This document shows, in pieces, positions 1 through 64,000 of a DNA stretch of 64,000 bases. The first letter of the stretch is position 1. The number at the start of each line of letters is the position of its first letter. Both the position numbers and the translations under genes were made by a program. This DNA is from an uncultured Prevotellaceae bacterium. GTDB lineage: Bacteria > Bacteroidota > Bacteroidia > Bacteroidales > Muribaculaceae. The DNA is taken from assembly GCA_900317835.1 (NCBI GenBank), contig ONIL01000011.1, forward strand, positions 62,001 to 126,000. Direction: 5' to 3'. The notes beneath the pieces are model-generated. The model made no database searches and was not told the origin of the DNA. It worked only from the letters and a program-made list of their open reading frames with translations.

Positions 1-592
1 TGGAGGCCGAGGGGTTGGTGATGGTGGTCTTCAACGGGAAGATGCCCTTCAGGCGGTTATCATCGTCAACGACATAGATCACATAGATTTCGTCGATGTC
101 CTCGGCCTGCTGGCGCATGGCCTTGATGCAGTCGGGCATTGACATGTTCTCGTTGACGACAATCATCTCGGTGGACATGTAACCACCGGCGGTGTCCTCG
201 TCATACTGCAGCAGGTCAACGATGTCGCCCGCCTGCTCCACGTCGTCGATGTGGCTGATGACGTCCTCACGGTCCTCCTCGTCCAGCTCCTGGATCACAT
301 CGACGGCGTCGTCGGCATCCATCTGCTCGACCTGCTTGGCAATCTCCTCGTTGGGCATCAGTTCCATCAGGTCGTGGCGCTGGTCCTCGTCGAGCTCGAC
401 CAGCACATCGGCAGCCGTCTCGTCATCAAGCATCAGCATGATGAACAGCGCGTCCTCGTCACTGAGGTCGCCCACCAGTTCGGCAACGTCGGCAGGGTGC
501 AGGTCTTGGATCTGGGCCCTCACGAGTTCCTCATTCTTGTTGTGGATGAGTTCGTTGAGATTTGACAGATATTCTTCGGTAAATTCTTTCAT
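1..592 (-). CDS. mgtE: Magnesium transporter MgtE, N-terminal part (gene runs off the left edge)
   Basis: The reverse strand reads without a stop from an ATG at 592 to the window edge (about 197 residues). The first ~125 residues are an acidic alpha-helical superhelix of the MgtE_N type, rich in DAADVL / LDEDQR-like units, followed by AGGYMSTEM, which opens the paired CBS domains in MgtE, and the first CBS strands. In the family these cytosolic domains sense Mg2+ and gate a five-helix membrane pore; the pore lies outside the window. The start is 36 nt after the rsmA stop, so the two are probably co-transcribed, an arrangement usual in Bacteroidales. Identity is firm; full length cannot be judged. 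Confidence 0.93.
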   Translation of the reverse strand, partial: MKEFTEEYLSNLNELIHNKNEELVRAQIQDLHPADVAELVGDLSDEDALFIMLMLDDETAADVLVELDEDQRHDLMELMPNEEIAKQVEQMDADDAVDVIQELDEEDREDVISHIDDVEQAGDIVDLLQYDEDTAGGYMSTEMIVVNENMSMPDCIKAMRQQAEDIDEIYVIYVVDDDNRLKGIFPLKTTITNPSAS

Positions 593-628
593 CGCGTTTC
601 AAGTGTCTTAGTGGATTAAATAAAGTGA

Positions 629-1411
629 TTACTGCTGTTGTTCCATCGCCAGCCGGGTCAAGGCGATAAATTCATCAACGCCCAGTTGCTCGGGACGTTG
701 TCGGAACACGTCACGCTCCATCACTGTCGGGTCGGCGCCAAACATCGACTTCAACGAGCTGCGCAACATCTTGCGCCGCTGGCCGAAGGCGTTTTTCACC
801 ACCCGCTTGAACATGCGCTCGTCCACGCCCAGGTCGGTCACATCGTTGCGCGTGAGGCGGATGACGCCGCTCTTGACCTTGGGCGGAGGATTGAACACGT
901 GCTCATCGACGGTAAACAGGTACTCGATGTCATACCATGCCTGCAACAGCACCGACAAGATGCCATAGGTCTTGCTGCCTGGCGGCTCGGCAATGCGCTG
1001 GGCCACCTCGCGCTGCAGCATGCCGCTGCAGCACAGCACCTGGTCGCGGTAATCCAGAATCTTGAAGAATATCTGGGTCGAAATATTGTAGGGATAGTTG
1101 CCAATGACGCAGAAGGGCGAGTCACCATACAATTTCTTGAGGTCCATCTTGAGGAAATCCTCGCCGATGATGCGTCCATGCAATTGCGGGAATGCCGCCT
1201 CGAGGTAGTCCACGCTCTCGTTGTCGAGCTCGACAACGGTCAGGTCCAGGCCCATCTCAAGCAGGTATTGGGTGAGCACACCCATACCAGGTCCAACTTC
1301 GAGCACCGGCAGGTGCTTGAAGTCGTCCAGTGTGTGGGCGATGCGGTCGGCAATCGACAAATCTGTCAAGAAATGCTGCCCCAAAGACTTTTTTGCTCTA
1401 ACATTCCGCAT
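629..1411 (-). CDS. rsmA: 16S rRNA (adenine1518/1519-N6)-dimethyltransferase RsmA (KsgA)
   Basis: Dimethylates the two adjacent adenines in the 3'-terminal hairpin of 16S rRNA during 30S maturation. The 260-residue protein begins MRNVRAKKSLGQHFL, the canonical RsmA start, with the SAM-binding loop LEVGPGMGVLTQ and the catalytic NYPYNIS motif (NLPYNIS in E. coli). A longer in-frame start exists at 1510 but lies upstream of the TACCTTTG box at 1466-1473, so 1411 is preferred; it also fits family length. mgtE follows after 36 nt. Confidence 0.96.
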   Translation of the reverse strand: MRNVRAKKSLGQHFLTDLSIADRIAHTLDDFKHLPVLEVGPGMGVLTQYLLEMGLDLTVVELDNESVDYLEAAFPQLHGRIIGEDFLKMDLKKLYGDSPFCVIGNYPYNISTQIFFKILDYRDQVLCCSGMLQREVAQRIAEPPGSKTYGILSVLLQAWYDIEYLFTVDEHVFNPPPKVKSGVIRLTRNDVTDLGVDERMFKRVVKNAFGQRRKMLRSSLKSMFGADPTVMERDVFRQRPEQLGVDEFIALTRLAMEQQQ

Positions 1412-1465
1412 GTTTGTTCTTTTATTGTTAACTTTGCACGCTCGGTCGCGTCCATTAGTAATTTG

Positions 1466-1473
1466 CAAAGGTA
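1466..1473 (-). promoter_or_regulatory. -7 promoter box for rsmA-mgtE
   Basis: TACCTTTG on the minus strand matches the Bacteroidetes primary-sigma -7 consensus TAnnTTTG and lies 54 nt before the rsmA start at 1411. Confidence 0.7.
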
Positions 1474-1536
1474 GCCATTTTTTGGCGTATGTGGACACAC
1501 TGAGCGACAATTTAACTTTACATCAAACGAAAAAAC

Positions 1537-2589
1537 GTGAAAAAGGCGATCTCCTACTTAGTGAAATACGGCATCCCGCTGGTTATCGGTGTGGGGCTGA
1601 TGTATTTCCTGTATAAAAACGTTGACATCAACTCGATGATGGAAACGCTCAAGACCGACGTTGATTACTGGTGGTTCCTGCCTGTGGCGGTGGTGAGCAT
1701 CCTGAGTCACATCTTTAGGGCCCTGCGTTGGCGCTTGCAGCTCAAGGCTATCGATGTCAAGCCGTCGTTCAGCGCCGTGTTGAACAGCATCTTCGGCACC
1801 TACGCGGTAAATTTGGTATTTCCTCGTCTAGGCGAGGTGTGGCGTTGCGGCTACATCGCCAACCGTCAGAAGGCCTCAGTTACCCAGGTCATGGGCTCGA
1901 TGGTCGCCGACCGCTTGACCGACACCTTGACTGTGCTTGTGCTGACTCTGGTCACCTTCTTGTTGGCACAAGGCGCTTTCGGGAAGTTCTTTGACACCTA
2001 TCCGCAGATGAAGGAAAACTTCCTCAACGTTGCCAGTGACGCGCGCATCTGGTTTGGTACCGCCATCGCCATCATCGCCTTCGGCTGGCTGCTGGTGATG
2101 AAGACCGAGAACAAAATCATCAAGAAGATCCAACTCATGGCCCGCAACCTGTGGGACGGCTTTGCCGCCATCACGCGCATGGACGGCAAATGGTGGTTCC
2201 TGCTGTTGACGGTGCTCATTTGGGGCTGCTACTACTTGCAGCTGTATCTGGCCTGCAAGGCATTCACTTTTACCAGCGGCTTGAGTGTGCTGGCCGTGCT
2301 GGTGGTGTTTGTGCTCAGCAGTATCGGCATGGGCATCCCGACCAATGGCGGCTTGGGATCATGGCACGTCGCCACTATCTTCGGCCTGTCATTGTATGGT
2401 GTGGGTGTGTTTTCGCCTTCCAATTTCGACCCTCGTGCATCGGCTTTTGCGATGCTGGTGTGGGGATTCCAGACGGTGCTGCTCATCGTGCTGGGCATTT
2501 ATGCCTTTGCCAGCATGGCAATCGACCGCAACCGCATCGAGAGCGGCAAGACCGTCGTTGACACAACAAATGAGGGAATCAGTTTGTAA
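1537..2589 (+). CDS. Lysylphosphatidylglycerol synthase TM-region / YbhN (UPF0104) family membrane protein
   Basis: A 350-residue integral membrane protein with about eight hydrophobic segments. It matches the flippase-like LPG_synthase_TM family: the conserved early FRALRWRLQL segment, then FPRLGEVWRCGYI, then SSIGMGIPTNGGLGSWH in the second half, which corresponds to the P-x-P/GG-G-WH signature. There is no C-terminal aminoacyl-transferase domain, so it is the stand-alone transporter-like form rather than MprF. The substrate is unknown; related proteins are proposed to move lipids across the inner membrane. It is divergent from rsmA and followed after 33 nt by an uncharacterised single-pass protein, probably in one transcript. 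Confidence 0.85.
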   Translation: MKKAISYLVKYGIPLVIGVGLMYFLYKNVDINSMMETLKTDVDYWWFLPVAVVSILSHIFRALRWRLQLKAIDVKPSFSAVLNSIFGTYAVNLVFPRLGEVWRCGYIANRQKASVTQVMGSMVADRLTDTLTVLVLTLVTFLLAQGAFGKFFDTYPQMKENFLNVASDARIWFGTAIAIIAFGWLLVMKTENKIIKKIQLMARNLWDGFAAITRMDGKWWFLLLTVLIWGCYYLQLYLACKAFTFTSGLSVLAVLVVFVLSSIGMGIPTNGGLGSWHVATIFGLSLYGVGVFSPSNFDPRASAFAMLVWGFQTVLLIVLGIYAFASMAIDRNRIESGKTVVDTTNEGISL

Positions 2590-2622
2590 TTTAATGCTTA
2601 GATAGCCTAAAGATTTAATAAT

Positions 2623-3180
2623 ATGGACGATAATTTTGACGATTATTTCACCGATGACAATGTCCCCGAGGAGAAGCCAGTGGTGCACCAGGAGACAGCT
2701 CAGGAACGCGAAGAACGCGAAATCAAGGAAGCCACTATCGAACGGCGCGGCAATTCGGTCAAGCTAGTGCTTGCCCTCATCATTCTTGCCATGGCACTGT
2801 TCCTGGGATGGTGGATTTGGCAGCACTATTTCCACCCCTACAGGCAGAGCCAGGAAAAGGGATGGATCATGAACGTGGCCAGCGAGGGCACGCTGTTCAA
2901 GACCTATGAGGGTGAGATGATCAGCGAGGGATATATCGAGGACACCCTTGTCGCCATGCACAGCGATTTCACCTTCTCAATTCCCACCGACAGCCTAGCG
3001 CGCGATGCCATGCGGTGGGCACAGAACGGCAAGCGCGTCATTCTCACCTATGACGAATACAAGGGAACGGTCCTGTGGCGCGGCAATTCACGCCATGTGG
3101 TTACTAGAATTGAACTGGACACCGGGTTGGTCAAGTCCAACCCCTACAAGAATCCTCAGCAGAAGGAAAAGAAAGACTGA
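2623..3180 (+). CDS. Uncharacterised single-pass membrane protein, conserved in Bacteroidales
   Basis: 185 residues. An acidic cytoplasmic head (MDDNFDDYFTDDN, then a charged EREEREIKEA stretch) leads to one strong membrane helix (about residues 46-65, LVLALIILAMALFLGWWIW). A roughly 110-residue extracytoplasmic domain follows, containing FKTYEGEMISEGYIEDT, and the tail is lysine-rich. Similar Bacteroides proteins have carried the erroneous name 6-phosphogluconate dehydrogenase; nothing here supports an enzyme. It follows the YbhN-type gene by 33 nt and ends at a strong hairpin terminator. Confidence 0.8.
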   Translation: MDDNFDDYFTDDNVPEEKPVVHQETAQEREEREIKEATIERRGNSVKLVLALIILAMALFLGWWIWQHYFHPYRQSQEKGWIMNVASEGTLFKTYEGEMISEGYIEDTLVAMHSDFTFSIPTDSLARDAMRWAQNGKRVILTYDEYKGTVLWRGNSRHVVTRIELDTGLVKSNPYKNPQQKEKKD

Positions 3181-3193
3181 CGCAACAGCAAAT

Positions 3194-3233
3194 GACAAGG
3201 CGGATCCCATCGGGGTCCGCCTTGTCGTTTTTC
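3194..3233. terminator. Bidirectional rho-independent terminator
   Basis: 14-bp stem gacaaggcggatcc / gggtccgccttgtc (one G-T pair) with a 5-nt loop, then TTTTT on the plus strand. It sits between two convergent genes. Confidence 0.85.
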
Positions 3234-3255
3234 ATGAAAGCAACACAAGTGTTAA

Positions 3256-5376
3256 TTACTTCTTGCGGTACTTGTATTTCACGCCCAGGTTATACATGAT
3301 GAAGGCCTGGATGTCGGTGTACTCGTCGATGATTTTGCTGATGGGCTTGCTGTGGCCGTGGCCAGCCTTGCTGTCAATGCGGATGAGCTTGGGCTGGTCG
3401 CCGGTGTTGCAGTGCTGCAGTTCGGCGGCATACTTGAAGCTGTGGGCAGGCACAACACGGTCGTCATGGTCACCGGTGGTCACCAGGATGGCAGGGTAGG
3501 GGGTGCCGTCGTTCTTGATGTTGTGCAGGGGCGAATAGTTGCGCAGGTACTGGAACATCTCGGGGCTGTCGTCACTGCGGCCGTAGTCGGGGGCCCAGTT
3601 CCAACCGATGGTGAACTCGTGATAGCGCAACATGTCCATTACACCTACCTGGGGCACGGCAGCGGCAAACAGGTCGGGACGCTGGTTGACAACGGCACCG
3701 ACGAGCAGACCGCCATTGCTGGCACCGTTGCAGGCCAATTTCTTGGGATTGGTGTATTTGTTGTCGATGAGCCACTCGGCGGCTGCGATGAAGTCGTCAA
3801 ACACGTTCTGCTTGTTCATCTTGGTGCCGGCCTGGTGCCACTCCTCGCCATACTCGCCACCGCCACGCAGGTTGACATAGGCGCAGATGCCGCCGCAGTC
3901 GAGCATGGCAAACAGGGTGCGGGTGTAAGTGAAACCGGGGTTCAGGCTCACGTTGAAGCCGCCGTAGCCGTAGAGGAAGGTGGGACGCTGGCCGTCTTTC
4001 TTCAGGCCCTTCTTATAAACCAGGAACATGGGGATGCGCGTGCCGTCCTTGCTGGGGAAGAACACCTGCTCGGTCACATAGTCCTCACTCTTGAGGTTGA
4101 CCTTGGGCTGGAAGAAGAGTTCGCTCTTGCCCGTCTCCAGGTCATACTTGTAGATAGCACCCGGGAAGGTGTAGCTGGTGAAGCTGTAATAAACCTCCTT
4201 GGCGTTTTTCTTGGCGCTGAAGCCTACAGAACCGTAGGTGGGCAGTTCAATCTCGCGGATGAGTTTGCCGTTAGCGTCATAGAGGTAGGGGTGGCTCGAA
4301 GCATCCTTGTCATAGGTGAGGATGAACTTGTGGTCGGCCATTACGGCGCCGGTGAGCACCGATTCCTGCTCGGGAATGAACTCGGCGCAGCTGGCAGGAG
4401 ACAAGGTCTCGGCATCGTAGGTGATGATCTTGCCCTTGGGGGCGTTCTCGTTGGTCATCACATAGATCTTACCATTGTCAATGCCGATGATGCCGCGCTC
4501 ATACTTCATGCCGCCGATCAACTGCACATAGTGCGGGTTGCGGTCCTTGAGGTCCTTGACATAGATGTCGTTGCCCTCGGCATCGCTCTTCCACAGGATG
4601 ACGTAGCGCTCGTCCTCGCTCACGCTTACCTGGTGGAAATGCATAGGTTCGCCCTTGTCCTGATACTCAACGTAGTCCTGGCTTTGGGGCGTTCCAAGCT
4701 TGTGGTAATACACCTTCTGGAACTCGTTCTTGGACGACTTGGCATCCTCGGGGGCGTCATAGCCGCTGTAGAAGAAGCCGTCACCCAGCCACTGGGCGTC
4801 GGTGAACTTGGCCCAAACGATGTGGTCGTCAAGCACACGGTCTTCCTTGAGGTCCTTAACAAAAATCTCGTTCCAGTCACTGCCGCTGCGGGTGATGACG
4901 TAGGCCAGATAGCGGCCGTCGTTGGAGAAATCCAGTTGCTGCAGTGCCACAGTACCGTCCTCACTCAGCGTGTTGGGGTCAAGCACCATCTTGTGGTTGC
5001 CGTTCTTGTCATACTCGTAGAGGACGCTCTGGTTCTGGAGACCGTCGTTCTTGAAGAAGTAGAATTTGTCTTTCACCTTGAAGGGGGCGCCCATCTTCTC
5101 GTAGTTGGCGAGTTCGGTGATGCGCTTCTTCACATCCTTGCGGAACGGGATTTTTGACAGGTAGTTCTGGGTGACCTTGTTCTGGGCGTTGACCCAAGCC
5201 TCGGTCTCGGAACTACGGTCATCCTCGAGCCAGCGGTAGGGGTCGGGCACCTCGGTGCCGAAGTAAGTGTCCACCGTGTCCAAACGCGGGGGATCGGGAT
5301 AGTTGATGCGAGCCTGCGTCGTTACAGCCGACGCTGCAATCAATGCGCTCATGAGTAAAATCCTTTCTTTTCTCAT
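3256..5376 (-). CDS. Secreted prolyl oligopeptidase (family S9A)
   Basis: Hydrolyses short proline-containing peptides on the C-terminal side of Pro. 706 residues: a signal peptide (about 1-22, ending TTQA), an N-terminal segment with YRWLEDDRS typical of S9A, a seven-bladed beta-propeller (about 80-430) and a C-terminal alpha/beta-hydrolase. The triad is visible: Ser in GASNGGLL, Asp in GDHDDRV and His near residue 673 in AGHGHSKP. Full family length and apparently intact. A TAATTTTG box on the minus strand at 5425-5432 is a likely promoter. The signal peptide places it in the periplasm, in keeping with peptide scavenging alongside the cytosolic dipeptidase at 10857. Confidence 0.95.
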   Translation of the reverse strand: MRKERILLMSALIAASAVTTQARINYPDPPRLDTVDTYFGTEVPDPYRWLEDDRSSETEAWVNAQNKVTQNYLSKIPFRKDVKKRITELANYEKMGAPFKVKDKFYFFKNDGLQNQSVLYEYDKNGNHKMVLDPNTLSEDGTVALQQLDFSNDGRYLAYVITRSGSDWNEIFVKDLKEDRVLDDHIVWAKFTDAQWLGDGFFYSGYDAPEDAKSSKNEFQKVYYHKLGTPQSQDYVEYQDKGEPMHFHQVSVSEDERYVILWKSDAEGNDIYVKDLKDRNPHYVQLIGGMKYERGIIGIDNGKIYVMTNENAPKGKIITYDAETLSPASCAEFIPEQESVLTGAVMADHKFILTYDKDASSHPYLYDANGKLIREIELPTYGSVGFSAKKNAKEVYYSFTSYTFPGAIYKYDLETGKSELFFQPKVNLKSEDYVTEQVFFPSKDGTRIPMFLVYKKGLKKDGQRPTFLYGYGGFNVSLNPGFTYTRTLFAMLDCGGICAYVNLRGGGEYGEEWHQAGTKMNKQNVFDDFIAAAEWLIDNKYTNPKKLACNGASNGGLLVGAVVNQRPDLFAAAVPQVGVMDMLRYHEFTIGWNWAPDYGRSDDSPEMFQYLRNYSPLHNIKNDGTPYPAILVTTGDHDDRVVPAHSFKYAAELQHCNTGDQPKLIRIDSKAGHGHSKPISKIIDEYTDIQAFIMYNLGVKYKYRKK

Positions 5377-5497
5377 TGTTGTAATAGTTGAAGTTTTTAT
5401 TTCATTATTAGTATTTTCAGTTTACAAAATTACATAATAAAACCGAGTGGATTATACTTTTGAGGTGGTTTTTCCTGCCAAGACAGTATTGATATCA

Positions 5498-5528
5498 TTG
5501 GAAAACTGGATATTTCTCATTAATTTTG
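5498..5528 (+). promoter_or_regulatory. Promoter, TTG-N20-TAATTTTG
   Basis: TTG at 5498-5500 and TAATTTTG at 5521-5528 are spaced as in the Bacteroidetes consensus and lie 28 nt before the start at 5557. Confidence 0.75.
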
Positions 5529-5556
5529 CACAGTTTAACTGAATTAACGCTTCATT

Positions 5557-6798
5557 ATGATGAAACTGAACTTGATTACATTCGCCTCGTCGCTGGCCAC
5601 ACGTGAGTCAATTTTTACTGACCACTGTGAGTTGCTCGACACAATCAATGAGAAATTTGACGTGAAATACATCTTCCCCGAGGATCTTGGAAATGGACTG
5701 CCGCAGGGTGCCACGATGGTATTTGTTGGCAGCGGAGGCGTTGAGGAGATGGTTAAGGCCGACATTGACCAATTGCCCCCTTATGTGGTGCTCATTGCCG
5801 ATGGCCTGAAGAATTCACTGGCAGCCTCGCTCGAAATCTTGTCGTGGATGCGTCTCAATGGTCGACAGGGGCGGGTATTGCACGGGCCAACCGACTTCAT
5901 CATGCATGGCATCGATGACTACACGCGGGCGCATGGGGCTTTGGAATGCTTGAATGGCATGCGCGTGGGTGTCATCGGCAGACCTTCGGGATGGCTCATT
6001 GCCAGCGATGTGACTTATGCTGCCATGCGTGAGCGCTGGGGCATCGAGATGGTGGACATACCTCTTGATGAGGTTGTCAAGGGTTACGAGGCTGTGGGCG
6101 ACGATGAAGTTCATGATATCTCTGATGATTTCATCAATCGTTCAATCGGTGTTAAGGAGCCCTCTCGCGACGAGGTGGTCAAGGCCATGCGCCTTTACCG
6201 TTCGGTGAAGGGTATTGTGGAGCGTTACTGCTTGAATGCCTTCACGCTCAACTGCTTTGACCTGATTCCCACGACCCGCACAACGGGTTGTGTAGCGCTG
6301 GCCTTGCTCAACCAGGAGGGCATCCCCGCTGGCTGTGAGGGCGATGAACAGACCTTGCTCACCATGCTCGCCGTGCAGGCTGCCACAGACGAAATGACTT
6401 TCATGGCCAACCCATCCAAGATTTTGGACAATGCCGCTCACGAGATGGTATTTGCCCACTGTACCATTGCTCCGGCGATGACCGACCGTTATATCGTGCG
6501 CAACCACTACGAGTCGTTGAGCGGTGTCGCTGTCGAGGGCATTTTCGACCCGATGGATGTCACTGTGGTCAAGTGCGGTGGCAATGATATGGGGCGTTAC
6601 TTCATCAGCAAGGCACACCTGTTGCAGTGCACCAGCAATCCCAACATGTGCCGCACCCAGTTGCACCTGCGTCTCGACGAGCCCCTTGACTACTTCCTGG
6701 AGCGCAGCATCGGCAACCATCACGTCATTGTGCGCGGTGACCACGTTGCCCGCATCGAAGCGGTACTGCACATGCTGGGCGCTACTTCCACGACTTGA
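5557..6798 (+). CDS. L-fucose/L-arabinose isomerase-like protein
   Basis: 413 residues, no signal peptide. The overall pattern resembles the FucI/AraA fold: an N-terminal Rossmann-like part (VGVIGRPSGWLIASD), a central segment with NCFDLIPTTRTTGCVALALL and AGCEGDEQTLLTML, and a C-terminal barrel with GNHHVIVRGDH. In FucI/AraA enzymes the Mn2+ ligands are a Glu, an Asp and a His; GCEGD and the final GNHH/GDH are plausible equivalents. Length is shorter than FucI (~590) and AraA (~500), so substrate and even isomerase activity are uncertain. It is monocistronic, with its own consensus promoter. A start three nucleotides downstream is equally possible. Confidence 0.6.
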   Translation: MMKLNLITFASSLATRESIFTDHCELLDTINEKFDVKYIFPEDLGNGLPQGATMVFVGSGGVEEMVKADIDQLPPYVVLIADGLKNSLAASLEILSWMRLNGRQGRVLHGPTDFIMHGIDDYTRAHGALECLNGMRVGVIGRPSGWLIASDVTYAAMRERWGIEMVDIPLDEVVKGYEAVGDDEVHDISDDFINRSIGVKEPSRDEVVKAMRLYRSVKGIVERYCLNAFTLNCFDLIPTTRTTGCVALALLNQEGIPAGCEGDEQTLLTMLAVQAATDEMTFMANPSKILDNAAHEMVFAHCTIAPAMTDRYIVRNHYESLSGVAVEGIFDPMDVTVVKCGGNDMGRYFISKAHLLQCTSNPNMCRTQLHLRLDEPLDYFLERSIGNHHVIVRGDHVARIEAVLHMLGATSTT

Positions 6799-6867
6799 CC
6801 TCGCCCTTTTCCCACGGATTTAAAGAGTCGTTTTTCAACCTTCGATTATTTATGTATCTTTGTAGCC

Positions 6868-8256
6868 ATGTTGAAGCAATTATTATCCTTAAGGTATATC
6901 CAGTGGCGCCGCAACTTCAGTTGGAGGAAATTCCTGGCGGTACTTTATCTCGTTGGTATCATGCTGTTGATGATTGTGGGTCTGCTCTTTTCGAGTAGCT
7001 ACATGTTGGCCGATCTGCTGGACGACTTGCCGCTTGGAGCAGTGGCAATTGCGCTGATAGCGATGCTGGCCCTGCCCGATTTCATGATGAAAATGATGTG
7101 GGGCACTGATGCAGTGGTGATGGACGACTTCCTGCGCACCAAACCCATACCCTCCCGCGTGTGGAACCGATTCATGGCCATCTTGCTCGCGGCCGACCCA
7201 TGGAACTTGGTGATGCCGATGTTCATGGCCTTGGTGGGCGCATGGCTGTTGCCCGCCGGAGTGACGGTCATGGCCGTTGTGGCGACATTGGTGCAGACGC
7301 TGATGCTATCGTGGCTGGTGGCTGACATCCACAAGGCTCCAGACATCCGTTACTCGCTGCCATTGTGGGCCGGAGCGGTGGTTTATTACTTGGCAGTGAC
7401 GGGTTTGGGCATCATCCTGGTTGTGCTGGCCATGATGTCTGGAACGAACCTTCATCTGCCCGGTTCGCCGTGGACCGAGTTGGTGTTGTTCATCGCGCTG
7501 GACCTTGTGCTGACGGGGGTGCTTTACCTCTGCTTTTGCCGCATGCGCGCCTATGACGAGCATGAGCAACACGCCAACACCGTTCGCTCGGCGGGCGACG
7601 TGACGCTCTTCTCCACCGAATACCTGAGCGTGTTGCGCAGCAAGCGCTTCCGCGTCCCGATAATATTCTGCACTATCGTGTTTGTTATACAGCTCTATAT
7701 GGATCCCGACTATCCCCTCGCTCAGTACTTTCTGATAGGCTGGCCGTCACTGTTTCTGGGTCAGTGGGTGTTCAGCATCGAGGGCAATTACTTCCACGGC
7801 CTGTGGACCAAGCCTTATTCCGTCGAGCACATGTTACTGAACAAGTACAAGTTCTTCTTCCTGCTCTCGTTGGGCATGGCGGTGTTCATCATTCCGGCCA
7901 TTTTCCTGCTGGGGCTACGCCCCACCACACTCCTGGCTGTGATTCTGTTTTTGGGTTTCGGCCAGAGCCTGTTGATGATGCGCACGTGCCTGTTCTCCAC
8001 ACGCGTGGACCTGTTCACGTCGTCCTTCTTCAACTATCAGGGAGCAAATATGAGCATAACCATATATTCATTGGTTATCATTATCCCGATTGCTATTTAT
8101 ATGATTGCTACCCTCGCGATGCCACCGCTGTGGGGTGACGCCTTGATGGCGGCCATCGGCCTCGCCGCTCTGGCTGTTCACCGTCCCTACATCCGCAAGT
8201 TGGCGCAGAAGTGGATGGACAATCGGTATGACAACATGGAGAGGTATTTGAATTAA
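6868..8256 (+). CDS. DUF5687-family ABC transporter permease
   Basis: 462 residues with ten or more hydrophobic segments and a basic N-terminus (LRYIQWRRNFSWRK) typical of the Bacteroidetes DUF5687 membrane proteins, which are paired with an ABC ATPase. The ATPase gene follows after 25 nt. The cargo is unknown. A TATCTTTG box at 6855-6862 ends only 5 nt before the ATG, and the next methionine is 30 residues on inside the first membrane helix, so this mRNA is probably leaderless or nearly so. Confidence 0.82.
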   Translation: MLKQLLSLRYIQWRRNFSWRKFLAVLYLVGIMLLMIVGLLFSSSYMLADLLDDLPLGAVAIALIAMLALPDFMMKMMWGTDAVVMDDFLRTKPIPSRVWNRFMAILLAADPWNLVMPMFMALVGAWLLPAGVTVMAVVATLVQTLMLSWLVADIHKAPDIRYSLPLWAGAVVYYLAVTGLGIILVVLAMMSGTNLHLPGSPWTELVLFIALDLVLTGVLYLCFCRMRAYDEHEQHANTVRSAGDVTLFSTEYLSVLRSKRFRVPIIFCTIVFVIQLYMDPDYPLAQYFLIGWPSLFLGQWVFSIEGNYFHGLWTKPYSVEHMLLNKYKFFFLLSLGMAVFIIPAIFLLGLRPTTLLAVILFLGFGQSLLMMRTCLFSTRVDLFTSSFFNYQGANMSITIYSLVIIIPIAIYMIATLAMPPLWGDALMAAIGLAALAVHRPYIRKLAQKWMDNRYDNMERYLN

Positions 8257-8281
8257 TTTTGACTTTAAATATTTAGAACAG

Positions 8282-9016
8282 ATGGACATCAAGATAACCG
8301 ACCTCAAGAAAGTGTATGATTATGTCACTGTGCTCGACATCCCCGATCTGACATTAGCCTCGGGCGAACTGATCGGTCTGGTAGGGAATAACGGCGCAGG
8401 CAAGACCACGCTGATGCGTCTTATCCTCGATGTGATCGGTGCCAGCTCTGGCTATGTTGAGAGCGACGGCCGGCGGGTGGATCAGGACGAGCTGTGGAAG
8501 ACCTATACAGGCTCGTTCATTGACGGCAATTTCCTCATCGACTTCTTCACACCCGAGGAATATTTCTCCTTCATCGGCCGCATCTACGGCATTGATAAGG
8601 ACACGTTGGAGCAGCGTCTGAAACCCTTCGAACCGCTGATGCACGGTGAAATCATGGGCACTAGTAAATTCCTGAAGGACTTCTCGCAGGGCAACCGTCA
8701 GAAAGTCGGCATCATCGGGGCAATGATGATTCAGCCCAAGGTGCTTATACTCGACGAGCCCTTCAACTACCTGGATCCGTCGTCGCAGATTATTGTGGCC
8801 CGCCTCATCGAACAGCAGAACCGCGAGTTGGGCTCCACAGTGCTCATCTCCAGCCATAACCTCAGTTTCATCACCGACATATCCTCCCGTATCCTGCTCT
8901 TGGAGAAAGGTGTTGTCGTGAAGGACCTGGACAACCACGGGGGAATAGCAGAGGGCATTCTCAAGTCTTACTTCCAGCAACAGGATCCCCTCCCCATGCC
9001 CCCTTCCCAGGGATAA
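8282..9016 (+). CDS. ABC transporter ATP-binding protein
   Basis: 244-residue nucleotide-binding subunit. Walker A is GNNGAGKTT, the signature is the variant FSQGNRQKVG (serine-first LSGGQ equivalent), Walker B with the catalytic Glu is VLILDEPFNYLDP, and the switch His is in LISSHNLSF. It forms an operon with the permease 25 nt upstream, implying an ATP-driven exporter of unknown substrate. The tail is proline-rich (QQDPLPMPPSQG). Confidence 0.93.
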   Translation: MDIKITDLKKVYDYVTVLDIPDLTLASGELIGLVGNNGAGKTTLMRLILDVIGASSGYVESDGRRVDQDELWKTYTGSFIDGNFLIDFFTPEEYFSFIGRIYGIDKDTLEQRLKPFEPLMHGEIMGTSKFLKDFSQGNRQKVGIIGAMMIQPKVLILDEPFNYLDPSSQIIVARLIEQQNRELGSTVLISSHNLSFITDISSRILLLEKGVVVKDLDNHGGIAEGILKSYFQQQDPLPMPPSQG

Positions 9017-9217
9017 GAATCAGAGAATAAGCCCCGAAGGGGCGACAGAGGGTGGATTGGCATTTCAGCCACTCCTGCGGAGTCTGTTGATGGGCTTGCC
9101 AATAAATAAGGGTGTAACGAGGCGAAGCCTCGTTACACCCCTGCCTATCATCTCATCAGGCCTACGGCCTTTTTAGCGGCATGAATGTGTGTGTCAGCTG
9201 CTGAGGCCTGATAAAAC
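9017..9217. repeat. Cluster of small GC-rich hairpins with 3-nt loops
   Basis: Four tight palindromes lie within 140 bp: gccccgaaggggc (9031-9043), actcctgcggagt (9071-9083), the perfect 14-bp stem gggtgtaacgaggc/gcctcgttacaccc with loop gaa (9110-9140), and aggcctacggcct (9158-9170). The last is nested inside a wider inverted repeat atcaggcct (9155-9163) / aggcctgat (9204-9212). The 9110-9140 stem can terminate both converging transcripts, but the others lack T-runs. No coding frame is supported. Confidence 0.7.
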
Positions 9218-10624
9218 CTACTTATAAATGATATAGGCGGTCATCGGGGCCAGGGTGCCCTTGAGGACGCCTTTCTTCACCTGCAGGCGCTGTTTGGTCA
9301 CCACGTCGCGGTACTTGCCGTTGCTCAGGGTGACGGGGATGGCTACCTGGGCCTGCTGCTCATCGAGGTTGATGACCACGGCAGCTTTAGTGCCGCGCTC
9401 GACTATAATCTGCTTGCCGTTCTCGCTATAGACGATGTTCTCGGGCTGATTGACGTTGCGGTGACGGAACTCGTTGACGGCTTTCACCACGGGGTGCTTG
9501 AACTCGTCATTACCCACCTTGCCAATCTCGTTGTCACCCCAGTAGTTGTCGCGGGTACTGCCGTGAGGACGTGAGTAGAACAGCGGCGTGCCATACTTGC
9601 GTGCGGTCAGGAAGACCCATCCCAGGCGGATGAGCTCGTCGCTCATGCCTGCCGAGGCGTGCTCGTTGCAATAGGTGTCGTGAGACTCCACCCAGGTCAC
9701 CAGGTGGGCGGGATCCACCGAGTGGTGCCAGGTCAACAGGTTGTCGGCACGGGCATCATGCCTGTTGAGCACGTTGCGCAGCACCCAGCCATAGTTGCTG
9801 GCGGTCAGGTCCAGATACTCGGCATAACCCTGCTCGGGCACATTGCGGTCCTGCAGCACCTCGCCATAGATGAACAGTTGCTCGCGGGGAACAGCCAACC
9901 TGAGGCCCTTGACGGCCTTGCGGCCCATAGCCACGTCCCAGAAGTCGTTCTCGGGCGACTTGGGATCGCGCATCTCGTTCGGCAGACCGATGTGCTTGGC
10001 CGTGTCGTAGCGGAAACCGCTGGCACCGCATGCCAGCACGTCGTTGACAAACTGCATGTAGTAGTACTGGAAGTCGGGGTTCTCGGTGTTCACGTCGGGC
10101 AACGTACCCATCTCGCCAGTGGTGCACTGGTAGCGGTCGCTGTAGTCCTTGATGGGCCACAAGCCGTTGGCGTGGAACAAGTTCTCGCGGCCATGCACAG
10201 CGCTGTCGAGGCGTGCGTTGATCTGCGTGCGGTCAATCACCGTGTGATTGGGCAGTACATCCACAATCACGCGCAGCCCCAGGCGGGTAGCCTCGGCACA
10301 CATTGCCTTGAACTCATCGCGTGTGCCCAGCTGGTAGTTGCCGATGGTCCAGTCGGTCGGCTGATAGTGGTAATACCACTTGCCGTGACCGAACAGTTGG
10401 CGACCGCCGCCTTCGCCCACGACGCACTCGTTGATGGGCGACGTCTGCACAATCGTGTAGCCGGCAGCCTTGATCTCGGGCAGATGCTCCTTGATGGTGT
10501 TGAACGACCACGACCACGCGTGCAAAATAATCTCATTATTGCCCTGAGGAGCATCGGCTGCCGATGCGCCGCTAGCCATTAAACCCATGAGGGCAACCAA
10601 AACGATAGAAAAAATCTTCTTCAT
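9218..10624 (-). CDS. Secreted alpha-amylase (GH13)
   Basis: Cleaves alpha-1,4-glucans such as starch. 468 residues with a signal peptide (MKKIFSIVLVALMGLMASGA, cleavage near SAA/D). The four GH13 signatures are present: region I DVLPNH, region II GFRYDTAKH with the Asp nucleophile, region III IYGEVLQ with the acid/base Glu, and region IV VESHDT. A short C-terminal beta domain ends the protein; no starch-binding module or lipobox is seen, so it is probably periplasmic. A longer in-frame start at 10744 lies upstream of the promoter at 10686-10715 and is rejected. It stands alone, not in a visible polysaccharide-utilisation locus. Confidence 0.95.
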   Translation of the reverse strand: MKKIFSIVLVALMGLMASGASAADAPQGNNEIILHAWSWSFNTIKEHLPEIKAAGYTIVQTSPINECVVGEGGGRQLFGHGKWYYHYQPTDWTIGNYQLGTRDEFKAMCAEATRLGLRVIVDVLPNHTVIDRTQINARLDSAVHGRENLFHANGLWPIKDYSDRYQCTTGEMGTLPDVNTENPDFQYYYMQFVNDVLACGASGFRYDTAKHIGLPNEMRDPKSPENDFWDVAMGRKAVKGLRLAVPREQLFIYGEVLQDRNVPEQGYAEYLDLTASNYGWVLRNVLNRHDARADNLLTWHHSVDPAHLVTWVESHDTYCNEHASAGMSDELIRLGWVFLTARKYGTPLFYSRPHGSTRDNYWGDNEIGKVGNDEFKHPVVKAVNEFRHRNVNQPENIVYSENGKQIIVERGTKAAVVINLDEQQAQVAIPVTLSNGKYRDVVTKQRLQVKKGVLKGTLAPMTAYIIYK

Positions 10625-10685
10625 ATATACTAAAAATCCTGTTAAACAATTGTTGGCAGAAGGCTTGCATCCTTCTCGCAGATTG

Positions 10686-10715
10686 CAAAAGTAATAAAAA
10701 TGTTGGCTAGAGCAA
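10686..10715 (-). promoter_or_regulatory. Promoter for the alpha-amylase, TTG-N19-TACTTTTG
   Basis: On the minus strand, TTG (10713-10715) and TACTTTTG (10686-10693) with 19-nt spacing, 61 nt before the ATG at 10624. This decides the start. Confidence 0.75.
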
Positions 10716-10762
10716 CAGAAAAACACCGACGAATTGATTGTCAATATATTTTAACGGTTTTT

Positions 10763-10795
10763 TTTGGAGTGTGTTAGGGAAATGGCTTATCTTTG
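10763..10795 (+). promoter_or_regulatory. Promoter for pepD, TTTG-N21-TATCTTTG
   Basis: TTTG (10763-10766) and TATCTTTG (10788-10795) form a near-perfect Bacteroidetes promoter, leaving a leader of about 55 nt before 10857. Confidence 0.8.
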
Positions 10796-10856
10796 CGAAA
10801 TATAAAACCAATATACAATTCTTTTAAAACCTGTAAGACATTAACTGAATCAAGAA

Positions 10857-12317
10857 ATGAACGAAATTGAAAAACTGAATCCGACGTGCATCTGGCGCAA
10901 CTTCTATGCGCTGACGCAGATTCCCCGTCCCTCGGGACATGTTGAGAAAATCCAGCAGTACCTGCTCGACTTCGCCAAGAAAATCGGCGTGGAGGCCTTC
11001 CAGGATCCCGCTGGCAACATCGTGATGCGCAAGCCCGCTACTCCCGGTATGGAGAACCGCAAGTGCATCACCATGCAGGCCCACATGGACATGGTGCCCC
11101 AAAAGACGCCCGAGAGCAAGCACAACTTCGAGAAGGATCCCATCGAGCCCTACATCGACGGTGACTGGATCAAGGCCCGCGGCACCACGCTGGGCGCTGA
11201 CGACGGTCTGGGCGTAGCAGCCATCATGGCGGTTATGGAGGACAACACCCTCAAGCATGGTCCCATCGAGGGCCTCATCACCAAGGATGAGGAGACGGGC
11301 ATGTATGGCGCCAACGACCTGCCCAAGGGTCAGATGAAGGGCGACATCCTGTTCAACCTCGACAGCGAGACGTGGGGCAAATTCGTCATCGGTAGCGCTG
11401 GTGGCATCGACGTTACCTGCACGCGCAAGTATAACGAGGTGAAGACCGCTGCCGGCGACACCGCAGTGCGCATCACCTTGAAGGGCCTGAAGGGCGGTCA
11501 CAGCGGCCTCGAGATTCATGAGGGCCGTGCCAACGCCAACAAGTTGATGGCCCGCCTGCTGCAACTGGCCATCGTGGATCACAAGGCACGCCTCGTGAGC
11601 TGGCATGGCGGCAACATGCGCAATGCCATCCCGTTCAAGGCCGAGACCGTAGTGGTTGTTCCCGAGGATAACCTGAAGGGTCTGAAGAAACTCGTCAAGA
11701 CGATGAAGGCCCAGTTCGAGAGCGAGTTCAAACTCATCGAGGACAACGTGGACCTGACCTTGAAGGCCATCGACCGTCCCAAGATGAAGATGGCGCTTGA
11801 CGACCAGACGACCATCCTGCGCGCTCTGTATGCCTGCCACGACGGCGTGGTACGTTTCATCCCCGCCTATCCCAATGTGGTTGAGACCTCGAGCAATCTC
11901 GCCATCATCGATATCGAGGACGGCAAGGCTTCGGTGAAGATCCTGGCCCGCTCGGCCCGCGAGGACATGAAGGACTACATTGTTAAGATGTTGATGACTT
12001 GCTTCCACCTCGGCGGCTTCAAGGTAGAGACCGGCGGTGACTACATCGGCTGGGATCCCAATCCCGACAGCGAGGCACTGCACATGCTCCTTGATCTGTA
12101 CAAGAAGCTGTTCAACGAGGACGGTATCATCCAGGTGGATCACGCCGGATTGGAGTGTTCGATCATCCTGGGCAAGTACCCCCACATGGATGTGGTGAGC
12201 TTCGGTCCCACGCTGCGCAGTCCGCACACCACCATCGAGCGTGCTTATATCCCTGCAGCCGAGCCCTTCTGGAAGCTGCTCGTCAAGGCCCTCGAGGAGG
12301 CTCCCGTTAAGAAATAA
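10857..12317 (+). CDS. pepD: Aminoacyl-histidine dipeptidase (Xaa-His dipeptidase, family M20)
   Basis: Cytosolic two-zinc dipeptidase of broad specificity. 486 residues, the usual length. Zinc-ligand and catalytic motifs: HMDMVPQ (His ligand plus catalytic Asp), TTLGADDGLGVA (bridging Asp), KDEETGMYG (catalytic Glu and Glu ligand), GGHSGLEIH (lid domain) and a C-terminal His in SPHTTIERA. No signal peptide. It is monocistronic, with a strong promoter and terminator. Confidence 0.96.
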   Translation: MNEIEKLNPTCIWRNFYALTQIPRPSGHVEKIQQYLLDFAKKIGVEAFQDPAGNIVMRKPATPGMENRKCITMQAHMDMVPQKTPESKHNFEKDPIEPYIDGDWIKARGTTLGADDGLGVAAIMAVMEDNTLKHGPIEGLITKDEETGMYGANDLPKGQMKGDILFNLDSETWGKFVIGSAGGIDVTCTRKYNEVKTAAGDTAVRITLKGLKGGHSGLEIHEGRANANKLMARLLQLAIVDHKARLVSWHGGNMRNAIPFKAETVVVVPEDNLKGLKKLVKTMKAQFESEFKLIEDNVDLTLKAIDRPKMKMALDDQTTILRALYACHDGVVRFIPAYPNVVETSSNLAIIDIEDGKASVKILARSAREDMKDYIVKMLMTCFHLGGFKVETGGDYIGWDPNPDSEALHMLLDLYKKLFNEDGIIQVDHAGLECSIILGKYPHMDVVSFGPTLRSPHTTIERAYIPAAEPFWKLLVKALEEAPVKK

Positions 12318-12337
12318 CCAGTGATTTTTCCACAAGC

Positions 12338-12380
12338 AATTACCGCAGGTAGCCATGAGGGCTGCCTGCGGTAATTTTAT
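12338..12380. terminator. Strong rho-independent terminator
   Basis: 17-bp stem (aattaccgcaggtagcc and its complement with one G-U pair) with a short loop and TTTT following on the plus strand. It separates pepD from the convergent M28 gene and can serve both. Confidence 0.88.
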
Positions 12381-12405
12381 GGTTTCCAACTTAACGGATT
12401 GTAGT

Positions 12406-13371
12406 TTATTTCTCGAGTTCGGTGATAACGTTGAGCAAAGTTTGGCCGACTTCGCCAAGTGTTGGGGCACTGATGCCGTCCATGGTGTCGTGAACGGTGT
12501 GCCACACGCTGCAGAAGCCCGTCTCGCTATTGCTGCGCAGGTCGATGATGTCGATGCACGGGATGCCTGCACGGTTAATGAAGATGTGGTCATCGGTGAT
12601 GGCTCCACCCTGTGTGTTGGTGAAGTGGTCGCCTGCGGCACAACTCCATACAGCATCAACAAATCCGCCGGCATACTGCATCGAGAAATATTCGCGAGGG
12701 AAAGTGGCGTCGCTGGCACCCACCATGTCGAGCAAGATGCCAAACAACGGTTTGTAGCCCGCTACATGGGGATGCTGTGCCCAGTATTGTGTTCCCAGTG
12801 CCCATGAATCCTCATCGTCATTGATGCCCATGTCCTCGGCATCGACGAGCAGGATGTCCACGCCCAGCGACGTGCTGTCGGACCGCAGTTGCTTGGCCAG
12901 TTGCAACAACACGCCCACACCGCTGGCACCGTCGTTGGCGCCCATGACGGGTTTGTCGTGATTGGCAGGATCAGGGTCATTGTCAGCCCATGGGCGCGTG
13001 TCCCAATGAGCGAGAAGCAACAGTCGCTCGTTGGCGTCGGGGTTGATGACGCCGATGATGTTCTTAATGCCCAGTTTGCCCGATTTTGCTGTCTGTACTG
13101 TCCCTGTCTGCAGGATGACAGTGTCACACAGGGGCCTCAGTACCGAAGTAAGCCACTCGGCACACTTGGCATGAGCTGGAGTGCCAGGCACGCGAGGACC
13201 GAACTCACACTGCTGACGCGTGAACTCATAGGCGCCATTGCCGTCAAACTGACTATGGTTGACAGTTGCAGTCGTCTGTTCGGTAGGGGTCTCGGGGGAC
13301 GATGAATGCCCCGTGCTGCCACATGCCGCCATGAGGGTAACCAGTGCTATATATAATAATGTCATTTTCAT
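12406..13371 (-). CDS. M28-family glutaminyl-peptide cyclotransferase-like lipoprotein
   Basis: 321 residues with a lipoprotein signal (LVTLMAACGS, acylated Cys about residue 17), then a zinc aminopeptidase-like domain: LLLAHWDTRPWAD, GANDGASGVGVLLQLA, DILLVDAEDMG and AGIPCIDIID. In this Bacteroidetes family the enzymes resemble mammalian-type glutaminyl cyclases, which convert N-terminal Gln to pyroglutamate on exported proteins; M28 aminopeptidase activity is the alternative. A start 20 codons upstream would precede the signal peptide with hydrophilic sequence and is rejected. It follows the secG terminator, so has its own transcript. Confidence 0.87.
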   Translation of the reverse strand: MKMTLLYIALVTLMAACGSTGHSSSPETPTEQTTATVNHSQFDGNGAYEFTRQQCEFGPRVPGTPAHAKCAEWLTSVLRPLCDTVILQTGTVQTAKSGKLGIKNIIGVINPDANERLLLLAHWDTRPWADNDPDPANHDKPVMGANDGASGVGVLLQLAKQLRSDSTSLGVDILLVDAEDMGINDDEDSWALGTQYWAQHPHVAGYKPLFGILLDMVGASDATFPREYFSMQYAGGFVDAVWSCAAGDHFTNTQGGAITDDHIFINRAGIPCIDIIDLRSNSETGFCSVWHTVHDTMDGISAPTLGEVGQTLLNVITELEK

Positions 13372-13389
13372 CGTTTCAAGAGCAAATAA

Positions 13390-13438
13390 AAAATGCGGTA
13401 TGTCTTGGTCCGCTTGATGCGGATACGACATACCGCAT
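13390..13438 (-). terminator. Rho-independent terminator downstream of secG
   Basis: Stem atgcggtatgtc (13393-13404) / gacataccgcat (13427-13438) with an inner tccgc/gcgga stem; on the minus strand it is followed by TTTTTT. It ends the 17.3-13.5 kb operon. Confidence 0.85.
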
Positions 13439-13471
13439 CCTTATGAAAGATCACTTAATGGATGCAGCTGG

Positions 13472-13843
13472 TTACTTACCCTTGGCAGGAGCTTCCTGAG
13501 CAGGAGCCTCTTGAGCGGGAGCGGCTGCGGCAGGTGTCTCCTCGACCTGGGTTCCGAAGTTGGGAGCCTGGGTCTCGCTGGTGGGTAACTTCTTGACTTG
13601 GGGCGCACCTTGAACAATTGAGCGATCAGTAACAAACGCCGAAGCAATGCTCAGCACGCAGATGAAGAGGGACAGGCCCCAAGTAGCCTTCTCAACAAAA
13701 TCGGTGGTCTTGCGAACGCCCATGAACTGGTTATAGTTGTTCACGTTGGCAGCGAGACCGCCACCTTTAGATTTTTGAATAAGGATGACACCGATCAACA
13801 GAATCGATGCGATCACAATCAGAATTGCAAAAATAGTGTACAT
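13472..13843 (-). CDS. secG: Preprotein translocase subunit SecG
   Basis: Accessory subunit of the SecYEG channel. 123 residues with two membrane helices (about 5-22 and 54-72) joined by the typical loop QKSKGGGLAANVN. The low-complexity Ala/Pro/Glu tail (AAAAPAQEAPAQEAPAKGK) is common in Bacteroidetes SecG. It begins 6 nt after the TPR gene and ends the operon before a strong hairpin. Confidence 0.95.
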   Translation of the reverse strand: MYTIFAILIVIASILLIGVILIQKSKGGGLAANVNNYNQFMGVRKTTDFVEKATWGLSLFICVLSIASAFVTDRSIVQGAPQVKKLPTSETQAPNFGTQVEETPAAAAPAQEAPAQEAPAKGK

Positions 13844-13849
13844 TTTTTC

Positions 13850-14617
13850 TTATTTTTTGTCGTTTAGTGTCTCATTTAAGACCAATTTGGTCAAAAACCG
13901 AATTTGGTCTGCAAAGTAAATACTTTTTTCTGGATATTTCAAACTTAAACCCTTAATAATTTCAAGTGCCTGCGAATATTTGTGTCTGGCAATATACATT
14001 TTAGCCAGACTCTCACTGAGCATAGAATCATCGTTTTGGGTAGGATTCTCGATGGCATCCTCGGCGATTTCGGCCTTCTCTTCCTCGCCGATTGGTGTGA
14101 CAATGGGCGTCTGCGGCGTGTTCGCTGCCTGCTGTATCTGCTCGGCGATGAATTGGTTGATCAAAGTGTCTTGTGAATCACCGCCAGTGAGGTCAATGCC
14201 GCCTTCTTCCTTTTCCTGGGCTGCCAGCACGTCGGCATAGTCGGGCTGCGGGTTGAAAATGGCCCGGCTGATGGCCTCGACCTCGCCAGGGCTGGTCTTG
14301 CCATAGTTGTCCAAGAAGCGGTCGATGGTGGTGACCGTGTCAGGGGTCTCGGGCAGGGCCTCGGGAGGATAGAAATCGCTCATCGTTCCAGCCTCGTCCC
14401 CCAGCGTTTGTGCGAGAACACGGCGGTCGGGGAAGGCGATAGCCAGTTTGGCCAGCACGTCTTCATTGCCTTTCACGCCATTGGTCTTGAGGAACAATAA
14501 TGCTGGCAGGACGCAATAAGGAGCCTGCCCGTTGGCCTGTTCCATCCACTCGCGGGATACCTCATCGCCATCACCGGCAACCAGTCGCTTGATATCGTCA
14601 ATCCACGTTGTCATCAA
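13850..14617 (-). CDS. TPR-like protein of the lptE-secG operon
   Basis: 255 residues, no signal peptide or membrane helix. The N-terminal ~90 residues are helical, the middle is acidic and low in complexity, and the last ~50 residues contain a TPR-like helix pair (SLAKMYIARHKYSQALEIIKG). The same gene lies between lptE and secG in many Bacteroidales. A scaffold role near the secretion machinery is only inference from position. The stretch 13844-13849 to secG is too short for a separate promoter. Confidence 0.82.
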   Translation of the reverse strand: MMTTWIDDIKRLVAGDGDEVSREWMEQANGQAPYCVLPALLFLKTNGVKGNEDVLAKLAIAFPDRRVLAQTLGDEAGTMSDFYPPEALPETPDTVTTIDRFLDNYGKTSPGEVEAISRAIFNPQPDYADVLAAQEKEEGGIDLTGGDSQDTLINQFIAEQIQQAANTPQTPIVTPIGEEEKAEIAEDAIENPTQNDDSMLSESLAKMYIARHKYSQALEIIKGLSLKYPEKSIYFADQIRFLTKLVLNETLNDKK

Positions 14618-14631
14618 TCATCATTGTGCCA

Positions 14632-15147
14632 TTACCAGTCGCCGAGCGTCGCATTGAAAATCAGGTCGCTCAGGTCCTTGCAGATCTGGTTACAGAGCTC
14701 GTCTTGCACATCTACCAGCAACTCGCTGCTCGAGAAGTCACGATAAGCACTGAAGGACAAATCCTTGGAAAGACTCTGGTTCTTGTTATTGATGTACTTG
14801 ACCTTCACTGTGATGGTCAAGCGGGTCTGGCTAGCATAGGCATCCTCGCCGACCGCTTGTGGCGAAAGTTGGTAATTGGTGATCTCGCCCTCCATGCGCA
14901 GGTCAGCATTGTTGCCATCAACGACGCTCAGGCGCGTCTGCTGGGCAATCATGTCGGTCATGCGGTTCTCGAACATCGACTGCAGCGGCGGATAGACCAA
15001 AGCGGCGCGGATCGGGAACTCGCCGAAGGAGATCGTCTTATAGACATTATAGTCGATAGACGCGCCGTTGAGCGTGTATCGTGGGATGCACGCCTGCCAG
15101 CCCATCGAGGCGATGGCGAGTGTCAGTATGAGGATAAGTCGTCTCAC
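14632..15147 (-). CDS. lptE: LPS-assembly lipoprotein LptE (Bacteroidetes type)
   Basis: 171 residues. The signal peptide ends in WQAC (lipobox-like; Cys about residue 20). The mature part begins YTLNGASIDYNVYKTISFGEFP and has ADLRMEGEITNYQLSPQAV, the pattern of the LptE family. LptE plugs the LptD barrel that delivers lipopolysaccharide to the outer leaflet. The ATG overlaps the stop of the upstream sigma54 activator by 4 nt (ATGA), showing translational coupling. Confidence 0.9.
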   Translation of the reverse strand: MRRLILILTLAIASMGWQACIPRYTLNGASIDYNVYKTISFGEFPIRAALVYPPLQSMFENRMTDMIAQQTRLSVVDGNNADLRMEGEITNYQLSPQAVGEDAYASQTRLTITVKVKYINNKNQSLSKDLSFSAYRDFSSSELLVDVQDELCNQICKDLSDLIFNATLGDW

Positions 15148-16409
15148 TGCCGTTCCAGGTTATATTGCTTGATTTTGCGGTAGAGGGTGCGCTCCGAGAT
15201 GTTCAGCTCCTGTGCGGTGAGTTTGCGACGCCCGTTGTTGCGGCGAAGGGCACTTTCGATGGTTTCACGCTCGGTCTCGTCAAGCGTTTTGACGGTCTCG
15301 CCCTCCACATCCATGGCAGCTACCTCATCGACACGGCCCAAATCCTGCGGCTGGTGCTGCATGTTGCGGCAGGGTGATGCCATGTTCATGTCGCCCGAGG
15401 ACGAATTGCCCAGTTCGAACAATGGATTGCTGTCGCGCTGGAGTTCGTGAACGGTCGAGGACACATGCGAGGTGGTTCCCATGCCGTCCATGCGCTTCTT
15501 GAGGGACTCAATCTCGGCCCGCATCGACAGGATGAGGGTGAACAGCTGTTCACGCTCGGCATTGTAGTCAAAGTTGGGCTGTGACTGCACCGTCAAGGCT
15601 GACTCGCGGTTAGTGGGCATATATTGGCGAAGGGTTGCAGCATCGACCGTGTTGCCCGACTCGAACAGGGCCACCTGCTCGATGACACTCTTGAGCTGGC
15701 GCACGTTGCCTGGCCAATGAAATGCCTTGAGCAGACGCTGGGCATCCTCGGAGAGGGTAACCTCGCTGGTGCGGTTCTCGTTGATGAAATTGCGCAGGAA
15801 TAATCTGGACAACAGGATGATGTCGTCACCACGGTCGCGCAGGGGAGGCACATTGATTTGCACCGTTGAGAGGCGGTAGTACAGGTCCTCGCGGAACTTG
15901 CCGTCCTTGACAGCCTGCAGCATGTCCTTGTTGGTGGCGGCAACGACTCGAATGTTGGTTTTGCGCACCGTGCTGTCACCCACGCGCAGGTACTCGCCAT
16001 TCTCGAGCACTCGCAGCAGGCGGGCTTGGGTGCTCATGGGCATCTCAGCCACCTCATCAAGGAAGATGACGCCTCCGTCGGCTTCCTCAAAATAGCCTTT
16101 GTGGTCGGCGATAGCGCCAGTGAATGAGCCCTTGACGTGCCCGAAGAGTTCACTGTCGATGGTGCCCTCGGGGATAGCACCGCAGTTCACAGCGATGTAT
16201 TTCTTGTGCTTGCGCGGGCTGCTCTCGTGGATGATCTTGGGAAAAGATTCCTTACCCGAACCGCTCTCACCGATGATGAGCACACTCAAGTCGATGGGAG
16301 CCACGAGCATGGCACGGCGTATGGCGGCAATCAATGCGGGCGACTCGCCCACGATGCCGAAGCGCAACTTCAAGGTGCGGATGTCGTTATCAGTTATTTT
16401 TGTTGCCAT
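15144..16409 (-). CDS. Sigma54-dependent transcriptional activator without receiver domain
   Basis: 421 residues. It starts almost directly with an AAA+ domain: Walker A GESGSGKE, the sigma54-contact loop GSFTGA (usual form GAFTGA) in HVKGSFTGAIADHKG, Walker B GGVIFLDEVAEM, and the arginine-finger region. A linker (~290-370) leads to a Fis-type HTH (ELNISERTLYRKIKQYNLE). With no input domain, activity is probably set by expression or a partner protein. It overlaps the acyltransferase by 16 nt upstream and lptE by 4 nt downstream, tying sigma54 control to outer-membrane assembly; direct targets are unknown. Confidence 0.93.
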   Translation of the reverse strand: MATKITDNDIRTLKLRFGIVGESPALIAAIRRAMLVAPIDLSVLIIGESGSGKESFPKIIHESSPRKHKKYIAVNCGAIPEGTIDSELFGHVKGSFTGAIADHKGYFEEADGGVIFLDEVAEMPMSTQARLLRVLENGEYLRVGDSTVRKTNIRVVAATNKDMLQAVKDGKFREDLYYRLSTVQINVPPLRDRGDDIILLSRLFLRNFINENRTSEVTLSEDAQRLLKAFHWPGNVRQLKSVIEQVALFESGNTVDAATLRQYMPTNRESALTVQSQPNFDYNAEREQLFTLILSMRAEIESLKKRMDGMGTTSHVSSTVHELQRDSNPLFELGNSSSGDMNMASPCRNMQHQPQDLGRVDEVAAMDVEGETVKTLDETERETIESALRRNNGRRKLTAQELNISERTLYRKIKQYNLERQ

Positions 16410-17281
16410 TTCTTCATTTTATAAGTTTCAGATTTCAGGAATACACCCAATTCCTCAGGCGTCTTGTATTGTGCGTACTGCTCGGGCATGATGGGGTCAT
16501 GCACGCTGACGCGGAAGTCATAACTCTTGCGGCGGAACATCTCGGAGGGCAGCCTGAGTGTGCGCAGTTTCCAACTGATAGCGCCCATCAGCAGCGATAT
16601 CCAGCTGTTGTGACCGTGGATGTAGATGGGGATGACGGGAACCTTGAGTTTCTGGATCAAGCGCATGATGACGGGTTGCCACTCGCGGTCCTCGACACGC
16701 AGTTTCCACGTCAACTTGCTCACTGCGCCAGCGGGGAAGAATCCCATCGGGTGCCCTGCCTTGACGTGTTTCATCGTCTCGCTGATGCCCTGCATCGACA
16801 CGGCGCGCTTGGCCGGGTCGTCGCTGGCCAGGGCATCGACAGTGATGAAGTTGGGCATCATGCCGCCAATCTTGCTCAGTAACATGTTGACCATGAACTT
16901 GTAGTCGGGACGGTGGGTGCCGATGATGTGAATCATCATCACGCCATCAACGGCGCCAAAGGGGTGGTTGGTCACCGTGATGAAGGGCCCTTCGGGCAGG
17001 TTGTCGAGCACCTCGCCGTTGTCGTAGGTGATGGTGGCGTTTAGGTCCTTGAGCACACCGGTGCAGAAGGGCACGCCTGGCGTGTGGCAGTTGTGGCCGT
17101 GGATCCAGTTGGCGTCATCCATGTCGAACAGGTGGAACAGCCATTTCACCAGTTTGGGCTTGCCGTCAAAAAAGGGCACCATCTTCCTCACGTCATCATA
17201 GTCCAGAATATCGGGTTTGATGGGCGTTGGCTGCTCTTGTGCTTGCTGTGGTTCGTTATCTTTTACCTTATTTTCTTCCAT
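16394..17281 (-). CDS. PlsC-like glycerol/lysophospholipid acyltransferase
   Basis: 295 residues, soluble or peripheral. The H(x4)D acyltransferase motif is NHPFGAVDG, the block-III equivalent is FFPAGAVS, and VPVIPIYIHGHNS matches block IV. It transfers an acyl chain to a glycerol-type acceptor, which cannot be deduced. First gene of an operon with the sigma54 activator, lptE, TPR and secG; a TACCTTTG box lies 34 nt upstream. Confidence 0.87.
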   Translation of the reverse strand: MEENKVKDNEPQQAQEQPTPIKPDILDYDDVRKMVPFFDGKPKLVKWLFHLFDMDDANWIHGHNCHTPGVPFCTGVLKDLNATITYDNGEVLDNLPEGPFITVTNHPFGAVDGVMMIHIIGTHRPDYKFMVNMLLSKIGGMMPNFITVDALASDDPAKRAVSMQGISETMKHVKAGHPMGFFPAGAVSKLTWKLRVEDREWQPVIMRLIQKLKVPVIPIYIHGHNSWISLLMGAISWKLRTLRLPSEMFRRKSYDFRVSVHDPIMPEQYAQYKTPEELGVFLKSETYKMKKWQQK

Positions 17282-17314
17282 CGATTACTAGCTTTCGTCT
17301 TAAAAATTGGACTG

Positions 17315-17322
17315 CAAAGGTA
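17315..17322 (-). promoter_or_regulatory. -7 box of the acyltransferase-lptE-secG operon
   Basis: TACCTTTG on the minus strand, 34 nt before the start at 17281. No good -33 element at the usual distance. Confidence 0.6.
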
Positions 17323-17502
17323 CAACGATTTCTCGATAACTGACATCAAAAAACCGTTAAAAAGTGACATTTTGGCAGAAAATTCAAGCAGGCCACAATT
17401 TAGAACACCTCATGTTCAGTCAAGAAAATGAGGTGTTGATGGGATCTGAGCCACATTGAACATACCTATCGTAATTCAGCAAAAAGCAATCATTGGCGTG
17501 AT

Positions 17503-18375
17503 TTATGGTCGTATCTTGCCATGGATGATGCTGTCGATGTGCTGGATGATGGGACGCAGGGTGGTCAAGCTGTCGGGGTTGAGTGTATCGGTCCTGAAAT
17601 CGATTTGCTTGGGCTCCTTCATCGGGACTTGGATATCGCGTGAACGCTCGTCGGTAAAGGCCATGACCTCACTCTCTTCAATGCCAATGAGTTTCATGTT
17701 TTTGCTGTTGAGGTAACGGATATTGGCCGCGACATAATCCAGCCAATACTTGCGTACGTGGAAGTCCTCAATCTTCTGCCTGAAGACGTTGTCATTAAGC
17801 AACTTGGTGATGGTGTGCTCACCGGGTTTCATTTGGGAAATCACGTCGCTGATGGTGGCCTCATATTCATTGACCCACTGGTTCCAGTTGCTCTCGTCGG
17901 CATTCATCTCTGAGAAGCACTTGCCCACATTGTCGATAAACTGGAAGTTACCCATGTTTTTCCAGGTCTCGATACTGTTGCTGAAGATGTTCTCGGCTGT
18001 TTTGTCGTGAGTCAGGTAATCAACGAGTGACAGCATTTCGTTGATGAGGTCTTCCACCTCTTTGGGGTGAATCATGTCAAGTGAGTCTTTGGGCAGTGAG
18101 CGCATCCAGGTTCCGATAGAGTCACATCGCGCGATTCTCTTCGACATGACGTCAACAGTTCGGGAGAAATTCTCAATGTTGCTCATCACCATCATGGCCG
18201 ACATCTTGCGGTCCTCAATGCGCTGGCATCGCTCGAGCAGGGCAGCTGTGCCAAAGGTGAGCACAATCGATATTGTGGTGGCAACGATGGTTAGTATCAT
18301 TTCTCTCCAGGTTGAGCCGTGTGCCCATGTGCGAGCGCTTTTGGGCATCCTGAATTTGATGGGTAGTCTTTTCAT
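17503..18375 (-). CDS. Uncharacterised single-pass membrane protein
   Basis: 290 residues. A basic N-terminus (MKRLPIKFRMPKSARTW) precedes one membrane helix (about 26-48, ILTIVATTISIVLTFGTAAL); the remaining ~240 residues are largely helical and hydrophilic, with no motif I recognise. The flanking gaps (17282-17502 and 18376-18408) hold nothing else coding. Reported as hypothetical; the frame is supported by length and codon pattern. Confidence 0.72.
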   Translation of the reverse strand: MKRLPIKFRMPKSARTWAHGSTWREMILTIVATTISIVLTFGTAALLERCQRIEDRKMSAMMVMSNIENFSRTVDVMSKRIARCDSIGTWMRSLPKDSLDMIHPKEVEDLINEMLSLVDYLTHDKTAENIFSNSIETWKNMGNFQFIDNVGKCFSEMNADESNWNQWVNEYEATISDVISQMKPGEHTITKLLNDNVFRQKIEDFHVRKYWLDYVAANIRYLNSKNMKLIGIEESEVMAFTDERSRDIQVPMKEPKQIDFRTDTLNPDSLTTLRPIIQHIDSIIHGKIRP

Positions 18376-18408
18376 TGTCGTGTATAGTTTTTAGTTATTG
18401 ATGATCGG

Positions 18409-19212
18409 TTAAGTTTTGCGCAGTTCCCAAAAGGCGACTGCTGCGGCTGCTGCGACATTCAGTGAATCAACGCCATGCTGCATGGGGATGCGCACAACGT
18501 GGTTGGCGTCGGCAATGGCTTCATGTGACAGGCCGTCGCCCTCGGTACCCATGATCAAGGCCAGGCGTGGCTTGCTCTTCAACAGAGGGTCGTCAAGCGC
18601 GATGGAGTCATCGGTCAGCGCCATGGCAGCGGTACTGAAGCCCAATTCGTTCAACCGTGGAGTGACAGGGTCATCAATCCACGTCCATGGAACGAGGAAA
18701 ACCGACCCCATCGACACGCGCACGGCACGCCGGTTTAACGGGTCGCACGACGTGGGGGTGAGCAGCACCGCATCGATGCCCAGTGCCGCTGCTGAGCGAA
18801 AGATGGCCCCAATGTTGGTCGTGTCGGTCACGCCGTCGATGACGACGATGCGCTGTGCATCGCGACAGATGTCGGTGATGGGGCGGGGCAGGGGACGACG
18901 CATGGCGCACAGCACGCCGCGTGTCAACGTGTAACCCGTGAGGGCCGCGAGCAGTTCGCGCTCTCCTGTATAGATGGGGATATTGCCGCAGCGCTCAATC
19001 AGACTTGCCGCATCTCCCGTGATGTGCCGTCGCTCACACAGCAGCGACAATGGCTCGTAGCCCGCATCCAGGGCGACATGGATGACCTTGGGGCTCTCGG
19101 CAATGAAGATGCCCTTGTCCGGCTCCAGCCTGTTGCGCAACTGAGCCTCGGTCAAGGTGCTGTACACCTCCACCCCTGGGCATTCAAGCGACGTGATCTC
19201 GATTATAGGCAT
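18409..19212 (-). CDS. SpoU/TrmH-family RNA 2'-O-methyltransferase
   Basis: 267 residues: an N-terminal RNA-binding domain (~1-100) and a C-terminal trefoil-knot SPOUT domain. The family motifs are visible: VTDTTNIGAIFRSAAALG (motif 1, with the conserved N and R), LALIMGTEGDGLS (motif 2) and IPMQHGVDSLNVAAAAAV (motif 3, SAM pocket). The target (23S rRNA or a tRNA) cannot be assigned. It lies 42 nt downstream of the PH-domain gene on the same strand. Confidence 0.92.
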   Translation of the reverse strand: MPIIEITSLECPGVEVYSTLTEAQLRNRLEPDKGIFIAESPKVIHVALDAGYEPLSLLCERRHITGDAASLIERCGNIPIYTGERELLAALTGYTLTRGVLCAMRRPLPRPITDICRDAQRIVVIDGVTDTTNIGAIFRSAAALGIDAVLLTPTSCDPLNRRAVRVSMGSVFLVPWTWIDDPVTPRLNELGFSTAAMALTDDSIALDDPLLKSKPRLALIMGTEGDGLSHEAIADANHVVRIPMQHGVDSLNVAAAAAVAFWELRKT

Positions 19213-19254
19213 ATCATTATCTTCAACATCGTTGTTGTTACAGAAACCTTTCTT

Positions 19255-19617
19255 TTAGGCAGGTGTGTCGTTGCCGGCGCCCTGGATGGCGCGCACCTGG
19301 CGTTGGAACTCCAGCGGGCGCTTGATGTAGCGCAACACGATGGTGCCGGCGCCGGTGCCCGAGACCTTGATGTTCCCGTAGTTGAAGATGCGTCCCATGA
19401 AACTTTGCTCAACCAGGATGCTCTCCACCTTGCTGATGACGATCTCATGGGCATGACGGTGCAACCAGCCGTGGCTGTGGAAAAACCGCTTGTCGCTCAC
19501 AAAGATGGTTGTCGTCAGGTTGCGGATGAGGCTACCCAGATGCAGGTAGGCAATCTTGCTCAATCGCGGCTGATAGATGATGGTCTCGCCTGGTGCTATA
19601 ATCTTGCTGATTATCAT
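19255..19617 (-). CDS. Bacterial PH-domain (bPH/DUF304-like) protein
   Basis: 120 residues, no signal peptide or membrane helix. The pattern GETIIYQPRLSKIAYL, LTTTIFVSDKRFFHS, ISKVESILVEQSFMGRIFNYG, IKVSGTGAGTIVLRYIKRP matches bacterial PH domains of the YdbT/YvlB type, here as a single soluble domain. Function unknown. It is divergent from lepB. Confidence 0.8.
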   Translation of the reverse strand: MIISKIIAPGETIIYQPRLSKIAYLHLGSLIRNLTTTIFVSDKRFFHSHGWLHRHAHEIVISKVESILVEQSFMGRIFNYGNIKVSGTGAGTIVLRYIKRPLEFQRQVRAIQGAGNDTPA

Positions 19618-19714
19618 AACTTATCCTAAAAAAGGTTTCTTTTGGGCAAAGTTACTGCTTATTTCCACATTATTTAGTAATTTCGCACCGAAATTTCTCA
19701 AATATAACAAGAAT

Positions 19715-21163
19715 ATGGCAACTGACAACAAAGATAAGAACAAGGATAAAAAGGAGGAATATGTGCGCCAGACCGGTTCGCTCAAGGAGCGCTTGGGGCG
19801 TGTGAAGAAGACCCGCTGGTGGCGTTTCGGCATTGTGGCACTCATCTACGTGTTGTGGACCATCTGGATGGGCAACCCCTTGCTGCTGCTAGGCTTGATC
19901 CTGCTGGCCGACATCTATCTGACGCAATATATCCCCTGGGGTGCCTGGAAGGGCTGGAAACCTGGTCCGTTGCGCACATTGATGAGTTGGCTTGATGCCA
20001 TCGTCTATGCCCTGGTGCTGGTTTATTTCCTGTTCCTTTTCATTGGACAGAATTACCAGATTCCGTCGTCTTCGCTCGAGAAGTCTTTGTTGACAGGTGA
20101 TTTCTTGTGGGTCAATAAGGTGACTTACGGCCCTCGCGTGCCTCAGACACCGCTCCACTTCCCCTTGGCACAGAACACGTTGCCTTTCTTCAACTGCAAG
20201 TCCTACATCGACAAGCCTCAGTTGCCCTACCACCGCTTGAAGGGCCTGCGCAACGTCGAGCGCATGGACATCGTGGTGTTTAATTTCCCCGCTGGCGACA
20301 CGGTGGCCTTGAAGATGACCAACCCCGATTACTACAGCCTGTGCTTGGAGTATGGGCGCGATGCGGTGCACAATAACAAGGAGCGATTCGGCGACATCAT
20401 CTATCGCCCCGTCGATCGCCGCGACAACTACGTGAAGCGTTGCTTGGGACTGCCTGGCGAGACCTTGCAGATCAAGGACGGCATTGTCTATGTCAACGGC
20501 AAGGCTGTTCCCCAGCCCAAGAATGTGCAGTACATGTATTATGTCGAGACCGACGGCACTCAAATTGGCGATGACCTCTTCGAGGAACTGGGCATCAGCG
20601 TGGCCGACCGACGTCATGTCTTGGACATGTATGGCAATGTTGTCCCCTACCTGTATGTGATGCCGTTGACAGAAGAAATGCTCAAGACGCTCCAAGCCAA
20701 GAAATTGCCGTGGCTGCGCAGCATCCAGCGCTACCAGCCCGACGAGAGCGAGTCGCTGGCCACTTATCCTGTGGGTGCCGACTACGGATGGACCCATGCC
20801 AACTACGGCCCCATTTGGATTCCCAAGAAGGGCGCCAAGGTGGACTTGTCGTTGCAGAACCTGCCGCTGTATGAGCGCTGCATCCGCAACTACGAGGGCA
20901 ACACCCTCGAGGTCAAAGGCGATCAGATTCTCATCAACGGGCAGCCGGCCACGAGTTACACCTTCAAGATGGACTATTACTGGATGCAGGGCGACAACCG
21001 CGACAACTCGCTCGACTCGCGCTACTGGGGCTTTGTCCCCGAGGACCACATTGTGGGCACGCCTTCTATCATCCTCATTTCGTTCGACAAGGACCACAAG
21101 CTGCTCAACGGCGGCATCCGCTGGAACCGCATCTTCAAGATGCCCAACCCCGATAAGAAGTGA
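19715..21163 (+). CDS. lepB: Signal peptidase I
   Basis: Membrane serine protease (Ser/Lys dyad) that removes signal peptides from exported proteins. 482 residues, longer than the E. coli enzyme because of inserts in the periplasmic domain, as usual in Bacteroidetes. Membrane helices lie about residues 40-75 and 95-115. Box B SSSLEKSLLTGDFLWVNK carries the Ser, box D DNYVKRCLGLPGETL carries the Lys, and box E is QGDNRDNSLDSRYWGFV. A start 46 codons earlier would place low-complexity non-conserved residues in front; ATG 19715 follows TAATTTCG at 19678-19685. Stop and start overlap (ATGA) with the next gene. Confidence 0.95.
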   Translation: MATDNKDKNKDKKEEYVRQTGSLKERLGRVKKTRWWRFGIVALIYVLWTIWMGNPLLLLGLILLADIYLTQYIPWGAWKGWKPGPLRTLMSWLDAIVYALVLVYFLFLFIGQNYQIPSSSLEKSLLTGDFLWVNKVTYGPRVPQTPLHFPLAQNTLPFFNCKSYIDKPQLPYHRLKGLRNVERMDIVVFNFPAGDTVALKMTNPDYYSLCLEYGRDAVHNNKERFGDIIYRPVDRRDNYVKRCLGLPGETLQIKDGIVYVNGKAVPQPKNVQYMYYVETDGTQIGDDLFEELGISVADRRHVLDMYGNVVPYLYVMPLTEEMLKTLQAKKLPWLRSIQRYQPDESESLATYPVGADYGWTHANYGPIWIPKKGAKVDLSLQNLPLYERCIRNYEGNTLEVKGDQILINGQPATSYTFKMDYYWMQGDNRDNSLDSRYWGFVPEDHIVGTPSIILISFDKDHKLLNGGIRWNRIFKMPNPDKK

Positions 21164-21807
21164 ACCGGTCACAATCGGTTGTGATGGGTAGCATGTGCGC
21201 CGCGAGCGTGCGATGCTATGCCGTTGCGCTTGCTGCAGGGAAGTTGCTCATTGACCTTGCCGAGGCACGTCTGCCCTTGCGTCACAGTCACCACCGCTAC
21301 CGCGTTGATGGCCCAAACGGCATCCAGACCCTTACCATCCCCCTCGTGGGTTCTACCAACAACATGACGACCCCGCTGCGCGATGTGCTCATCTCGGAAC
21401 ACGGCGACTGGCGTCGCCTGCACTGGGGCGCCCTCTATTCGGCCTATGGCCGCTCGCCCTACTTCGACTATGTAGCTGATGACCTCTCGCGCGTCATTCA
21501 CGGCACACAACGCTACCTGCACGAGTTCAACAGCCAACTGCATGAGTTGGTGGTCGATTTCATGGATCTGCCCATTGAAACGCGATATGTGGACGGGAAC
21601 AGCATGAGCGAGGACGTGACCGACCTGCGTGGGCGCATCGCCATGAAGCGTCCCGACACCTTGCCAATAGCCAATGTCTCTTATTATCAGATGTGGTCAG
21701 TTGAGGGCGGTTTCAAGCCGGATCTGAGTATCCTGGACCTGATGATGAACCAGGGCCGCGAAGCCATCTTCACCCTGCTCGCCATGTCAAGCATCTCAAG
21801 CAAATAA
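21160..21807 (+). CDS. WbqC-family protein
   Basis: 215 residues, translationally coupled to lepB by a 4-nt ATGA overlap. It has the WbqC pattern: HHRYRVDGPNGIQTLTIPL near the N-terminus, HGDWRRLHWGALYSAYGRSP, YFDYVADDL and a C-terminal PDLSILDLMMNQG. WbqC proteins occur in polysaccharide loci and next to lepB in Bacteroidetes; the biochemical role is not established. The N-terminal ~20 residues may be untranslated if a later start is used. Confidence 0.85.
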   Translation: MNRSQSVVMGSMCAASVRCYAVALAAGKLLIDLAEARLPLRHSHHRYRVDGPNGIQTLTIPLVGSTNNMTTPLRDVLISEHGDWRRLHWGALYSAYGRSPYFDYVADDLSRVIHGTQRYLHEFNSQLHELVVDFMDLPIETRYVDGNSMSEDVTDLRGRIAMKRPDTLPIANVSYYQMWSVEGGFKPDLSILDLMMNQGREAIFTLLAMSSISSK

Positions 21808-22287
21808 AAAAGGTCCAAGCATCACTGCTGAGACCCTCATAATTACTAATACTTGAAAACTATATTTACCCCATAAAAGCATTTATCTTTATCTTAGGTA
21901 ATTAGTGAATTACCTAGTGCCTATGTCATATCTTTTGTACGACGCAAAATAACGATTTTTTTCTCTAATTAAAACAATATAAATATTTAAAAAATGTGAA
22001 AACCGACATTTTTCCTGCAAATTTCTTACAAATCACTATTTTTATTACAAATATGTTGCAAAATCGGTCTTTTTCTGGCATTTACATAATTCGAATATAG
22101 AATAATGCAGTTGAAATCAAACCCTGCTGGCGTGTGTGAATCAACAGCGGAATTCAAGAAAAGAGCCTGTGGTCAACCCTTCAACGATAACCGCTTAATG
22201 CGTTTAAAATAAAAAACTTAGCGCCTTGATGGCTTGAAGCGATTCCCGTGGCCCATATCGTCGCCCACAAAAAAAACTTGCATCACG
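21808..22287. other. Non-coding AT-rich stretch
   Basis: About 480 bp between the WbqC-like gene and the tRNA promoter. It contains only short frames and poly-A/T tracts. Two loosely similar stretches (accgacatttttcctgcaaa and atcggtctttttctggca) may be diverged copies. No gene or known RNA seen. Confidence 0.6.
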
Positions 22288-22317
22288 TTGCCAATTCCCA
22301 ATAATTTAGTAACTTTG
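22288..22317 (+). promoter_or_regulatory. tRNA promoter, TTG-N19-TAACTTTG
   Basis: TTG at 22288-22290 and TAACTTTG at 22310-22317, 32 nt before the tRNA 5' end. Confidence 0.75.
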
Positions 22318-22349
22318 CAGCCGCTTGTGATGGTAAGCCATCTACAGCC

Positions 22350-22423
22350 GGTCCTATAGCTCAGTTGGTTAGAGCACCTGACTCATAATCAGGGAGTCCT
22401 TGGTTCAAGCCCAAGTGGGACCA
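22350..22423 (+). tRNA. tRNA with CAU anticodon (elongator Met or lysidine-modified Ile2)
   Basis: 74-nt cloverleaf. Acceptor GGTCCTA / TGGGACC with one G-U pair; D arm with AGCTCAGTTGGTTAGAGC; anticodon stem CCTGA/TCAGG around loop CTCATAA with CAT at 22384-22386; T arm with GGTTCAAGC. CCA is not fully encoded. A CAU anticodon in the interior of the chromosome may read AUG, or AUA after TilS modification; the TTCAAG T-loop resembles E. coli Ile2, but this does not decide it. Confidence 0.92.
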
Positions 22424-22427
22424 CAAT

Positions 22428-22465
22428 AAACCGCTGACACTTGATGGTGCCGGCGGTTTTGTTTT
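22428..22465 (+). terminator. Terminator after the tRNA
   Basis: 7-bp stem aaaccgc (22428-22434) / gcggttt (22453-22459) followed by TTGTTTT. Confidence 0.7.
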
Positions 22466-22489
22466 AGTTCCTGCTTGGAAATGCTGCAC

Positions 22490-23158
22490 TCAATGTCGTG
22501 GAATATCGGGCAGATAGATGTCGGCATCTACAGCGTGCATTTTAGGGCTGCTTTGAACCCCGCCAACGACGATCACTTCGCCCATACAGCCTTCTTTCGA
22601 TTTGAGGGCGATGACGACACCTTCATCGGCCGTTGTCGCTTTTACCTTGTATTCTTGGCTTTCATATCCCACATAGGAGATCTTCAGTTTGCTGCCGCGG
22701 GGCACACGAATGGCAAAATTGCCATCAATGTCGGTGGCTGTACCGAGTTTGGTCCCCTCAAGGATAACGCTCGCACCGATGCACTCAGATTGGTCATCCT
22801 TGTCGATGACCTTGCCTCTTACCACCACGGCGGTGGTGTCGCCCGGGGCGGCATCGACCAGCCGCGGGGTGGGCCGCTGGGTGGTGGCTTGGGGTGTTGT
22901 GGTTGCCACTTGCTGTGCATGCATGGGCATCAACGAGGCTGCTCCCAGGGCTAGCCCGGCTAGAGCCACTTTCTTGCCCAGTGCGGTGCGCCTGAGCAAC
23001 TGGCGCTCGATGTATCGCAACTCGCTCTCACAAGCCGGACAGGTGCCGGCGCAGTCACCCTCATGGGTGCAGACATGGGGCATGAAATCAATGTCGTTGG
23101 CCTGAGCGATGCGGCAACGGATTTCACGCAAGGATTTGCATATCTTTTTCCCGTTCAT
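22490..23158 (-). CDS. Membrane protein with N-terminal Cys/His cluster and periplasmic CarboxypepD-reg domain
   Basis: 222 residues in three parts. A ~65-residue cytoplasmic head carries C-x-H-x3-D-C-x3-C-P-x-C (CTHEGDCAGTCPAC), a likely metal site. A membrane helix (about 72-88, KVALAGLALGAASLM) is next. Then comes a periplasmic ~85-residue CarboxypepD_reg-like beta-sandwich (VRGKVIDKDDQSECIGASVILEGT, GTATDIDGNFAI, ISYVGYESQEYKV), the module found at the N-terminus of SusC-type receptors. The combination recurs in Bacteroidales; function unknown. ATG 23158 (MNGKKICKSL) is preferred to one at 23182 because conservation begins there. Confidence 0.75.
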   Translation of the reverse strand: MNGKKICKSLREIRCRIAQANDIDFMPHVCTHEGDCAGTCPACESELRYIERQLLRRTALGKKVALAGLALGAASLMPMHAQQVATTTPQATTQRPTPRLVDAAPGDTTAVVVRGKVIDKDDQSECIGASVILEGTKLGTATDIDGNFAIRVPRGSKLKISYVGYESQEYKVKATTADEGVVIALKSKEGCMGEVIVVGGVQSSPKMHAVDADIYLPDIPRH

Positions 23159-23312
23159 AGTGATGATGTTTAGATTAAACAATAATTAGTCAAATAATAA
23201 TCGTGCAATTGTCGGGATTACACGCTCACAAAGTTAATACATGCTTGTGAAGAATTCAAATGATTGAGCGCTTTTCTTTGAATTGCCTCGTTGATTCTAT
23301 TTGATTCAATAA

Positions 23313-23359
23313 GCAAGGGATGCCGTGTCATCGACAAACTGATGGCGCGGCATCCCTGC
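23313..23359. terminator. Hairpin between the two convergently spaced minus-strand genes
   Basis: 10-bp stem agggatgccg (23316-23325) / cggcatccct (23348-23357). It lies just downstream of the coiled-coil gene on the minus strand but lacks a strong T-run. Confidence 0.5.
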
Positions 23360-23380
23360 AATCGTGGCTATTCAGCGACG

Positions 23381-24073
23381 TTAGTTGGCGTAGAGCATGT
23401 TGATGGCCTCGTTGAGTTTGCGCTCGTCCTTCAGACCGTCGTTCTTGAACAGCATCACCTTGTCCAACACGCGGTCCAGGTAGTCGATGCTCTCGTTTTT
23501 CTCCTTCTTGTTGTAGATTTTCCAGTACTTGGTTCCTTTCAGGCCCTTTTCAAACTTCTTGTAGGCATCGGTGCTCGACGACTGGTAGGTCCATTTGGTC
23601 TTGGCCAGTTCGGTCTTCTGCTTCTCGAGGAACTCCTTCAGGTTCTTGGTGTATTCACCATATTTCTCGACCAGTTCCTTCTTCTTGATCACGTCCTTGG
23701 TCTCCATGCCCTCAAAACTCTTGAGCGCCTCTTCCACGTCGCCCTTGTTATAGGGGTTGTAGAGCACGTCGACGATTTCCTGGTCATAGACCATCTCGTC
23801 CCTGTTGGTGAACTTCTCTTTACGGGTTTTGATTTCTTCTTTCAGTTCCTTCTCCAGGTTCTTCTTCTGTGACTCCAGTTCCTTGAGTTGCGACTTGAGC
23901 TCGTCGATACGGGTCTCTAGGTCCTTGATGGCTGTTTCCTTGTCCTTGATGTTCTTCTCGTGCATTTCGATATCCTTCTCGAGTTGCAGCACGTTTTGGG
24001 TCGATGGCTGCGCCATGGCGGCAGGCGCCATCATCATGGTCATTGCGATGACCAGCAGTTTGATTCTTTTCAT
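23381..24073 (-). CDS. Exported coiled-coil protein of unknown function
   Basis: 230 residues. Signal peptide MKRIKLLVIAMTMMMAPAAMA-Q, then an almost uninterrupted coiled coil from about 30 to 100 (repeated KDLETRIDELKSQLKELE-like heptads), then a charged helical C-terminal half with no motif I know. Probably periplasmic. A TACCTTTG box on the minus strand at 24111-24118 is 38 nt before the start. Confidence 0.75.
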   Translation of the reverse strand: MKRIKLLVIAMTMMMAPAAMAQPSTQNVLQLEKDIEMHEKNIKDKETAIKDLETRIDELKSQLKELESQKKNLEKELKEEIKTRKEKFTNRDEMVYDQEIVDVLYNPYNKGDVEEALKSFEGMETKDVIKKKELVEKYGEYTKNLKEFLEKQKTELAKTKWTYQSSSTDAYKKFEKGLKGTKYWKIYNKKEKNESIDYLDRVLDKVMLFKNDGLKDERKLNEAINMLYAN

Positions 24074-24118
24074 AATAGCGTTCTTGAATTGAATGAGTTA
24101 ATTTGTTGCAAAGGTAAT

Positions 24119-24569
24119 AAATACTTTCCATTTTTCGGTCTAGCGACGTGTATTCTTTTTCGGCCGCCCCCCAAAACTGGTTTTCGCGCGGTCGAATGCG
24201 GGCATTCCCCTGTTTGAGATCATGTAATGCTTATTAAGCTGATGGTCACGAATTGATTATAAACAACCAGCGGTAATTGGTGTGATTGTCATTAGCCCTG
24301 CAGGATGTGGATGAAAGAAGGGGGGTATAGAAAGCGAAAGTGCACTTTTTCACAAAAGTACACCATCTTCATAACCAAAATTCAAGTATATATGTTCTTG
24401 TTGTTTGTTGCCAAACGAAGTCAATTATTCCCTTGAAAAAGAATAATTGATTATTTCCACGTGCAAAGATAATATGAAACTACTGAAAGTACCAAACTTT
24501 TTAAGCTTTTTTTTGAATAAAAATGCTTAATAACATATACGCAATGAGTAGTAACTGTCTGATAGATAA
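24119..24569. other. Non-coding stretch with a perfect inverted repeat
   Basis: About 450 bp without a plausible gene. It contains a perfect 10-bp inverted repeat, tcaattattc (24421-24430) / gaataattga (24441-24450), with a 10-nt spacer, of a size fitting a dimeric repressor site, though no gene starts next to it. Confidence 0.5.
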
Positions 24570-24601
24570 ATACTAAGGGCGAAATGTTTCGCCCTTAGTA
24601 T
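24570..24601. terminator. Terminator downstream of der
   Basis: 15-bp perfect stem (atactaagggcgaaa and complement) with a minimal loop, directly after the der stop on the minus strand. Confidence 0.8.
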
Positions 24602-24610
24602 TTTTGATGG

Positions 24611-25924
24611 TTATTTCTCGCGGAAGAACAGGTTGATTGCCGTGCCGTGCAGGTTCCAGTGCTCGCGTATCTTGTTCTCGAGATATCGCTTGTAGGGGTC
24701 CTTGACCCACTGGGGCAGGTTGCAGAAGAAGATGAACGTGGGCACATGGGCGCCCTTGAGCATGGTGATGTACTTGATCTTGACATACTTTCCCTTGACT
24801 GCAGGTGGCGGATAGGCCTGGATATCGGCTTGCAACGTGTTGTTGAGCTGCGACGTGGGGATGGTGATGTGGCGGTTGTTATACACGTCGATAGCCGTCT
24901 GCAGGACCTTGTGGATGCGCTGCTTGGTGAGCGCCGAGCCAAAGATAATGGGGAAGTCGGTGAATGGTGCGAAGCGCTCGCGGATGGTCGCCTCGAAGTA
25001 GTCGATCGACTGCTGGGTCTTGTTTTGGGCAAGATCCCACTTGTTGACCAGCACGACAAGGCCCTTGCGGTTCTTCTGGATAATCGAGAAGATGTTCACG
25101 TCCTGGGCCTCGATGCCGCGCGTGGCGTCGATGAGCAGGATGCACACGTCGCTGTTCTCGATAGCGCGAATGGATCGCAGCACCGAGTAATACTCGATGT
25201 CCTCGTTGACCTTGTTCTTCTTGCGGATACCGGCGGTGTCCACCAGATAGAAGTCAAAGCCGAACTTGTTGTAGCGCGAGTAGATGCTGTCGCGGGTGGT
25301 GCCGGCGATGTCGGTGACGATGTTGCGCTGCTCATCCATGAGCGAGTTGACCAGCGACGACTTGCCGGCGTTGGGGCGGCCGACGATGGCAAAGCGCGGC
25401 AGTTCCTCGTCGATGGCCTCCTCGGCCTTGGCGGGCATCTTCTTGACCAACTCGTCGAGCAGGTCGCCCGTGCCGTTGCCGTTGGCCGCCGAGATGGAGA
25501 ATGGTTTTCCCAGTCCCAAGGCGTAGAACTCGGCCTCGGCATACATCGACTGGTTGTTGTCGTCCTTGTTGGCCACGACGATCACGGGCTTGGACGTGCG
25601 GCGCAGGATGTCGGCCACATGGTCGTCGAGGTCGGTGATGCCGTTCTTGATATCCACGACAAACAGGATGACATCGGCCTCGTCGATGGCCAGCTGCACC
25701 TGCTTGTTGATTTCCTCCTCAAAGATGTCCTCGCTGTTAACTACCCAGCCGCCGGTATCCACGACCGACATTTCCATGCCGTTCCATTCCATCTTGCCGT
25801 ACTGGCGGTCGCGCGTCGTGCCGCTGGTGTCGTTGACGATGGCGGCGCGCGTCTGCGTCAGGCGGTTGAACAGTGTTGACTTGCCCACATTGGGCCTTCC
25901 CACGATTGCTACTAGTCGTCCCAT
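24611..25924 (-). CDS. der: Ribosome-biogenesis GTPase Der (EngA)
   Basis: Essential double GTPase for 50S assembly. 437 residues with two G domains: G1 [14 protein letters not shown] with DTGGW and NKDD (first), and [14 protein letters not shown] with DTAGIRKK and NKWD (second), then a KH-like C-terminal domain ending NLFFREK. Intact and of normal length. Last gene of a cluster running DUF177-rpmF-fabH-era-der. Confidence 0.97.
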
Positions 25925-25953
25925 ATTAATTTTGGTTTTTAAATGATTATTCG

Positions 25954-26835
25954 TTAGTCGATATAGCCGAAGGCACGCAGCTTGTTCTCCTGGTTGCGCC
26001 AGTCTTTCTCGACCTTGACATACAACTCGAGGAACACCTTCTTCTCAAAGAATTTCTCGATATCCTTGCGGGCCTCGATGCCCACATGCTTGAGTTTCTT
26101 GCCCTGATGGCCGATGATGATCCCCTTCTGGGTGTCGCGCTCGACATAGATTACCGCCATGATATGGATGGCCGTATCGCTCTCGTCAAACTTCTCGACG
26201 ATGACCTGGGTGGCATAAGGCACTTCCTTGTCGTAGGTCATCAGGATTTTCTCGCGCACAATCTCGGTGACAAAGAAGCGGCTGCTGCGATCGGTCAGTG
26301 CGTCCTTGCCGAAGTAGGGCGGGCTCTCGGGCAACAACTCGACGATGCGCTTCATGATGTTGTCAACGTTGAAGTTCTCGAGCGCGCTGGTGGGGAATAC
26401 CTCGGCATTGGGCAGCAACTCCTTCCACTGGTCGATGATGCGCAGCAGGTCATCGTTGCCCTTGAGCAGGTCGATCTTGTTGATGACCAGCAGGATGGGG
26501 ATTTTCTCCCTAGCCACACGGTCGAGGAAGTCCTGGTTCTTGGTCGGACTCTCGATGACATCGGTGACATAGAGCAGCACGTCGGCATCAACCAGGGCGC
26601 CAGTCGAGTACTCCAGCATGCTCTGCTGTAGCCTGAATTTGGGCTTGAGCACGCCAGGCGTGTCGCTGAAGACAATCTGGTAATCCTCGCCGTTGACGAT
26701 GCCCATGATGCGGTGACGCGTCGTCTGGGCCTTGCTGGTGATGATGGACAGGCGTTCACCCACCAAGCGGTTGCTCAGTGTCGATTTACCCACGTTGGGG
26801 TTGCCCACGATGTTGACAAATCCTGCTCGATGCAT
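25954..26835 (-). CDS. era: GTPase Era
   Basis: 293 residues. GTPase motifs [19 protein letters not shown] and NKIDLL, followed by a KH domain with [26 protein letters not shown] (GxxG loop in GHQGKK). Era binds the 3' end of 16S rRNA next to the RsmA target site and acts in 30S maturation. 29 nt upstream of der, same strand. Confidence 0.97.
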
Positions 26836-26889
26836 ATTGTGTTGCTTTAAACCTTTTAGTTTATTGTTTTCTCAATCTTAATTATTCAA

Positions 26890-26938
26890 GAAGCATCGCT
26901 ACCCTGCTTGTTGTTACGCTCGTGAGTAGTGATGCTTC
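26890..26938. terminator. Intercistronic hairpin between fabH and era
   Basis: 13-bp stem gaagcatcgctac / gtagtgatgcttc with one G-T pair. It could end part of the fabH transcripts; no clear T-run, so it may instead stabilise the 3' end. Confidence 0.5.
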
Positions 26939-26958
26939 ATGTGATGTGTCCGGGCGCC

Positions 26959-27942
26959 TTACAGCGACCAGATCAGGTAGAGGGCTCCCCAGGTGAAGCC
27001 GGCTCCAAAGGCTGTCAGCACCATCTTGTCGCCCTTCTTGAGGAGATGCTTGTTCTCGTCAAGGCACAGGGGAATGCTGGCGGCACTGGTGTTGCCGCGA
27101 TGCTGGATATTGACCAGCACCTTGCTCTCGTCGATGCCCAGACGGTCACCCACGGCCTCGATGATGCGCAGGTTGGCCTGGTGAGGAACGAACCACTGGA
27201 TGTTGTCGTTGGTGAGACCATTGCGTTTCATGATATCCCTGCTCGAAGTGAGCATGTCGATGACAGCGTGGCGATACACTGCGCGTCCCTCCTGATAAAC
27301 GAAGTGGAAGCCTGCGTCAACCGTCTCGTGGCTGGCGGGAAGGGCCGAGCCACCAGCCTTATAGACCAGGTGCTCCAGTCCCGAGCCGTCAACGTGGAAG
27401 ATGCCGTCCATCACGCCGATGGGCTCCTCGGTGGGCTCCAGAAGCATCGCTGCAGCAGCGTCGCCAAAGAGCGGGCACGTGGCGCGGTCATCATAGTTGA
27501 CCATGCTGGACATCTTCTCGGCCGACACGACAATCACCTTCTTGTAGATGCCTGAACGGATGTAGGCTGTAGCCTCATACAGACCTACCAGGAATCCGGC
27601 GCATGCGGCCTGGATGTCGTAGGCGTAGCACTTCTTTTCAATGCCCACACCATGGGCAATCACCGAAGCCGTTGACGGGAATCGGTAGTCAGGATTGGAA
27701 GTGGGGCAGATGAGCAGGTCGATGTCATCACGACTCGTTCCCGTCTCCTCAAGCAGTTTGTTCACTGCCTGGATGCCCATCCATGAAGAGCCGACAGGCT
27801 TCTTGAGGATGCGGCGCTCCTTGACCCCCACGCGAGTGGTGATCCACTCGTCGGTAGTATCCACCATCTGAGATAGCATCTCATTATCCAGCACATTGTC
27901 GGGAAGATAAGATGCGATACCAGTAATCTTTGCGTTCAGCAT
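26959..27942 (-). CDS. fabH: 3-oxoacyl-ACP synthase III (FabH)
   Basis: Condenses acetyl- or branched-acyl-CoA with malonyl-ACP to start fatty-acid synthesis. 327 residues from MLNAKITGIASYLPD; catalytic Cys in QAACAGFLVGL, His in WFVPHQANLRI, Asn in HRGNTSAASIP. A start 16 codons earlier exists but adds residues outside the family. Between rpmF and era, the standard Bacteroidetes order. Confidence 0.96.
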   Translation of the reverse strand: MLNAKITGIASYLPDNVLDNEMLSQMVDTTDEWITTRVGVKERRILKKPVGSSWMGIQAVNKLLEETGTSRDDIDLLICPTSNPDYRFPSTASVIAHGVGIEKKCYAYDIQAACAGFLVGLYEATAYIRSGIYKKVIVVSAEKMSSMVNYDDRATCPLFGDAAAAMLLEPTEEPIGVMDGIFHVDGSGLEHLVYKAGGSALPASHETVDAGFHFVYQEGRAVYRHAVIDMLTSSRDIMKRNGLTNDNIQWFVPHQANLRIIEAVGDRLGIDESKVLVNIQHRGNTSAASIPLCLDENKHLLKKGDKMVLTAFGAGFTWGALYLIWSL

Positions 27943-28107
27943 AAGCTTGAAAGCTATATATTTTTTTGTGCGTTTAGTTTCTAAAATCAATATCCCAAAT
28001 GTGGATGAAAACCAGTTGTGATTCAGCCCATTCAGGATATCTTTTTTGCTTTAATCGCGGATGCCGCAGCGCGTCGACAATCGTGGCCCTGGCGGCAGGT
28101 GTGCGAT

Positions 28108-28290
28108 TTAGGCTTCCTCCTTGTTCATCACGTTCTTGCCACGGTAGTAACCGCACTCGGGGCATACAGTGTGATAAACATGCCATGCGCCGCAGTTAGA
28201 GCACTGAGCGATGGTCGGAGCCACAGCCACATCGTGGGTGCGGCGCTTCGCGGTACGAGTCTTAGACTGTCTTCTTTTAGGATGTGCCAT
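28108..28290 (-). CDS. rpmF: 50S ribosomal protein L32
   Basis: 60 residues beginning MAHPKRRQSKTRTAKRRTHD, with the zinc-ribbon pairs CSNC and CPECGYY. Located between DUF177 and fabH, as in many bacteria. Coordinates rest on the conserved start and full length. Confidence 0.97.
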   Translation of the reverse strand: MAHPKRRQSKTRTAKRRTHDVAVAPTIAQCSNCGAWHVYHTVCPECGYYRGKNVMNKEEA

Positions 28291-28311
28291 TTTCTTGTTG
28301 TTATTTAAAAA

Positions 28312-28857
28312 TTATTGTTCTCTTAGTTTTTTCAGCGCCTCCCAACGGGGGTCGGTGCCGGTTGTTTCACTCTGTGGGTCATCATCGGCGTCGGGGACGG
28401 CCTCGACACGATGACTTTCAAGCACGTCGACTACTGCGGCGTTACAATCTTCCTCGCTCTCATGACTGTGCGTCATGGGGATAGCAAGCAAAATCGTGTC
28501 GCGCACCAGTGGCGTGGCATCCAGCTCTCGCCAGTGAGACGGGATAATCAGCAGCTCGTCGTTGCTGTCGTCGAGCTCCTCGCCCATCTGCTCCACGTTC
28601 AGGCGGTAGTCCACGTCCACCGGCAAATCCAGATTGTCCAGGCAACGGTCACAGGGAACTGTCACTGTGCCGTGGCAGGCAATCTCCAGGCGGTAGGTGT
28701 TCTCGCTCTTGCGGGTCACGTTCAGGGTGACATCAACGTCGGCTTGACGCACCTCGGTCTGCTCCTCGTCGTTGAAAAACGATTCGTCCAGATGACACTC
28801 AACCGCATGAATGCCAAATGGTAACGTCTTGATTTTCAACTTCAAAGCATCTACCAT
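28312..28857 (-). CDS. DUF177 (YceD-like) protein
   Basis: 181 residues. It carries the family hallmark CDRCLDNLDLPVDVDYRLNVE (C-x2-C-x4 pattern). In plants and E. coli YceD/DUF177 proteins are linked to 23S rRNA processing; that role is inferred here. First gene of the operon with rpmF (21 nt spacing), fabH, era and der. Confidence 0.92.
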   Translation of the reverse strand: MVDALKLKIKTLPFGIHAVECHLDESFFNDEEQTEVRQADVDVTLNVTRKSENTYRLEIACHGTVTVPCDRCLDNLDLPVDVDYRLNVEQMGEELDDSNDELLIIPSHWRELDATPLVRDTILLAIPMTHSHESEEDCNAAVVDVLESHRVEAVPDADDDPQSETTGTDPRWEALKKLREQ

Positions 28858-28883
28858 CTCCTGAAATTTTCGTTAAAGCGCCA

Positions 28884-28914
28884 CAAAGGTATAACAAATC
28901 CCGTTAATATTCAA
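28884..28914 (-). promoter_or_regulatory. Promoter of the DUF177-rpmF-fabH-era-der cluster, TTG-N20-TACCTTTG
   Basis: Minus strand TTG (28912-28914) and TACCTTTG (28884-28891), 26 nt before the start at 28857. Confidence 0.8.
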
Positions 28915-28967
28915 CGATTTTCTGATTTTTTTTGATTTTTACAACGTTAGAATAAGGCACTGACAGG

Positions 28968-30053
28968 TCACGAATTCTTCCGGTAGCTCAGGACCGCCCA
29001 AATGGCCATCACGGTCGAGATACCGACAAGGGCCAATACCTGGTGTGCGATGCTCTGAAGTCCGCCGCCGCGCACAAAGACAGTGCGGATGCCGTCAACA
29101 AAGTAGTGCATCGGATTGACGTAGGTGGTGGCGTATGCCCAATCAGGCATCGAGCGTGTGGGCGTGAACAGGCCGCTGAGCAGCAACATCATCACCACAA
29201 AGAACCACATCACAAAGATGGCCTGCTGCATCGTTTCGCTGTAGTTGCTGATGATGAGTCCGAATGAACTCCAAAACAAGGCCAGTGGTATTGCCAGCAG
29301 GAAAACGAGCCACAAGGGGCCCTGGCACGTGATGCCATAGATGAGCCACGACAGGATCAGGCACACCACGATAACAAACAGGGCAATCAGCCAGTAAGGG
29401 ATGAGTTTGGCAAGGATGAAGGCCCACTTGGGGACGGGAGTGACGTTGATTTGCTCGATGGTACCTGCCTCCTTCTCACCCACGATGTTAAGGGTGGGCA
29501 AGAAACCGCACATCAGCATCATCACGATTGCCAACAAGGCGGGAATCATGAACAACTTGTAGTTAAGGCGCTTATTATAGAGGAATAATGTCGAGACGCG
29601 CTGCTGGATGGCGGCGGCATCGGGATTGACGGTTGCTGTGACAATCTGTGACAAGTAAGCGTTGCCCATTGCCCCCTTGGTCCCGTTGACGGCATTGGCG
29701 GCGATGAGCACCTGCGGATGCGCTCCATTGGTGAGGTCACGGCTGTAATTCTGTGGAATCACAAGCACCATATCGGCCTTGCTGGTCTCGATATCCTTGA
29801 GAGCGGCTTGATAGGTGGGTTGCTGGCCATTGAAGATGAAGTAGTTGCTGGCCTCGATGCTGTGGAGCAGTTGTCGGGAAAGCGTTGATCGGTCATTATC
29901 GACCACCTCGACGACGATGTTCTTGATCTCCATGTTCATCACCCATGGCATGACACACATCATCATGATGGGGAAGATGACGATGAGGCGCGGCAAGAAC
30001 GCATTTCGGCGTATCTGCAGGAATTCCTTCTGTATGAGATATTTGAGTGTCAT
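28968..30053 (-). CDS. ABC-2 type permease of a drug-efflux system (YbhR-like)
   Basis: 361 residues: one N-terminal membrane helix, a ~150-residue periplasmic domain and five C-terminal helices, the layout of ABC2_membrane_3 (NatB/YbhR) permeases. GEKEAGTIEQINVTP is the conserved coupling-helix element. Last gene of a five-gene operon whose order (adaptor, double ATPase, two permeases) matches E. coli ybhGFSR. Confidence 0.93.
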   Translation of the reverse strand: MTLKYLIQKEFLQIRRNAFLPRLIVIFPIMMMCVMPWVMNMEIKNIVVEVVDNDRSTLSRQLLHSIEASNYFIFNGQQPTYQAALKDIETSKADMVLVIPQNYSRDLTNGAHPQVLIAANAVNGTKGAMGNAYLSQIVTATVNPDAAAIQQRVSTLFLYNKRLNYKLFMIPALLAIVMMLMCGFLPTLNIVGEKEAGTIEQINVTPVPKWAFILAKLIPYWLIALFVIVVCLILSWLIYGITCQGPLWLVFLLAIPLALFWSSFGLIISNYSETMQQAIFVMWFFVVMMLLLSGLFTPTRSMPDWAYATTYVNPMHYFVDGIRTVFVRGGGLQSIAHQVLALVGISTVMAIWAVLSYRKNS

Positions 30054-30063
30054 GGCAATGAGT

Positions 30064-31122
30064 TTATTCCAGTCGGGTCTTAAACTTCAACAAGGACACG
30101 GCGAGCAGCACAACGGTCATTCCGGTAAGGATTGCCACCTCGCGCAGGACCTCGCCAATGCCCACGCCCATGATCATCAGTTTGCGCATCGCCTCGATGT
30201 AGTATCGGGGTGGTACGATGGCCGAGAGCCACTGCAGCACGCGTGGCATTGACTCGACAGGGAACAGCATGCCGCTGAGCATCACAATGGGTATCAGCAG
30301 CACCATCGCCGACAGCAACAGTGCCATCAACTGGCTGGTGGCGACGTTGCTGATGAGCAGTCCCAGTGACAATGCCAGCAGGATGTAGATGGTGCTAACG
30401 ATATAGATCCACACGATGGAGCCCTGCAGGGGCACATTGAGCACATAGCGGCCCATGAGCAAGATGGTCGTGAGGATGGCAAAGGCGAGCACGAGATAGG
30501 GGACAGCCTTGGCGACGATGATCATCAGCGGCTTGACGGGCGAGACGAGCAGCACCTCCATTGTGCCTTTCTCCTTCTCGCGTACAATCGAGATGGAAGT
30601 CATCATCGCGCACACAAGCATCAACAGCATACCCATGATGGCGGGCACGAAGTTGTAGGCCGACTTCATCTGGGGATTGTAGAGCATCTTGCTGTTGACC
30701 AACGACATGTCGGCATTGGCAATCACAGCGTTGGCATAATTGGTCCACTGCTGAGCCATATTGGGGTCGGCACCGTCAACGATGAACTGTATTCCACCAT
30801 GCTTAGAGGCGAAATCGGGGCTGAACACGATAGCCAGGTCGGCCTTCTGTCCACGTATCAGGCGCTCGGCATCCTGCGGTGTGGCGACGGCGGCAGTAAT
30901 GGTAAAGTACTCTGATGCCGCTAGGCGGTCAATGGCTTGGCGGGTGAGATGGTCCTGGGAAGAGGTGACCACAATGGTGCGAACGTTGCGCACGTCGGTC
31001 GTGATGGCGAAGCCGAAGATGAGCATCAGCACGATGGGCATGCCGAAGAGGATGAGCATCGTGCGCTTGTCGCGCAGGATGTGTCTTGCCTCCTTGATGA
31101 TGAATGATATGAACTGCTTCAT
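30064..31122 (-). CDS. ABC-2 type permease of a drug-efflux system (YbhS-like)
   Basis: 352 residues, same topology as the downstream permease; coupling helix REKEKGTMEVLLVSP. It is 5 nt downstream of the ATPase gene and 10 nt upstream of the second permease, so the pair probably forms a heterodimeric channel. Confidence 0.93.
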   Translation of the reverse strand: MKQFISFIIKEARHILRDKRTMLILFGMPIVLMLIFGFAITTDVRNVRTIVVTSSQDHLTRQAIDRLAASEYFTITAAVATPQDAERLIRGQKADLAIVFSPDFASKHGGIQFIVDGADPNMAQQWTNYANAVIANADMSLVNSKMLYNPQMKSAYNFVPAIMGMLLMLVCAMMTSISIVREKEKGTMEVLLVSPVKPLMIIVAKAVPYLVLAFAILTTILLMGRYVLNVPLQGSIVWIYIVSTIYILLALSLGLLISNVATSQLMALLLSAMVLLIPIVMLSGMLFPVESMPRVLQWLSAIVPPRYYIEAMRKLMIMGVGIGEVLREVAILTGMTVVLLAVSLLKFKTRLE

Positions 31123-31127
31123 GATTG

Positions 31128-32588
31128 TTAGTCGCTGCTTCGGGTCGCTTGTCGTGCCAGATAAGTAAACACATGGTCCATATCTGGCTGATTAAATCTC
31201 TCTTTCAGTTCGTCAGGTGTGCCCATCGCACTGATTTTGCCGTCAACCATGATCGAGATGCGGTCGCAGTACTCGGCTTCATCCATGTAATGGGTGGTGA
31301 CAAAGACGGTAATGCCCCTTCCTGCAGCATCATAGATCAATTCCCAGAACTGCCGCCTTGTGGCTGGGTCAACACCGCCAGTGGGTTCGTCAAGGAACAC
31401 GATGTCCGGCTCGTGGAAAATCGAGACTGAGAAAGCCAGCTTCTGCTTCCATCCCAATGGCAACGAGCCCACCAAGTCGTTCTTGTGGTTGGTGAATTGC
31501 AGTCGGTCGAGCATTTCTTCGGTTTTGCGGGCGATGTCGCCGTCATTCATGCCGTAGATACCGCCGAAAAGGCGGATGTTCTCGGCCACGGTCAGGTCCT
31601 CATAGAGCGAGAACCGCTGACTCATGTAGCCGATGTGCTTTTTGACCTGTTCGTGCTGGGTGCGGATGTCATAGCCAGCCACGCGCCCCGTGCCGCTGGT
31701 GGGTTGGTTAAGGCCGGTGAGCATGTGCATCGCAGTGGTCTTGCCGGCACCGTTGGCTCCTAAAAAACCGAAGATTTCTCCACGCTTGACCGTGAAACTG
31801 ATGTCGTCAACTGCATGAAACGACCCAAAGGCTTTTACCAGATGCTCCACCTCAATGACATTCTCGTCCTCGACCTTGATGGACTGCAGGTGGTCAAGGC
31901 CTGGAGGATTGAAGATGTCGGCAAACCGGTTCAGGATTTCGTCAGGCGTGCCGATTCCCTTGATTTGACCCTGGTTGAGGAACGCCACGCGTTCGCAACG
32001 GCGCACTTCGTCAAGGTAGGGTGTCGAGGCCATGATGGTGATGTCACGTTCTTTGAGTGCCTCTAACATATCCCAAAACTCCTTGCGCGACACGGGGTCA
32101 ACGCCCGTAGTGGGCTCGTCCAGGAAGAGGACGCTGGGCTGGTAAACCAGAGCGCAGCATAAGGCGAGTTTCTGCTTCATACCGCCTGACAACGCACCGG
32201 CCTTGCGGTCCTTGAATCGCTCAATCTGGCTGTAAATGGCGCGGATGCTGTCATAACCCTGCTCGACCGTCGTGCCGAACAAGGTAGCGAAAAATTCCAG
32301 ATTCTCCTGCACGGTCAAGTCCTGATAGAGTGAGAATTTACCTGGCATGTACCCCACACGACGTCTGATATCGTTCATCTGGCGCACTGTGTCAAAACCA
32401 TCGACCGTCGCAGTGCCCTGTTGTGGCTTCAACAGGGTGCACAAGATGCGGTACATCGATGTCTTGCCTGCACCATCAGGACCGATGAGGCCAAAGACCT
32501 CACCCTTGCCCACGGTGAACGACACGTCGTCGAGAGCCTTGACCGTCCCATAGGACTTGGATACATGATTTACCTCAATCGCATTCAT
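31128..32588 (-). CDS. Double-domain ABC ATPase of a drug-efflux system (YbhF-like)
   Basis: 486 residues carrying two fused nucleotide-binding domains. First: Walker A GPDGAGKTS, signature LSGGMKQKL, Walker B VLFLDEPTTGVDP. Second (~250 onward): Walker A GANGAGKTT, degenerate signature LPLGWKQKL, Walker B IVFLDEPTGGVDP. Such fused NBDs with one altered signature are usual in the YbhF family. It powers the two permeases immediately downstream. Confidence 0.95.
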   Translation of the reverse strand: MNAIEVNHVSKSYGTVKALDDVSFTVGKGEVFGLIGPDGAGKTSMYRILCTLLKPQQGTATVDGFDTVRQMNDIRRRVGYMPGKFSLYQDLTVQENLEFFATLFGTTVEQGYDSIRAIYSQIERFKDRKAGALSGGMKQKLALCCALVYQPSVLFLDEPTTGVDPVSRKEFWDMLEALKERDITIMASTPYLDEVRRCERVAFLNQGQIKGIGTPDEILNRFADIFNPPGLDHLQSIKVEDENVIEVEHLVKAFGSFHAVDDISFTVKRGEIFGFLGANGAGKTTAMHMLTGLNQPTSGTGRVAGYDIRTQHEQVKKHIGYMSQRFSLYEDLTVAENIRLFGGIYGMNDGDIARKTEEMLDRLQFTNHKNDLVGSLPLGWKQKLAFSVSIFHEPDIVFLDEPTGGVDPATRRQFWELIYDAAGRGITVFVTTHYMDEAEYCDRISIMVDGKISAMGTPDELKERFNQPDMDHVFTYLARQATRSSD

Positions 32589-32627
32589 TGCAGCATTTTA
32601 TTGGATTTGCTGGATGATGAGGATTCT

Positions 32628-33605
32628 CTAGAACTTCACTTCCCCGTACATGCCTATCTTGACAAAGCCATCGTTTTGGAAGGCAATTTTGACAGCATAC
32701 ACCAGGTCGGCTCGCTCATCATCGGTCAGGATGGTCTTGGGGGTGAACTCCGAGCGGTTAGATATCCATGTAATGGTGCCGGCATATTCCTTCTTTTGTC
32801 CGTCACCATAATCGGCAAATACCTTGCATTGTTGTCCCACCTTGATGTTCTGCAATTGGGCTGAGGTGACATAGGCGCGGATGAACATCTGCTCCACGTC
32901 GGCAATCTTGAACAGTGGCTTGCCAGTAGTTACAAACTCGCCCTGCTCGACATACTTTTCAAGCACGGTGCCATTGATGGGCGCCACAATGTCGGCATTG
33001 GCAATCTGGTCGTCCAACTGGCGTTGCTGGGCATCAATACCCGCCACCTGCGCGTCGATGCCATCCATTTGGGCACTGATGCCTTTGCCTTGATCGGCCA
33101 GTGCCGCGTTGTTGCTGCGTATCTGGTCACGGGTGGCTTCCAGTTGGCGGTTGAGCACCTTGATCTGGTTGTCGATGTCGTCGAGTTGCTTGCGCGGCAC
33201 GGCGCCATCCTTGACGAGTTCGGCATAGCGTTGGCGCTCGCGCTGGGCATTGGCTATCTGCTGCTGGATAGACGAAACCTGTTTGTTGAGATCCAGTTGC
33301 TGGCTGTTGGTCGCTGAGCGGCTGGACGACAGTTGGCGCTTGCTGGCGGCCAGTTGACCGCGCTGGGTCTCGAGTTGCTGTTTCTGCAATACCAGTTGGT
33401 AAGTGTCGATATGGCCCACGAGGGTTCCTGCTTCGATTGTCGCCCCCTCGGTGATCGACAGCGATTTCAGTTCGCCAGTCGATTTGGCACTGACGGTAAC
33501 TTCGGTCGCCTCAAATGTGCCGGTAGCGTCAAACGCTTTCTCTTTATTGCCGCAAGCGGTCGCCATCAGTGCCACACTTGCCAGTATCAATATCTTTTTC
33601 ATCAT
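32628..33605 (-). CDS. HlyD/AcrA-type membrane-fusion lipoprotein (YbhG-like)
   Basis: 325 residues. Lipoprotein signal (ASVALMATACGN), lipoyl-like half motifs flanking a long alpha-helical hairpin (about 75-195, Gln-rich: KQQLETQRGQLAASKRQL), then VAPINGTVLEKYVEQGEFV and a beta-barrel. It bridges the ABC permeases and the TolC channel encoded on either side. ATG 33602 is an equally good start. Confidence 0.95.
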   Translation of the reverse strand: MMKKILILASVALMATACGNKEKAFDATGTFEATEVTVSAKSTGELKSLSITEGATIEAGTLVGHIDTYQLVLQKQQLETQRGQLAASKRQLSSSRSATNSQQLDLNKQVSSIQQQIANAQRERQRYAELVKDGAVPRKQLDDIDNQIKVLNRQLEATRDQIRSNNAALADQGKGISAQMDGIDAQVAGIDAQQRQLDDQIANADIVAPINGTVLEKYVEQGEFVTTGKPLFKIADVEQMFIRAYVTSAQLQNIKVGQQCKVFADYGDGQKKEYAGTITWISNRSEFTPKTILTDDERADLVYAVKIAFQNDGFVKIGMYGEVKF

Positions 33606-33616
33606 CGTTAAGTATT

Positions 33617-34885
33617 TTAATCGTTGGTGGTATATTTCAGGTCATACATCTGCTTGAGCATCTCGATCTCATGGATGGAGCGCTGCACGCGAGCGGCGTT
33701 CTCGCTGTTGATGTCGCGCAACAGGTCGTTCACGTCGATAATGCCATGCGACAGTTTGGACTCGGCGGCCTTGCGCACCTGTTCACGCAAGGCGATAATT
33801 TCGTCATCCTGTTTCATCAGGCTGCGGTAACGGCCGATGGCCTCCTGTTGCTGCATCTGCTCCAGACGGTTGTTGAAAAGGAACACTTCGCGCTGGTTCT
33901 GGGCCGTCTCGCGTTGCAGTTGAAGTTTTGCCTTGTCGTTATGGCGGGTATAAAGGGCGCCGATATTCCATGTCAAGCGTGCTCCCACCATGCCGTTCCA
34001 TGACAAGTCATGGCTCATCATATCCTTGAACAGATTGTAACCAGGGTATCCATAATAACCCTGGGCAAACACGCCCAGGCGTGGCAGCAATGCGGCATCA
34101 AGGACTTTCTCCTGGGCATCGGCCAGACGCAGCTGGCTGTCGATGAGGGCCAACTCGGGGCGATTATTGCCCGTGCCGCTCTCCACAGCTTGCGGCTTGA
34201 CCACGCTGCTCATTTCCAGGCCGCAGAAGGTGCCCAGCATCGCCATCAGCACTCGCCGTTGTGATTCCAGCGTGGTGCGTTGCTGGACCACGTTCAGGCG
34301 CTCGGCGGTGACGTTGTTGAGATCACACTGGGCAGCGGTGCCGTGCTTGACCATCGAGGTGAGTTTCTTCTCGCTGGCTGCGAGTTGCTCCTGCAGGTCA
34401 TCGTTCAGGCTGATCTGGTCCTCGAGCAGCAACAGGCCAAAGTACATCTCGTTGACGCGCTGACGCACGCTATACAGGCTCACGTCGAGTTGAGCCTGCT
34501 GCACCGCGCCCTGCTCGCGAGCCACACGTTTCTGAGCACCGATCATGCCACCGTCAAATACGGTCTGCTGCACGTCCAGCCCCACGCGGTACTGGTCCTT
34601 GGCCAGGCCTTTCATGTCCAGCCCCATCTGCCCCATCATGGCCTGCATCTCGTCGGACCACGACGGCACAGCATTCTGATAAGTCGCCTGAGCGGTCGCC
34701 GACACCTGCGGCAGCCACCCCTTCTGGATATTGGCAACCGTGAGGTCGGTAGTGCGGGCGATGAGGTCATGCTGGGCGATGAGCGGATAGTTGCGCTCGG
34801 CAGCCTGCTGGCACTCTTCCAGGGTCTGTCCGCTAGAGAAAAACGGCAGCAAGGCCAGTGCTATAAACAATAGATTCTTCATCAT
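33617..34885 (-). CDS. TolC-family outer-membrane efflux protein
   Basis: 422 residues. Signal peptide (MMKNLLFIALALLPFFSSG-Q), then two OEP repeats: TLEECQQAAERNYPLIAQHD at the N-terminus and RPELALIDSQLRLADAQ in the second half. Forms the trimeric outer-membrane exit duct. First gene of the efflux operon, 11 nt before the adaptor. ATG 34885 (or 34882) is chosen because the longer frame from 34915 begins at the promoter box 34913-34920. Confidence 0.93.
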   Translation of the reverse strand: MMKNLLFIALALLPFFSSGQTLEECQQAAERNYPLIAQHDLIARTTDLTVANIQKGWLPQVSATAQATYQNAVPSWSDEMQAMMGQMGLDMKGLAKDQYRVGLDVQQTVFDGGMIGAQKRVAREQGAVQQAQLDVSLYSVRQRVNEMYFGLLLLEDQISLNDDLQEQLAASEKKLTSMVKHGTAAQCDLNNVTAERLNVVQQRTTLESQRRVLMAMLGTFCGLEMSSVVKPQAVESGTGNNRPELALIDSQLRLADAQEKVLDAALLPRLGVFAQGYYGYPGYNLFKDMMSHDLSWNGMVGARLTWNIGALYTRHNDKAKLQLQRETAQNQREVFLFNNRLEQMQQQEAIGRYRSLMKQDDEIIALREQVRKAAESKLSHGIIDVNDLLRDINSENAARVQRSIHEIEMLKQMYDLKYTTND

Positions 34886-34912
34886 ATCGCAATGCGTTTT
34901 TGTTTCACTCTG

Positions 34913-34920
34913 CAAATTTA
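34913..34920 (-). promoter_or_regulatory. -7 box of the efflux operon
   Basis: TAAATTTG on the minus strand, 27 nt before the TolC start; no good -33, consistent with activator dependence on the divergent AraC regulator (inference). Confidence 0.55.
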
Positions 34921-35017
34921 CGACGACAATCAGCGTTTGCCTTTATCCATTTTGACGGAAAACCATCCTTTTTGTACAATTATCATCAAATAATGCACAT
35001 GATCATGCGCATTTCCT

Positions 35018-35025
35018 TATCTTTG
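35018..35025 (+). promoter_or_regulatory. -7 box of the AraC-family gene
   Basis: TATCTTTG, 25 nt before the start at 35051. Confidence 0.65.
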
Positions 35026-35050
35026 CATCCAAATTTCATGCAATAGAGAT

Positions 35051-35959
35051 ATGTCAAAGCAAGAACCCAAGCGATTACCCTTGTCTAGTCTCAAGGAGAT
35101 GATCGATGCCGATTTCAAGACACAAGGAGTTAGCCCTTACCTCTCTCCAGAGTTCGCCATCGTGTATGGTTCCAACACCTTTCAAGCGATGCGGAATATA
35201 TTTGAGATTTCAGTACCCTATCGCGTCGATGACTTCCGTTTCATCGCCTTTCAGAAAGGTGACGTTGACATCACTGCCAACCTCTTGAAGTTTCACGTCA
35301 CCGATAACACTGTGGGATTTATGGGCAATGGCGGCATCATACAGATGGACAGGATCTCATCAGATGTATCGATGTCAGGCATCGTGGTCAAGGAAGATTT
35401 CCTGCGCCGTGCCATGGGAGGCAGGTTGCCCGCGACGTTTAACGGCAGGGTCCACAATTTCTATCTTCAGGTAACCGCCCAGGAGTGTGACATAGTGGTT
35501 CGCATGATCCTGACATTGCGCGTGCTGGTCGAGGATCCGCATTATAGCCGAGAGGCCTCGGCATCGCTTATTGCGGCTATTGTCAACTACATTGCTGGCC
35601 TGTATGAACGCTATGGTGCCGAAGTGCCGGCTGCACAATCACGCCAGCAGGACGTATTCAACCGCTTTATCGCTCTGGTCAACGAGCAATGTTTCCACCA
35701 CCACACATTGGACTACTATGCCGACAAGTTGTGCATTACCCAGCGCTACCTGGGCACCCTTGTCAAGCAGGCCAGCGGTACTACTGCCAAGGAGTGGATT
35801 GACCGTGCGCTCATCAACGAGGCAAAGGTAGCCTTGAGGCACAGCGACATCACCGTCGCGCAACTAGCCGACAGTCTCAGTTTTCCCAATCCTGCATTTT
35901 TCTCCAAATTTTTCAGGCGCATGACAGGCTTGACCCCTTCACAGTACAAGCACCAATAG
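35051..35959 (+). CDS. AraC-family transcriptional regulator
   Basis: 302 residues: an N-terminal cupin-like sensor region and a C-terminal AraC double HTH (about 205-302), including ITVAQLADSLSFPNPAFFSKFFRRMTGLTPSQYK. Divergent from the efflux operon with 165 bp between starts, so it probably controls that operon and itself; the inducer is unknown. Confidence 0.93.
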   Translation: MSKQEPKRLPLSSLKEMIDADFKTQGVSPYLSPEFAIVYGSNTFQAMRNIFEISVPYRVDDFRFIAFQKGDVDITANLLKFHVTDNTVGFMGNGGIIQMDRISSDVSMSGIVVKEDFLRRAMGGRLPATFNGRVHNFYLQVTAQECDIVVRMILTLRVLVEDPHYSREASASLIAAIVNYIAGLYERYGAEVPAAQSRQQDVFNRFIALVNEQCFHHHTLDYYADKLCITQRYLGTLVKQASGTTAKEWIDRALINEAKVALRHSDITVAQLADSLSFPNPAFFSKFFRRMTGLTPSQYKHQ

Positions 35960-35995
35960 CCACCCTCGCCATGTCGTGCTATTAGGTTTATTGGA

Positions 35996-37930
35996 TTATT
36001 GCTGGAGCAACAGATCAATAAGGAGTGTCACATCGCTGATGCCCACAATGCCGTCACCGTCGACGTCGGCTTGTGTGTTGCCACTGTGGCCACCTGATAA
36101 CAAAAGGTCGATAAGGACAGTCACGTCGCTGATGCCCATCATGCCGTCACCATCAACGTCACCGACAAGAGGTTCTGGGTCCACCCCTTCGATAACGGAA
36201 AACTGTTTCCATATGTTGGCTGATTTATAAGCCCTTACTGCCGATTTGGGCACATAGAGCGTTGCAGTGCTATAGATGTCATCAAAAGTGCTGTTATCGG
36301 CTACCGTTGGCGGTGTCGTCGCCCAGCATGTCAGACTGGTCAGTTCCATACAATCATAGAATGCTGAACTGCCAATGGCCGTGATTGATGCGGGAATCGT
36401 GGCGCTGGTCAGTCCCCAACAGTAGGCAAAGGTGTAGTCGGCGATTGTAGTGATGGAGCGAGGAATGACGATACTTTCAAGCCCTGAGCAACTAAAGAAC
36501 GTTCCCGCGCCGATATGTGTCACCGAGGTGGGGAGCATTATGCTTTTCAGTTTGTTGCAATAGGAAAATGCGAAGTCGCCGATTGTGGTGATGGAGTTTG
36601 GCAGTGTGAGGGCCGCGAGTTTTTTACACGAGGCAAAAGCCTCATTGCCAATGGTCGTTACTGTGCCTGGCAATGTGATGCTTGTCAGCATTGAGCAATC
36701 ATAGAAAGCCTCATCGCCAATGATGGTTACCGAGGACGGAATAACGATAGAACTTAACGATGAGCACTCCCTGAACATCCCTTTTCCAACGGCTGTGATG
36801 CTGCCAGGAAGGCTCACACTCGCCAGTCCAGTGCATTTCCTGAATACATCCTCGCCGACTTCAGTGAGTGAATTAGGCAATACCAATTGTGTCAAGCCCG
36901 AGCAATGAAAAAATGCCTCATTACCCATTGAGCCCACCGAATTAGGGATGCTGATTGCCGTGAGTCCAGTGCACTCGTAAAACGCCCTGTCGCCGATGGC
37001 TGTGACACTAATGGGGATGACGGTGTTTTGGCAACCCAATATCATCTTATTTTCGCCAGTGAGGATGATGGCGTTGCAGTTGCCGCGGGAGTCATATATC
37101 GGGTTTCCGTTTTCGATATCAATCGAAGTGATGGCTGGACACTCCATGAAAGCGTCTTGTCCGATGGCTGTGACCGATTTGGGAATGTGAATGCTGGTCA
37201 AGCCCTCACACCGAGTAAAAGCCTCTTCGCCAATAGTCGTGACAGAATTGGGCAGGTCTATGCCAGTCAAGGATAAACAACGGCGAAAAGCCATGTTGCC
37301 GATGGACACAAGCGTGACAGGCAAACTCACACTGGTCATTGCTGTGCAGTTGTTGAATGCCCTATCGCCAATGGTGGTGACTGAAGCGGGCAGGGCCAGT
37401 AGACCCAGACTCCAGCAAGAGCTGAAGGCTTCTTCGCCGATAGTAATGACCGAAGCGGGAATTGTCACGTCGGAGAGAGAGGAACATCCCGAGAATGTTT
37501 TTGGCTTGATGACGGTAACACTGCCTGGTACCGTAATACTCGAGATGCTAATGCATTCCTCGAAAGCCGACTCGCCGATAATTGACACTGATTCAGGAAG
37601 TTCAACCCAATCCAGAAACAGACAATTCCTGAATGCGCTGTCACCAATCTCAACGACGGTGGAGGGAAGAATGACTCCCGTCAGGTTGTTGCAGGATTCA
37701 AATGCCCTCGTGCCAATGGCGGTAACGGTGTAATTGCCACCGTTGTGGGTGACGGTGCCAGGGATAGTGATCTCACCGCTGTAACTGTGATCGGAACTGG
37801 CCGCCACGGCTACAGTATGGTCGCCGTTAATGACATAGTTGATGCCCCCATAGGTGAATTGGCTTTGGGCAAATGATGTGACACACCCCAACAAAAGCAC
37901 AACTACAAGGTTGAGTTTTAGTTTTTTCAT
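35996..37930 (-). CDS. BspA-like LRR_5 surface protein with dockerin-like tail
   Basis: 644 residues. Signal peptide (MKKLKLNLVVVLLLGCVTSFAQ), a short beta domain (FTYGGINYVINGDHTVAVA), then about twenty 23-residue LRR_5 repeats of the type IPxSVTxIGxxAFxxCxxLTS. The C-terminal ~60 residues hold two Ca2+-loop F-hand segments (GDVDGDGMMGISDVTVLIDL and ADVDGDGIVGISDVTLLIDL), the duplicated dockerin-like module. BspA proteins bind host matrix and other bacteria; the tail may anchor or dock. It starts 25 nt after waaA on the same strand and may be co-transcribed. An upstream in-frame start overlapping waaA is rejected in favour of the signal peptide. Confidence 0.9.
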   Translation of the reverse strand: MKKLKLNLVVVLLLGCVTSFAQSQFTYGGINYVINGDHTVAVAASSDHSYSGEITIPGTVTHNGGNYTVTAIGTRAFESCNNLTGVILPSTVVEIGDSAFRNCLFLDWVELPESVSIIGESAFEECISISSITVPGSVTVIKPKTFSGCSSLSDVTIPASVITIGEEAFSSCWSLGLLALPASVTTIGDRAFNNCTAMTSVSLPVTLVSIGNMAFRRCLSLTGIDLPNSVTTIGEEAFTRCEGLTSIHIPKSVTAIGQDAFMECPAITSIDIENGNPIYDSRGNCNAIILTGENKMILGCQNTVIPISVTAIGDRAFYECTGLTAISIPNSVGSMGNEAFFHCSGLTQLVLPNSLTEVGEDVFRKCTGLASVSLPGSITAVGKGMFRECSSLSSIVIPSSVTIIGDEAFYDCSMLTSITLPGTVTTIGNEAFASCKKLAALTLPNSITTIGDFAFSYCNKLKSIMLPTSVTHIGAGTFFSCSGLESIVIPRSITTIADYTFAYCWGLTSATIPASITAIGSSAFYDCMELTSLTCWATTPPTVADNSTFDDIYSTATLYVPKSAVRAYKSANIWKQFSVIEGVDPEPLVGDVDGDGMMGISDVTVLIDLLLSGGHSGNTQADVDGDGIVGISDVTLLIDLLLQQ

Positions 37931-37955
37931 AGGTTTAATATTTGGTTTTTTATGA

Positions 37956-39188
37956 CTATTTGTTGAAAATATGGTCATAGATGAGTTGGGTGCCACCCAA
38001 GTGGGACTGGATATAGTTGCCCGCGGCCTTGCCGCATTGCAGGCGCAAGGGCTCGTTCTCGAGCAAGGGATCCATCGCTGCCGAGAACTCATCGGCGTTG
38101 TGGATGCTCATGGCGCCGTCCAGTTCGATAAGATCTTTGGCCTCCTGGAACTTGTGGTGCTTTGGACCAAAAATGACAGGGATTCCATAGACTGCAGCCT
38201 CGTTAATGTTGTGGATGCTCGCGCCGAAGCCGCCTCCCACATAGGCCGCTTGGCCATAGCGATAAAGCGATGATAACAGCCCGAAGCTGTCGATAATCAG
38301 ACAATCGGCATTCTCGATGTTCTGAGGAGTCGCCTCGCTATAGAAGCGTGCAGGACGAGAAATCTTGGACATCAGTACATGCAGGCGATGACGGTCAAAC
38401 TCGTGGGGTGCGATGATGAGCTTCATCTCGCGATGGGCATTGAAGTACGGGATGACGATATCTTCGTCAGGAGGCCAGGAACTGCCCATGACGAGGGTAA
38501 ACTTGGCATTCTCGACAAATTTTGATACTAGGGGGAACTCCTTGGCCGCGGCACGGACATCTGCCACGCGGTCGAAGCGCGTGTCGCCAGCCACAATGAC
38601 GTTCTCCACGCCGATTCCTGCCAACAACTCACGCGATTGTTCGTTCTGGACAAACAATGTGTCAAAACACTTGAGCATCTTGCGGAACATGCCGCCCCAG
38701 GGACGGAAGAAAATCTGCTTGGGACGGAAGATGGCCGAAATGATGTAGGTGGGAATGCCGAGGCGTTTTAATGCGCTCAAATAATTGCCCCAGAACTCAT
38801 ACTTGACAAATATGGCTACCGAAGGCTTCACAATGTCCAGGAATCGTTTCACGTTTCCTGGCAGGTCAAAGGGGAGATAAACCACCGTGTCCACCATGCT
38901 GAAGTTCTTGCGCACCTCGTAGCCCGAGGGCGAGAAGAATGTCAACAGGATGCGGGCATCGGGATTGTTGCGTTTAATCAGTTCGATGAGTGGGCGACCC
39001 TGCTCAAACTCACCCAGTGATGACGCATGGATCCAAATGTAGCCGCCGGCTGGGTCAAGTTTGCGTTGCAGTGTGCGGAAACAACGTCGTTGTCCTCGCA
39101 GCATCAGTTTGGCTTTGGGATTGCGCACGGCAGCCAGTTTCACGGCATTGCGGTAGGTGGCTACTCCTAGGTTGTAAATAGGATCCAT
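37956..39188 (-). CDS. waaA: 3-deoxy-D-manno-octulosonic-acid (Kdo) transferase
   Basis: Adds Kdo from CMP-Kdo to lipid A precursor at the inner membrane. 410 residues of the GT30 family: WIHASSLGEFEQGRPLIE near the N-terminus (catalytic Glu), FVKYEFWGNYLSAL, VMGSSWPPDEDIVIP and the C-terminal YVGGGFGASIHNINEAAVYGIPVIFGPKH. Length normal for the family. 36 nt downstream of an outer-membrane protein gene and followed by the LRR gene. Confidence 0.95.
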   Translation of the reverse strand: MDPIYNLGVATYRNAVKLAAVRNPKAKLMLRGQRRCFRTLQRKLDPAGGYIWIHASSLGEFEQGRPLIELIKRNNPDARILLTFFSPSGYEVRKNFSMVDTVVYLPFDLPGNVKRFLDIVKPSVAIFVKYEFWGNYLSALKRLGIPTYIISAIFRPKQIFFRPWGGMFRKMLKCFDTLFVQNEQSRELLAGIGVENVIVAGDTRFDRVADVRAAAKEFPLVSKFVENAKFTLVMGSSWPPDEDIVIPYFNAHREMKLIIAPHEFDRHRLHVLMSKISRPARFYSEATPQNIENADCLIIDSFGLLSSLYRYGQAAYVGGGFGASIHNINEAAVYGIPVIFGPKHHKFQEAKDLIELDGAMSIHNADEFSAAMDPLLENEPLRLQCGKAAGNYIQSHLGGTQLIYDHIFNK

Positions 39189-39224
39189 TTTTGGTCGTTG
39201 TCCTTTAATCGTTGGTGGTGAGTG

Positions 39225-40310
39225 TCAATAAAACTGTTGCAGGCGTCCGCTCTCCAGGTAGTGTCGGTCATGACGGCGTTTCCACATGTGGTTGTCTATG
39301 TAGAATCGGCATGAGATCTGTTGCCAGAATCCGCACTTGTTGTCGGTCGCGTGCAGTGTCAGGGAGCCGGTCAAGTCCACAAACCGATTGCTCACGACAT
39401 GGAAGGTGAGATCGGTGCGGCTGTAAATCTTGTTGTGATAGTATGGGTCGCCCAAGTTCAGACGACTGCCATAGGCGGGATACAATGGCATCATGTCCTT
39501 ACCCGCATAGAACGTCTCATCGAGTTGCAACCAATGCCACTTTGCTGTTGCGGTGGTGATCAATCCGGCATGGTTGATCCACTCGTCCTCTCCGCGATTG
39601 CGTTCCAGGGCGATGATGGAACCCGCCGAGAAGCGGAGCGAATCGAGCGCCGTGCGGTGCGACAGGTCGATCGACACCATCGGGTTGATGACCAGGTCAT
39701 CATTGACGTGTTCGTCGGGCAAATGGGCGCCAGACATGGCCAGGTGGCTGTACTGCACATGACCGCCCAGTTTCAGCGGGCCGCTCACTTTCCAGTCGGT
39801 GTTGAGCATGGCCGTGAAAGCCTCGCGGTCCTGTTCGGTCTGCATCTGCCGCCAGTCCACAGCAATTTCGGCATATCCGGTGGGTTTGATCAGTTGTGCC
39901 ATGACGCCGCGGATGTTGGGCTGCAGGTAGGCTAGGGAGTCGCTCCACAAATAGCGCGGCATCCGTTCCACCATCAGTGTGCGCGGCAATAGACCAGCCG
40001 TCACATGCCAGCCGTCGTCACGGTTATAGCGATAATAGATGGTGGGCAGGATTTTATACCCGCTCATGTCGTCAATCATGGGCTGGTACCACACGACACC
40101 GCCCTTGAGCACATGTTGGTCATCCATCAGCGACAGCCCGATTTCGGGGGCTAGACGCGTGAAGAAGAACGTCTGGTCGGGTGAGTATTCGTCGCCACCC
40201 TCACGGTTGCTGAGCAGTATGCTGGCGTCAATGCTCCATTCCACCTCTTGGGCTGCAAGTGGTGGAATGATGAGCAGGAGGGTCAATATGGCGACGAACC
40301 GATTAAGCAT
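39225..40310 (-). CDS. Probable outer-membrane beta-barrel protein, uncharacterised
   Basis: 361 residues with a signal peptide ([21 protein letters not shown]) and alternating aromatic/polar strands to the end (for example [14 protein letters not shown]), ending in FY, as expected for a barrel. No family recognised. The ATG overlaps the gltX stop by 8 nt, so it is translated from the same message. Confidence 0.7.
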
Positions 40311-41838
40311 CAGCGGGCATCTGTATGTTCTGGGTACCGGCCTCGAGACGGGCGAGGGTTTCCTCGCGGCCCAGCAGCTCGGTGATGTCAAACATGTGCG
40401 GTCCGCGGCACTCGCCGACCACCGTGAGGCGGAAGGCGTTCATCACATTACCCTTGTGCAGGCCGTTCTTGTCAATCCAGTCCATGACGACCGCTTCACA
40501 GGCTTGGCTGTTCATGTCGGCGGTCTCAAGCAGCTTGGCCAGTTGGCGCATGAGTTCAGGGGTCTCGGGCTTCCAGCGCTTGCGGATGTCCTTCTCGCTA
40601 TAGGTTGTGGGGCGCACAAAGAAGAAGCATGCCTGATCCCACAGGTCAACAACAAAGTTGATGCGGCTCTTGACAAGGGACACCACGCGGGTGATGTACT
40701 CGTCACTGAAGTCGGCTACGTTCACGTCATGCGCCTCGAGCACGGGCTTGAACAGCTGTGCCAACTCGCGGTCATCCATATTCATCAGGTACTCGTGGTT
40801 GAACCACTTGCCCTTCTCGAAGTCAAACTTGGCACCCTTGCGCGAACAATGGTCGATGGAGAACTCCTTGATGAGTTCGTCCATCGAGAAAATCTCGCGG
40901 TCATCGCCAGGATTCCAGCCCAGCAGGGCCAGGAAATTCACAACGGCCTGGGGCAGGTATCCTGCCTCACGATAGCCGCTGGAGCGTTCCTTGCTCTCGG
41001 GGTCGATCCAGTTCAGCGGGAACACGGGGAAGCCCAGACGATCACCGTCTCGCTTGCTCAGTTTACCCTTGCCATCGGGCTTGAGCAACAGGGGCAGGTG
41101 AACAAATGCGGGCATTGTGTCCTCCCAGCCGAAGGCTTGGTAGAGCAGCACGTGCAGCGGGGCGCTAGGCAGCCACTCCTCGCCACGGATGACGTGCGAC
41201 ACTTCCATCAAGTGGTCATCGACGATGTTAGCCAGGTGATAGGTGGGCAGGTCGTCGGCGCTCTTGTAGAGCACCTTGTCGTCAAGAATCGACGAGTTGA
41301 TGGTCACATCGCCGCGCAGCAGGTCGTGAACCACAACATCCTGGTCGGGCTCAATGCGGAATCTTACTACCCATTTCTCGCCCTTGTCCATCAAGGCTTT
41401 AACCTCCTCGGCTGGCAATGAGAGTGAGTTGCGCATCATGCCGCGTGTGCGGGCATCATATTGGAAATTCTTGATTTCCTGACGCTTGGCCTCAAGTTCC
41501 TCGGGGGTGTCAAAGGCATAGTAAGCCTTGCCGGCATCAACGAGTTGCTGCGTGTACTTGCGGTACAGGTCGCGGCGCTCGCTCTGCTTGTAGGGGCCGT
41601 AGTTGCCGCCCTCATGCACACCTTCGTCGATGCCGATGCCCAGCCAATGCAGGGCTTCGTTGATGTACTCCTCGGCACCAGGCACAAAGCGGGTGCTGTC
41701 AGTGTCCTCAATGCGCAAAATCATGTCGCCCCCATGCTGGCGGGCAAACAGGTAGTTAAACAGTGCCGTACGCACGCCGCCGATGTGCAGCGGGCCTGTG
41801 GGTGAAGGCGCAAAGCGCACTCTTACTCGTCGTTCCAT
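40303..41838 (-). CDS. gltX: Glutamate--tRNA ligase
   Basis: 511 residues, class Ib synthetase. HIGH motif in [23 protein letters not shown] loop as KLSKRDG. No NQ-type shift is visible, so it is GluRS rather than GlnRS; whether it is discriminating cannot be decided. Last ATG region overlaps the downstream barrel gene by 8 nt. Confidence 0.97.
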
Positions 41839-41900
41839 GTTGTTCTTTATATATAATTAATGTATGTTCAATTCATTCTGTTTTGTCTGTCTATCGAGAA

Positions 41901-42677
41901 TCAGAGGAGCAAATCGGCAATCTGTGACATGGACGCGAAGTCCGTTTGGTCCACATGGGTAGGTGTGACCGTGACAAATCCGCGATTCAGCCAGTAGTAG
42001 TCGGTCAAGCCCTCATTTTTGTCGGCGATCTCAAATTCGCCGGTCAGCCAATAGTAGTCCCGACCAGTCGGGTCAACCCTGTGTTCCCACTCATTGACCC
42101 AGCGGCCCATGTCGCCCGTGGTCACCTTCATGCCCTTGAAGCCGTCGTCAACCTTGGGGATATTCACGTTGAGGCACACGTCCTTGGGGAGGCCGCCCTT
42201 GAGCACGCGCTCAGTCACATGCTTCACCACTGGCTCACACACGCTGGTATCGGCCTCGGAACTATAGTCGCCAAAGGAGAATGCCACACTTGGCACGCCG
42301 TGGAGGATGCCCTCAAAGGCGCACGCCATCGTCCCGCTATAGAGCGTGTTCAGGCCGCTGTTATAGCCGTGGTTGATGCCGGCAAGCACCAGGTCGGGCA
42401 TGTTGTCGGCCATGAGCTGGCTCAGCGCCAGCTTCACGCAGTCGGCAGGTGTTCCCGTCGCCAGATAGGCCGTGAAGCCTGGTTCCTGGGCGATTTTTGT
42501 GGTTCGCACAGGGTTGACAAACGTGATGGCGCTCGACTTGCCGCTCTGGTGCACGGCAGGAGCGACAACAAACACGTCGCCAAGCGTGCGGGCCACCTTG
42601 ATGAGCGACTTGATGCCGTTGTAGTTATAGCCGTCATCATTGCTGATGAGGATGAGTGGTCTTCTCTTGCTCTCCAT
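41901..42677 (-). CDS. surE: 5'/3'-nucleotidase SurE
   Basis: 258 residues. Metal-site motifs LISNDDGYNYNGIKSL (adjacent Asp pair), SGKSSAITF and AGINHGYNSGLNTLYSGT are intact. Dephosphorylates nucleoside monophosphates. Divergent from nagB. Confidence 0.96.
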   Translation of the reverse strand: MESKRRPLILISNDDGYNYNGIKSLIKVARTLGDVFVVAPAVHQSGKSSAITFVNPVRTTKIAQEPGFTAYLATGTPADCVKLALSQLMADNMPDLVLAGINHGYNSGLNTLYSGTMACAFEGILHGVPSVAFSFGDYSSEADTSVCEPVVKHVTERVLKGGLPKDVCLNVNIPKVDDGFKGMKVTTGDMGRWVNEWEHRVDPTGRDYYWLTGEFEIADKNEGLTDYYWLNRGFVTVTPTHVDQTDFASMSQIADLLL

Positions 42678-42700
42678 AAAAAGAATTCTGATTCGGGGTG

Positions 42701-42708
42701 CAAAGTTA
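42701..42708 (-). promoter_or_regulatory. -7 box of surE
   Basis: TAACTTTG on the minus strand, 23 nt before the surE start. Confidence 0.65.
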
Positions 42709-42741
42709 CAACTTTTTTATTGAGATTTTGCAGAAAAGAAG

Positions 42742-42749
42742 TAACTTTG
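42742..42749 (+). promoter_or_regulatory. -7 box of nagB
   Basis: TAACTTTG, 36 nt before the nagB start, back-to-back with the surE box. Confidence 0.65.
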
Positions 42750-42785
42750 CCACATCATAAATATATCTAATCTAATTCAAAGAAT

Positions 42786-43595
42786 ATGAGACTGATTATC
42801 GAACCCGATTACGAGAATGTATCAAAGTGGGCCGCTCGCTATGTGGCCAAGCGGATTAATGAAACAAAGCCGACCGCCGAGAAACCCTTCAAGCTTGGTT
42901 GTCCCACGGGAAGTTCACCATTGGGCATGTACCGTGAGCTTATTGAGATGAACAAGGCAGGCAAGGTGTCCTTTGAGCATGTGATTACTTTTAATATGGA
43001 TGAATACTGCAATCTGCCCGAGGAGCATCCCGAGAGTTACCACTCGTTCATGTGGAACAATTTCTTCTCGCACATTGATATCAAGCCCGAGAATGTCAAT
43101 ATCCTCAACGGCAATGCCCCTGATCTGGTCAAGGAGTGTGCCGACTATGAGGCGCGCATCAAGGCAGCCGGCGGCATCGATTTGTTCATGGGCGGCGTTG
43201 GTCCTGACGGACACATTGCCTTCAATGAACCGGGCTCGTCGCTCACCTCGCGCACGCGACAGAAGACCCTCACCCAGGACACCATCATCGCCAACAGCCG
43301 TTTCTTTGACGGCGACCTGAACAAGGTGCCCAAGACCGCCCTGACCGTGGGTGTGGGTACCGTTATGGATGCCCGTGAGGTGATGATCATCGTCAATGGC
43401 CACAACAAGGCGCGCGCCTTGCAGCAGGCCGTCGAGGGTGGTGTTTCCCACATGTGCACCCTGAGTGCCCTGCAGATGCATCCCCACGCTGTTATCATCG
43501 CTGACGAGATGGCTGTCGATGAACTCAAGGTGAGCACCTATCGCTACTTCAAGGACATCGAGCACAATAACCTCGACCCCGACACGCTGCTTTAA
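42786..43595 (+). CDS. nagB: Glucosamine-6-phosphate deaminase
   Basis: Converts glucosamine-6-phosphate to fructose-6-phosphate and ammonia. 269 residues; [16 protein letters not shown] (phosphate loop), [11 protein letters not shown] (catalytic Asp), [17 protein letters not shown] with the catalytic His. Length matches the E. coli enzyme (266). Monocistronic, ending at a terminator. Confidence 0.97.
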
Positions 43596-43618
43596 TAATC
43601 AGCAATAGATACAACAAG

Positions 43619-43652
43619 AACTCGGAGAGCACCAAGCCCTCCGAGTTTTCTT
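43619..43652 (+). terminator. Terminator after nagB
   Basis: 9-bp stem aactcggag / ctccgagtt followed by TTCTTT. Confidence 0.85.
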
Positions 43653-43664
43653 TGTAAAATAAAA

Positions 43665-43696
43665 AAGCTGCTCGAGCCTAACGGCGGGAACAGCTT
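43665..43696 (-). terminator. Terminator after the small acidic lipoprotein gene
   Basis: Imperfect stem starting aagctg / cagctt; on the minus strand it is followed by TTTTTT. Confidence 0.65.
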
Positions 43697-43725
43697 CAAA
43701 CTTTCTCTTGTTGTAAAAGTCTTGC

Positions 43726-43956
43726 TTACTCAGCGGGAGCAGCCTCCTCAGCGGGAGCAGCCTCCTCAGCGGGAGCGGCAGCCTCTTCGGCAACAACAGC
43801 AGCGCTGTCAACAACAGCAGCGGCGCTATCTACAACCTCCTCAACAACAGCGGTGGTGTCCTCAGCAACCTCAGCCTGCTCAGCATTGTTGGTGTTGGTG
43901 CAGGAAATCATGCTAACGCTAGCGATAACAGCAAGAGCTAAAACTAACTTCTTCAT
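43726..43956 (-). CDS. Small Ala/Glu-rich lipoprotein with tandem repeats
   Basis: 76 residues: lipoprotein signal (MKKLVLALAVIASVSMISC, Cys 19), then an acidic tail of alanine, glutamate, valine and proline (DSAAAVVDSAAVVAEEAAAP) ending in three near-identical AAPAEE units. At the DNA level the last ~50 bp (43733-43783) are tandem copies of an 18-bp unit, so repeat number may vary among strains. A TAATTTTG box on the minus strand (44013-44020) lies upstream. A start ten codons earlier would spoil the signal. Confidence 0.75.
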   Translation of the reverse strand: MKKLVLALAVIASVSMISCTNTNNAEQAEVAEDTTAVVEEVVDSAAAVVDSAAVVAEEAAAPAEEAAPAEEAAPAE

Positions 43957-44137
43957 TTTCTTTCGTAATTTTAAATAATAAAACAATTAATTTTCAGTTG
44001 TTAAAATCGGTGCAAAATTATAACAAAATTTTCACCTGCAAACTTTTTTCCGTTTTTTTTTGAAGAATTTTTCATTCCATCATTTCTCGAATCAAAAATA
44101 TTTGTTTCTTAATAATTGATTATCAGTAAAATAAGAA

Positions 44138-44170
44138 AACGAGCGATATTCATCAATCGCTCGTTAAATT
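44138..44170. terminator. Terminator downstream of the acyl-CoA ligase
   Basis: Perfect 10-bp stem aacgagcgat / atcgctcgtt with an 8-nt loop; T-rich on the minus-strand side. Confidence 0.75.
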
Positions 44171-44222
44171 TTGTTAAGGCTACGTCGGGCTTGCTGATTT
44201 TTCACCAATTCTGGCGCCGAAA

Positions 44223-45887
44223 TCAGTTACTGTAGAGGTAGCGTTTGATGCTGCGTTTGGGTGTTTTGTCAAATTCCGTTGCCATCAGCTGGATTTTGGC
44301 GATGCGTTCATAGGGAGCAACGAGTTTGTTCAACTCGGCGCGGATATCCTCCATCAGGCCAGGCAACTTGTCACGGGTAACACCCAACTGATCCATGGCG
44401 TCATAGTCGGGATATACCAGCGCAACGAGTTTACCCTCGCGCATGACGACGAGACTCTCGCTCACGTAGAGCATATTGTTCAGTTTCGCCTCGATTTCCT
44501 CAGGATAGATGTTTTGGCCGCTGGAGCTCAAGAGCATCGTCTTCAAGCGTCCCCTTATAAATAATGTGCCGTCGGCATTCAGGGTACCCATGTCGCCCGT
44601 GTGCAGCCATCCATCCTCGTGCAGTACCTTCTCGGTAGCGTCGGTGTTGTGGAAGTAACCCTGCATCACATTCTCGCCGCGCACACAGATTTCACCTGGA
44701 ATATTCTCAGGGTCGTCGCTCAAGATCTTGCACTCCATGATGCCAGGCAGGATGCGGCCAGCACTGTGGGGCACGAACTCACGCCAAGGTGTGTGGCTCA
44801 CCAGCGGTGCACACTCGGTCATGCCATAGCCGACAGTGAACGGGAACTTGATCTTGTACAAGAAGTCCTCGACCTCGGCATTGAAGGGAGCTCCACCCAC
44901 GATGACCTCTTCAAATTCGCCACCGAAGGCTTCAATCAGTTTGTTCCTGATCTGGCTATAGATGCGTTTGTCCAGATAAGGTACCGCCAGCGCCCAACGC
45001 AGCGCACCCCTGCTGATCATGGGCACGATCATCTTGCTGTAGATCTTCTCCAGCACCAGAGGAACGGTAAACACGACATTGGGTTTTACCTCGGCCATTG
45101 CCTTGACAAGAATCTTGGGTGAAGGGATGCGGCCCAGCAGCGTGATGTGACCTCCCACCGCCAGAGGCGTAAGCATATCGAACGCACACCCGAAGGCATG
45201 GGCCAACGGAAGGAATGCCAGGTCACGGGAACCCTTGAAATGCAGCCCCGAGTTGATGCCATACACGATGTTGCCAGCCAGATTGTTGGCGGTAATCATC
45301 ACACCCTTGCTGAAGCCCGTCGTGCCTGACGTGTAGTTGATCTCGACCAGCGCGTCGTTGGGAACCTCGGGATAGTGTATGTTGTTGCGGTAAAAACCTT
45401 GACCATATTCAGCGGCAAAGGCATCCTCCAGACCCTGCTTGGCCTGGCTGGCTGAGGTGTCACCTTCGCTCTCGGCAATGAGTGAAAGATCCTCGAGCAA
45501 GAAAACGGCGCGCACGCGCGGCATCTTGTCAAACTCCAGGTTCTCCCAAATGCTCTTGCTGATGAACAGCATTGTCGCCTCGCTGTGGTTGATGATGTGC
45601 TGGGCGTCGGCCGGGTTGAACTCCTGCAGGATGGGCACGATAACGGCACCATAGGTGATGGTGCCCATGAAGATGGTTACCCAGTTGGGGATGTTCTTGC
45701 CGATGAGGGCGATGCGGTCGCCCTGTTTCACGCCACTGTTCTTGAACAATAAGTGCAGTTTGGCGATACTGCGGGCAAAGTCACCATAGGAGAGGCGCTC
45801 GCCGGTATTGTAGTCTGTCAACGCGGGCAGTTCCCAGTTGTCGATGAAACTGCGCTCATAAATCTTGATCAGGTTTTCCTTCATCAT
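44223..45887 (-). CDS. Long-chain-fatty-acid--CoA ligase (AMP-forming)
   Basis: 554 residues of the ANL superfamily: P-loop-like NYTSGTTGFSKGV, VGYGMTECAPLVSHTP, HTGDMGTLNADGTLFIRGR, KTMLLSSSGQNIYPEEIE, and the C-terminal catalytic Lys near the end in KTPKRSIKRYLY. Activates fatty acids through an acyl-AMP; chain length not deducible. ATG 45887 (or 45884) is downstream of the promoter at 45910-45941; a start at 45941 is not. Confidence 0.93.
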   Translation of the reverse strand: MMKENLIKIYERSFIDNWELPALTDYNTGERLSYGDFARSIAKLHLLFKNSGVKQGDRIALIGKNIPNWVTIFMGTITYGAVIVPILQEFNPADAQHIINHSEATMLFISKSIWENLEFDKMPRVRAVFLLEDLSLIAESEGDTSASQAKQGLEDAFAAEYGQGFYRNNIHYPEVPNDALVEINYTSGTTGFSKGVMITANNLAGNIVYGINSGLHFKGSRDLAFLPLAHAFGCAFDMLTPLAVGGHITLLGRIPSPKILVKAMAEVKPNVVFTVPLVLEKIYSKMIVPMISRGALRWALAVPYLDKRIYSQIRNKLIEAFGGEFEEVIVGGAPFNAEVEDFLYKIKFPFTVGYGMTECAPLVSHTPWREFVPHSAGRILPGIMECKILSDDPENIPGEICVRGENVMQGYFHNTDATEKVLHEDGWLHTGDMGTLNADGTLFIRGRLKTMLLSSSGQNIYPEEIEAKLNNMLYVSESLVVMREGKLVALVYPDYDAMDQLGVTRDKLPGLMEDIRAELNKLVAPYERIAKIQLMATEFDKTPKRSIKRYLYSN

Positions 45888-45909
45888 AGTGCGAAAGGGT
45901 TTATTGCTG

Positions 45910-45941
45910 CAAAGATAAGCAAATAATTCCAATCCCTGCAA
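45910..45941 (-). promoter_or_regulatory. Promoter of the acyl-CoA ligase, TTG-N21-TATCTTTG
   Basis: Minus strand TTG (45939-45941) and TATCTTTG (45910-45917), 23 nt before the start. Confidence 0.75.
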
Positions 45942-46053
45942 CTAAAAAATAATAATTGACCATCATTCCATAAATCAGACCAATCCTTCAACCCCGAAAC
46001 AGCAGCTTCCTGAAAAAAAATCGCAAATCGTGCACGAGATTAAAAATAATGAT

Positions 46054-46061
46054 TACCTTTG
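46054..46061 (+). promoter_or_regulatory. -7 box for the gene at 46086
   Basis: TACCTTTG, 24 nt before ATG 46086. Confidence 0.65.
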
Positions 46062-46085
46062 CGGTGTAATCAAAATCAATTCATT

Positions 46086-46604
46086 ATGAAAAAGATATTA
46101 TTTTCACTCATTGCCTTGATGGCGGTCATGACCGTGCAGGCTCAATCCATCTGTGCCAGCTGGCGCAGCATGCAACCTGTTGTAGATACCGAAGAAGATG
46201 GCTCGTTCTCGGCCCAGAATCTTACTTACACTTTCTATGATGACGGGACTTACTCGTTTGTTAACGAGCTCACGTTTGCTACCAAACCGGCACCGACAAT
46301 GGCACTTGAGATTGCTACCAATATTGAGCTCAAGGGCACTTACACGCTCGAGGGTGACAAGTTGACGCTTACCCCCAACATGGATACTTATAAGCCTGAG
46401 TTGCTCAGCATCTCAATGAATGGCCATGTGGCCGATGACCCCACGATCAAAAACAATGTTAATGCGATGATCAACAGCGACATGTTCAAGTCGCAGTTTG
46501 CCGAGGTTCTTGAGAGTACTGTCAAGGTTACTGACTCGATGCTCGAAATGAATGATGGGGAGCATGTGGTCAATTTCATGAAATTTGCAACAATCAAGAA
46601 CTAA
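46086..46604 (+). CDS. Exported lipocalin-like protein of unknown function
   Basis: 172 residues: signal peptide MKKILFSLIALMAVMTVQA-Q, then beta-rich sequence with YTFYDDGTYSF and LKGTYTLEGDKLTL, the pattern of the lipocalin-like/DUF4923-type secreted proteins of Bacteroidales. Ligand unknown. It has its own promoter and terminator. Confidence 0.75.
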   Translation: MKKILFSLIALMAVMTVQAQSICASWRSMQPVVDTEEDGSFSAQNLTYTFYDDGTYSFVNELTFATKPAPTMALEIATNIELKGTYTLEGDKLTLTPNMDTYKPELLSISMNGHVADDPTIKNNVNAMINSDMFKSQFAEVLESTVKVTDSMLEMNDGEHVVNFMKFATIKN

Positions 46605-46626
46605 GTTCCTTTAGATAAAAGAAATT

Positions 46627-46662
46627 AAATCCCGCAAGCCGATGCAGGCCTGCGGGATTTAT
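46627..46662 (+). terminator. Terminator between convergent genes
   Basis: Perfect 10-bp stem aaatcccgca / tgcgggattt. Confidence 0.85.
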
Positions 46663-46700
46663 TCATTTGGGGATTTCCCTGAAATCGCGCTGTCGCGGCT

Positions 46701-47348
46701 TCAATGTGCTGGAAGCTTGTGGAGGATAGTGAGGCCGTCGCGCAAGGGAACGATGACGCACTCAACACGGGGATCCTGCTTGACACGGTCGTTAAAGGCG
46801 AGGATGCCTCGCGTCTGGGCCTCGCGCTGGGCCTTGGGGTCAACAACCTTACCTGCCCACAAGGTGTTGTCGGCAATGATGTAGCCACCGTCGTTCAGGT
46901 AGTCCATTACAAGATCGTAATACTCGACATACTGGCGCTTGTTGGCGTCGATAAAGACGAGGTCAAAGCCCCCACCCAGTTTAGGCACAATGTCGCGTGC
47001 ATCACCAATGTGCAGCCTTACACGCTTGCCATAGGGGGACAAGGCCAGGTGTTCACGGATGAAGTCTTCCTGCTCGTCGTTGATCTCGATGGTGTCCACC
47101 CAGCAATTGTCGTCGGCTAATCCCTCGGCAAGACACAGTGCGGAATAGCCGCTGAAGGTTCCCAATTCCAGAACGCGTCGTGGGCTTGCCATGCGGGTCA
47201 GCATCTTGATGAGCCTTCCTTGCAGATGGCCCGAGCACATGTGCCAGTAATAGTTCTGCACATGGGTGTCATGGTCGATGCGGGCCAGCGCTGCCGGTTC
47301 CTCATCGATATGCCCCAAGATATATTCCTCTAATTCTTCAGACAACAT
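46701..47348 (-). CDS. Class I SAM-dependent O-methyltransferase (CCoAOMT/COMT-like)
   Basis: 215 residues. SAM motif VLELGTFSGYSALCLAEGL, the metal-binding acidic segment LVFIDANKRQYVEYYD, then IADNTLWAGKV, typical of cation-dependent O-methyltransferases (family 3). The substrate is unknown. ATG 47348 (MLSEELEEYI) is preferred; one 45 nt upstream is possible. Confidence 0.9.
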   Translation of the reverse strand: MLSEELEEYILGHIDEEPAALARIDHDTHVQNYYWHMCSGHLQGRLIKMLTRMASPRRVLELGTFSGYSALCLAEGLADDNCWVDTIEINDEQEDFIREHLALSPYGKRVRLHIGDARDIVPKLGGGFDLVFIDANKRQYVEYYDLVMDYLNDGGYIIADNTLWAGKVVDPKAQREAQTRGILAFNDRVKQDPRVECVIVPLRDGLTILHKLPAH

Positions 47349-47394
47349 GATTCTATTGTCGGTGTCCCTTAGTGTTTGCTTGAGATAAACCAAT

Positions 47395-47424
47395 CGGGGT
47401 CGTCCCAGATTGTGGGCGGCCCCG
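47395..47424. terminator. Hairpin downstream of eno
   Basis: GC-rich stem cggggtcgtccca / tgggcggccccg with one bulge, just past the eno stop on the minus strand. Confidence 0.6.
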
Positions 47425-47456
47425 ACAGGGTCATGTCCTTAGAGATCTTAGTCAGA

Positions 47457-48791
<1,335 letters not shown>

Positions 48792-48817
48792 TCAATGCTG
48801 ATATTATTTAGCGACTG

Positions 48818-48825
48818 CAAAATTA
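48818..48825 (-). promoter_or_regulatory. -7 box of eno
   Basis: TAATTTTG on the minus strand, 53 nt before ATG 48764. Confidence 0.6.
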
Positions 48826-49112
48826 GTTAAACAAAAAGAAATAAACAAATTTTGCTGGTATTTGTTGTCGCCATCTCGCATTTCAGCTCCTACCTCTTGG
48901 TTAATTCAGATTGCTCTATGGAGCGATTTGTCGATAAAATGACCCCTTTTGTCTAAATATGTTGTAATGATAGTCCTTAAAAAGTAATTTTGCGACTAGA
49001 AATAAAATGAGGACATCAGTTACATTTTCATAACCACAAGTTTATAGTTTTTATTGGAGCACACATTAGATCCGCTGGCTTGAGTACAAGGTGGCGGATT
49101 ACTTTTGTTGGG
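48826..49112. other. Non-coding stretch
   Basis: About 290 bp between divergent promoters for eno and the L,D-transpeptidase. No gene, RNA or clear repeat seen. Confidence 0.6.
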
Positions 49113-49143
49113 TTGCGTAGTTATTTGCTTTATATTACCTTTG
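49113..49143 (+). promoter_or_regulatory. Promoter of the L,D-transpeptidase gene, TTG-N20-TACCTTTG
   Basis: TTG (49113-49115) and TACCTTTG (49136-49143). Transcription should start near 49149-49151, at or after the first ATG (49148), favouring the ATG at 49166. Confidence 0.75.
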
Positions 49144-49165
49144 CCTCATGAAATGCTTTAATGAT

Positions 49166-49780
49166 ATGCTCAACCGACTTATCCTCATCTTCTGCCTGCT
49201 CGTGCCCGTCATCGCCGCAGGCCACGCCCATTTTGGTATCGGGGTGACAGGCCATGACTCGACGGTCATGTTGCCACCCTTGCCTCTGAAACCCACGGGC
49301 ACGGCCTTCATCGTCATCAGCAAGCGGGACCTGACGCTCACTGTGTATGACCGCAACGCTGCCGGCGACACTGTGATGGTAGCGCAGTTCCCCTGCTGCA
49401 TGGGCAAGAACAAGGGCAACAAGACCCGGCGCGGCGACCAGCGCACGCCCGAGTCTCCCGCTGGCAAGCCTTTCAAGATCACCATGATACAGGATGCATC
49501 GACTTGGAAACACAACTTCCACGACGGCCGCGGCAACATCCGTGCCTACGGACACTGGTTCCTGCGACTGGCTACACCCGGCTTCAAGAGCATCGGCATA
49601 CACGGCAGCACCAACAACGAGCAAACTGTCCCCGGCCGCGCCAGCGAGGGTTGCATCCGCCTGCTCGACAAGGACATCATCACCCTGAAAGAGCATTTTG
49701 CCTACGTCGGCATGCCCGTCATCATCCAGGGCGAGGACCAAGCGCCTTTCAAGTGGGAATCCCGCACCAGAACCAAGTGA
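49166..49780 (+). CDS. L,D-transpeptidase (YkuD-domain) exported protein
   Basis: 204 residues. Signal peptide MLNRLILIFCLLVPVIAAGHA, then a YkuD domain: FIVISKRDLTLTVYD, the HGS motif in SIGIHGSTNNEQ and the catalytic block ASEGCIRLLDKDI. The usual block is S-H-G-C; here His is replaced by Glu (S-E-G-C), while Cys and Arg remain. The family crosslinks peptidoglycan or links lipoproteins to it. The first ATG (49148) would be almost at the transcription start, so 49166 is preferred. Confidence 0.85.
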   Translation: MLNRLILIFCLLVPVIAAGHAHFGIGVTGHDSTVMLPPLPLKPTGTAFIVISKRDLTLTVYDRNAAGDTVMVAQFPCCMGKNKGNKTRRGDQRTPESPAGKPFKITMIQDASTWKHNFHDGRGNIRAYGHWFLRLATPGFKSIGIHGSTNNEQTVPGRASEGCIRLLDKDIITLKEHFAYVGMPVIIQGEDQAPFKWESRTRTK

Positions 49781-49904
49781 GTTTCCACATCAAATTAGGA
49801 AGAATTGCTCATTACCGAGGCTTTACCGTTTGAAGAGATAGATAAACCCCAAAACGCCGAGCCTCATGGCGTTAACATAGTCTAGCCGCCTCATGTTATA
49901 TACT

Positions 49905-49940
49905 AAGACTCAATCTCGATTGTCATTTTGACAACCTTTT
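49905..49940. repeat. Intergenic repeat R1, copy 1 (imperfect hairpin)
   Basis: About 36 bp reading aagactcaatctcgattg..., with the imperfect stem gattgtca/tgacaacc. It matches the copy at 56319-56358 with about four differences. It lies just beyond the stop of the C10-LRR gene. Confidence 0.7.
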
Positions 49941-49950
49941 ATAGCTAATT

Positions 49951-52900
49951 TCAGGTGCCGCCTAGGATGATGTTGATGACAGCATTGATGTCGGCGATGT
50001 TGATTTCATCGTCACCGTTCACGTCGGCAGCGTCGATGCCACCATTTCCGCCCAAAATGATGCCAATGACGGCGTTCACATCAGCAATGTTGACCTCAAG
50101 GTCACGATTCACGTCTCCCATAATGATATCTTCCACAATCCGCCCGAAATAGGGGTACCAGTTCTCGTCGGCTTGGTAGTCGTCAACTGTTCCCTGTAGC
50201 ACATGAAGCGTACGGCCAGAATAGTCATAATTGTCATTTACAGCAAACAGCTGATTCTCACTCGTTACTTTTGAGAGATCGGTAATGTAGCTATACACAT
50301 TCGTCAGACCGCTGCATCCAGCGAACGCACTGATGCCGATGGCGGTGACCGAGTTGGGGATGACTAAGCTCGTCAGGCCAGTGCAACCATAGAGCACACC
50401 ATAACCGATAGAGGTAACCGAGTTGGGGATGATTATGTTCGTCAGGCCAGTACAATTATAGAACGCCAAGTAGCCGATGGCGGTGACCGAGTTGGGGATG
50501 ATTACGCTCGTCAGGCCAGTGCAATTATAGAACACACTATTGCCGATGGAAGTGACCGAGCTGGGGATGATTACGCTCGTCAGGCCAGTGCAATTATAGA
50601 ACACACCATTGCCGATGGAAGTGACTGAGTTGGGGATGATTACGCTCGTCAGGCCAGTGCAACCATTGAACGCCATGTTGCCTATGGTGGTGACCGAGTT
50701 GCCGATAGTTACGCTTGTCAAGCCATCGCAGTAACCGAACGCTCCTTCGCCGATGATGGTGACCGAATTGGGGATGATGATGCTCGTCAGGCCAGTGCAA
50801 TTATAGAACGCCCTGTTGCCGATGGTGGTGACCGAGTTGGGGATGACCGTATTTTGGCAACCTATCATCAATGTATTACTTGCCGTCTCGATGATGGCGT
50901 TACAATTATTGCGTGAATCGTATTTTGGATTCCAACTATTCACTGCGATGCTCATTAGTCCTGCGCAGCCTTCGAACGCCATGGTACCGATGGCGGTGAC
51001 CGAATTTGGAATAGTCAAGCTCGTCAGTCCGCTGCAACCCTGGAATGCGCTGTTACCGATGGCTGTGACCGAATTAGGTATGGTCAAGCTCGTCAGGCCA
51101 CGGCAACCTTGGAATGCGCTGTTACCGATGGTGGTGATCGAATTAGGAATGGTCACACTCGTCAGGCCAGTGCAGTCTTGGAACGCATTATCCTCGATGG
51201 CGGTGACCGAGTTGGGGATGGAAATGCTCGTCAGACTGTAGCAGCCCAGGAACGCAGATACACCAATGGAAGTAACCGAATTAGGGATAATCACGCTCGT
51301 TAGCCCATAGCAGCCCCTGAAAGCACCTTTACCGATGGATGTGACAGAGTTAGGGATGATCATGCTTGTCAGGCTGTAGCAGTTCTCGAACGCAGATATA
51401 CCGATAGAAGTGACAGTGTTGGGGATGGTCACGCTCGTCAAACTGTAGCAGCCACGGAACACAGCGACATCAATCAAGTCAACTGAGTTAGGGATGGTCA
51501 CGCTCGTCAGGCTATAGCAGTTCCAGAACGCATGTTGGCCTATGTGAGTGACTGAGTTGGGGATAGTCACGCTCGTCAGCCCGCGGAAACCTTCAAACGC
51601 AAAACCAGCGATACGTAACGTGCCGTCTTTTACTATAATGCTTGTCCCATCAGGGATTGTGCCTTTGTACTTATAAGCAATCTGTCCGACATATATAAGT
51701 CCATCGGGTTGGTTATCAAACCATGCAGTACCTTTGAACGCGTCTCGGCCGATTTCAGTGACGGAACTTGGGATTTCGATGCTTGCCAAAGCGCTACAGT
51801 AACCGAACGCCTGTTCGCCGATGGCTGTGACCGAATTGGGAATAACCACGCTCGTCAAGCCAGTGCAGCCCACAAAAGCGCCTCGGCCAATTCTAGAGAG
51901 GCCTGTAAAGAACCTTAATTCATTGAAAGATGTGATATCGCGATTGCCATTGAACACGCCGTTAAGTGTGGTCACTAAAGCTGCTTCGGCTTCACTCAAT
52001 TCACCATCGCTATCAAAATCCCAATATTGAACACAAAGTGCTTTAACATTGGCATCGGCAAAACTGATAATGGGAGAATCGATAGGTTTTTGAGGTTTGG
52101 GAAAGGCATTGATGAGAGCTTCTTGCCTCTGATTATATCCCGATGAGTCTCCAGTGGGGTCTAGTGCAGTGAGCAGGAAATATCCATCGCAATAACCATC
52201 CCATCCCCAATTAATATGAAAGAAGCCGTCTCCATCATAGCCATCGCACACAAACGCATGTCCGGAACTGTTGTTTCCGCCACAGTAGAATATTGGCCTT
52301 GAATGTCGCAACTCATTATATATCATGTTGTTCCATTCGTCGTCAGACGAAAAATAGCTTCGGCTCTCTAATGATGTCCCATTATTATAATTGAAGTATG
52401 ATTTTAATGCAAAAGGGACATTTGCTGAAGCTGCACCAGAGCCTCCATTATATTTATCAGCATAGTCCATCTGAACCGAGGCGCCACAATACTTCATCAG
52501 ATTGGCTACGGCCTCTTTTTGTCGAACAGTCTCATAACCGTGATAATAATCAATCATGCCATCCCAATCAATAAAAGCTCCAGCTGGAATCGCGTCAACG
52601 CTTATTTGTTGGGAGCCGCTTCCAAAATTCCATCTCCGGTTACAGGTATATGCAGGAATGGTAGCTGTTGTCTGGTTTACTGAATTACTGCGATGATAAT
52701 ACATCACCTGAGCCATAGCCGTGGCCACGCACCCGGTTACGCATTTACCGTATCCGAAGAAGTCTGGACAATTCAGATTATAGGGATAATCCTGTCCCCA
52801 CATTGTTGTCAATAACGGAGAAATGGGAGCAAGACCCGAGGTCAATCCAGATTGATGGGACGAACGGAGCCCCTTCTCTTGCATGAATTGGATTTGCCGT

Positions 52901-53232
52901 TCATATTCCTCCAACCAACCCTTCATGTTCTCGGGCAGGCTGTCTGTGTCCATGTAACCCGAATCGGCATAACCGAGGATCGCTGGAGCGCAGTCATCGC
53001 CCGACGCGATGACATAACCCTCGTTGTTACCAATGTTAAACACATAGTAACTCGCTGTCGATGATGATCGTGACGGGGCATGACGCAAGGCTGACGTGTC
53101 AACACTCTTGCCTTTACTCTCCATAAAAGTCAAAGCGTTGTGTTGTGCTTGCTGTGGCGTTATTGGATTTGCTGCGGCTGTGGCTGACAGCAGTGCCAAC
53201 AACAGGATGACAGATGTAATTAGGTTTTTCAT
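49951..53232 (-). CDS. Secreted C10 (streptopain-type) protease fused to LRR_5 repeats and a dockerin-like tail
   Basis: 1093 residues in five parts. Signal peptide (MKNLITSVILLLALLSATAA). A Spi-like propeptide (~22-130) with YYVFNIGNNEGYVIASGDD. A C10 cysteine protease: catalytic Cys in CVTGCVATAMAQVMYYH, catalytic His in SSGHAFVCDGYDGDGFFHI, followed by NWGWDGYCDGYFLL. A single EF-hand loop DFDSDGELSEAE (~420). About twenty LRR_5 repeats of 23 residues. A duplicated F-hand tail (GDVNRDLEVNIADVNAVIGI, ADVNGDDEINIADINAVINI). A start 33 codons earlier lies upstream of the TATCTTTG box (53270-53277). The LRRs may target the protease to host or bacterial surfaces (inference). Confidence 0.92.
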   Translation of the reverse strand: MKNLITSVILLLALLSATAAANPITPQQAQHNALTFMESKGKSVDTSALRHAPSRSSSTASYYVFNIGNNEGYVIASGDDCAPAILGYADSGYMDTDSLPENMKGWLEEYERQIQFMQEKGLRSSHQSGLTSGLAPISPLLTTMWGQDYPYNLNCPDFFGYGKCVTGCVATAMAQVMYYHRSNSVNQTTATIPAYTCNRRWNFGSGSQQISVDAIPAGAFIDWDGMIDYYHGYETVRQKEAVANLMKYCGASVQMDYADKYNGGSGAASANVPFALKSYFNYNNGTSLESRSYFSSDDEWNNMIYNELRHSRPIFYCGGNNSSGHAFVCDGYDGDGFFHINWGWDGYCDGYFLLTALDPTGDSSGYNQRQEALINAFPKPQKPIDSPIISFADANVKALCVQYWDFDSDGELSEAEAALVTTLNGVFNGNRDITSFNELRFFTGLSRIGRGAFVGCTGLTSVVIPNSVTAIGEQAFGYCSALASIEIPSSVTEIGRDAFKGTAWFDNQPDGLIYVGQIAYKYKGTIPDGTSIIVKDGTLRIAGFAFEGFRGLTSVTIPNSVTHIGQHAFWNCYSLTSVTIPNSVDLIDVAVFRGCYSLTSVTIPNTVTSIGISAFENCYSLTSMIIPNSVTSIGKGAFRGCYGLTSVIIPNSVTSIGVSAFLGCYSLTSISIPNSVTAIEDNAFQDCTGLTSVTIPNSITTIGNSAFQGCRGLTSLTIPNSVTAIGNSAFQGCSGLTSLTIPNSVTAIGTMAFEGCAGLMSIAVNSWNPKYDSRNNCNAIIETASNTLMIGCQNTVIPNSVTTIGNRAFYNCTGLTSIIIPNSVTIIGEGAFGYCDGLTSVTIGNSVTTIGNMAFNGCTGLTSVIIPNSVTSIGNGVFYNCTGLTSVIIPSSVTSIGNSVFYNCTGLTSVIIPNSVTAIGYLAFYNCTGLTNIIIPNSVTSIGYGVLYGCTGLTSLVIPNSVTAIGISAFAGCSGLTNVYSYITDLSKVTSENQLFAVNDNYDYSGRTLHVLQGTVDDYQADENWYPYFGRIVEDIIMGDVNRDLEVNIADVNAVIGIILGGNGGIDAADVNGDDEINIADINAVINIILGGT

Positions 53233-53269
53233 CTTCGGTTTGGTTATTTCGTGTTGTTGATTGCTGTCG

Positions 53270-53277
53270 CAAAGATA
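53270..53277 (-). promoter_or_regulatory. -7 box of the C10-LRR protease gene
   Basis: TATCTTTG on the minus strand, 37 nt before ATG 53232; it excludes the longer start at 53331. Confidence 0.7.
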
Positions 53278-53390
53278 AGTAAAGCCCTGAAAGAAAACAA
53301 GACTTTCACCAACTAGAAAGCCAATCGTCAAGAAAAATAACTAAAAGTGTCAAAATAATAGACACTAAGCAGCCCCTGTTCAGAAAAACA

Positions 53391-53453
53391 AAAAACGGCC
53401 GGCTGCGTGGGCAGTCGGTCGCTTCGTGTTTTTGATGTGGTACCTCCAGTCTC
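53391..53453. repeat. 63-bp intergenic direct repeat R2, copy 1 (possible att/tRNA-tail remnant)
   Basis: From aaaaacggccggctgcg to gtggtacctccagtctc. Same orientation as 56155-56217, with two mismatches in 63 bp. Read on the minus strand it gives CTGGAGGTACCACA followed by a GC-rich hairpin and TTTTT, like the 3' end of a GGTACC-acceptor tRNA with its terminator. No tRNA body is attached. Confidence 0.75.
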
Positions 53454-53753
53454 GGATGGATGAGTCTCAACGAGATGAAATGATTCATCAATAGCGCTGA
53501 TATTCAAATGATAAAACTGTCGTCAAATACTCATTTCTGCTCACCTTGAATCACCAGTGCCCAATCTAGAGTTGTGTCATAATTGCAATTCCAGCCAAGG
53601 GATCCGTGCTACGCACGGAGAAATTAAACAAAATTTGTATAAAAATTAAACAAATCAATTTTTATTTTAATTTTATTTATAATTTTGCTTCATTTCTCGG
53701 CCGTTAGGCCGATTATAAAACCAGAGGCGAATTATGGCACAATCTCGTTATAT
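53454..53753. other. Non-coding stretch with small hairpins and an orphan promoter-like box
   Basis: Contains tccgtgc-tac-gcacgga (53603-53619, perfect 7-bp stem), an AT-rich tract, TAATTTTG on the plus strand (53680-53687) and tcggcc-gtta-ggccga (53697-53712). No gene follows the box within the non-coding stretch. The hairpins are of the same short-loop kind as at 9031-9170. Confidence 0.6.
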
Positions 53754-56031
53754 CTAATTCTGGGTGCCGCTCAGGATGATGTCGATGATGGCGTTGATGT
53801 CGGTGATGCTGATTTCTCCATCACCGTTCACGTCGGCAGCCGAAGTGCTACCATTTCCGCCCAAGATGATGTTGATGACGGCATTTACATCAGCAATAGT
53901 GACCTCAAGGTCACGATTCACATCGCCCATAATGATATCTTCCACAATATGTCCGAAATACCAATACCATTTCACGTCAGCCCGATAGGCATCAGCCGTC
54001 CCCTGCAGCACATGCAGCGTACGACCAGAGTAATCAGCATCATCCAAATGGAATAGTCGATACCCGCTCAATACTCTCGAGAGGTCAGCAATGAAGCAAT
54101 ACACATCCGTCAGCCTTGTGCAGCCAGAGAATGCTCCGTGACTGATATGAGTTACCGAGTTGGGGATGTCGATGCTGGTCAGTCCAGTGCAGCCAAAGAA
54201 TGCACCGTTACCGATATAAGTTACCGAGTTAGGGATGTCGATGCTGGTCAACCCTGTGCAGCCAAAGAATGCCGATGGACCGATAGAAATTACCGAGTTG
54301 GGAATGACGATGCTAGTCAGCCCCCTGCAGTCATAGAACGCATAGTCTGCTATGCCTAATGTTCCTTCTTTTAAAGCGATACTTGTGCCGCTTGGCATCG
54401 TGCCCTTATACATGTAAGCGACCATGCCGGCATAGACCAATCCGGCTGGCTGGTTATTGTACCATGCTGTCTGATAGAACGCCTGTTGACCGATAGCAGT
54501 TACCGAGTTGGGGATGACGATGCTGGTCAGCCCTGTGCAGCCGTAGAACGTAAAGTCTTCGATATAAGTTACCGAGTTGGGGATGTCGATGCTGGTCAGT
54601 CCTGTGCAGCCGTAGAACGCCCCGTAACCAATAGAAGTTACCGAATTGGGGATGTCGATATCGGTCAGTACCGATAGAAGTTACCGTGTTGGGGATAATC
54701 GTGTTCTTGCAGCCAAAAATTAAAGTATTATCGGCGGTCTCAATAATTGCATTGCAGTTGTTGCGCGAATCAAATCTTGGATTGCCACTTTCTACCACTA
54801 TGCTGGTCAGTCCAGTGCAGCCATCGAACGCATCGTAACCAATCTCAGTCACCGAGTTAGGAATATTGATGCTGGTCAGCCCTGTGCACCAATAGAATGC
54901 ATAGTCACCGATGGAGGTGACGGAATTGGGGATAATCGTGTTTTTGCAACCGCCAATCAATGTGTTGGTCGCTGTTTCGATAATGGCGTTGCTGTTATTG
55001 CGAGAATCGTATTTTGGATTATCGCTAGCCACTGAGATGCTTGCAAGGCTGGTGCAGCCAGTGAACACCCCATCGCCAATGGAAGTGACGGAGTTGGGGA
55101 TGTTGATGGCGGTCAGGCTGGTGCAGCCAGTGAACGCTTTGCCTGCAATTCCAGTGGTTCCTTCTTTTAGTGTGATAGTTGCACCCTCAGTCATGGTGCC
55201 TTTATATTTGTAAGCGACCAATCCCGCATAGACCAATCCGCCTGGTTGGTTGTTATACCAAGCGGTGCCAGAGAACGCATCGTCGCCGATGGAAGTGACG
55301 GAGTTGGGGATGCTGATGTTGGCCAGGCCAGAGCAGCCATCGAACGCATCGTCGCCAATGGAGGTGACGGAGTTGGGGATGTTGATGGCGGTCAGGCCTG
55401 GGCAATGTCCGAACGCCCAGGTGTCGATGGTTGTTACTGAGTTTGGGATGTCGATGGTGGTTAGGCTATCGAATCCGTAGAAAGCTAATTCACCGATCAC
55501 AGTTACCGAGTTGGGGATAATCGTGTTTTTGCAACCGCCAATCAACGTGTTGGTCGCTGTTTCAATAATGGCGTTGCTGTTATTGCGAGAATCGTATTTT
55601 GGATTATCGCTAGCCACTGAGATGCTTGCTAGGCTGTTGCAGTCATTGAACGCCCCATTGCCAATGGAAGTGACAGAGTTGGGGATGTTGATGTCGGTCA
55701 GGCTGGCGCAGCCGTTGAATGCATCGTCGCCGATGGAGGTGACGGAGTTGGGGATGTTGACGGAGGTCAGCCCGCAGCAATAGAACGCCAATTGACCGAT
55801 AGAAGAAACTGAGTAGGTGGTTCCGTTGTAGGTAACGGTGGTTGGGATAGTCACCGAGCCGGAGTAATCATTGTTTAAGATACTTCTACCCCTATAGGTT
55901 ACTTCGACTTCATCGCTACTGAGTCTATTGTAATAGATGCCATCGACCTTGAAGTCGTGGGCTGTGGCGAGTGCGGGCAACAGGAGGGCCAGCACCATTA
56001 CGGAAAAGCGGAATAGTTGTTTAATTTTCAT
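53754..56031 (-). pseudogene. BspA-like LRR_5 surface protein, frameshifted
   Basis: One gene split into two frames. The 5' part (56031 to about 54670) has signal peptide MKIKQLFRFSVMVLALLLPALATA and LRR_5 repeats interspersed with YNNQPGGLVYAG-type spacers. Near 54670 the frame is lost inside a repeat and translation would run to a stop at 54454 through nonsense (RHPQFGNFYW). The correct frame resumes as LTDIDIPNSVTSIG and continues to 53754, with further repeats and an F-hand dockerin-like tail nearly identical to that of the upstream C10-LRR gene. Comparison with the neighbouring unit shows a 26-nt loss. An internal methionine at 54440 could start a short secreted-signal-less fragment. A sequencing or assembly error in repeats is the main alternative. 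Confidence 0.8.
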
Positions 56032-56091
56032 AATCTTAATGTTTAGAAGTTAAATAACAGTTAATATAATCACTGATTTAAAGTTTCGCCA

Positions 56092-56099
56092 CAAAGGTA
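56092..56099 (-). promoter_or_regulatory. -7 box of the LRR pseudogene
   Basis: TACCTTTG on the minus strand, 60 nt before the ATG at 56031; the promoter looks intact. Confidence 0.6.
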
Positions 56100-56154
56100 A
56101 TAAAGATTTTTCAATTTTCATCATAGGCATCCCCATTTTCCATAAACCCAAAAG

Positions 56155-56217
56155 AAAAACGGCCGGCTGCGCGGGCAGTCGGTCGCTTCGTGTTTTTGAT
56201 GTGGTACCTCCGGTCTC
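56155..56217. repeat. 63-bp intergenic direct repeat R2, copy 2
   Basis: From aaaaacggccggctgcg to gtggtacctccggtctc, direct repeat of 53391-53453. It lies 260 bp before the integrase start, the position expected of an attachment site. Confidence 0.75.
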
Positions 56218-56318
56218 TGGGAGTTGAGAATAGATTAGAATAAGTGAGACTTTTACTGCATTGATTTCCAACAAATTAAATTCCACCTTCGTCTTACGAG
56301 TCAACAAACATTCTTATC

Positions 56319-56358
56319 AAGTCTCAATTTCGGTTGTCATTTTGACAACCGTTTTTTT
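56319..56358. repeat. Intergenic repeat R1, copy 2 (terminator-like hairpin)
   Basis: aagtctcaatttcggttg..., with the perfect stem ggttgtca/tgacaacc followed by GTTTTTTT on the plus strand. Second copy of 49905-49940. It is followed at 56361-56374 by the palindrome ctgtaattttacag. Confidence 0.75.
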
Positions 56359-56381
56359 GTCTGTAATTTTACAGAGGCATA

Positions 56382-56453
56382 TGGGGGAAAACGACCAACG
56401 AGAAAGCTGAAAAGTCCCCCAAAAGGGTATGCGCAGCGGCTGTAATTTTGCAA
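56382..56453 (+). promoter_or_regulatory. Promoter cassette copy A (integrase)
   Basis: About 72 bp, nearly identical to 57966-58046 and 58081-58162. It carries ggggga ... tccccc arms able to pair across 27 nt, then aaaagggtatgcgcagcggc and the -7 box TAATTTTG (56443-56450). No TTG at -33, suggesting an activator or repressor acts on the arms. The integrase ATG is 28 nt downstream. Copy A lacks the leading aggtccccag of copies B and C. Confidence 0.75.
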
Positions 56454-56477
56454 CGTTTATTTAACATACATAATAAT

Positions 56478-57833
56478 ATGGCTAGTACAAAATTTGAGAT
56501 TTCAAAGAAGGATCGGAATGGCACATCCGAACTTATCGTTCGGTTCTGCTATGATCGCAGGCATTCGTATCGCCTGCACACGAACATCTGGGTACCACAA
56601 ACTGCCTGGAACACCACTAAGGGCAAACTCGTCATCCCTCGCATGCACGGTAAGGAGCATAATCAGCTCTCCCAACAGCAGGCACAGATTGACGAATTGG
56701 CTAGTTTCCTCAAGTCCGAATGCATTACTGCCCCTGACTCGGCAGACAAGGACTACTGGATTAAAAAGATTCTCGAGTTCCACAAGATGAACGCGCCACA
56801 ACCAGACTCATCGAGTAACAATAGCGATGAGAGCCAGAATCCGGGGATGGATACAATCGAAGCCTTCCGCGCATTCATCAAGGCAAAAAGCGCTAACAAC
56901 AAGTGCGAGCCCCACATGGACGTGACTATGCGCACGGTCAAGAGATTCATGCTGTATATCAAGCGGAACTTACGACTTAATGAATGGACACGTACAGATC
57001 TCGCTGACCTTCAATCTTTCCTCCAGATTGAGCACACCTTCTTCGAGAAGGGTCAGTGCAAGAAGAAGTATCAGCACATCTATGACATCGAACCCGTTTC
57101 CACCCCTCCTATGGTGCGAGGTGGAAACACTATTTATTCCATTATGAAGAGATTCAGGATCATGTTCAACTGGTGTGTGAAAACGGGTCTGGTAGACAAA
57201 AGTCCGTTTCAAGCATTCCAGTTGAGCGGATGCGTCTATGGCACCCCGTTCTACATGACCATCGATGAGTTGAATCATCTTTATAACTATGACTTCTCCA
57301 TGCGCCCCAAGTTGGCCATTCAGCGCGATATCTTTGTACTGCAAAGCAATCTCGGCATGCGCGTCGGTGACTTCTACAACTTGACAACCGCCAACCTCGT
57401 GAATGGTGCCATCGAGTACATCCCAGGCAAGACGCTTCACGATACTGGAGCCGTAGTGCGCGTACCGCTCACCGAGCGTGCCAAGGAGATTATCAGTCGC
57501 TATAGCACCACGGCAAACAGGTTATCCTTAATGCCGTTCATCTGCCCACAGAAGTATAATGAGGCCATCAAAGAGATGCTCAAGCTAGCAGGAATTGACC
57601 GAGTTGTCACCACCTTGAATCCAAGGACACGCCAGGAGGAACAGCATCCAATCTGGGAGAAGGCCTCATCCCACATGGCTAGACGCAACTTCATCGGCAA
57701 CTTATATGCCACGGTGCAAGACCCATCGTTAATCTCTTCCATGACGGGGCACAGGCCAGGAAGCCGGGCTTTCGAGAGATACCGTGCTATCCATGACGAT
57801 ATCAAGAAACCCATCCTCAAGATCTTCGATTAA
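56478..57833 (+). CDS. Tyrosine recombinase (phage-type integrase)
   Basis: 451 residues: an N-terminal arm-type DNA-binding region, a SAM-like core-binding domain (~125-225) and the catalytic domain. Catalytic residues: Arg295 in SNLGMRVGDFY, His399 and Arg402 in HMARRNF, His425 in TGHRPGS and Tyr435 in FERYRAI; all are present, so it should be active. ATG 56478 follows the promoter cassette; a start ten codons earlier falls inside the -7 box and is rejected. Together with the excisionase-like gene it defines an integrative element of the Bacteroidetes type. Confidence 0.93.
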   Translation: MASTKFEISKKDRNGTSELIVRFCYDRRHSYRLHTNIWVPQTAWNTTKGKLVIPRMHGKEHNQLSQQQAQIDELASFLKSECITAPDSADKDYWIKKILEFHKMNAPQPDSSSNNSDESQNPGMDTIEAFRAFIKAKSANNKCEPHMDVTMRTVKRFMLYIKRNLRLNEWTRTDLADLQSFLQIEHTFFEKGQCKKKYQHIYDIEPVSTPPMVRGGNTIYSIMKRFRIMFNWCVKTGLVDKSPFQAFQLSGCVYGTPFYMTIDELNHLYNYDFSMRPKLAIQRDIFVLQSNLGMRVGDFYNLTTANLVNGAIEYIPGKTLHDTGAVVRVPLTERAKEIISRYSTTANRLSLMPFICPQKYNEAIKEMLKLAGIDRVVTTLNPRTRQEEQHPIWEKASSHMARRNFIGNLYATVQDPSLISSMTGHRPGSRAFERYRAIHDDIKKPILKIFD

Positions 57834-57857
57834 TCGTCACGCCAGCAAAGGGTTCTA

Positions 57858-57900
57858 CTGGGGGAAATCACATTACCAAATATGTGATTCTTCCCCCAGT
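57858..57900. terminator. Large hairpin downstream of the integrase
   Basis: Stem actgggggaaatcacat / atgtgattcttcccccagt with one bulge and a ~7-nt loop. Its outer arm repeats the ccagtggggg core of the promoter cassettes. It lacks a long T-run, so it may be a protein-binding site as well as a terminator. Confidence 0.7.
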
Positions 57901-57965
57901 TCTATTTTGCCGAATAGACTTCCTTTGCAGTCCGATTTGAGGCGACCCATCTGCGTCGTGGTCAT

Positions 57966-58046
57966 AGGTCCCCAGTGGGGGAAAATGAAGTTCGAGAAAG
58001 CTGAAAAGTCCCCCAAAAGGGTATGCGCAGCGGCTGTAATTTTGCA
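57966..58046 (+). promoter_or_regulatory. Promoter cassette copy B
   Basis: 81 bp, in tandem with copy C at a 115-bp period. Carries the aggtccccag-tgggggaaaa leader, both C/G arms and TAATTTTG, but differs in the middle (atgaagttcg for cgaccaacg). No gene begins after it before copy C, so it may serve as an extra operator or upstream start. Confidence 0.7.
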
Positions 58047-58080
58047 GTCCAGCTTGTGCGACCAACCGGCCCCGTGGCAA

Positions 58081-58162
58081 AGGTCCCCAGTGGGGGAAAA
58101 CGACCAACGAGAAAGCTGAAAAGTCCCCCAAAAGGGTATGCGCAGCGGCTGTAATTTTGCAA
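58081..58162 (+). promoter_or_regulatory. Promoter cassette copy C (excisionase-like gene)
   Basis: 82 bp, identical to copy A over the shared ~70 bp. The -7 box is TAATTTTG at 58152-58159; the ATG at 58168 is only 8 nt beyond, so the transcript is probably leaderless. Confidence 0.75.
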
Positions 58163-58167
58163 TCGAT

Positions 58168-58470
58168 ATGAGGAATGACATCAACATAGCAGATGAGTTT
58201 GCTACCCTGGTTGCCGCCAAGGTGGTCGAGATGCTCGAAGAGAGAGGTTTGGTTATGGCAGCTCCTGCACCCAAGTCAAAGCAGGAGAAGGAGCAGTCCA
58301 CCACCCTCTACTCTGTTGACGAGGTGTGCCAGCGATTGAAGATCAGCAAAGCCACGCTCTACCGTCACCGCGACCTTGGGTACATCAAACCGTCATGCCA
58401 TGTTGGGAGGTCACCGAGGTTTTCGGATGAGGACATAGCGAAATACTTGTCCAATTTCGATGATGAGTAA
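58168..58470 (+). CDS. HTH_17 excisionase-like DNA-binding protein
   Basis: 100 residues. N-terminal amphipathic helix (ADEFATLVAAKVVEMLEE), a linker, and a C-terminal winged HTH (about 52-95: LYSVDEVCQRLKISKATLYR, then GYIKPSCHVGRSPRFSDEDI), the HTH_17/excisionase family. It likely directs integrase towards excision or represses the shared promoter cassettes. A start ten codons upstream overlaps the -7 box and is rejected. Confidence 0.9.
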   Translation: MRNDINIADEFATLVAAKVVEMLEERGLVMAAPAPKSKQEKEQSTTLYSVDEVCQRLKISKATLYRHRDLGYIKPSCHVGRSPRFSDEDIAKYLSNFDDE

Positions 58471-58798
58471 TGGGCAACCATTACAACGACCTCACGGCTC
58501 AATGAGCCAAGGGCAAGCTACCGGCCCTACCCTAACGGCAGCAAGCGCTCTTTGACATCGCGGGTTCCGACTACAAAATCGGCTGGGTTATGGATGGCGT
58601 TCCCCCTGTAGTAAGCGAACGCGTTCAATCAACGGCGTTGGACATCATCCAACGCCACTATTTAAATATTATGATGAACATTAAATGTTTTGTTAGCGCC
58701 AGACATGCCGGTGGTGTGGCTCGCGCAGGTTGGGAAGCACTCTACCTCAGTGAGTTCAAGATGAGAAAAGTAGCGTATGCAACTAAACTGTTAAGACA
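58471..58798. other. Non-coding stretch with a perfect hairpin
   Basis: 328 bp between the HTH gene and the LRR gene. It contains ggcgttgg / ccaacgcc (58634-58641 / 58649-58656). A frame from 58590 (72 codons) overlaps the LRR start by 10 nt but has no recognisable content and is not called. Could hold the LRR promoter; no clear TAnnTTTG seen. Confidence 0.55.
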
Positions 58799-59776
58799 AT
58801 GGTACTAAGATTCAAGGCCATTAAAACGATTGCGCCCAAGCAGTTCTCGGGCAGGAATGACATAAAATCAGTGTTCATTCCCAACACGGTAACTAGCATT
58901 GGTGAGAATGCGTTCATGGACTGTCAATACTTGGACAACGTGAGTATTCCTAACTCGGTGACCAGCATCGGTGACGGGGCATTTTGTGGCTGTTATCGAC
59001 TGACTAAAGTGAATATTCCCGACTCGGTGACCAGCATCGGTGACGGGGCATTTTGTGACTGCCTTATCCTACCTGAGGTAGAGATTCCAAAATCGGTCAC
59101 CAGTTTGGGAGATGATATGTTTGCAGGCTGCCAGTATTTAACTCGGGTAAATATTAACGCATCTGCTAATCGAATAGGTGAGAGGGCTTTCCAATGTTGT
59201 TATAGGTTACAGGAAGTGAATATTTCTAATTCGGTTAAAATCATCGATTACTGGGCGTTCTGCGAATGTCATGAACTAAAGGTATTATCTATTCCTAACT
59301 CAGTTACCCGGATTGAGGACAAAGCGTTTGATAGCAGTGGGTTGACCAGTCTGCATATTCCTGACTCAGTTACCTACATCGGTCCACAGGCATTCACAAA
59401 ATGCAGGCAACTGACTAAGGTTCGACTTCCTCAGAAGATTAATATCATCAATTCCTTTACATTCTCTTATTGCAATAGTTTGACCGACATCGTTATCCCA
59501 GAATCGGTTCAAGACATCGAAGAAGGTACGTTCTATGAATGCAGTAGTTTGACTAGCATCATCATCCCCGAATCGGTTCACAATATCGCCAAAGATGTGT
59601 TCATTGGATGCAGTAGTTTGCAGGTTATCACTTTTAATGGCTTGACCAAAATAGAAAATGCAGGAGTTTTTGAAGGCTGCACTTCGTTAGAGGCCATTAA
59701 GGTACCATACCAGTACTGGAGCCATTATGCATACATGCTGCCTGATGAACTGTTGGATATACTGATTGGCTACTAG
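58799..59776 (+). CDS. LRR_5 repeat protein without signal peptide
   Basis: 325 residues, about thirteen 23-residue LRR_5 repeats from residue ~20 to ~305 (IPNSVTSIGDGAFCGCYRLT-type), ending in LPDELLDILIGY. The N-terminus MVLRFKAIKTIAPKQFSG is not a signal peptide and an in-frame stop lies at 58784, so the protein should stay in the cytoplasm, unlike the other LRR proteins here. It has no dockerin tail. Repeats are more diverged from one another than in the surface proteins. Neighbour on the right (after 174 bp) is a Z1 helicase. A sensor or scaffold role is inference only. Confidence 0.75.
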   Translation: MVLRFKAIKTIAPKQFSGRNDIKSVFIPNTVTSIGENAFMDCQYLDNVSIPNSVTSIGDGAFCGCYRLTKVNIPDSVTSIGDGAFCDCLILPEVEIPKSVTSLGDDMFAGCQYLTRVNINASANRIGERAFQCCYRLQEVNISNSVKIIDYWAFCECHELKVLSIPNSVTRIEDKAFDSSGLTSLHIPDSVTYIGPQAFTKCRQLTKVRLPQKINIINSFTFSYCNSLTDIVIPESVQDIEEGTFYECSSLTSIIIPESVHNIAKDVFIGCSSLQVITFNGLTKIENAGVFEGCTSLEAIKVPYQYWSHYAYMLPDELLDILIGY

Positions 59777-59950
59777 TTACCATACGGCCACGTGCCGACA
59801 ACAACGGGTGGTCGCTGCCCGTCCAAGAAGTAGCGGCGAAACCAAGCTCGATGCGGAGCAACACTATCACGGGCGCGTCGCGCATCCGACAACCCCAACA
59901 ATATTAAGTGAATATGGAAAGAATTATTTGTTTTAATAACAGTAGTTTAT
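59777..59950. other. Non-coding stretch with a possible gene fragment
   Basis: On the minus strand 59845-59885 would read DAPVIVLLRIE, resembling the last residues (APCVNATILLRIEQ) of the gene at the right edge; the 15-mer gctcgatgcggagca is shared. AT-rich from 59895 on, probably the promoter of the Z1 gene. Confidence 0.4.
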
Positions 59951-62215
59951 ATGGCTAAAAGTTATAGCAGAAAGAGTATTGGGGCCTCGTCCCCGTCAGC
60001 TAAGACGGCACGCGTGAAAAAGTCTGCAACCCCTATCTACGACGCGTTACAGGCGAACGCCAAGTATCCGTTAACAGCCGATAAACGCAAGTGTATCGAT
60101 GACACTGTCAGACAGTTACTCGATAATGGACCTCACGCCGAAGACCCCGGCCTGTTGCTGGGATGCGTCCAAGGCGGCAAAACTGACACCTATGAGTACA
60201 TCATTGCCGGGTGCCTTGATCGTGGCTTTGATGTCGTCGTGTTGCTCACTAAGGGAACCAATGCCCTGGCGTCACAGACGCGCAGCAGGTTTGAGAAAGA
60301 CTTCGCTGCTTTCAAGCCGTCCGATAACCTCACCCAAGGGGCTACCGTCGAGATTCATGACATCATGGCGTTGCGCAAGATCGGTCTCGTTGAGGCAAAT
60401 GTCAACAAGACCAAGACCATCATCGTTTGCAAAAAGGAGCACAACAACCTCAATGCGCTGATCAAGCTGTTCAAGGATTACCGGTTCTTGAAGGGCAAGA
60501 AGGTGCTTATTATTGACGATGAGGCCGACTATGCCTCACGCAGCTACAAGACCATCAAGGTCACGAAGAAGGGCCAAGCAGCTAAACGCGTGACCCATGT
60601 GGCCAAAATCGGCGAGCAGATCAACGATTTCCGCAAGCTGTTGAAGTATCATAGGCTATTGCTGGTGACGGCAACGCCTTACAACCTGTTCCTGCAGCCC
60701 GATGGTTCGCTCATCCTGGACGGCAAGTCAATCAAGAGCCTGCGTCCCCGATTCGTCAGCATTGTGCCCATGCATGACCAGTACATTGGCGGCAAGCAGT
60801 ACTTCGTTGACTCTGATGATCCCCAATCGATGTACAGTAACCTGCATCTCCCCATTGATCAAGATACCATCAACCTGCTGAGTGGTGGTCAAGGCAACGA
60901 TGAAGAAATCAGGTTTGCCATTGGGCAGTATCTGATGGGCACTGCTATTCGTCGCATCCAGCAGCGAGCCGACGGCAAGGATTACAAGTCGAGCTTGGTG
61001 ATTCACGTCCAAATCAAGAAGGTCTACCACCAAGGACAGGCTGATATCGTGAACGACATCATACGCGATTTCTCGGCCCACTTTGCAGGGAAATCACTCC
61101 CCCAAGACGTGGAGCAGATGCTGAAACAGGCCTACGACGACTTCACCGAGTCTAACAAGAAGGCCCGCAACCAGAAACTCATCAATGTGCGCGTCCCCAC
61201 TTTCAAGGCGGTGCTCAATGAGGTGAGTGCTATCTTTGCTAATGGCAACTATTGTGTGAGAGTGGTCAACAGCGACAACGACGTAAACGCATTGCTTGAC
61301 CCGGGCACCGGGGAACTCAAGCTCGATGCTGCCGTCAACATATTCGTGGGTGGTAACATCCTTGATCGCGGCATCACCATCAAGAACCTGATAAGCTTCA
61401 TCTACGGTCGCTCGCCCAAGACGTTCCAGCAGGACACCGTCAGCCAGCACCAGCGCATGTTCGGTGCACGTCCCCTTGAGGATATGGCGGTCACTCGCTT
61501 CTATACGCCCCCTCTCATCTACTGCCGACTCAAAACCATCTATGGCCTCGATGAGTACCTGAGGGAGCAGCTGGCCAACGACAGTCCCGTCCAGATTCTT
61601 GGGACCAGCAGCAATATGCGTCCCTGTGCCGGGAGTAAAGTCATGGTTTCGGACATCATTGCGGTAAAGGAGCAGACACGCTACTTCCCAAGAGGTGTCC
61701 AGACCGGCGGCGCGCGCACGATAGGCAAGACCGTCAGGGACATCGACGCTCAACTCGATGCGGCCTTCAAAGCTGGGTCGCCCGACGCCAACGGCTTCAT
61801 CGAGATGAAGGTTGATGATGTCATCGGCATCCTTGAGAAGATCAAGTCAACCTATGTGTATGGTTCCCAGCACAAGAACACCGACTATAAGCTCGAGCCC
61901 GAGGCGCAAATAGCACTGCTCAAGCACTGCTGCAAGGCATCAGGTGGTAAGGTCTGGGTTGCGAGGCGCACTGGCCGTAATGCCAGCCGTACCAAGCAAA
62001 ACGGCGTCTTCACCAATGCTCCCGACAATGGAACTAGTGATCTTGTTCCTGCACGCGCCAAGGCCATCGACAAGCCTGTGGTGATGCTGATTCGCCAAGA
62101 GGGCAAACAAGCCAATGGCTGGAGGGATACTCCCTTCTATTGGCCGGTGTTGCTCACGCCGATGACCACCCAGAGCGCCCTGTTCGCTACTACGGTCAAA
62201 GACAATCTGCCGTGA
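59951..62215 (+). CDS. Z1-domain superfamily-2 helicase-like ATPase
   Basis: 754 residues, no signal peptide. Helicase motif I GCVQGGKT (71-78), motif II DDEAD (189-193), motif III VTATP (239-243), then the C-terminal RecA-like lobe with FVGGNILDRGITIKNL and motif VI QHQRMFGARP, the hallmark of Z1 proteins. Z1 helicases occur in restriction-type systems with MutL/MORC-like ATPases, nucleases and methylases (Iyer, Abhiman and Aravind, 2008, from memory). Here none of those partners is seen; the only close gene is the cytoplasmic LRR protein. Codon use resembles the host. The C-terminal 150 residues are basic. Confidence 0.85.
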   Translation: MAKSYSRKSIGASSPSAKTARVKKSATPIYDALQANAKYPLTADKRKCIDDTVRQLLDNGPHAEDPGLLLGCVQGGKTDTYEYIIAGCLDRGFDVVVLLTKGTNALASQTRSRFEKDFAAFKPSDNLTQGATVEIHDIMALRKIGLVEANVNKTKTIIVCKKEHNNLNALIKLFKDYRFLKGKKVLIIDDEADYASRSYKTIKVTKKGQAAKRVTHVAKIGEQINDFRKLLKYHRLLLVTATPYNLFLQPDGSLILDGKSIKSLRPRFVSIVPMHDQYIGGKQYFVDSDDPQSMYSNLHLPIDQDTINLLSGGQGNDEEIRFAIGQYLMGTAIRRIQQRADGKDYKSSLVIHVQIKKVYHQGQADIVNDIIRDFSAHFAGKSLPQDVEQMLKQAYDDFTESNKKARNQKLINVRVPTFKAVLNEVSAIFANGNYCVRVVNSDNDVNALLDPGTGELKLDAAVNIFVGGNILDRGITIKNLISFIYGRSPKTFQQDTVSQHQRMFGARPLEDMAVTRFYTPPLIYCRLKTIYGLDEYLREQLANDSPVQILGTSSNMRPCAGSKVMVSDIIAVKEQTRYFPRGVQTGGARTIGKTVRDIDAQLDAAFKAGSPDANGFIEMKVDDVIGILEKIKSTYVYGSQHKNTDYKLEPEAQIALLKHCCKASGGKVWVARRTGRNASRTKQNGVFTNAPDNGTSDLVPARAKAIDKPVVMLIRQEGKQANGWRDTPFYWPVLLTPMTTQSALFATTVKDNLP

Positions 62216-62617
62216 TGGCAGCCAAGTGTATAACGATTAATCATATTGTTTCAGGATGTTAGTGTTATATTTCCAACGGCATTATTAAATACTAAAACGA
62301 GAAACTATAAGAAGAGAAACGTCATTTGAGTTTGAGTTTTGAGGAGAATACAAGTAGCGGAGCGGCATGGGTCGCTCTTTTTTTTGCCCTTACGGCTGCT
62401 ATGTGCGGCGGTCAATAGACGGTATTCGTTGGATTCGTGCCAGGCGGCGGGAGCGGTAGCCCACGGCCTTCTACGCCGGTCAGGAGGATGTAGCATCTAT
62501 GAAGTGGATTGGAGTAGTCAGCCAACGCATACTTGTAGCGGTCCTGACGGCATTCATCAAGGACGAGCATCCTATCCTGGACATCACTACTCATTGATTC
62601 GTCTTAATAATGACGAA
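62216..62617. other. Non-coding stretch, possible relic of a C-lectin-type/FISUMP-like domain
   Basis: No credible intact gene. In one plus frame (62339-62632) it reads SLFFLP ... DWSSQ ... YSLIRL, which resembles the scattered consensus of Bacteroidetes FISUMP/DGR-target domains (LFFPAAGYR ... YWSS ... SVRL) with wrong spacing. This is a weak resemblance. Confidence 0.3.
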
Positions 62618-62652
62618 AGCGAGCCTGATTAAGACTCGCTCCCGTTTTTTGA
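62618..62652 (+). terminator. Rho-independent terminator
   Basis: Stem agcgag / ctcgct followed on the plus strand by CCCGTTTTTT, which would end a transcript reaching beyond the Z1 gene. Confidence 0.7.
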
Positions 62653-62665
62653 TTGCACAGAAGGA

Positions 62666-63082
62666 TTACTTGTTGCGATAGTCAATGTCGCCGATAATGT
62701 CTTCTTGGGTGTAATCGGCGGGCATTTCTTTCGTGAGGATGAAATGCCAAACATTGGACTTACCTGCAAGGCCAGCACTTTCGGTGACGATGATAGCATC
62801 CTTGTATTCCCAGCCTCGCTTGGCCATATATGCAAACACGCTCATGGGTGAGGCAAAAGAATACTTTTTGTTGTTCTCACTGTTGTAAATCCAGCCGTTG
62901 GCATACTTGCCTTGTTCGGCAATGCCGAAATCAACGAGCGCATTTACATCTTGTTTAAACAGGTTGTACTGGACACACATCACTTCACAATACACTTTGA
63001 TTTTCTCAAGTTGCTCAAGTTCTTGAGCGTTGGCGGCCATACTCATGAGGCAGACAGCCATAAAAAGAAAGAGCTTCTTCAT
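62666..63082 (-). CDS. Exported protein of unknown function
   Basis: 138 residues: signal peptide MKKLFLFMAVCLMSMAANA-Q, then no recognised domain; two cysteines close together (YCEVMC). Last of three small minus-strand genes. Confidence 0.65.
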   Translation of the reverse strand: MKKLFLFMAVCLMSMAANAQELEQLEKIKVYCEVMCVQYNLFKQDVNALVDFGIAEQGKYANGWIYNSENNKKYSFASPMSVFAYMAKRGWEYKDAIIVTESAGLAGKSNVWHFILTKEMPADYTQEDIIGDIDYRNK

Positions 63083-63129
63083 AATATTATTTGAATAAAT
63101 AAAAGATAATACATTAATCGCATAATAGT

Positions 63130-63387
63130 TTACAGGCTGATTACACTACCTTCATCGACGACTTGCAGCTTGTTTTGGTTGCCCAATGGAATCCAGACAA
63201 GTTCCTTAACAGACCCCTCCACACTGGGCGCCACTTTGGGGACAATCATTTCTTGCCTTACTCGTTGGCTCGCGTATAAGAATTTGCGCCAGACATCCCA
63301 ACTCATATCCACGATGAATAAGCCTGGTGTTACTGCTTTGTTATAAATTAGGCCAATGGCCACCCTCACTTTGGTATCATTCATCAT
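63130..63387 (-). CDS. Small hypothetical protein
   Basis: 85 residues, no signal peptide, no known motif. It starts 9 nt after the stop of the upstream lipoprotein, suggesting one transcript; the frame is otherwise poorly supported. Confidence 0.5.
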   Translation of the reverse strand: MMNDTKVRVAIGLIYNKAVTPGLFIVDMSWDVWRKFLYASQRVRQEMIVPKVAPSVEGSVKELVWIPLGNQNKLQVVDEGSVISL

Positions 63388-63396
63388 TCATTAGCT

Positions 63397-63804
63397 TCAG
63401 AAGTCATAGATACGGTCAACGATGCCTCGATTGCTTGATTGGTTAGACCATTGGACTTGCCAGCAACGGCCATCGATAGTGTCAAGCAAGATAAACGTGT
63501 ACATGTTCTCAGTTGGATAGAGAGTGAAACGACCATTTACCTTTTCGTCACCAGCACTGACCAAGACTATATCGTTAAGAACTACGCCTAAACGATTGCT
63601 GTTGTCGTTGATAGCGTACTGGACTTGCCACATTTCTCCAGTCTGGGTGTTTAGCTTGATGAAGTTCCACATATTCTGCGTTGGATACAGTTGAAACTTA
63701 GCGCTCGGATTTTCGCTGTACTTTGGTGGCTTACTCGATGAAGACTGAGCGATACAGCTCACGACAAGTACAACAGCAAACAATAATGAGATAATCCTCT
63801 TCAT
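63397..63804 (-). CDS. Hypothetical lipoprotein with two internal repeats
   Basis: 135 residues. Lipoprotein signal (LLFAVVLVVSC, Cys about 17). The mature part has two similar ~45-residue units, FQLYPTQNMWNFIKL...WQVQY and FTLYPTENMYTFILL...WQVQW, a blade-like duplication. Function unknown. Confidence 0.68.
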   Translation of the reverse strand: MKRIISLLFAVVLVVSCIAQSSSSKPPKYSENPSAKFQLYPTQNMWNFIKLNTQTGEMWQVQYAINDNSNRLGVVLNDIVLVSAGDEKVNGRFTLYPTENMYTFILLDTIDGRCWQVQWSNQSSNRGIVDRIYDF

Positions 63805-63875
63805 AATTGATATTATTAAAGGTTAATACGTTTGTTGATTGCCCACAAAGGAACCTATCGCCCTTAGCTCATCAT

Positions 63876-64000
63876 TCATTGCTCGATGCGGAGCAGGATG
63901 GTGGCGTTGACGCACGGGGCGGTCATGACGATGGTGCGGTAACCGGCTTTGTAGCCTGGGGTCCGTGAGCCGGCGACCTTGACCTTGGTATTGCCCTGGT
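63876..64000 (-). CDS. C-terminal end of an unidentified gene (cut by the right edge)
   Basis: The minus strand is open from the edge to TGA at 63876-63878, giving about 40 residues ending TAPCVNATILLRIEQ, with strong third-position GC as in the host genes. Product not recognised. A shorter related stretch lies at 59845-59885. Confidence 0.5.
   Translation of the reverse strand, partial: QGNTKVKVAGSRTPGYKAGYRTIVMTAPCVNATILLRIEQ

What the first reader, a model, noticed from the sequence alone, without database searches (positions are those of the whole stretch)
56382..62652. Integrated island arm carrying a cytoplasmic LRR protein next to a solitary Z1 helicase
Integrase and excisionase-like genes share a promoter cassette; beyond them are an LRR_5 protein lacking a signal peptide and a Z1-type SF2 helicase. 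Known Z1 helicases sit in multi-gene restriction-like systems, but none of the usual MORC ATPase, nuclease or methylase partners is visible. A repeat-based sensor plus a helicase would be a new minimal composition for an anti-phage module. That is inference from position and family only.
Basis: partly seen in the sequence, partly recalled or inferred. Interest (0 to 1): 0.82.

Follow-up and report, generated by a model that had tools for sequence, protein, structure and literature searches.

The report
Leader-separated gene cassettes in mobile island
A gene for a repeat-rich protein and a gene for a DNA motor sit side by side in a mobile stretch of a Bacteroidales-type bacterium, but they look like exchangeable cassettes, separated by a so far undescribed knotted RNA-like element, rather than a fixed two-gene defence system.

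The parts
56369..56455 (+). 87-nt promoter-like repeat, copy 1, before the integrase; carries TAATTTTG
   Evidence: repeat; -7 box; consensus recalled; region upstream of the integrase conserved in the 5 islands aligned, two of them in the own genome
56448..57833 (+). tyrosine integrase; ATG at 56478 more likely than the TTG at 56448
57963..58049 (+). promoter-like repeat, copy 2
58078..58164 (+). promoter-like repeat, copy 3, running into the listed excisionase ORF
58138..58470 (+). HTH_17 excisionase-like gene (homologues suggest ATG at 58168)
   Evidence: homologues
58486..58545 (+). first leader element (core: hairpin plus pseudoknot, predicted)
   Evidence: (R2, 37.2 bits; this copy was in the R2 seed)
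58546..58808 (+). stretch with a remnant of the 5' end of a radical-SAM cassette (homology to G054 runs to about 58737); its 72-aa ORF overlaps the LRR start
58799..59776 (+). non-secreted LRR_5 (BspA-type) protein, 325 aa
59778..59905 (+). [not shown]
   Evidence: R1, 60.0 bits, not in the R1 seed; R2, 62.4 bits, in the R2 seed
59951..62215 (+). [not shown]

Best explanation
[not shown]
Confidence: 0.5

Rival explanations
1. [not shown]
Confidence: 0.13
2. [not shown]
Confidence: 0.2
3. The element is a site-specific recombination site (DNA function) and not an RNA regulator: an integron-like cassette system.
For: Boundaries fall at or inside the element in 7 of 9 comparisons; the element recurs between cassettes; an integrase gene is nearby in some islands.
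Against: No element follows the last gene of the arrays searched. No integrase was seen in the fetched stretches of G056, G084, G018 and G051 (G018 is a 6-kb contig). Boundaries are spread over the element and one lies inside the LRR gene, as ordinary homologous recombination would give.
Confidence: 0.17

Closest known systems
N-proteins of the CglI/NgoAVII restriction systems (PMC4267653, passages read)
MORC/paraMORC restriction systems (PMC2292703, passages) and TCS-like GHKL/receiver systems (PMC8011034, abstract and outline)
MZA (MzaC)
   Different: 67 bits against an NCBIfam cut-off of 1500
Integron gene cassettes (definition recalled; papers seen as listings only)
   Same: Exchangeable genes separated by a structured element, a tyrosine recombinase gene near some arrays
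   Different: Element is 5' of the gene, none after the last gene, pseudoknotted, no IntI-type integrase identified
BspA-type LRR_5 proteins
   Same: Repeat family
   Different: No hydrophobic N-terminus, 282-335 aa in the arrays, encoded in a mobile array

Membership tests
[not shown]
   [not shown]
[not shown]
   [not shown]
[not shown]
   needs biochemistry
MZA system | MzaC equivalog score | tested here: not met
   67 bits versus cut-off 1500
MADS | MAD1 helix-turn-helix protein | tested here: not met
   23.1 bits versus cut-off 80 for the excisionase-like protein
Known Rfam RNA family | score at or above a family's gathering threshold | tested here: not met
   only two tRNAs in 7 island loci, 127 kb (3 of the 10 loci first asked for were left out); only sub-threshold hits with E 1 to 2.3 in two E-value searches
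Integron | attC site 3' of each cassette, including the last (recalled) | tested here: not met
   no R2 hit after the last array gene in the loci searched
Integron | IntI-type integrase | tested here: inconclusive
   the window integrase matches Arm-DNA-bind_5, SAM_5 and Phage_integrase; no IntI model was run; no integrase seen beside four arrays
BspA-type LRR surface protein | signal peptide and export | tested here: not met
   no hydrophobic N-terminus; hydropathy only, no signal-peptide predictor was available

The most novel reading that the evidence does not exclude
Probability: 0.17. Interest if true: 0.9.

Novelty: new variant of a known kind. Interest (0 to 1): 0.6.

Why it matters
If the element is a real RNA or recombination site, it gives a simple rule by which mobile defence islands assemble interchangeable genes, and a sequence handle (models R1 and R2) to find more cargo genes of unknown function. 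It also ties a cytoplasmic LRR family and a restriction-type motor to the same slot, which can be tested with few constructs.

Full report

Exchange boundaries. Nine pairs were profiled in 20-nt windows from the first base of P1. In seven the boundary falls at or inside the element. G000/G056, the G094 LRR leader against G054 LRR2, and the G095 LRR leader against G054 LRR1 have near-random identity upstream and 20/20 windows from +20. G000/G084 changes at 0 as well. G056/G018 and G094/G049 show leader-level similarity from 0 and near-identity only from about +60 and +80. G056 and G054 share the end of the radical-SAM gene at 96% (192 of 200) up to 0 and lose it after. In the other two pairs (G095 against G054 LRR2 and against G094) near-identity starts at about +180, inside the LRR gene: the G095 LRR gene is a chimera of two LRR paralogues. 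Since all elements resemble each other, a boundary at 0 is partly built in, and the pairs are not independent. The blastn blocks agree (first base 59784 for both G000 comparisons). In the window itself the LRR gene sits behind the remnant 5' end of a radical-SAM cassette. G054 carries a second, broken array beyond its integrase.

Expression. No TTTG-N17-24-TAnnTTTG promoter was seen in 15 upstream stretches, including integrase and excisionase. The lone TAnnTTTG box stands before integrase and excisionase and in 2 of 13 cargo stretches. This leans towards one transcript from the excisionase promoter, weakly.

Verdict.

Noticed in passing
window 53754-56031, - strand: A BspA-type LRR gene looks split by a frameshift: the 525-aa ORF ends in out-of-frame repeats and a 228-aa ORF continues the LRR pattern; could be real, phase variation or an assembly error.
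   Followed up: no
window 49951-53331, - strand: A 1126-aa secreted protein joins Spi inhibitor, C10 peptidase, LRR_5 repeats and a dockerin-like end.
   Followed up: no
[not shown]
   Followed up: partly
L093 8202-8268 (G000:C53) and L094, L095, L127, L128: The same core element precedes AAA_25-type ATPase genes in five genomes, one of them the window's own (3 of the 5 proteins scanned).
   Followed up: partly
L069 5626-7502 (G000:C54): The own genome holds a second integrase-excisionase island of the same family with different cargo.
   Followed up: partly
L066 18450-19190 (G054): A broken second array (HTH, radical-SAM fragment, leader, LRR start) lies on the other side of the integrase.
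   Followed up: partly
L019 842-1759 (G095): The LRR gene is a chimera of two LRR paralogues found in tandem in G054.
   Followed up: yes
L071 5142-6603 (G098): An integrase of this family appears broken into two ORFs beside its excisionase gene.
   Followed up: no
L014 5227-6234, L067 13323-14312: Two genes of about 330 aa without Pfam match take the left-end place in arrays where no integrase was seen.
   Followed up: partly
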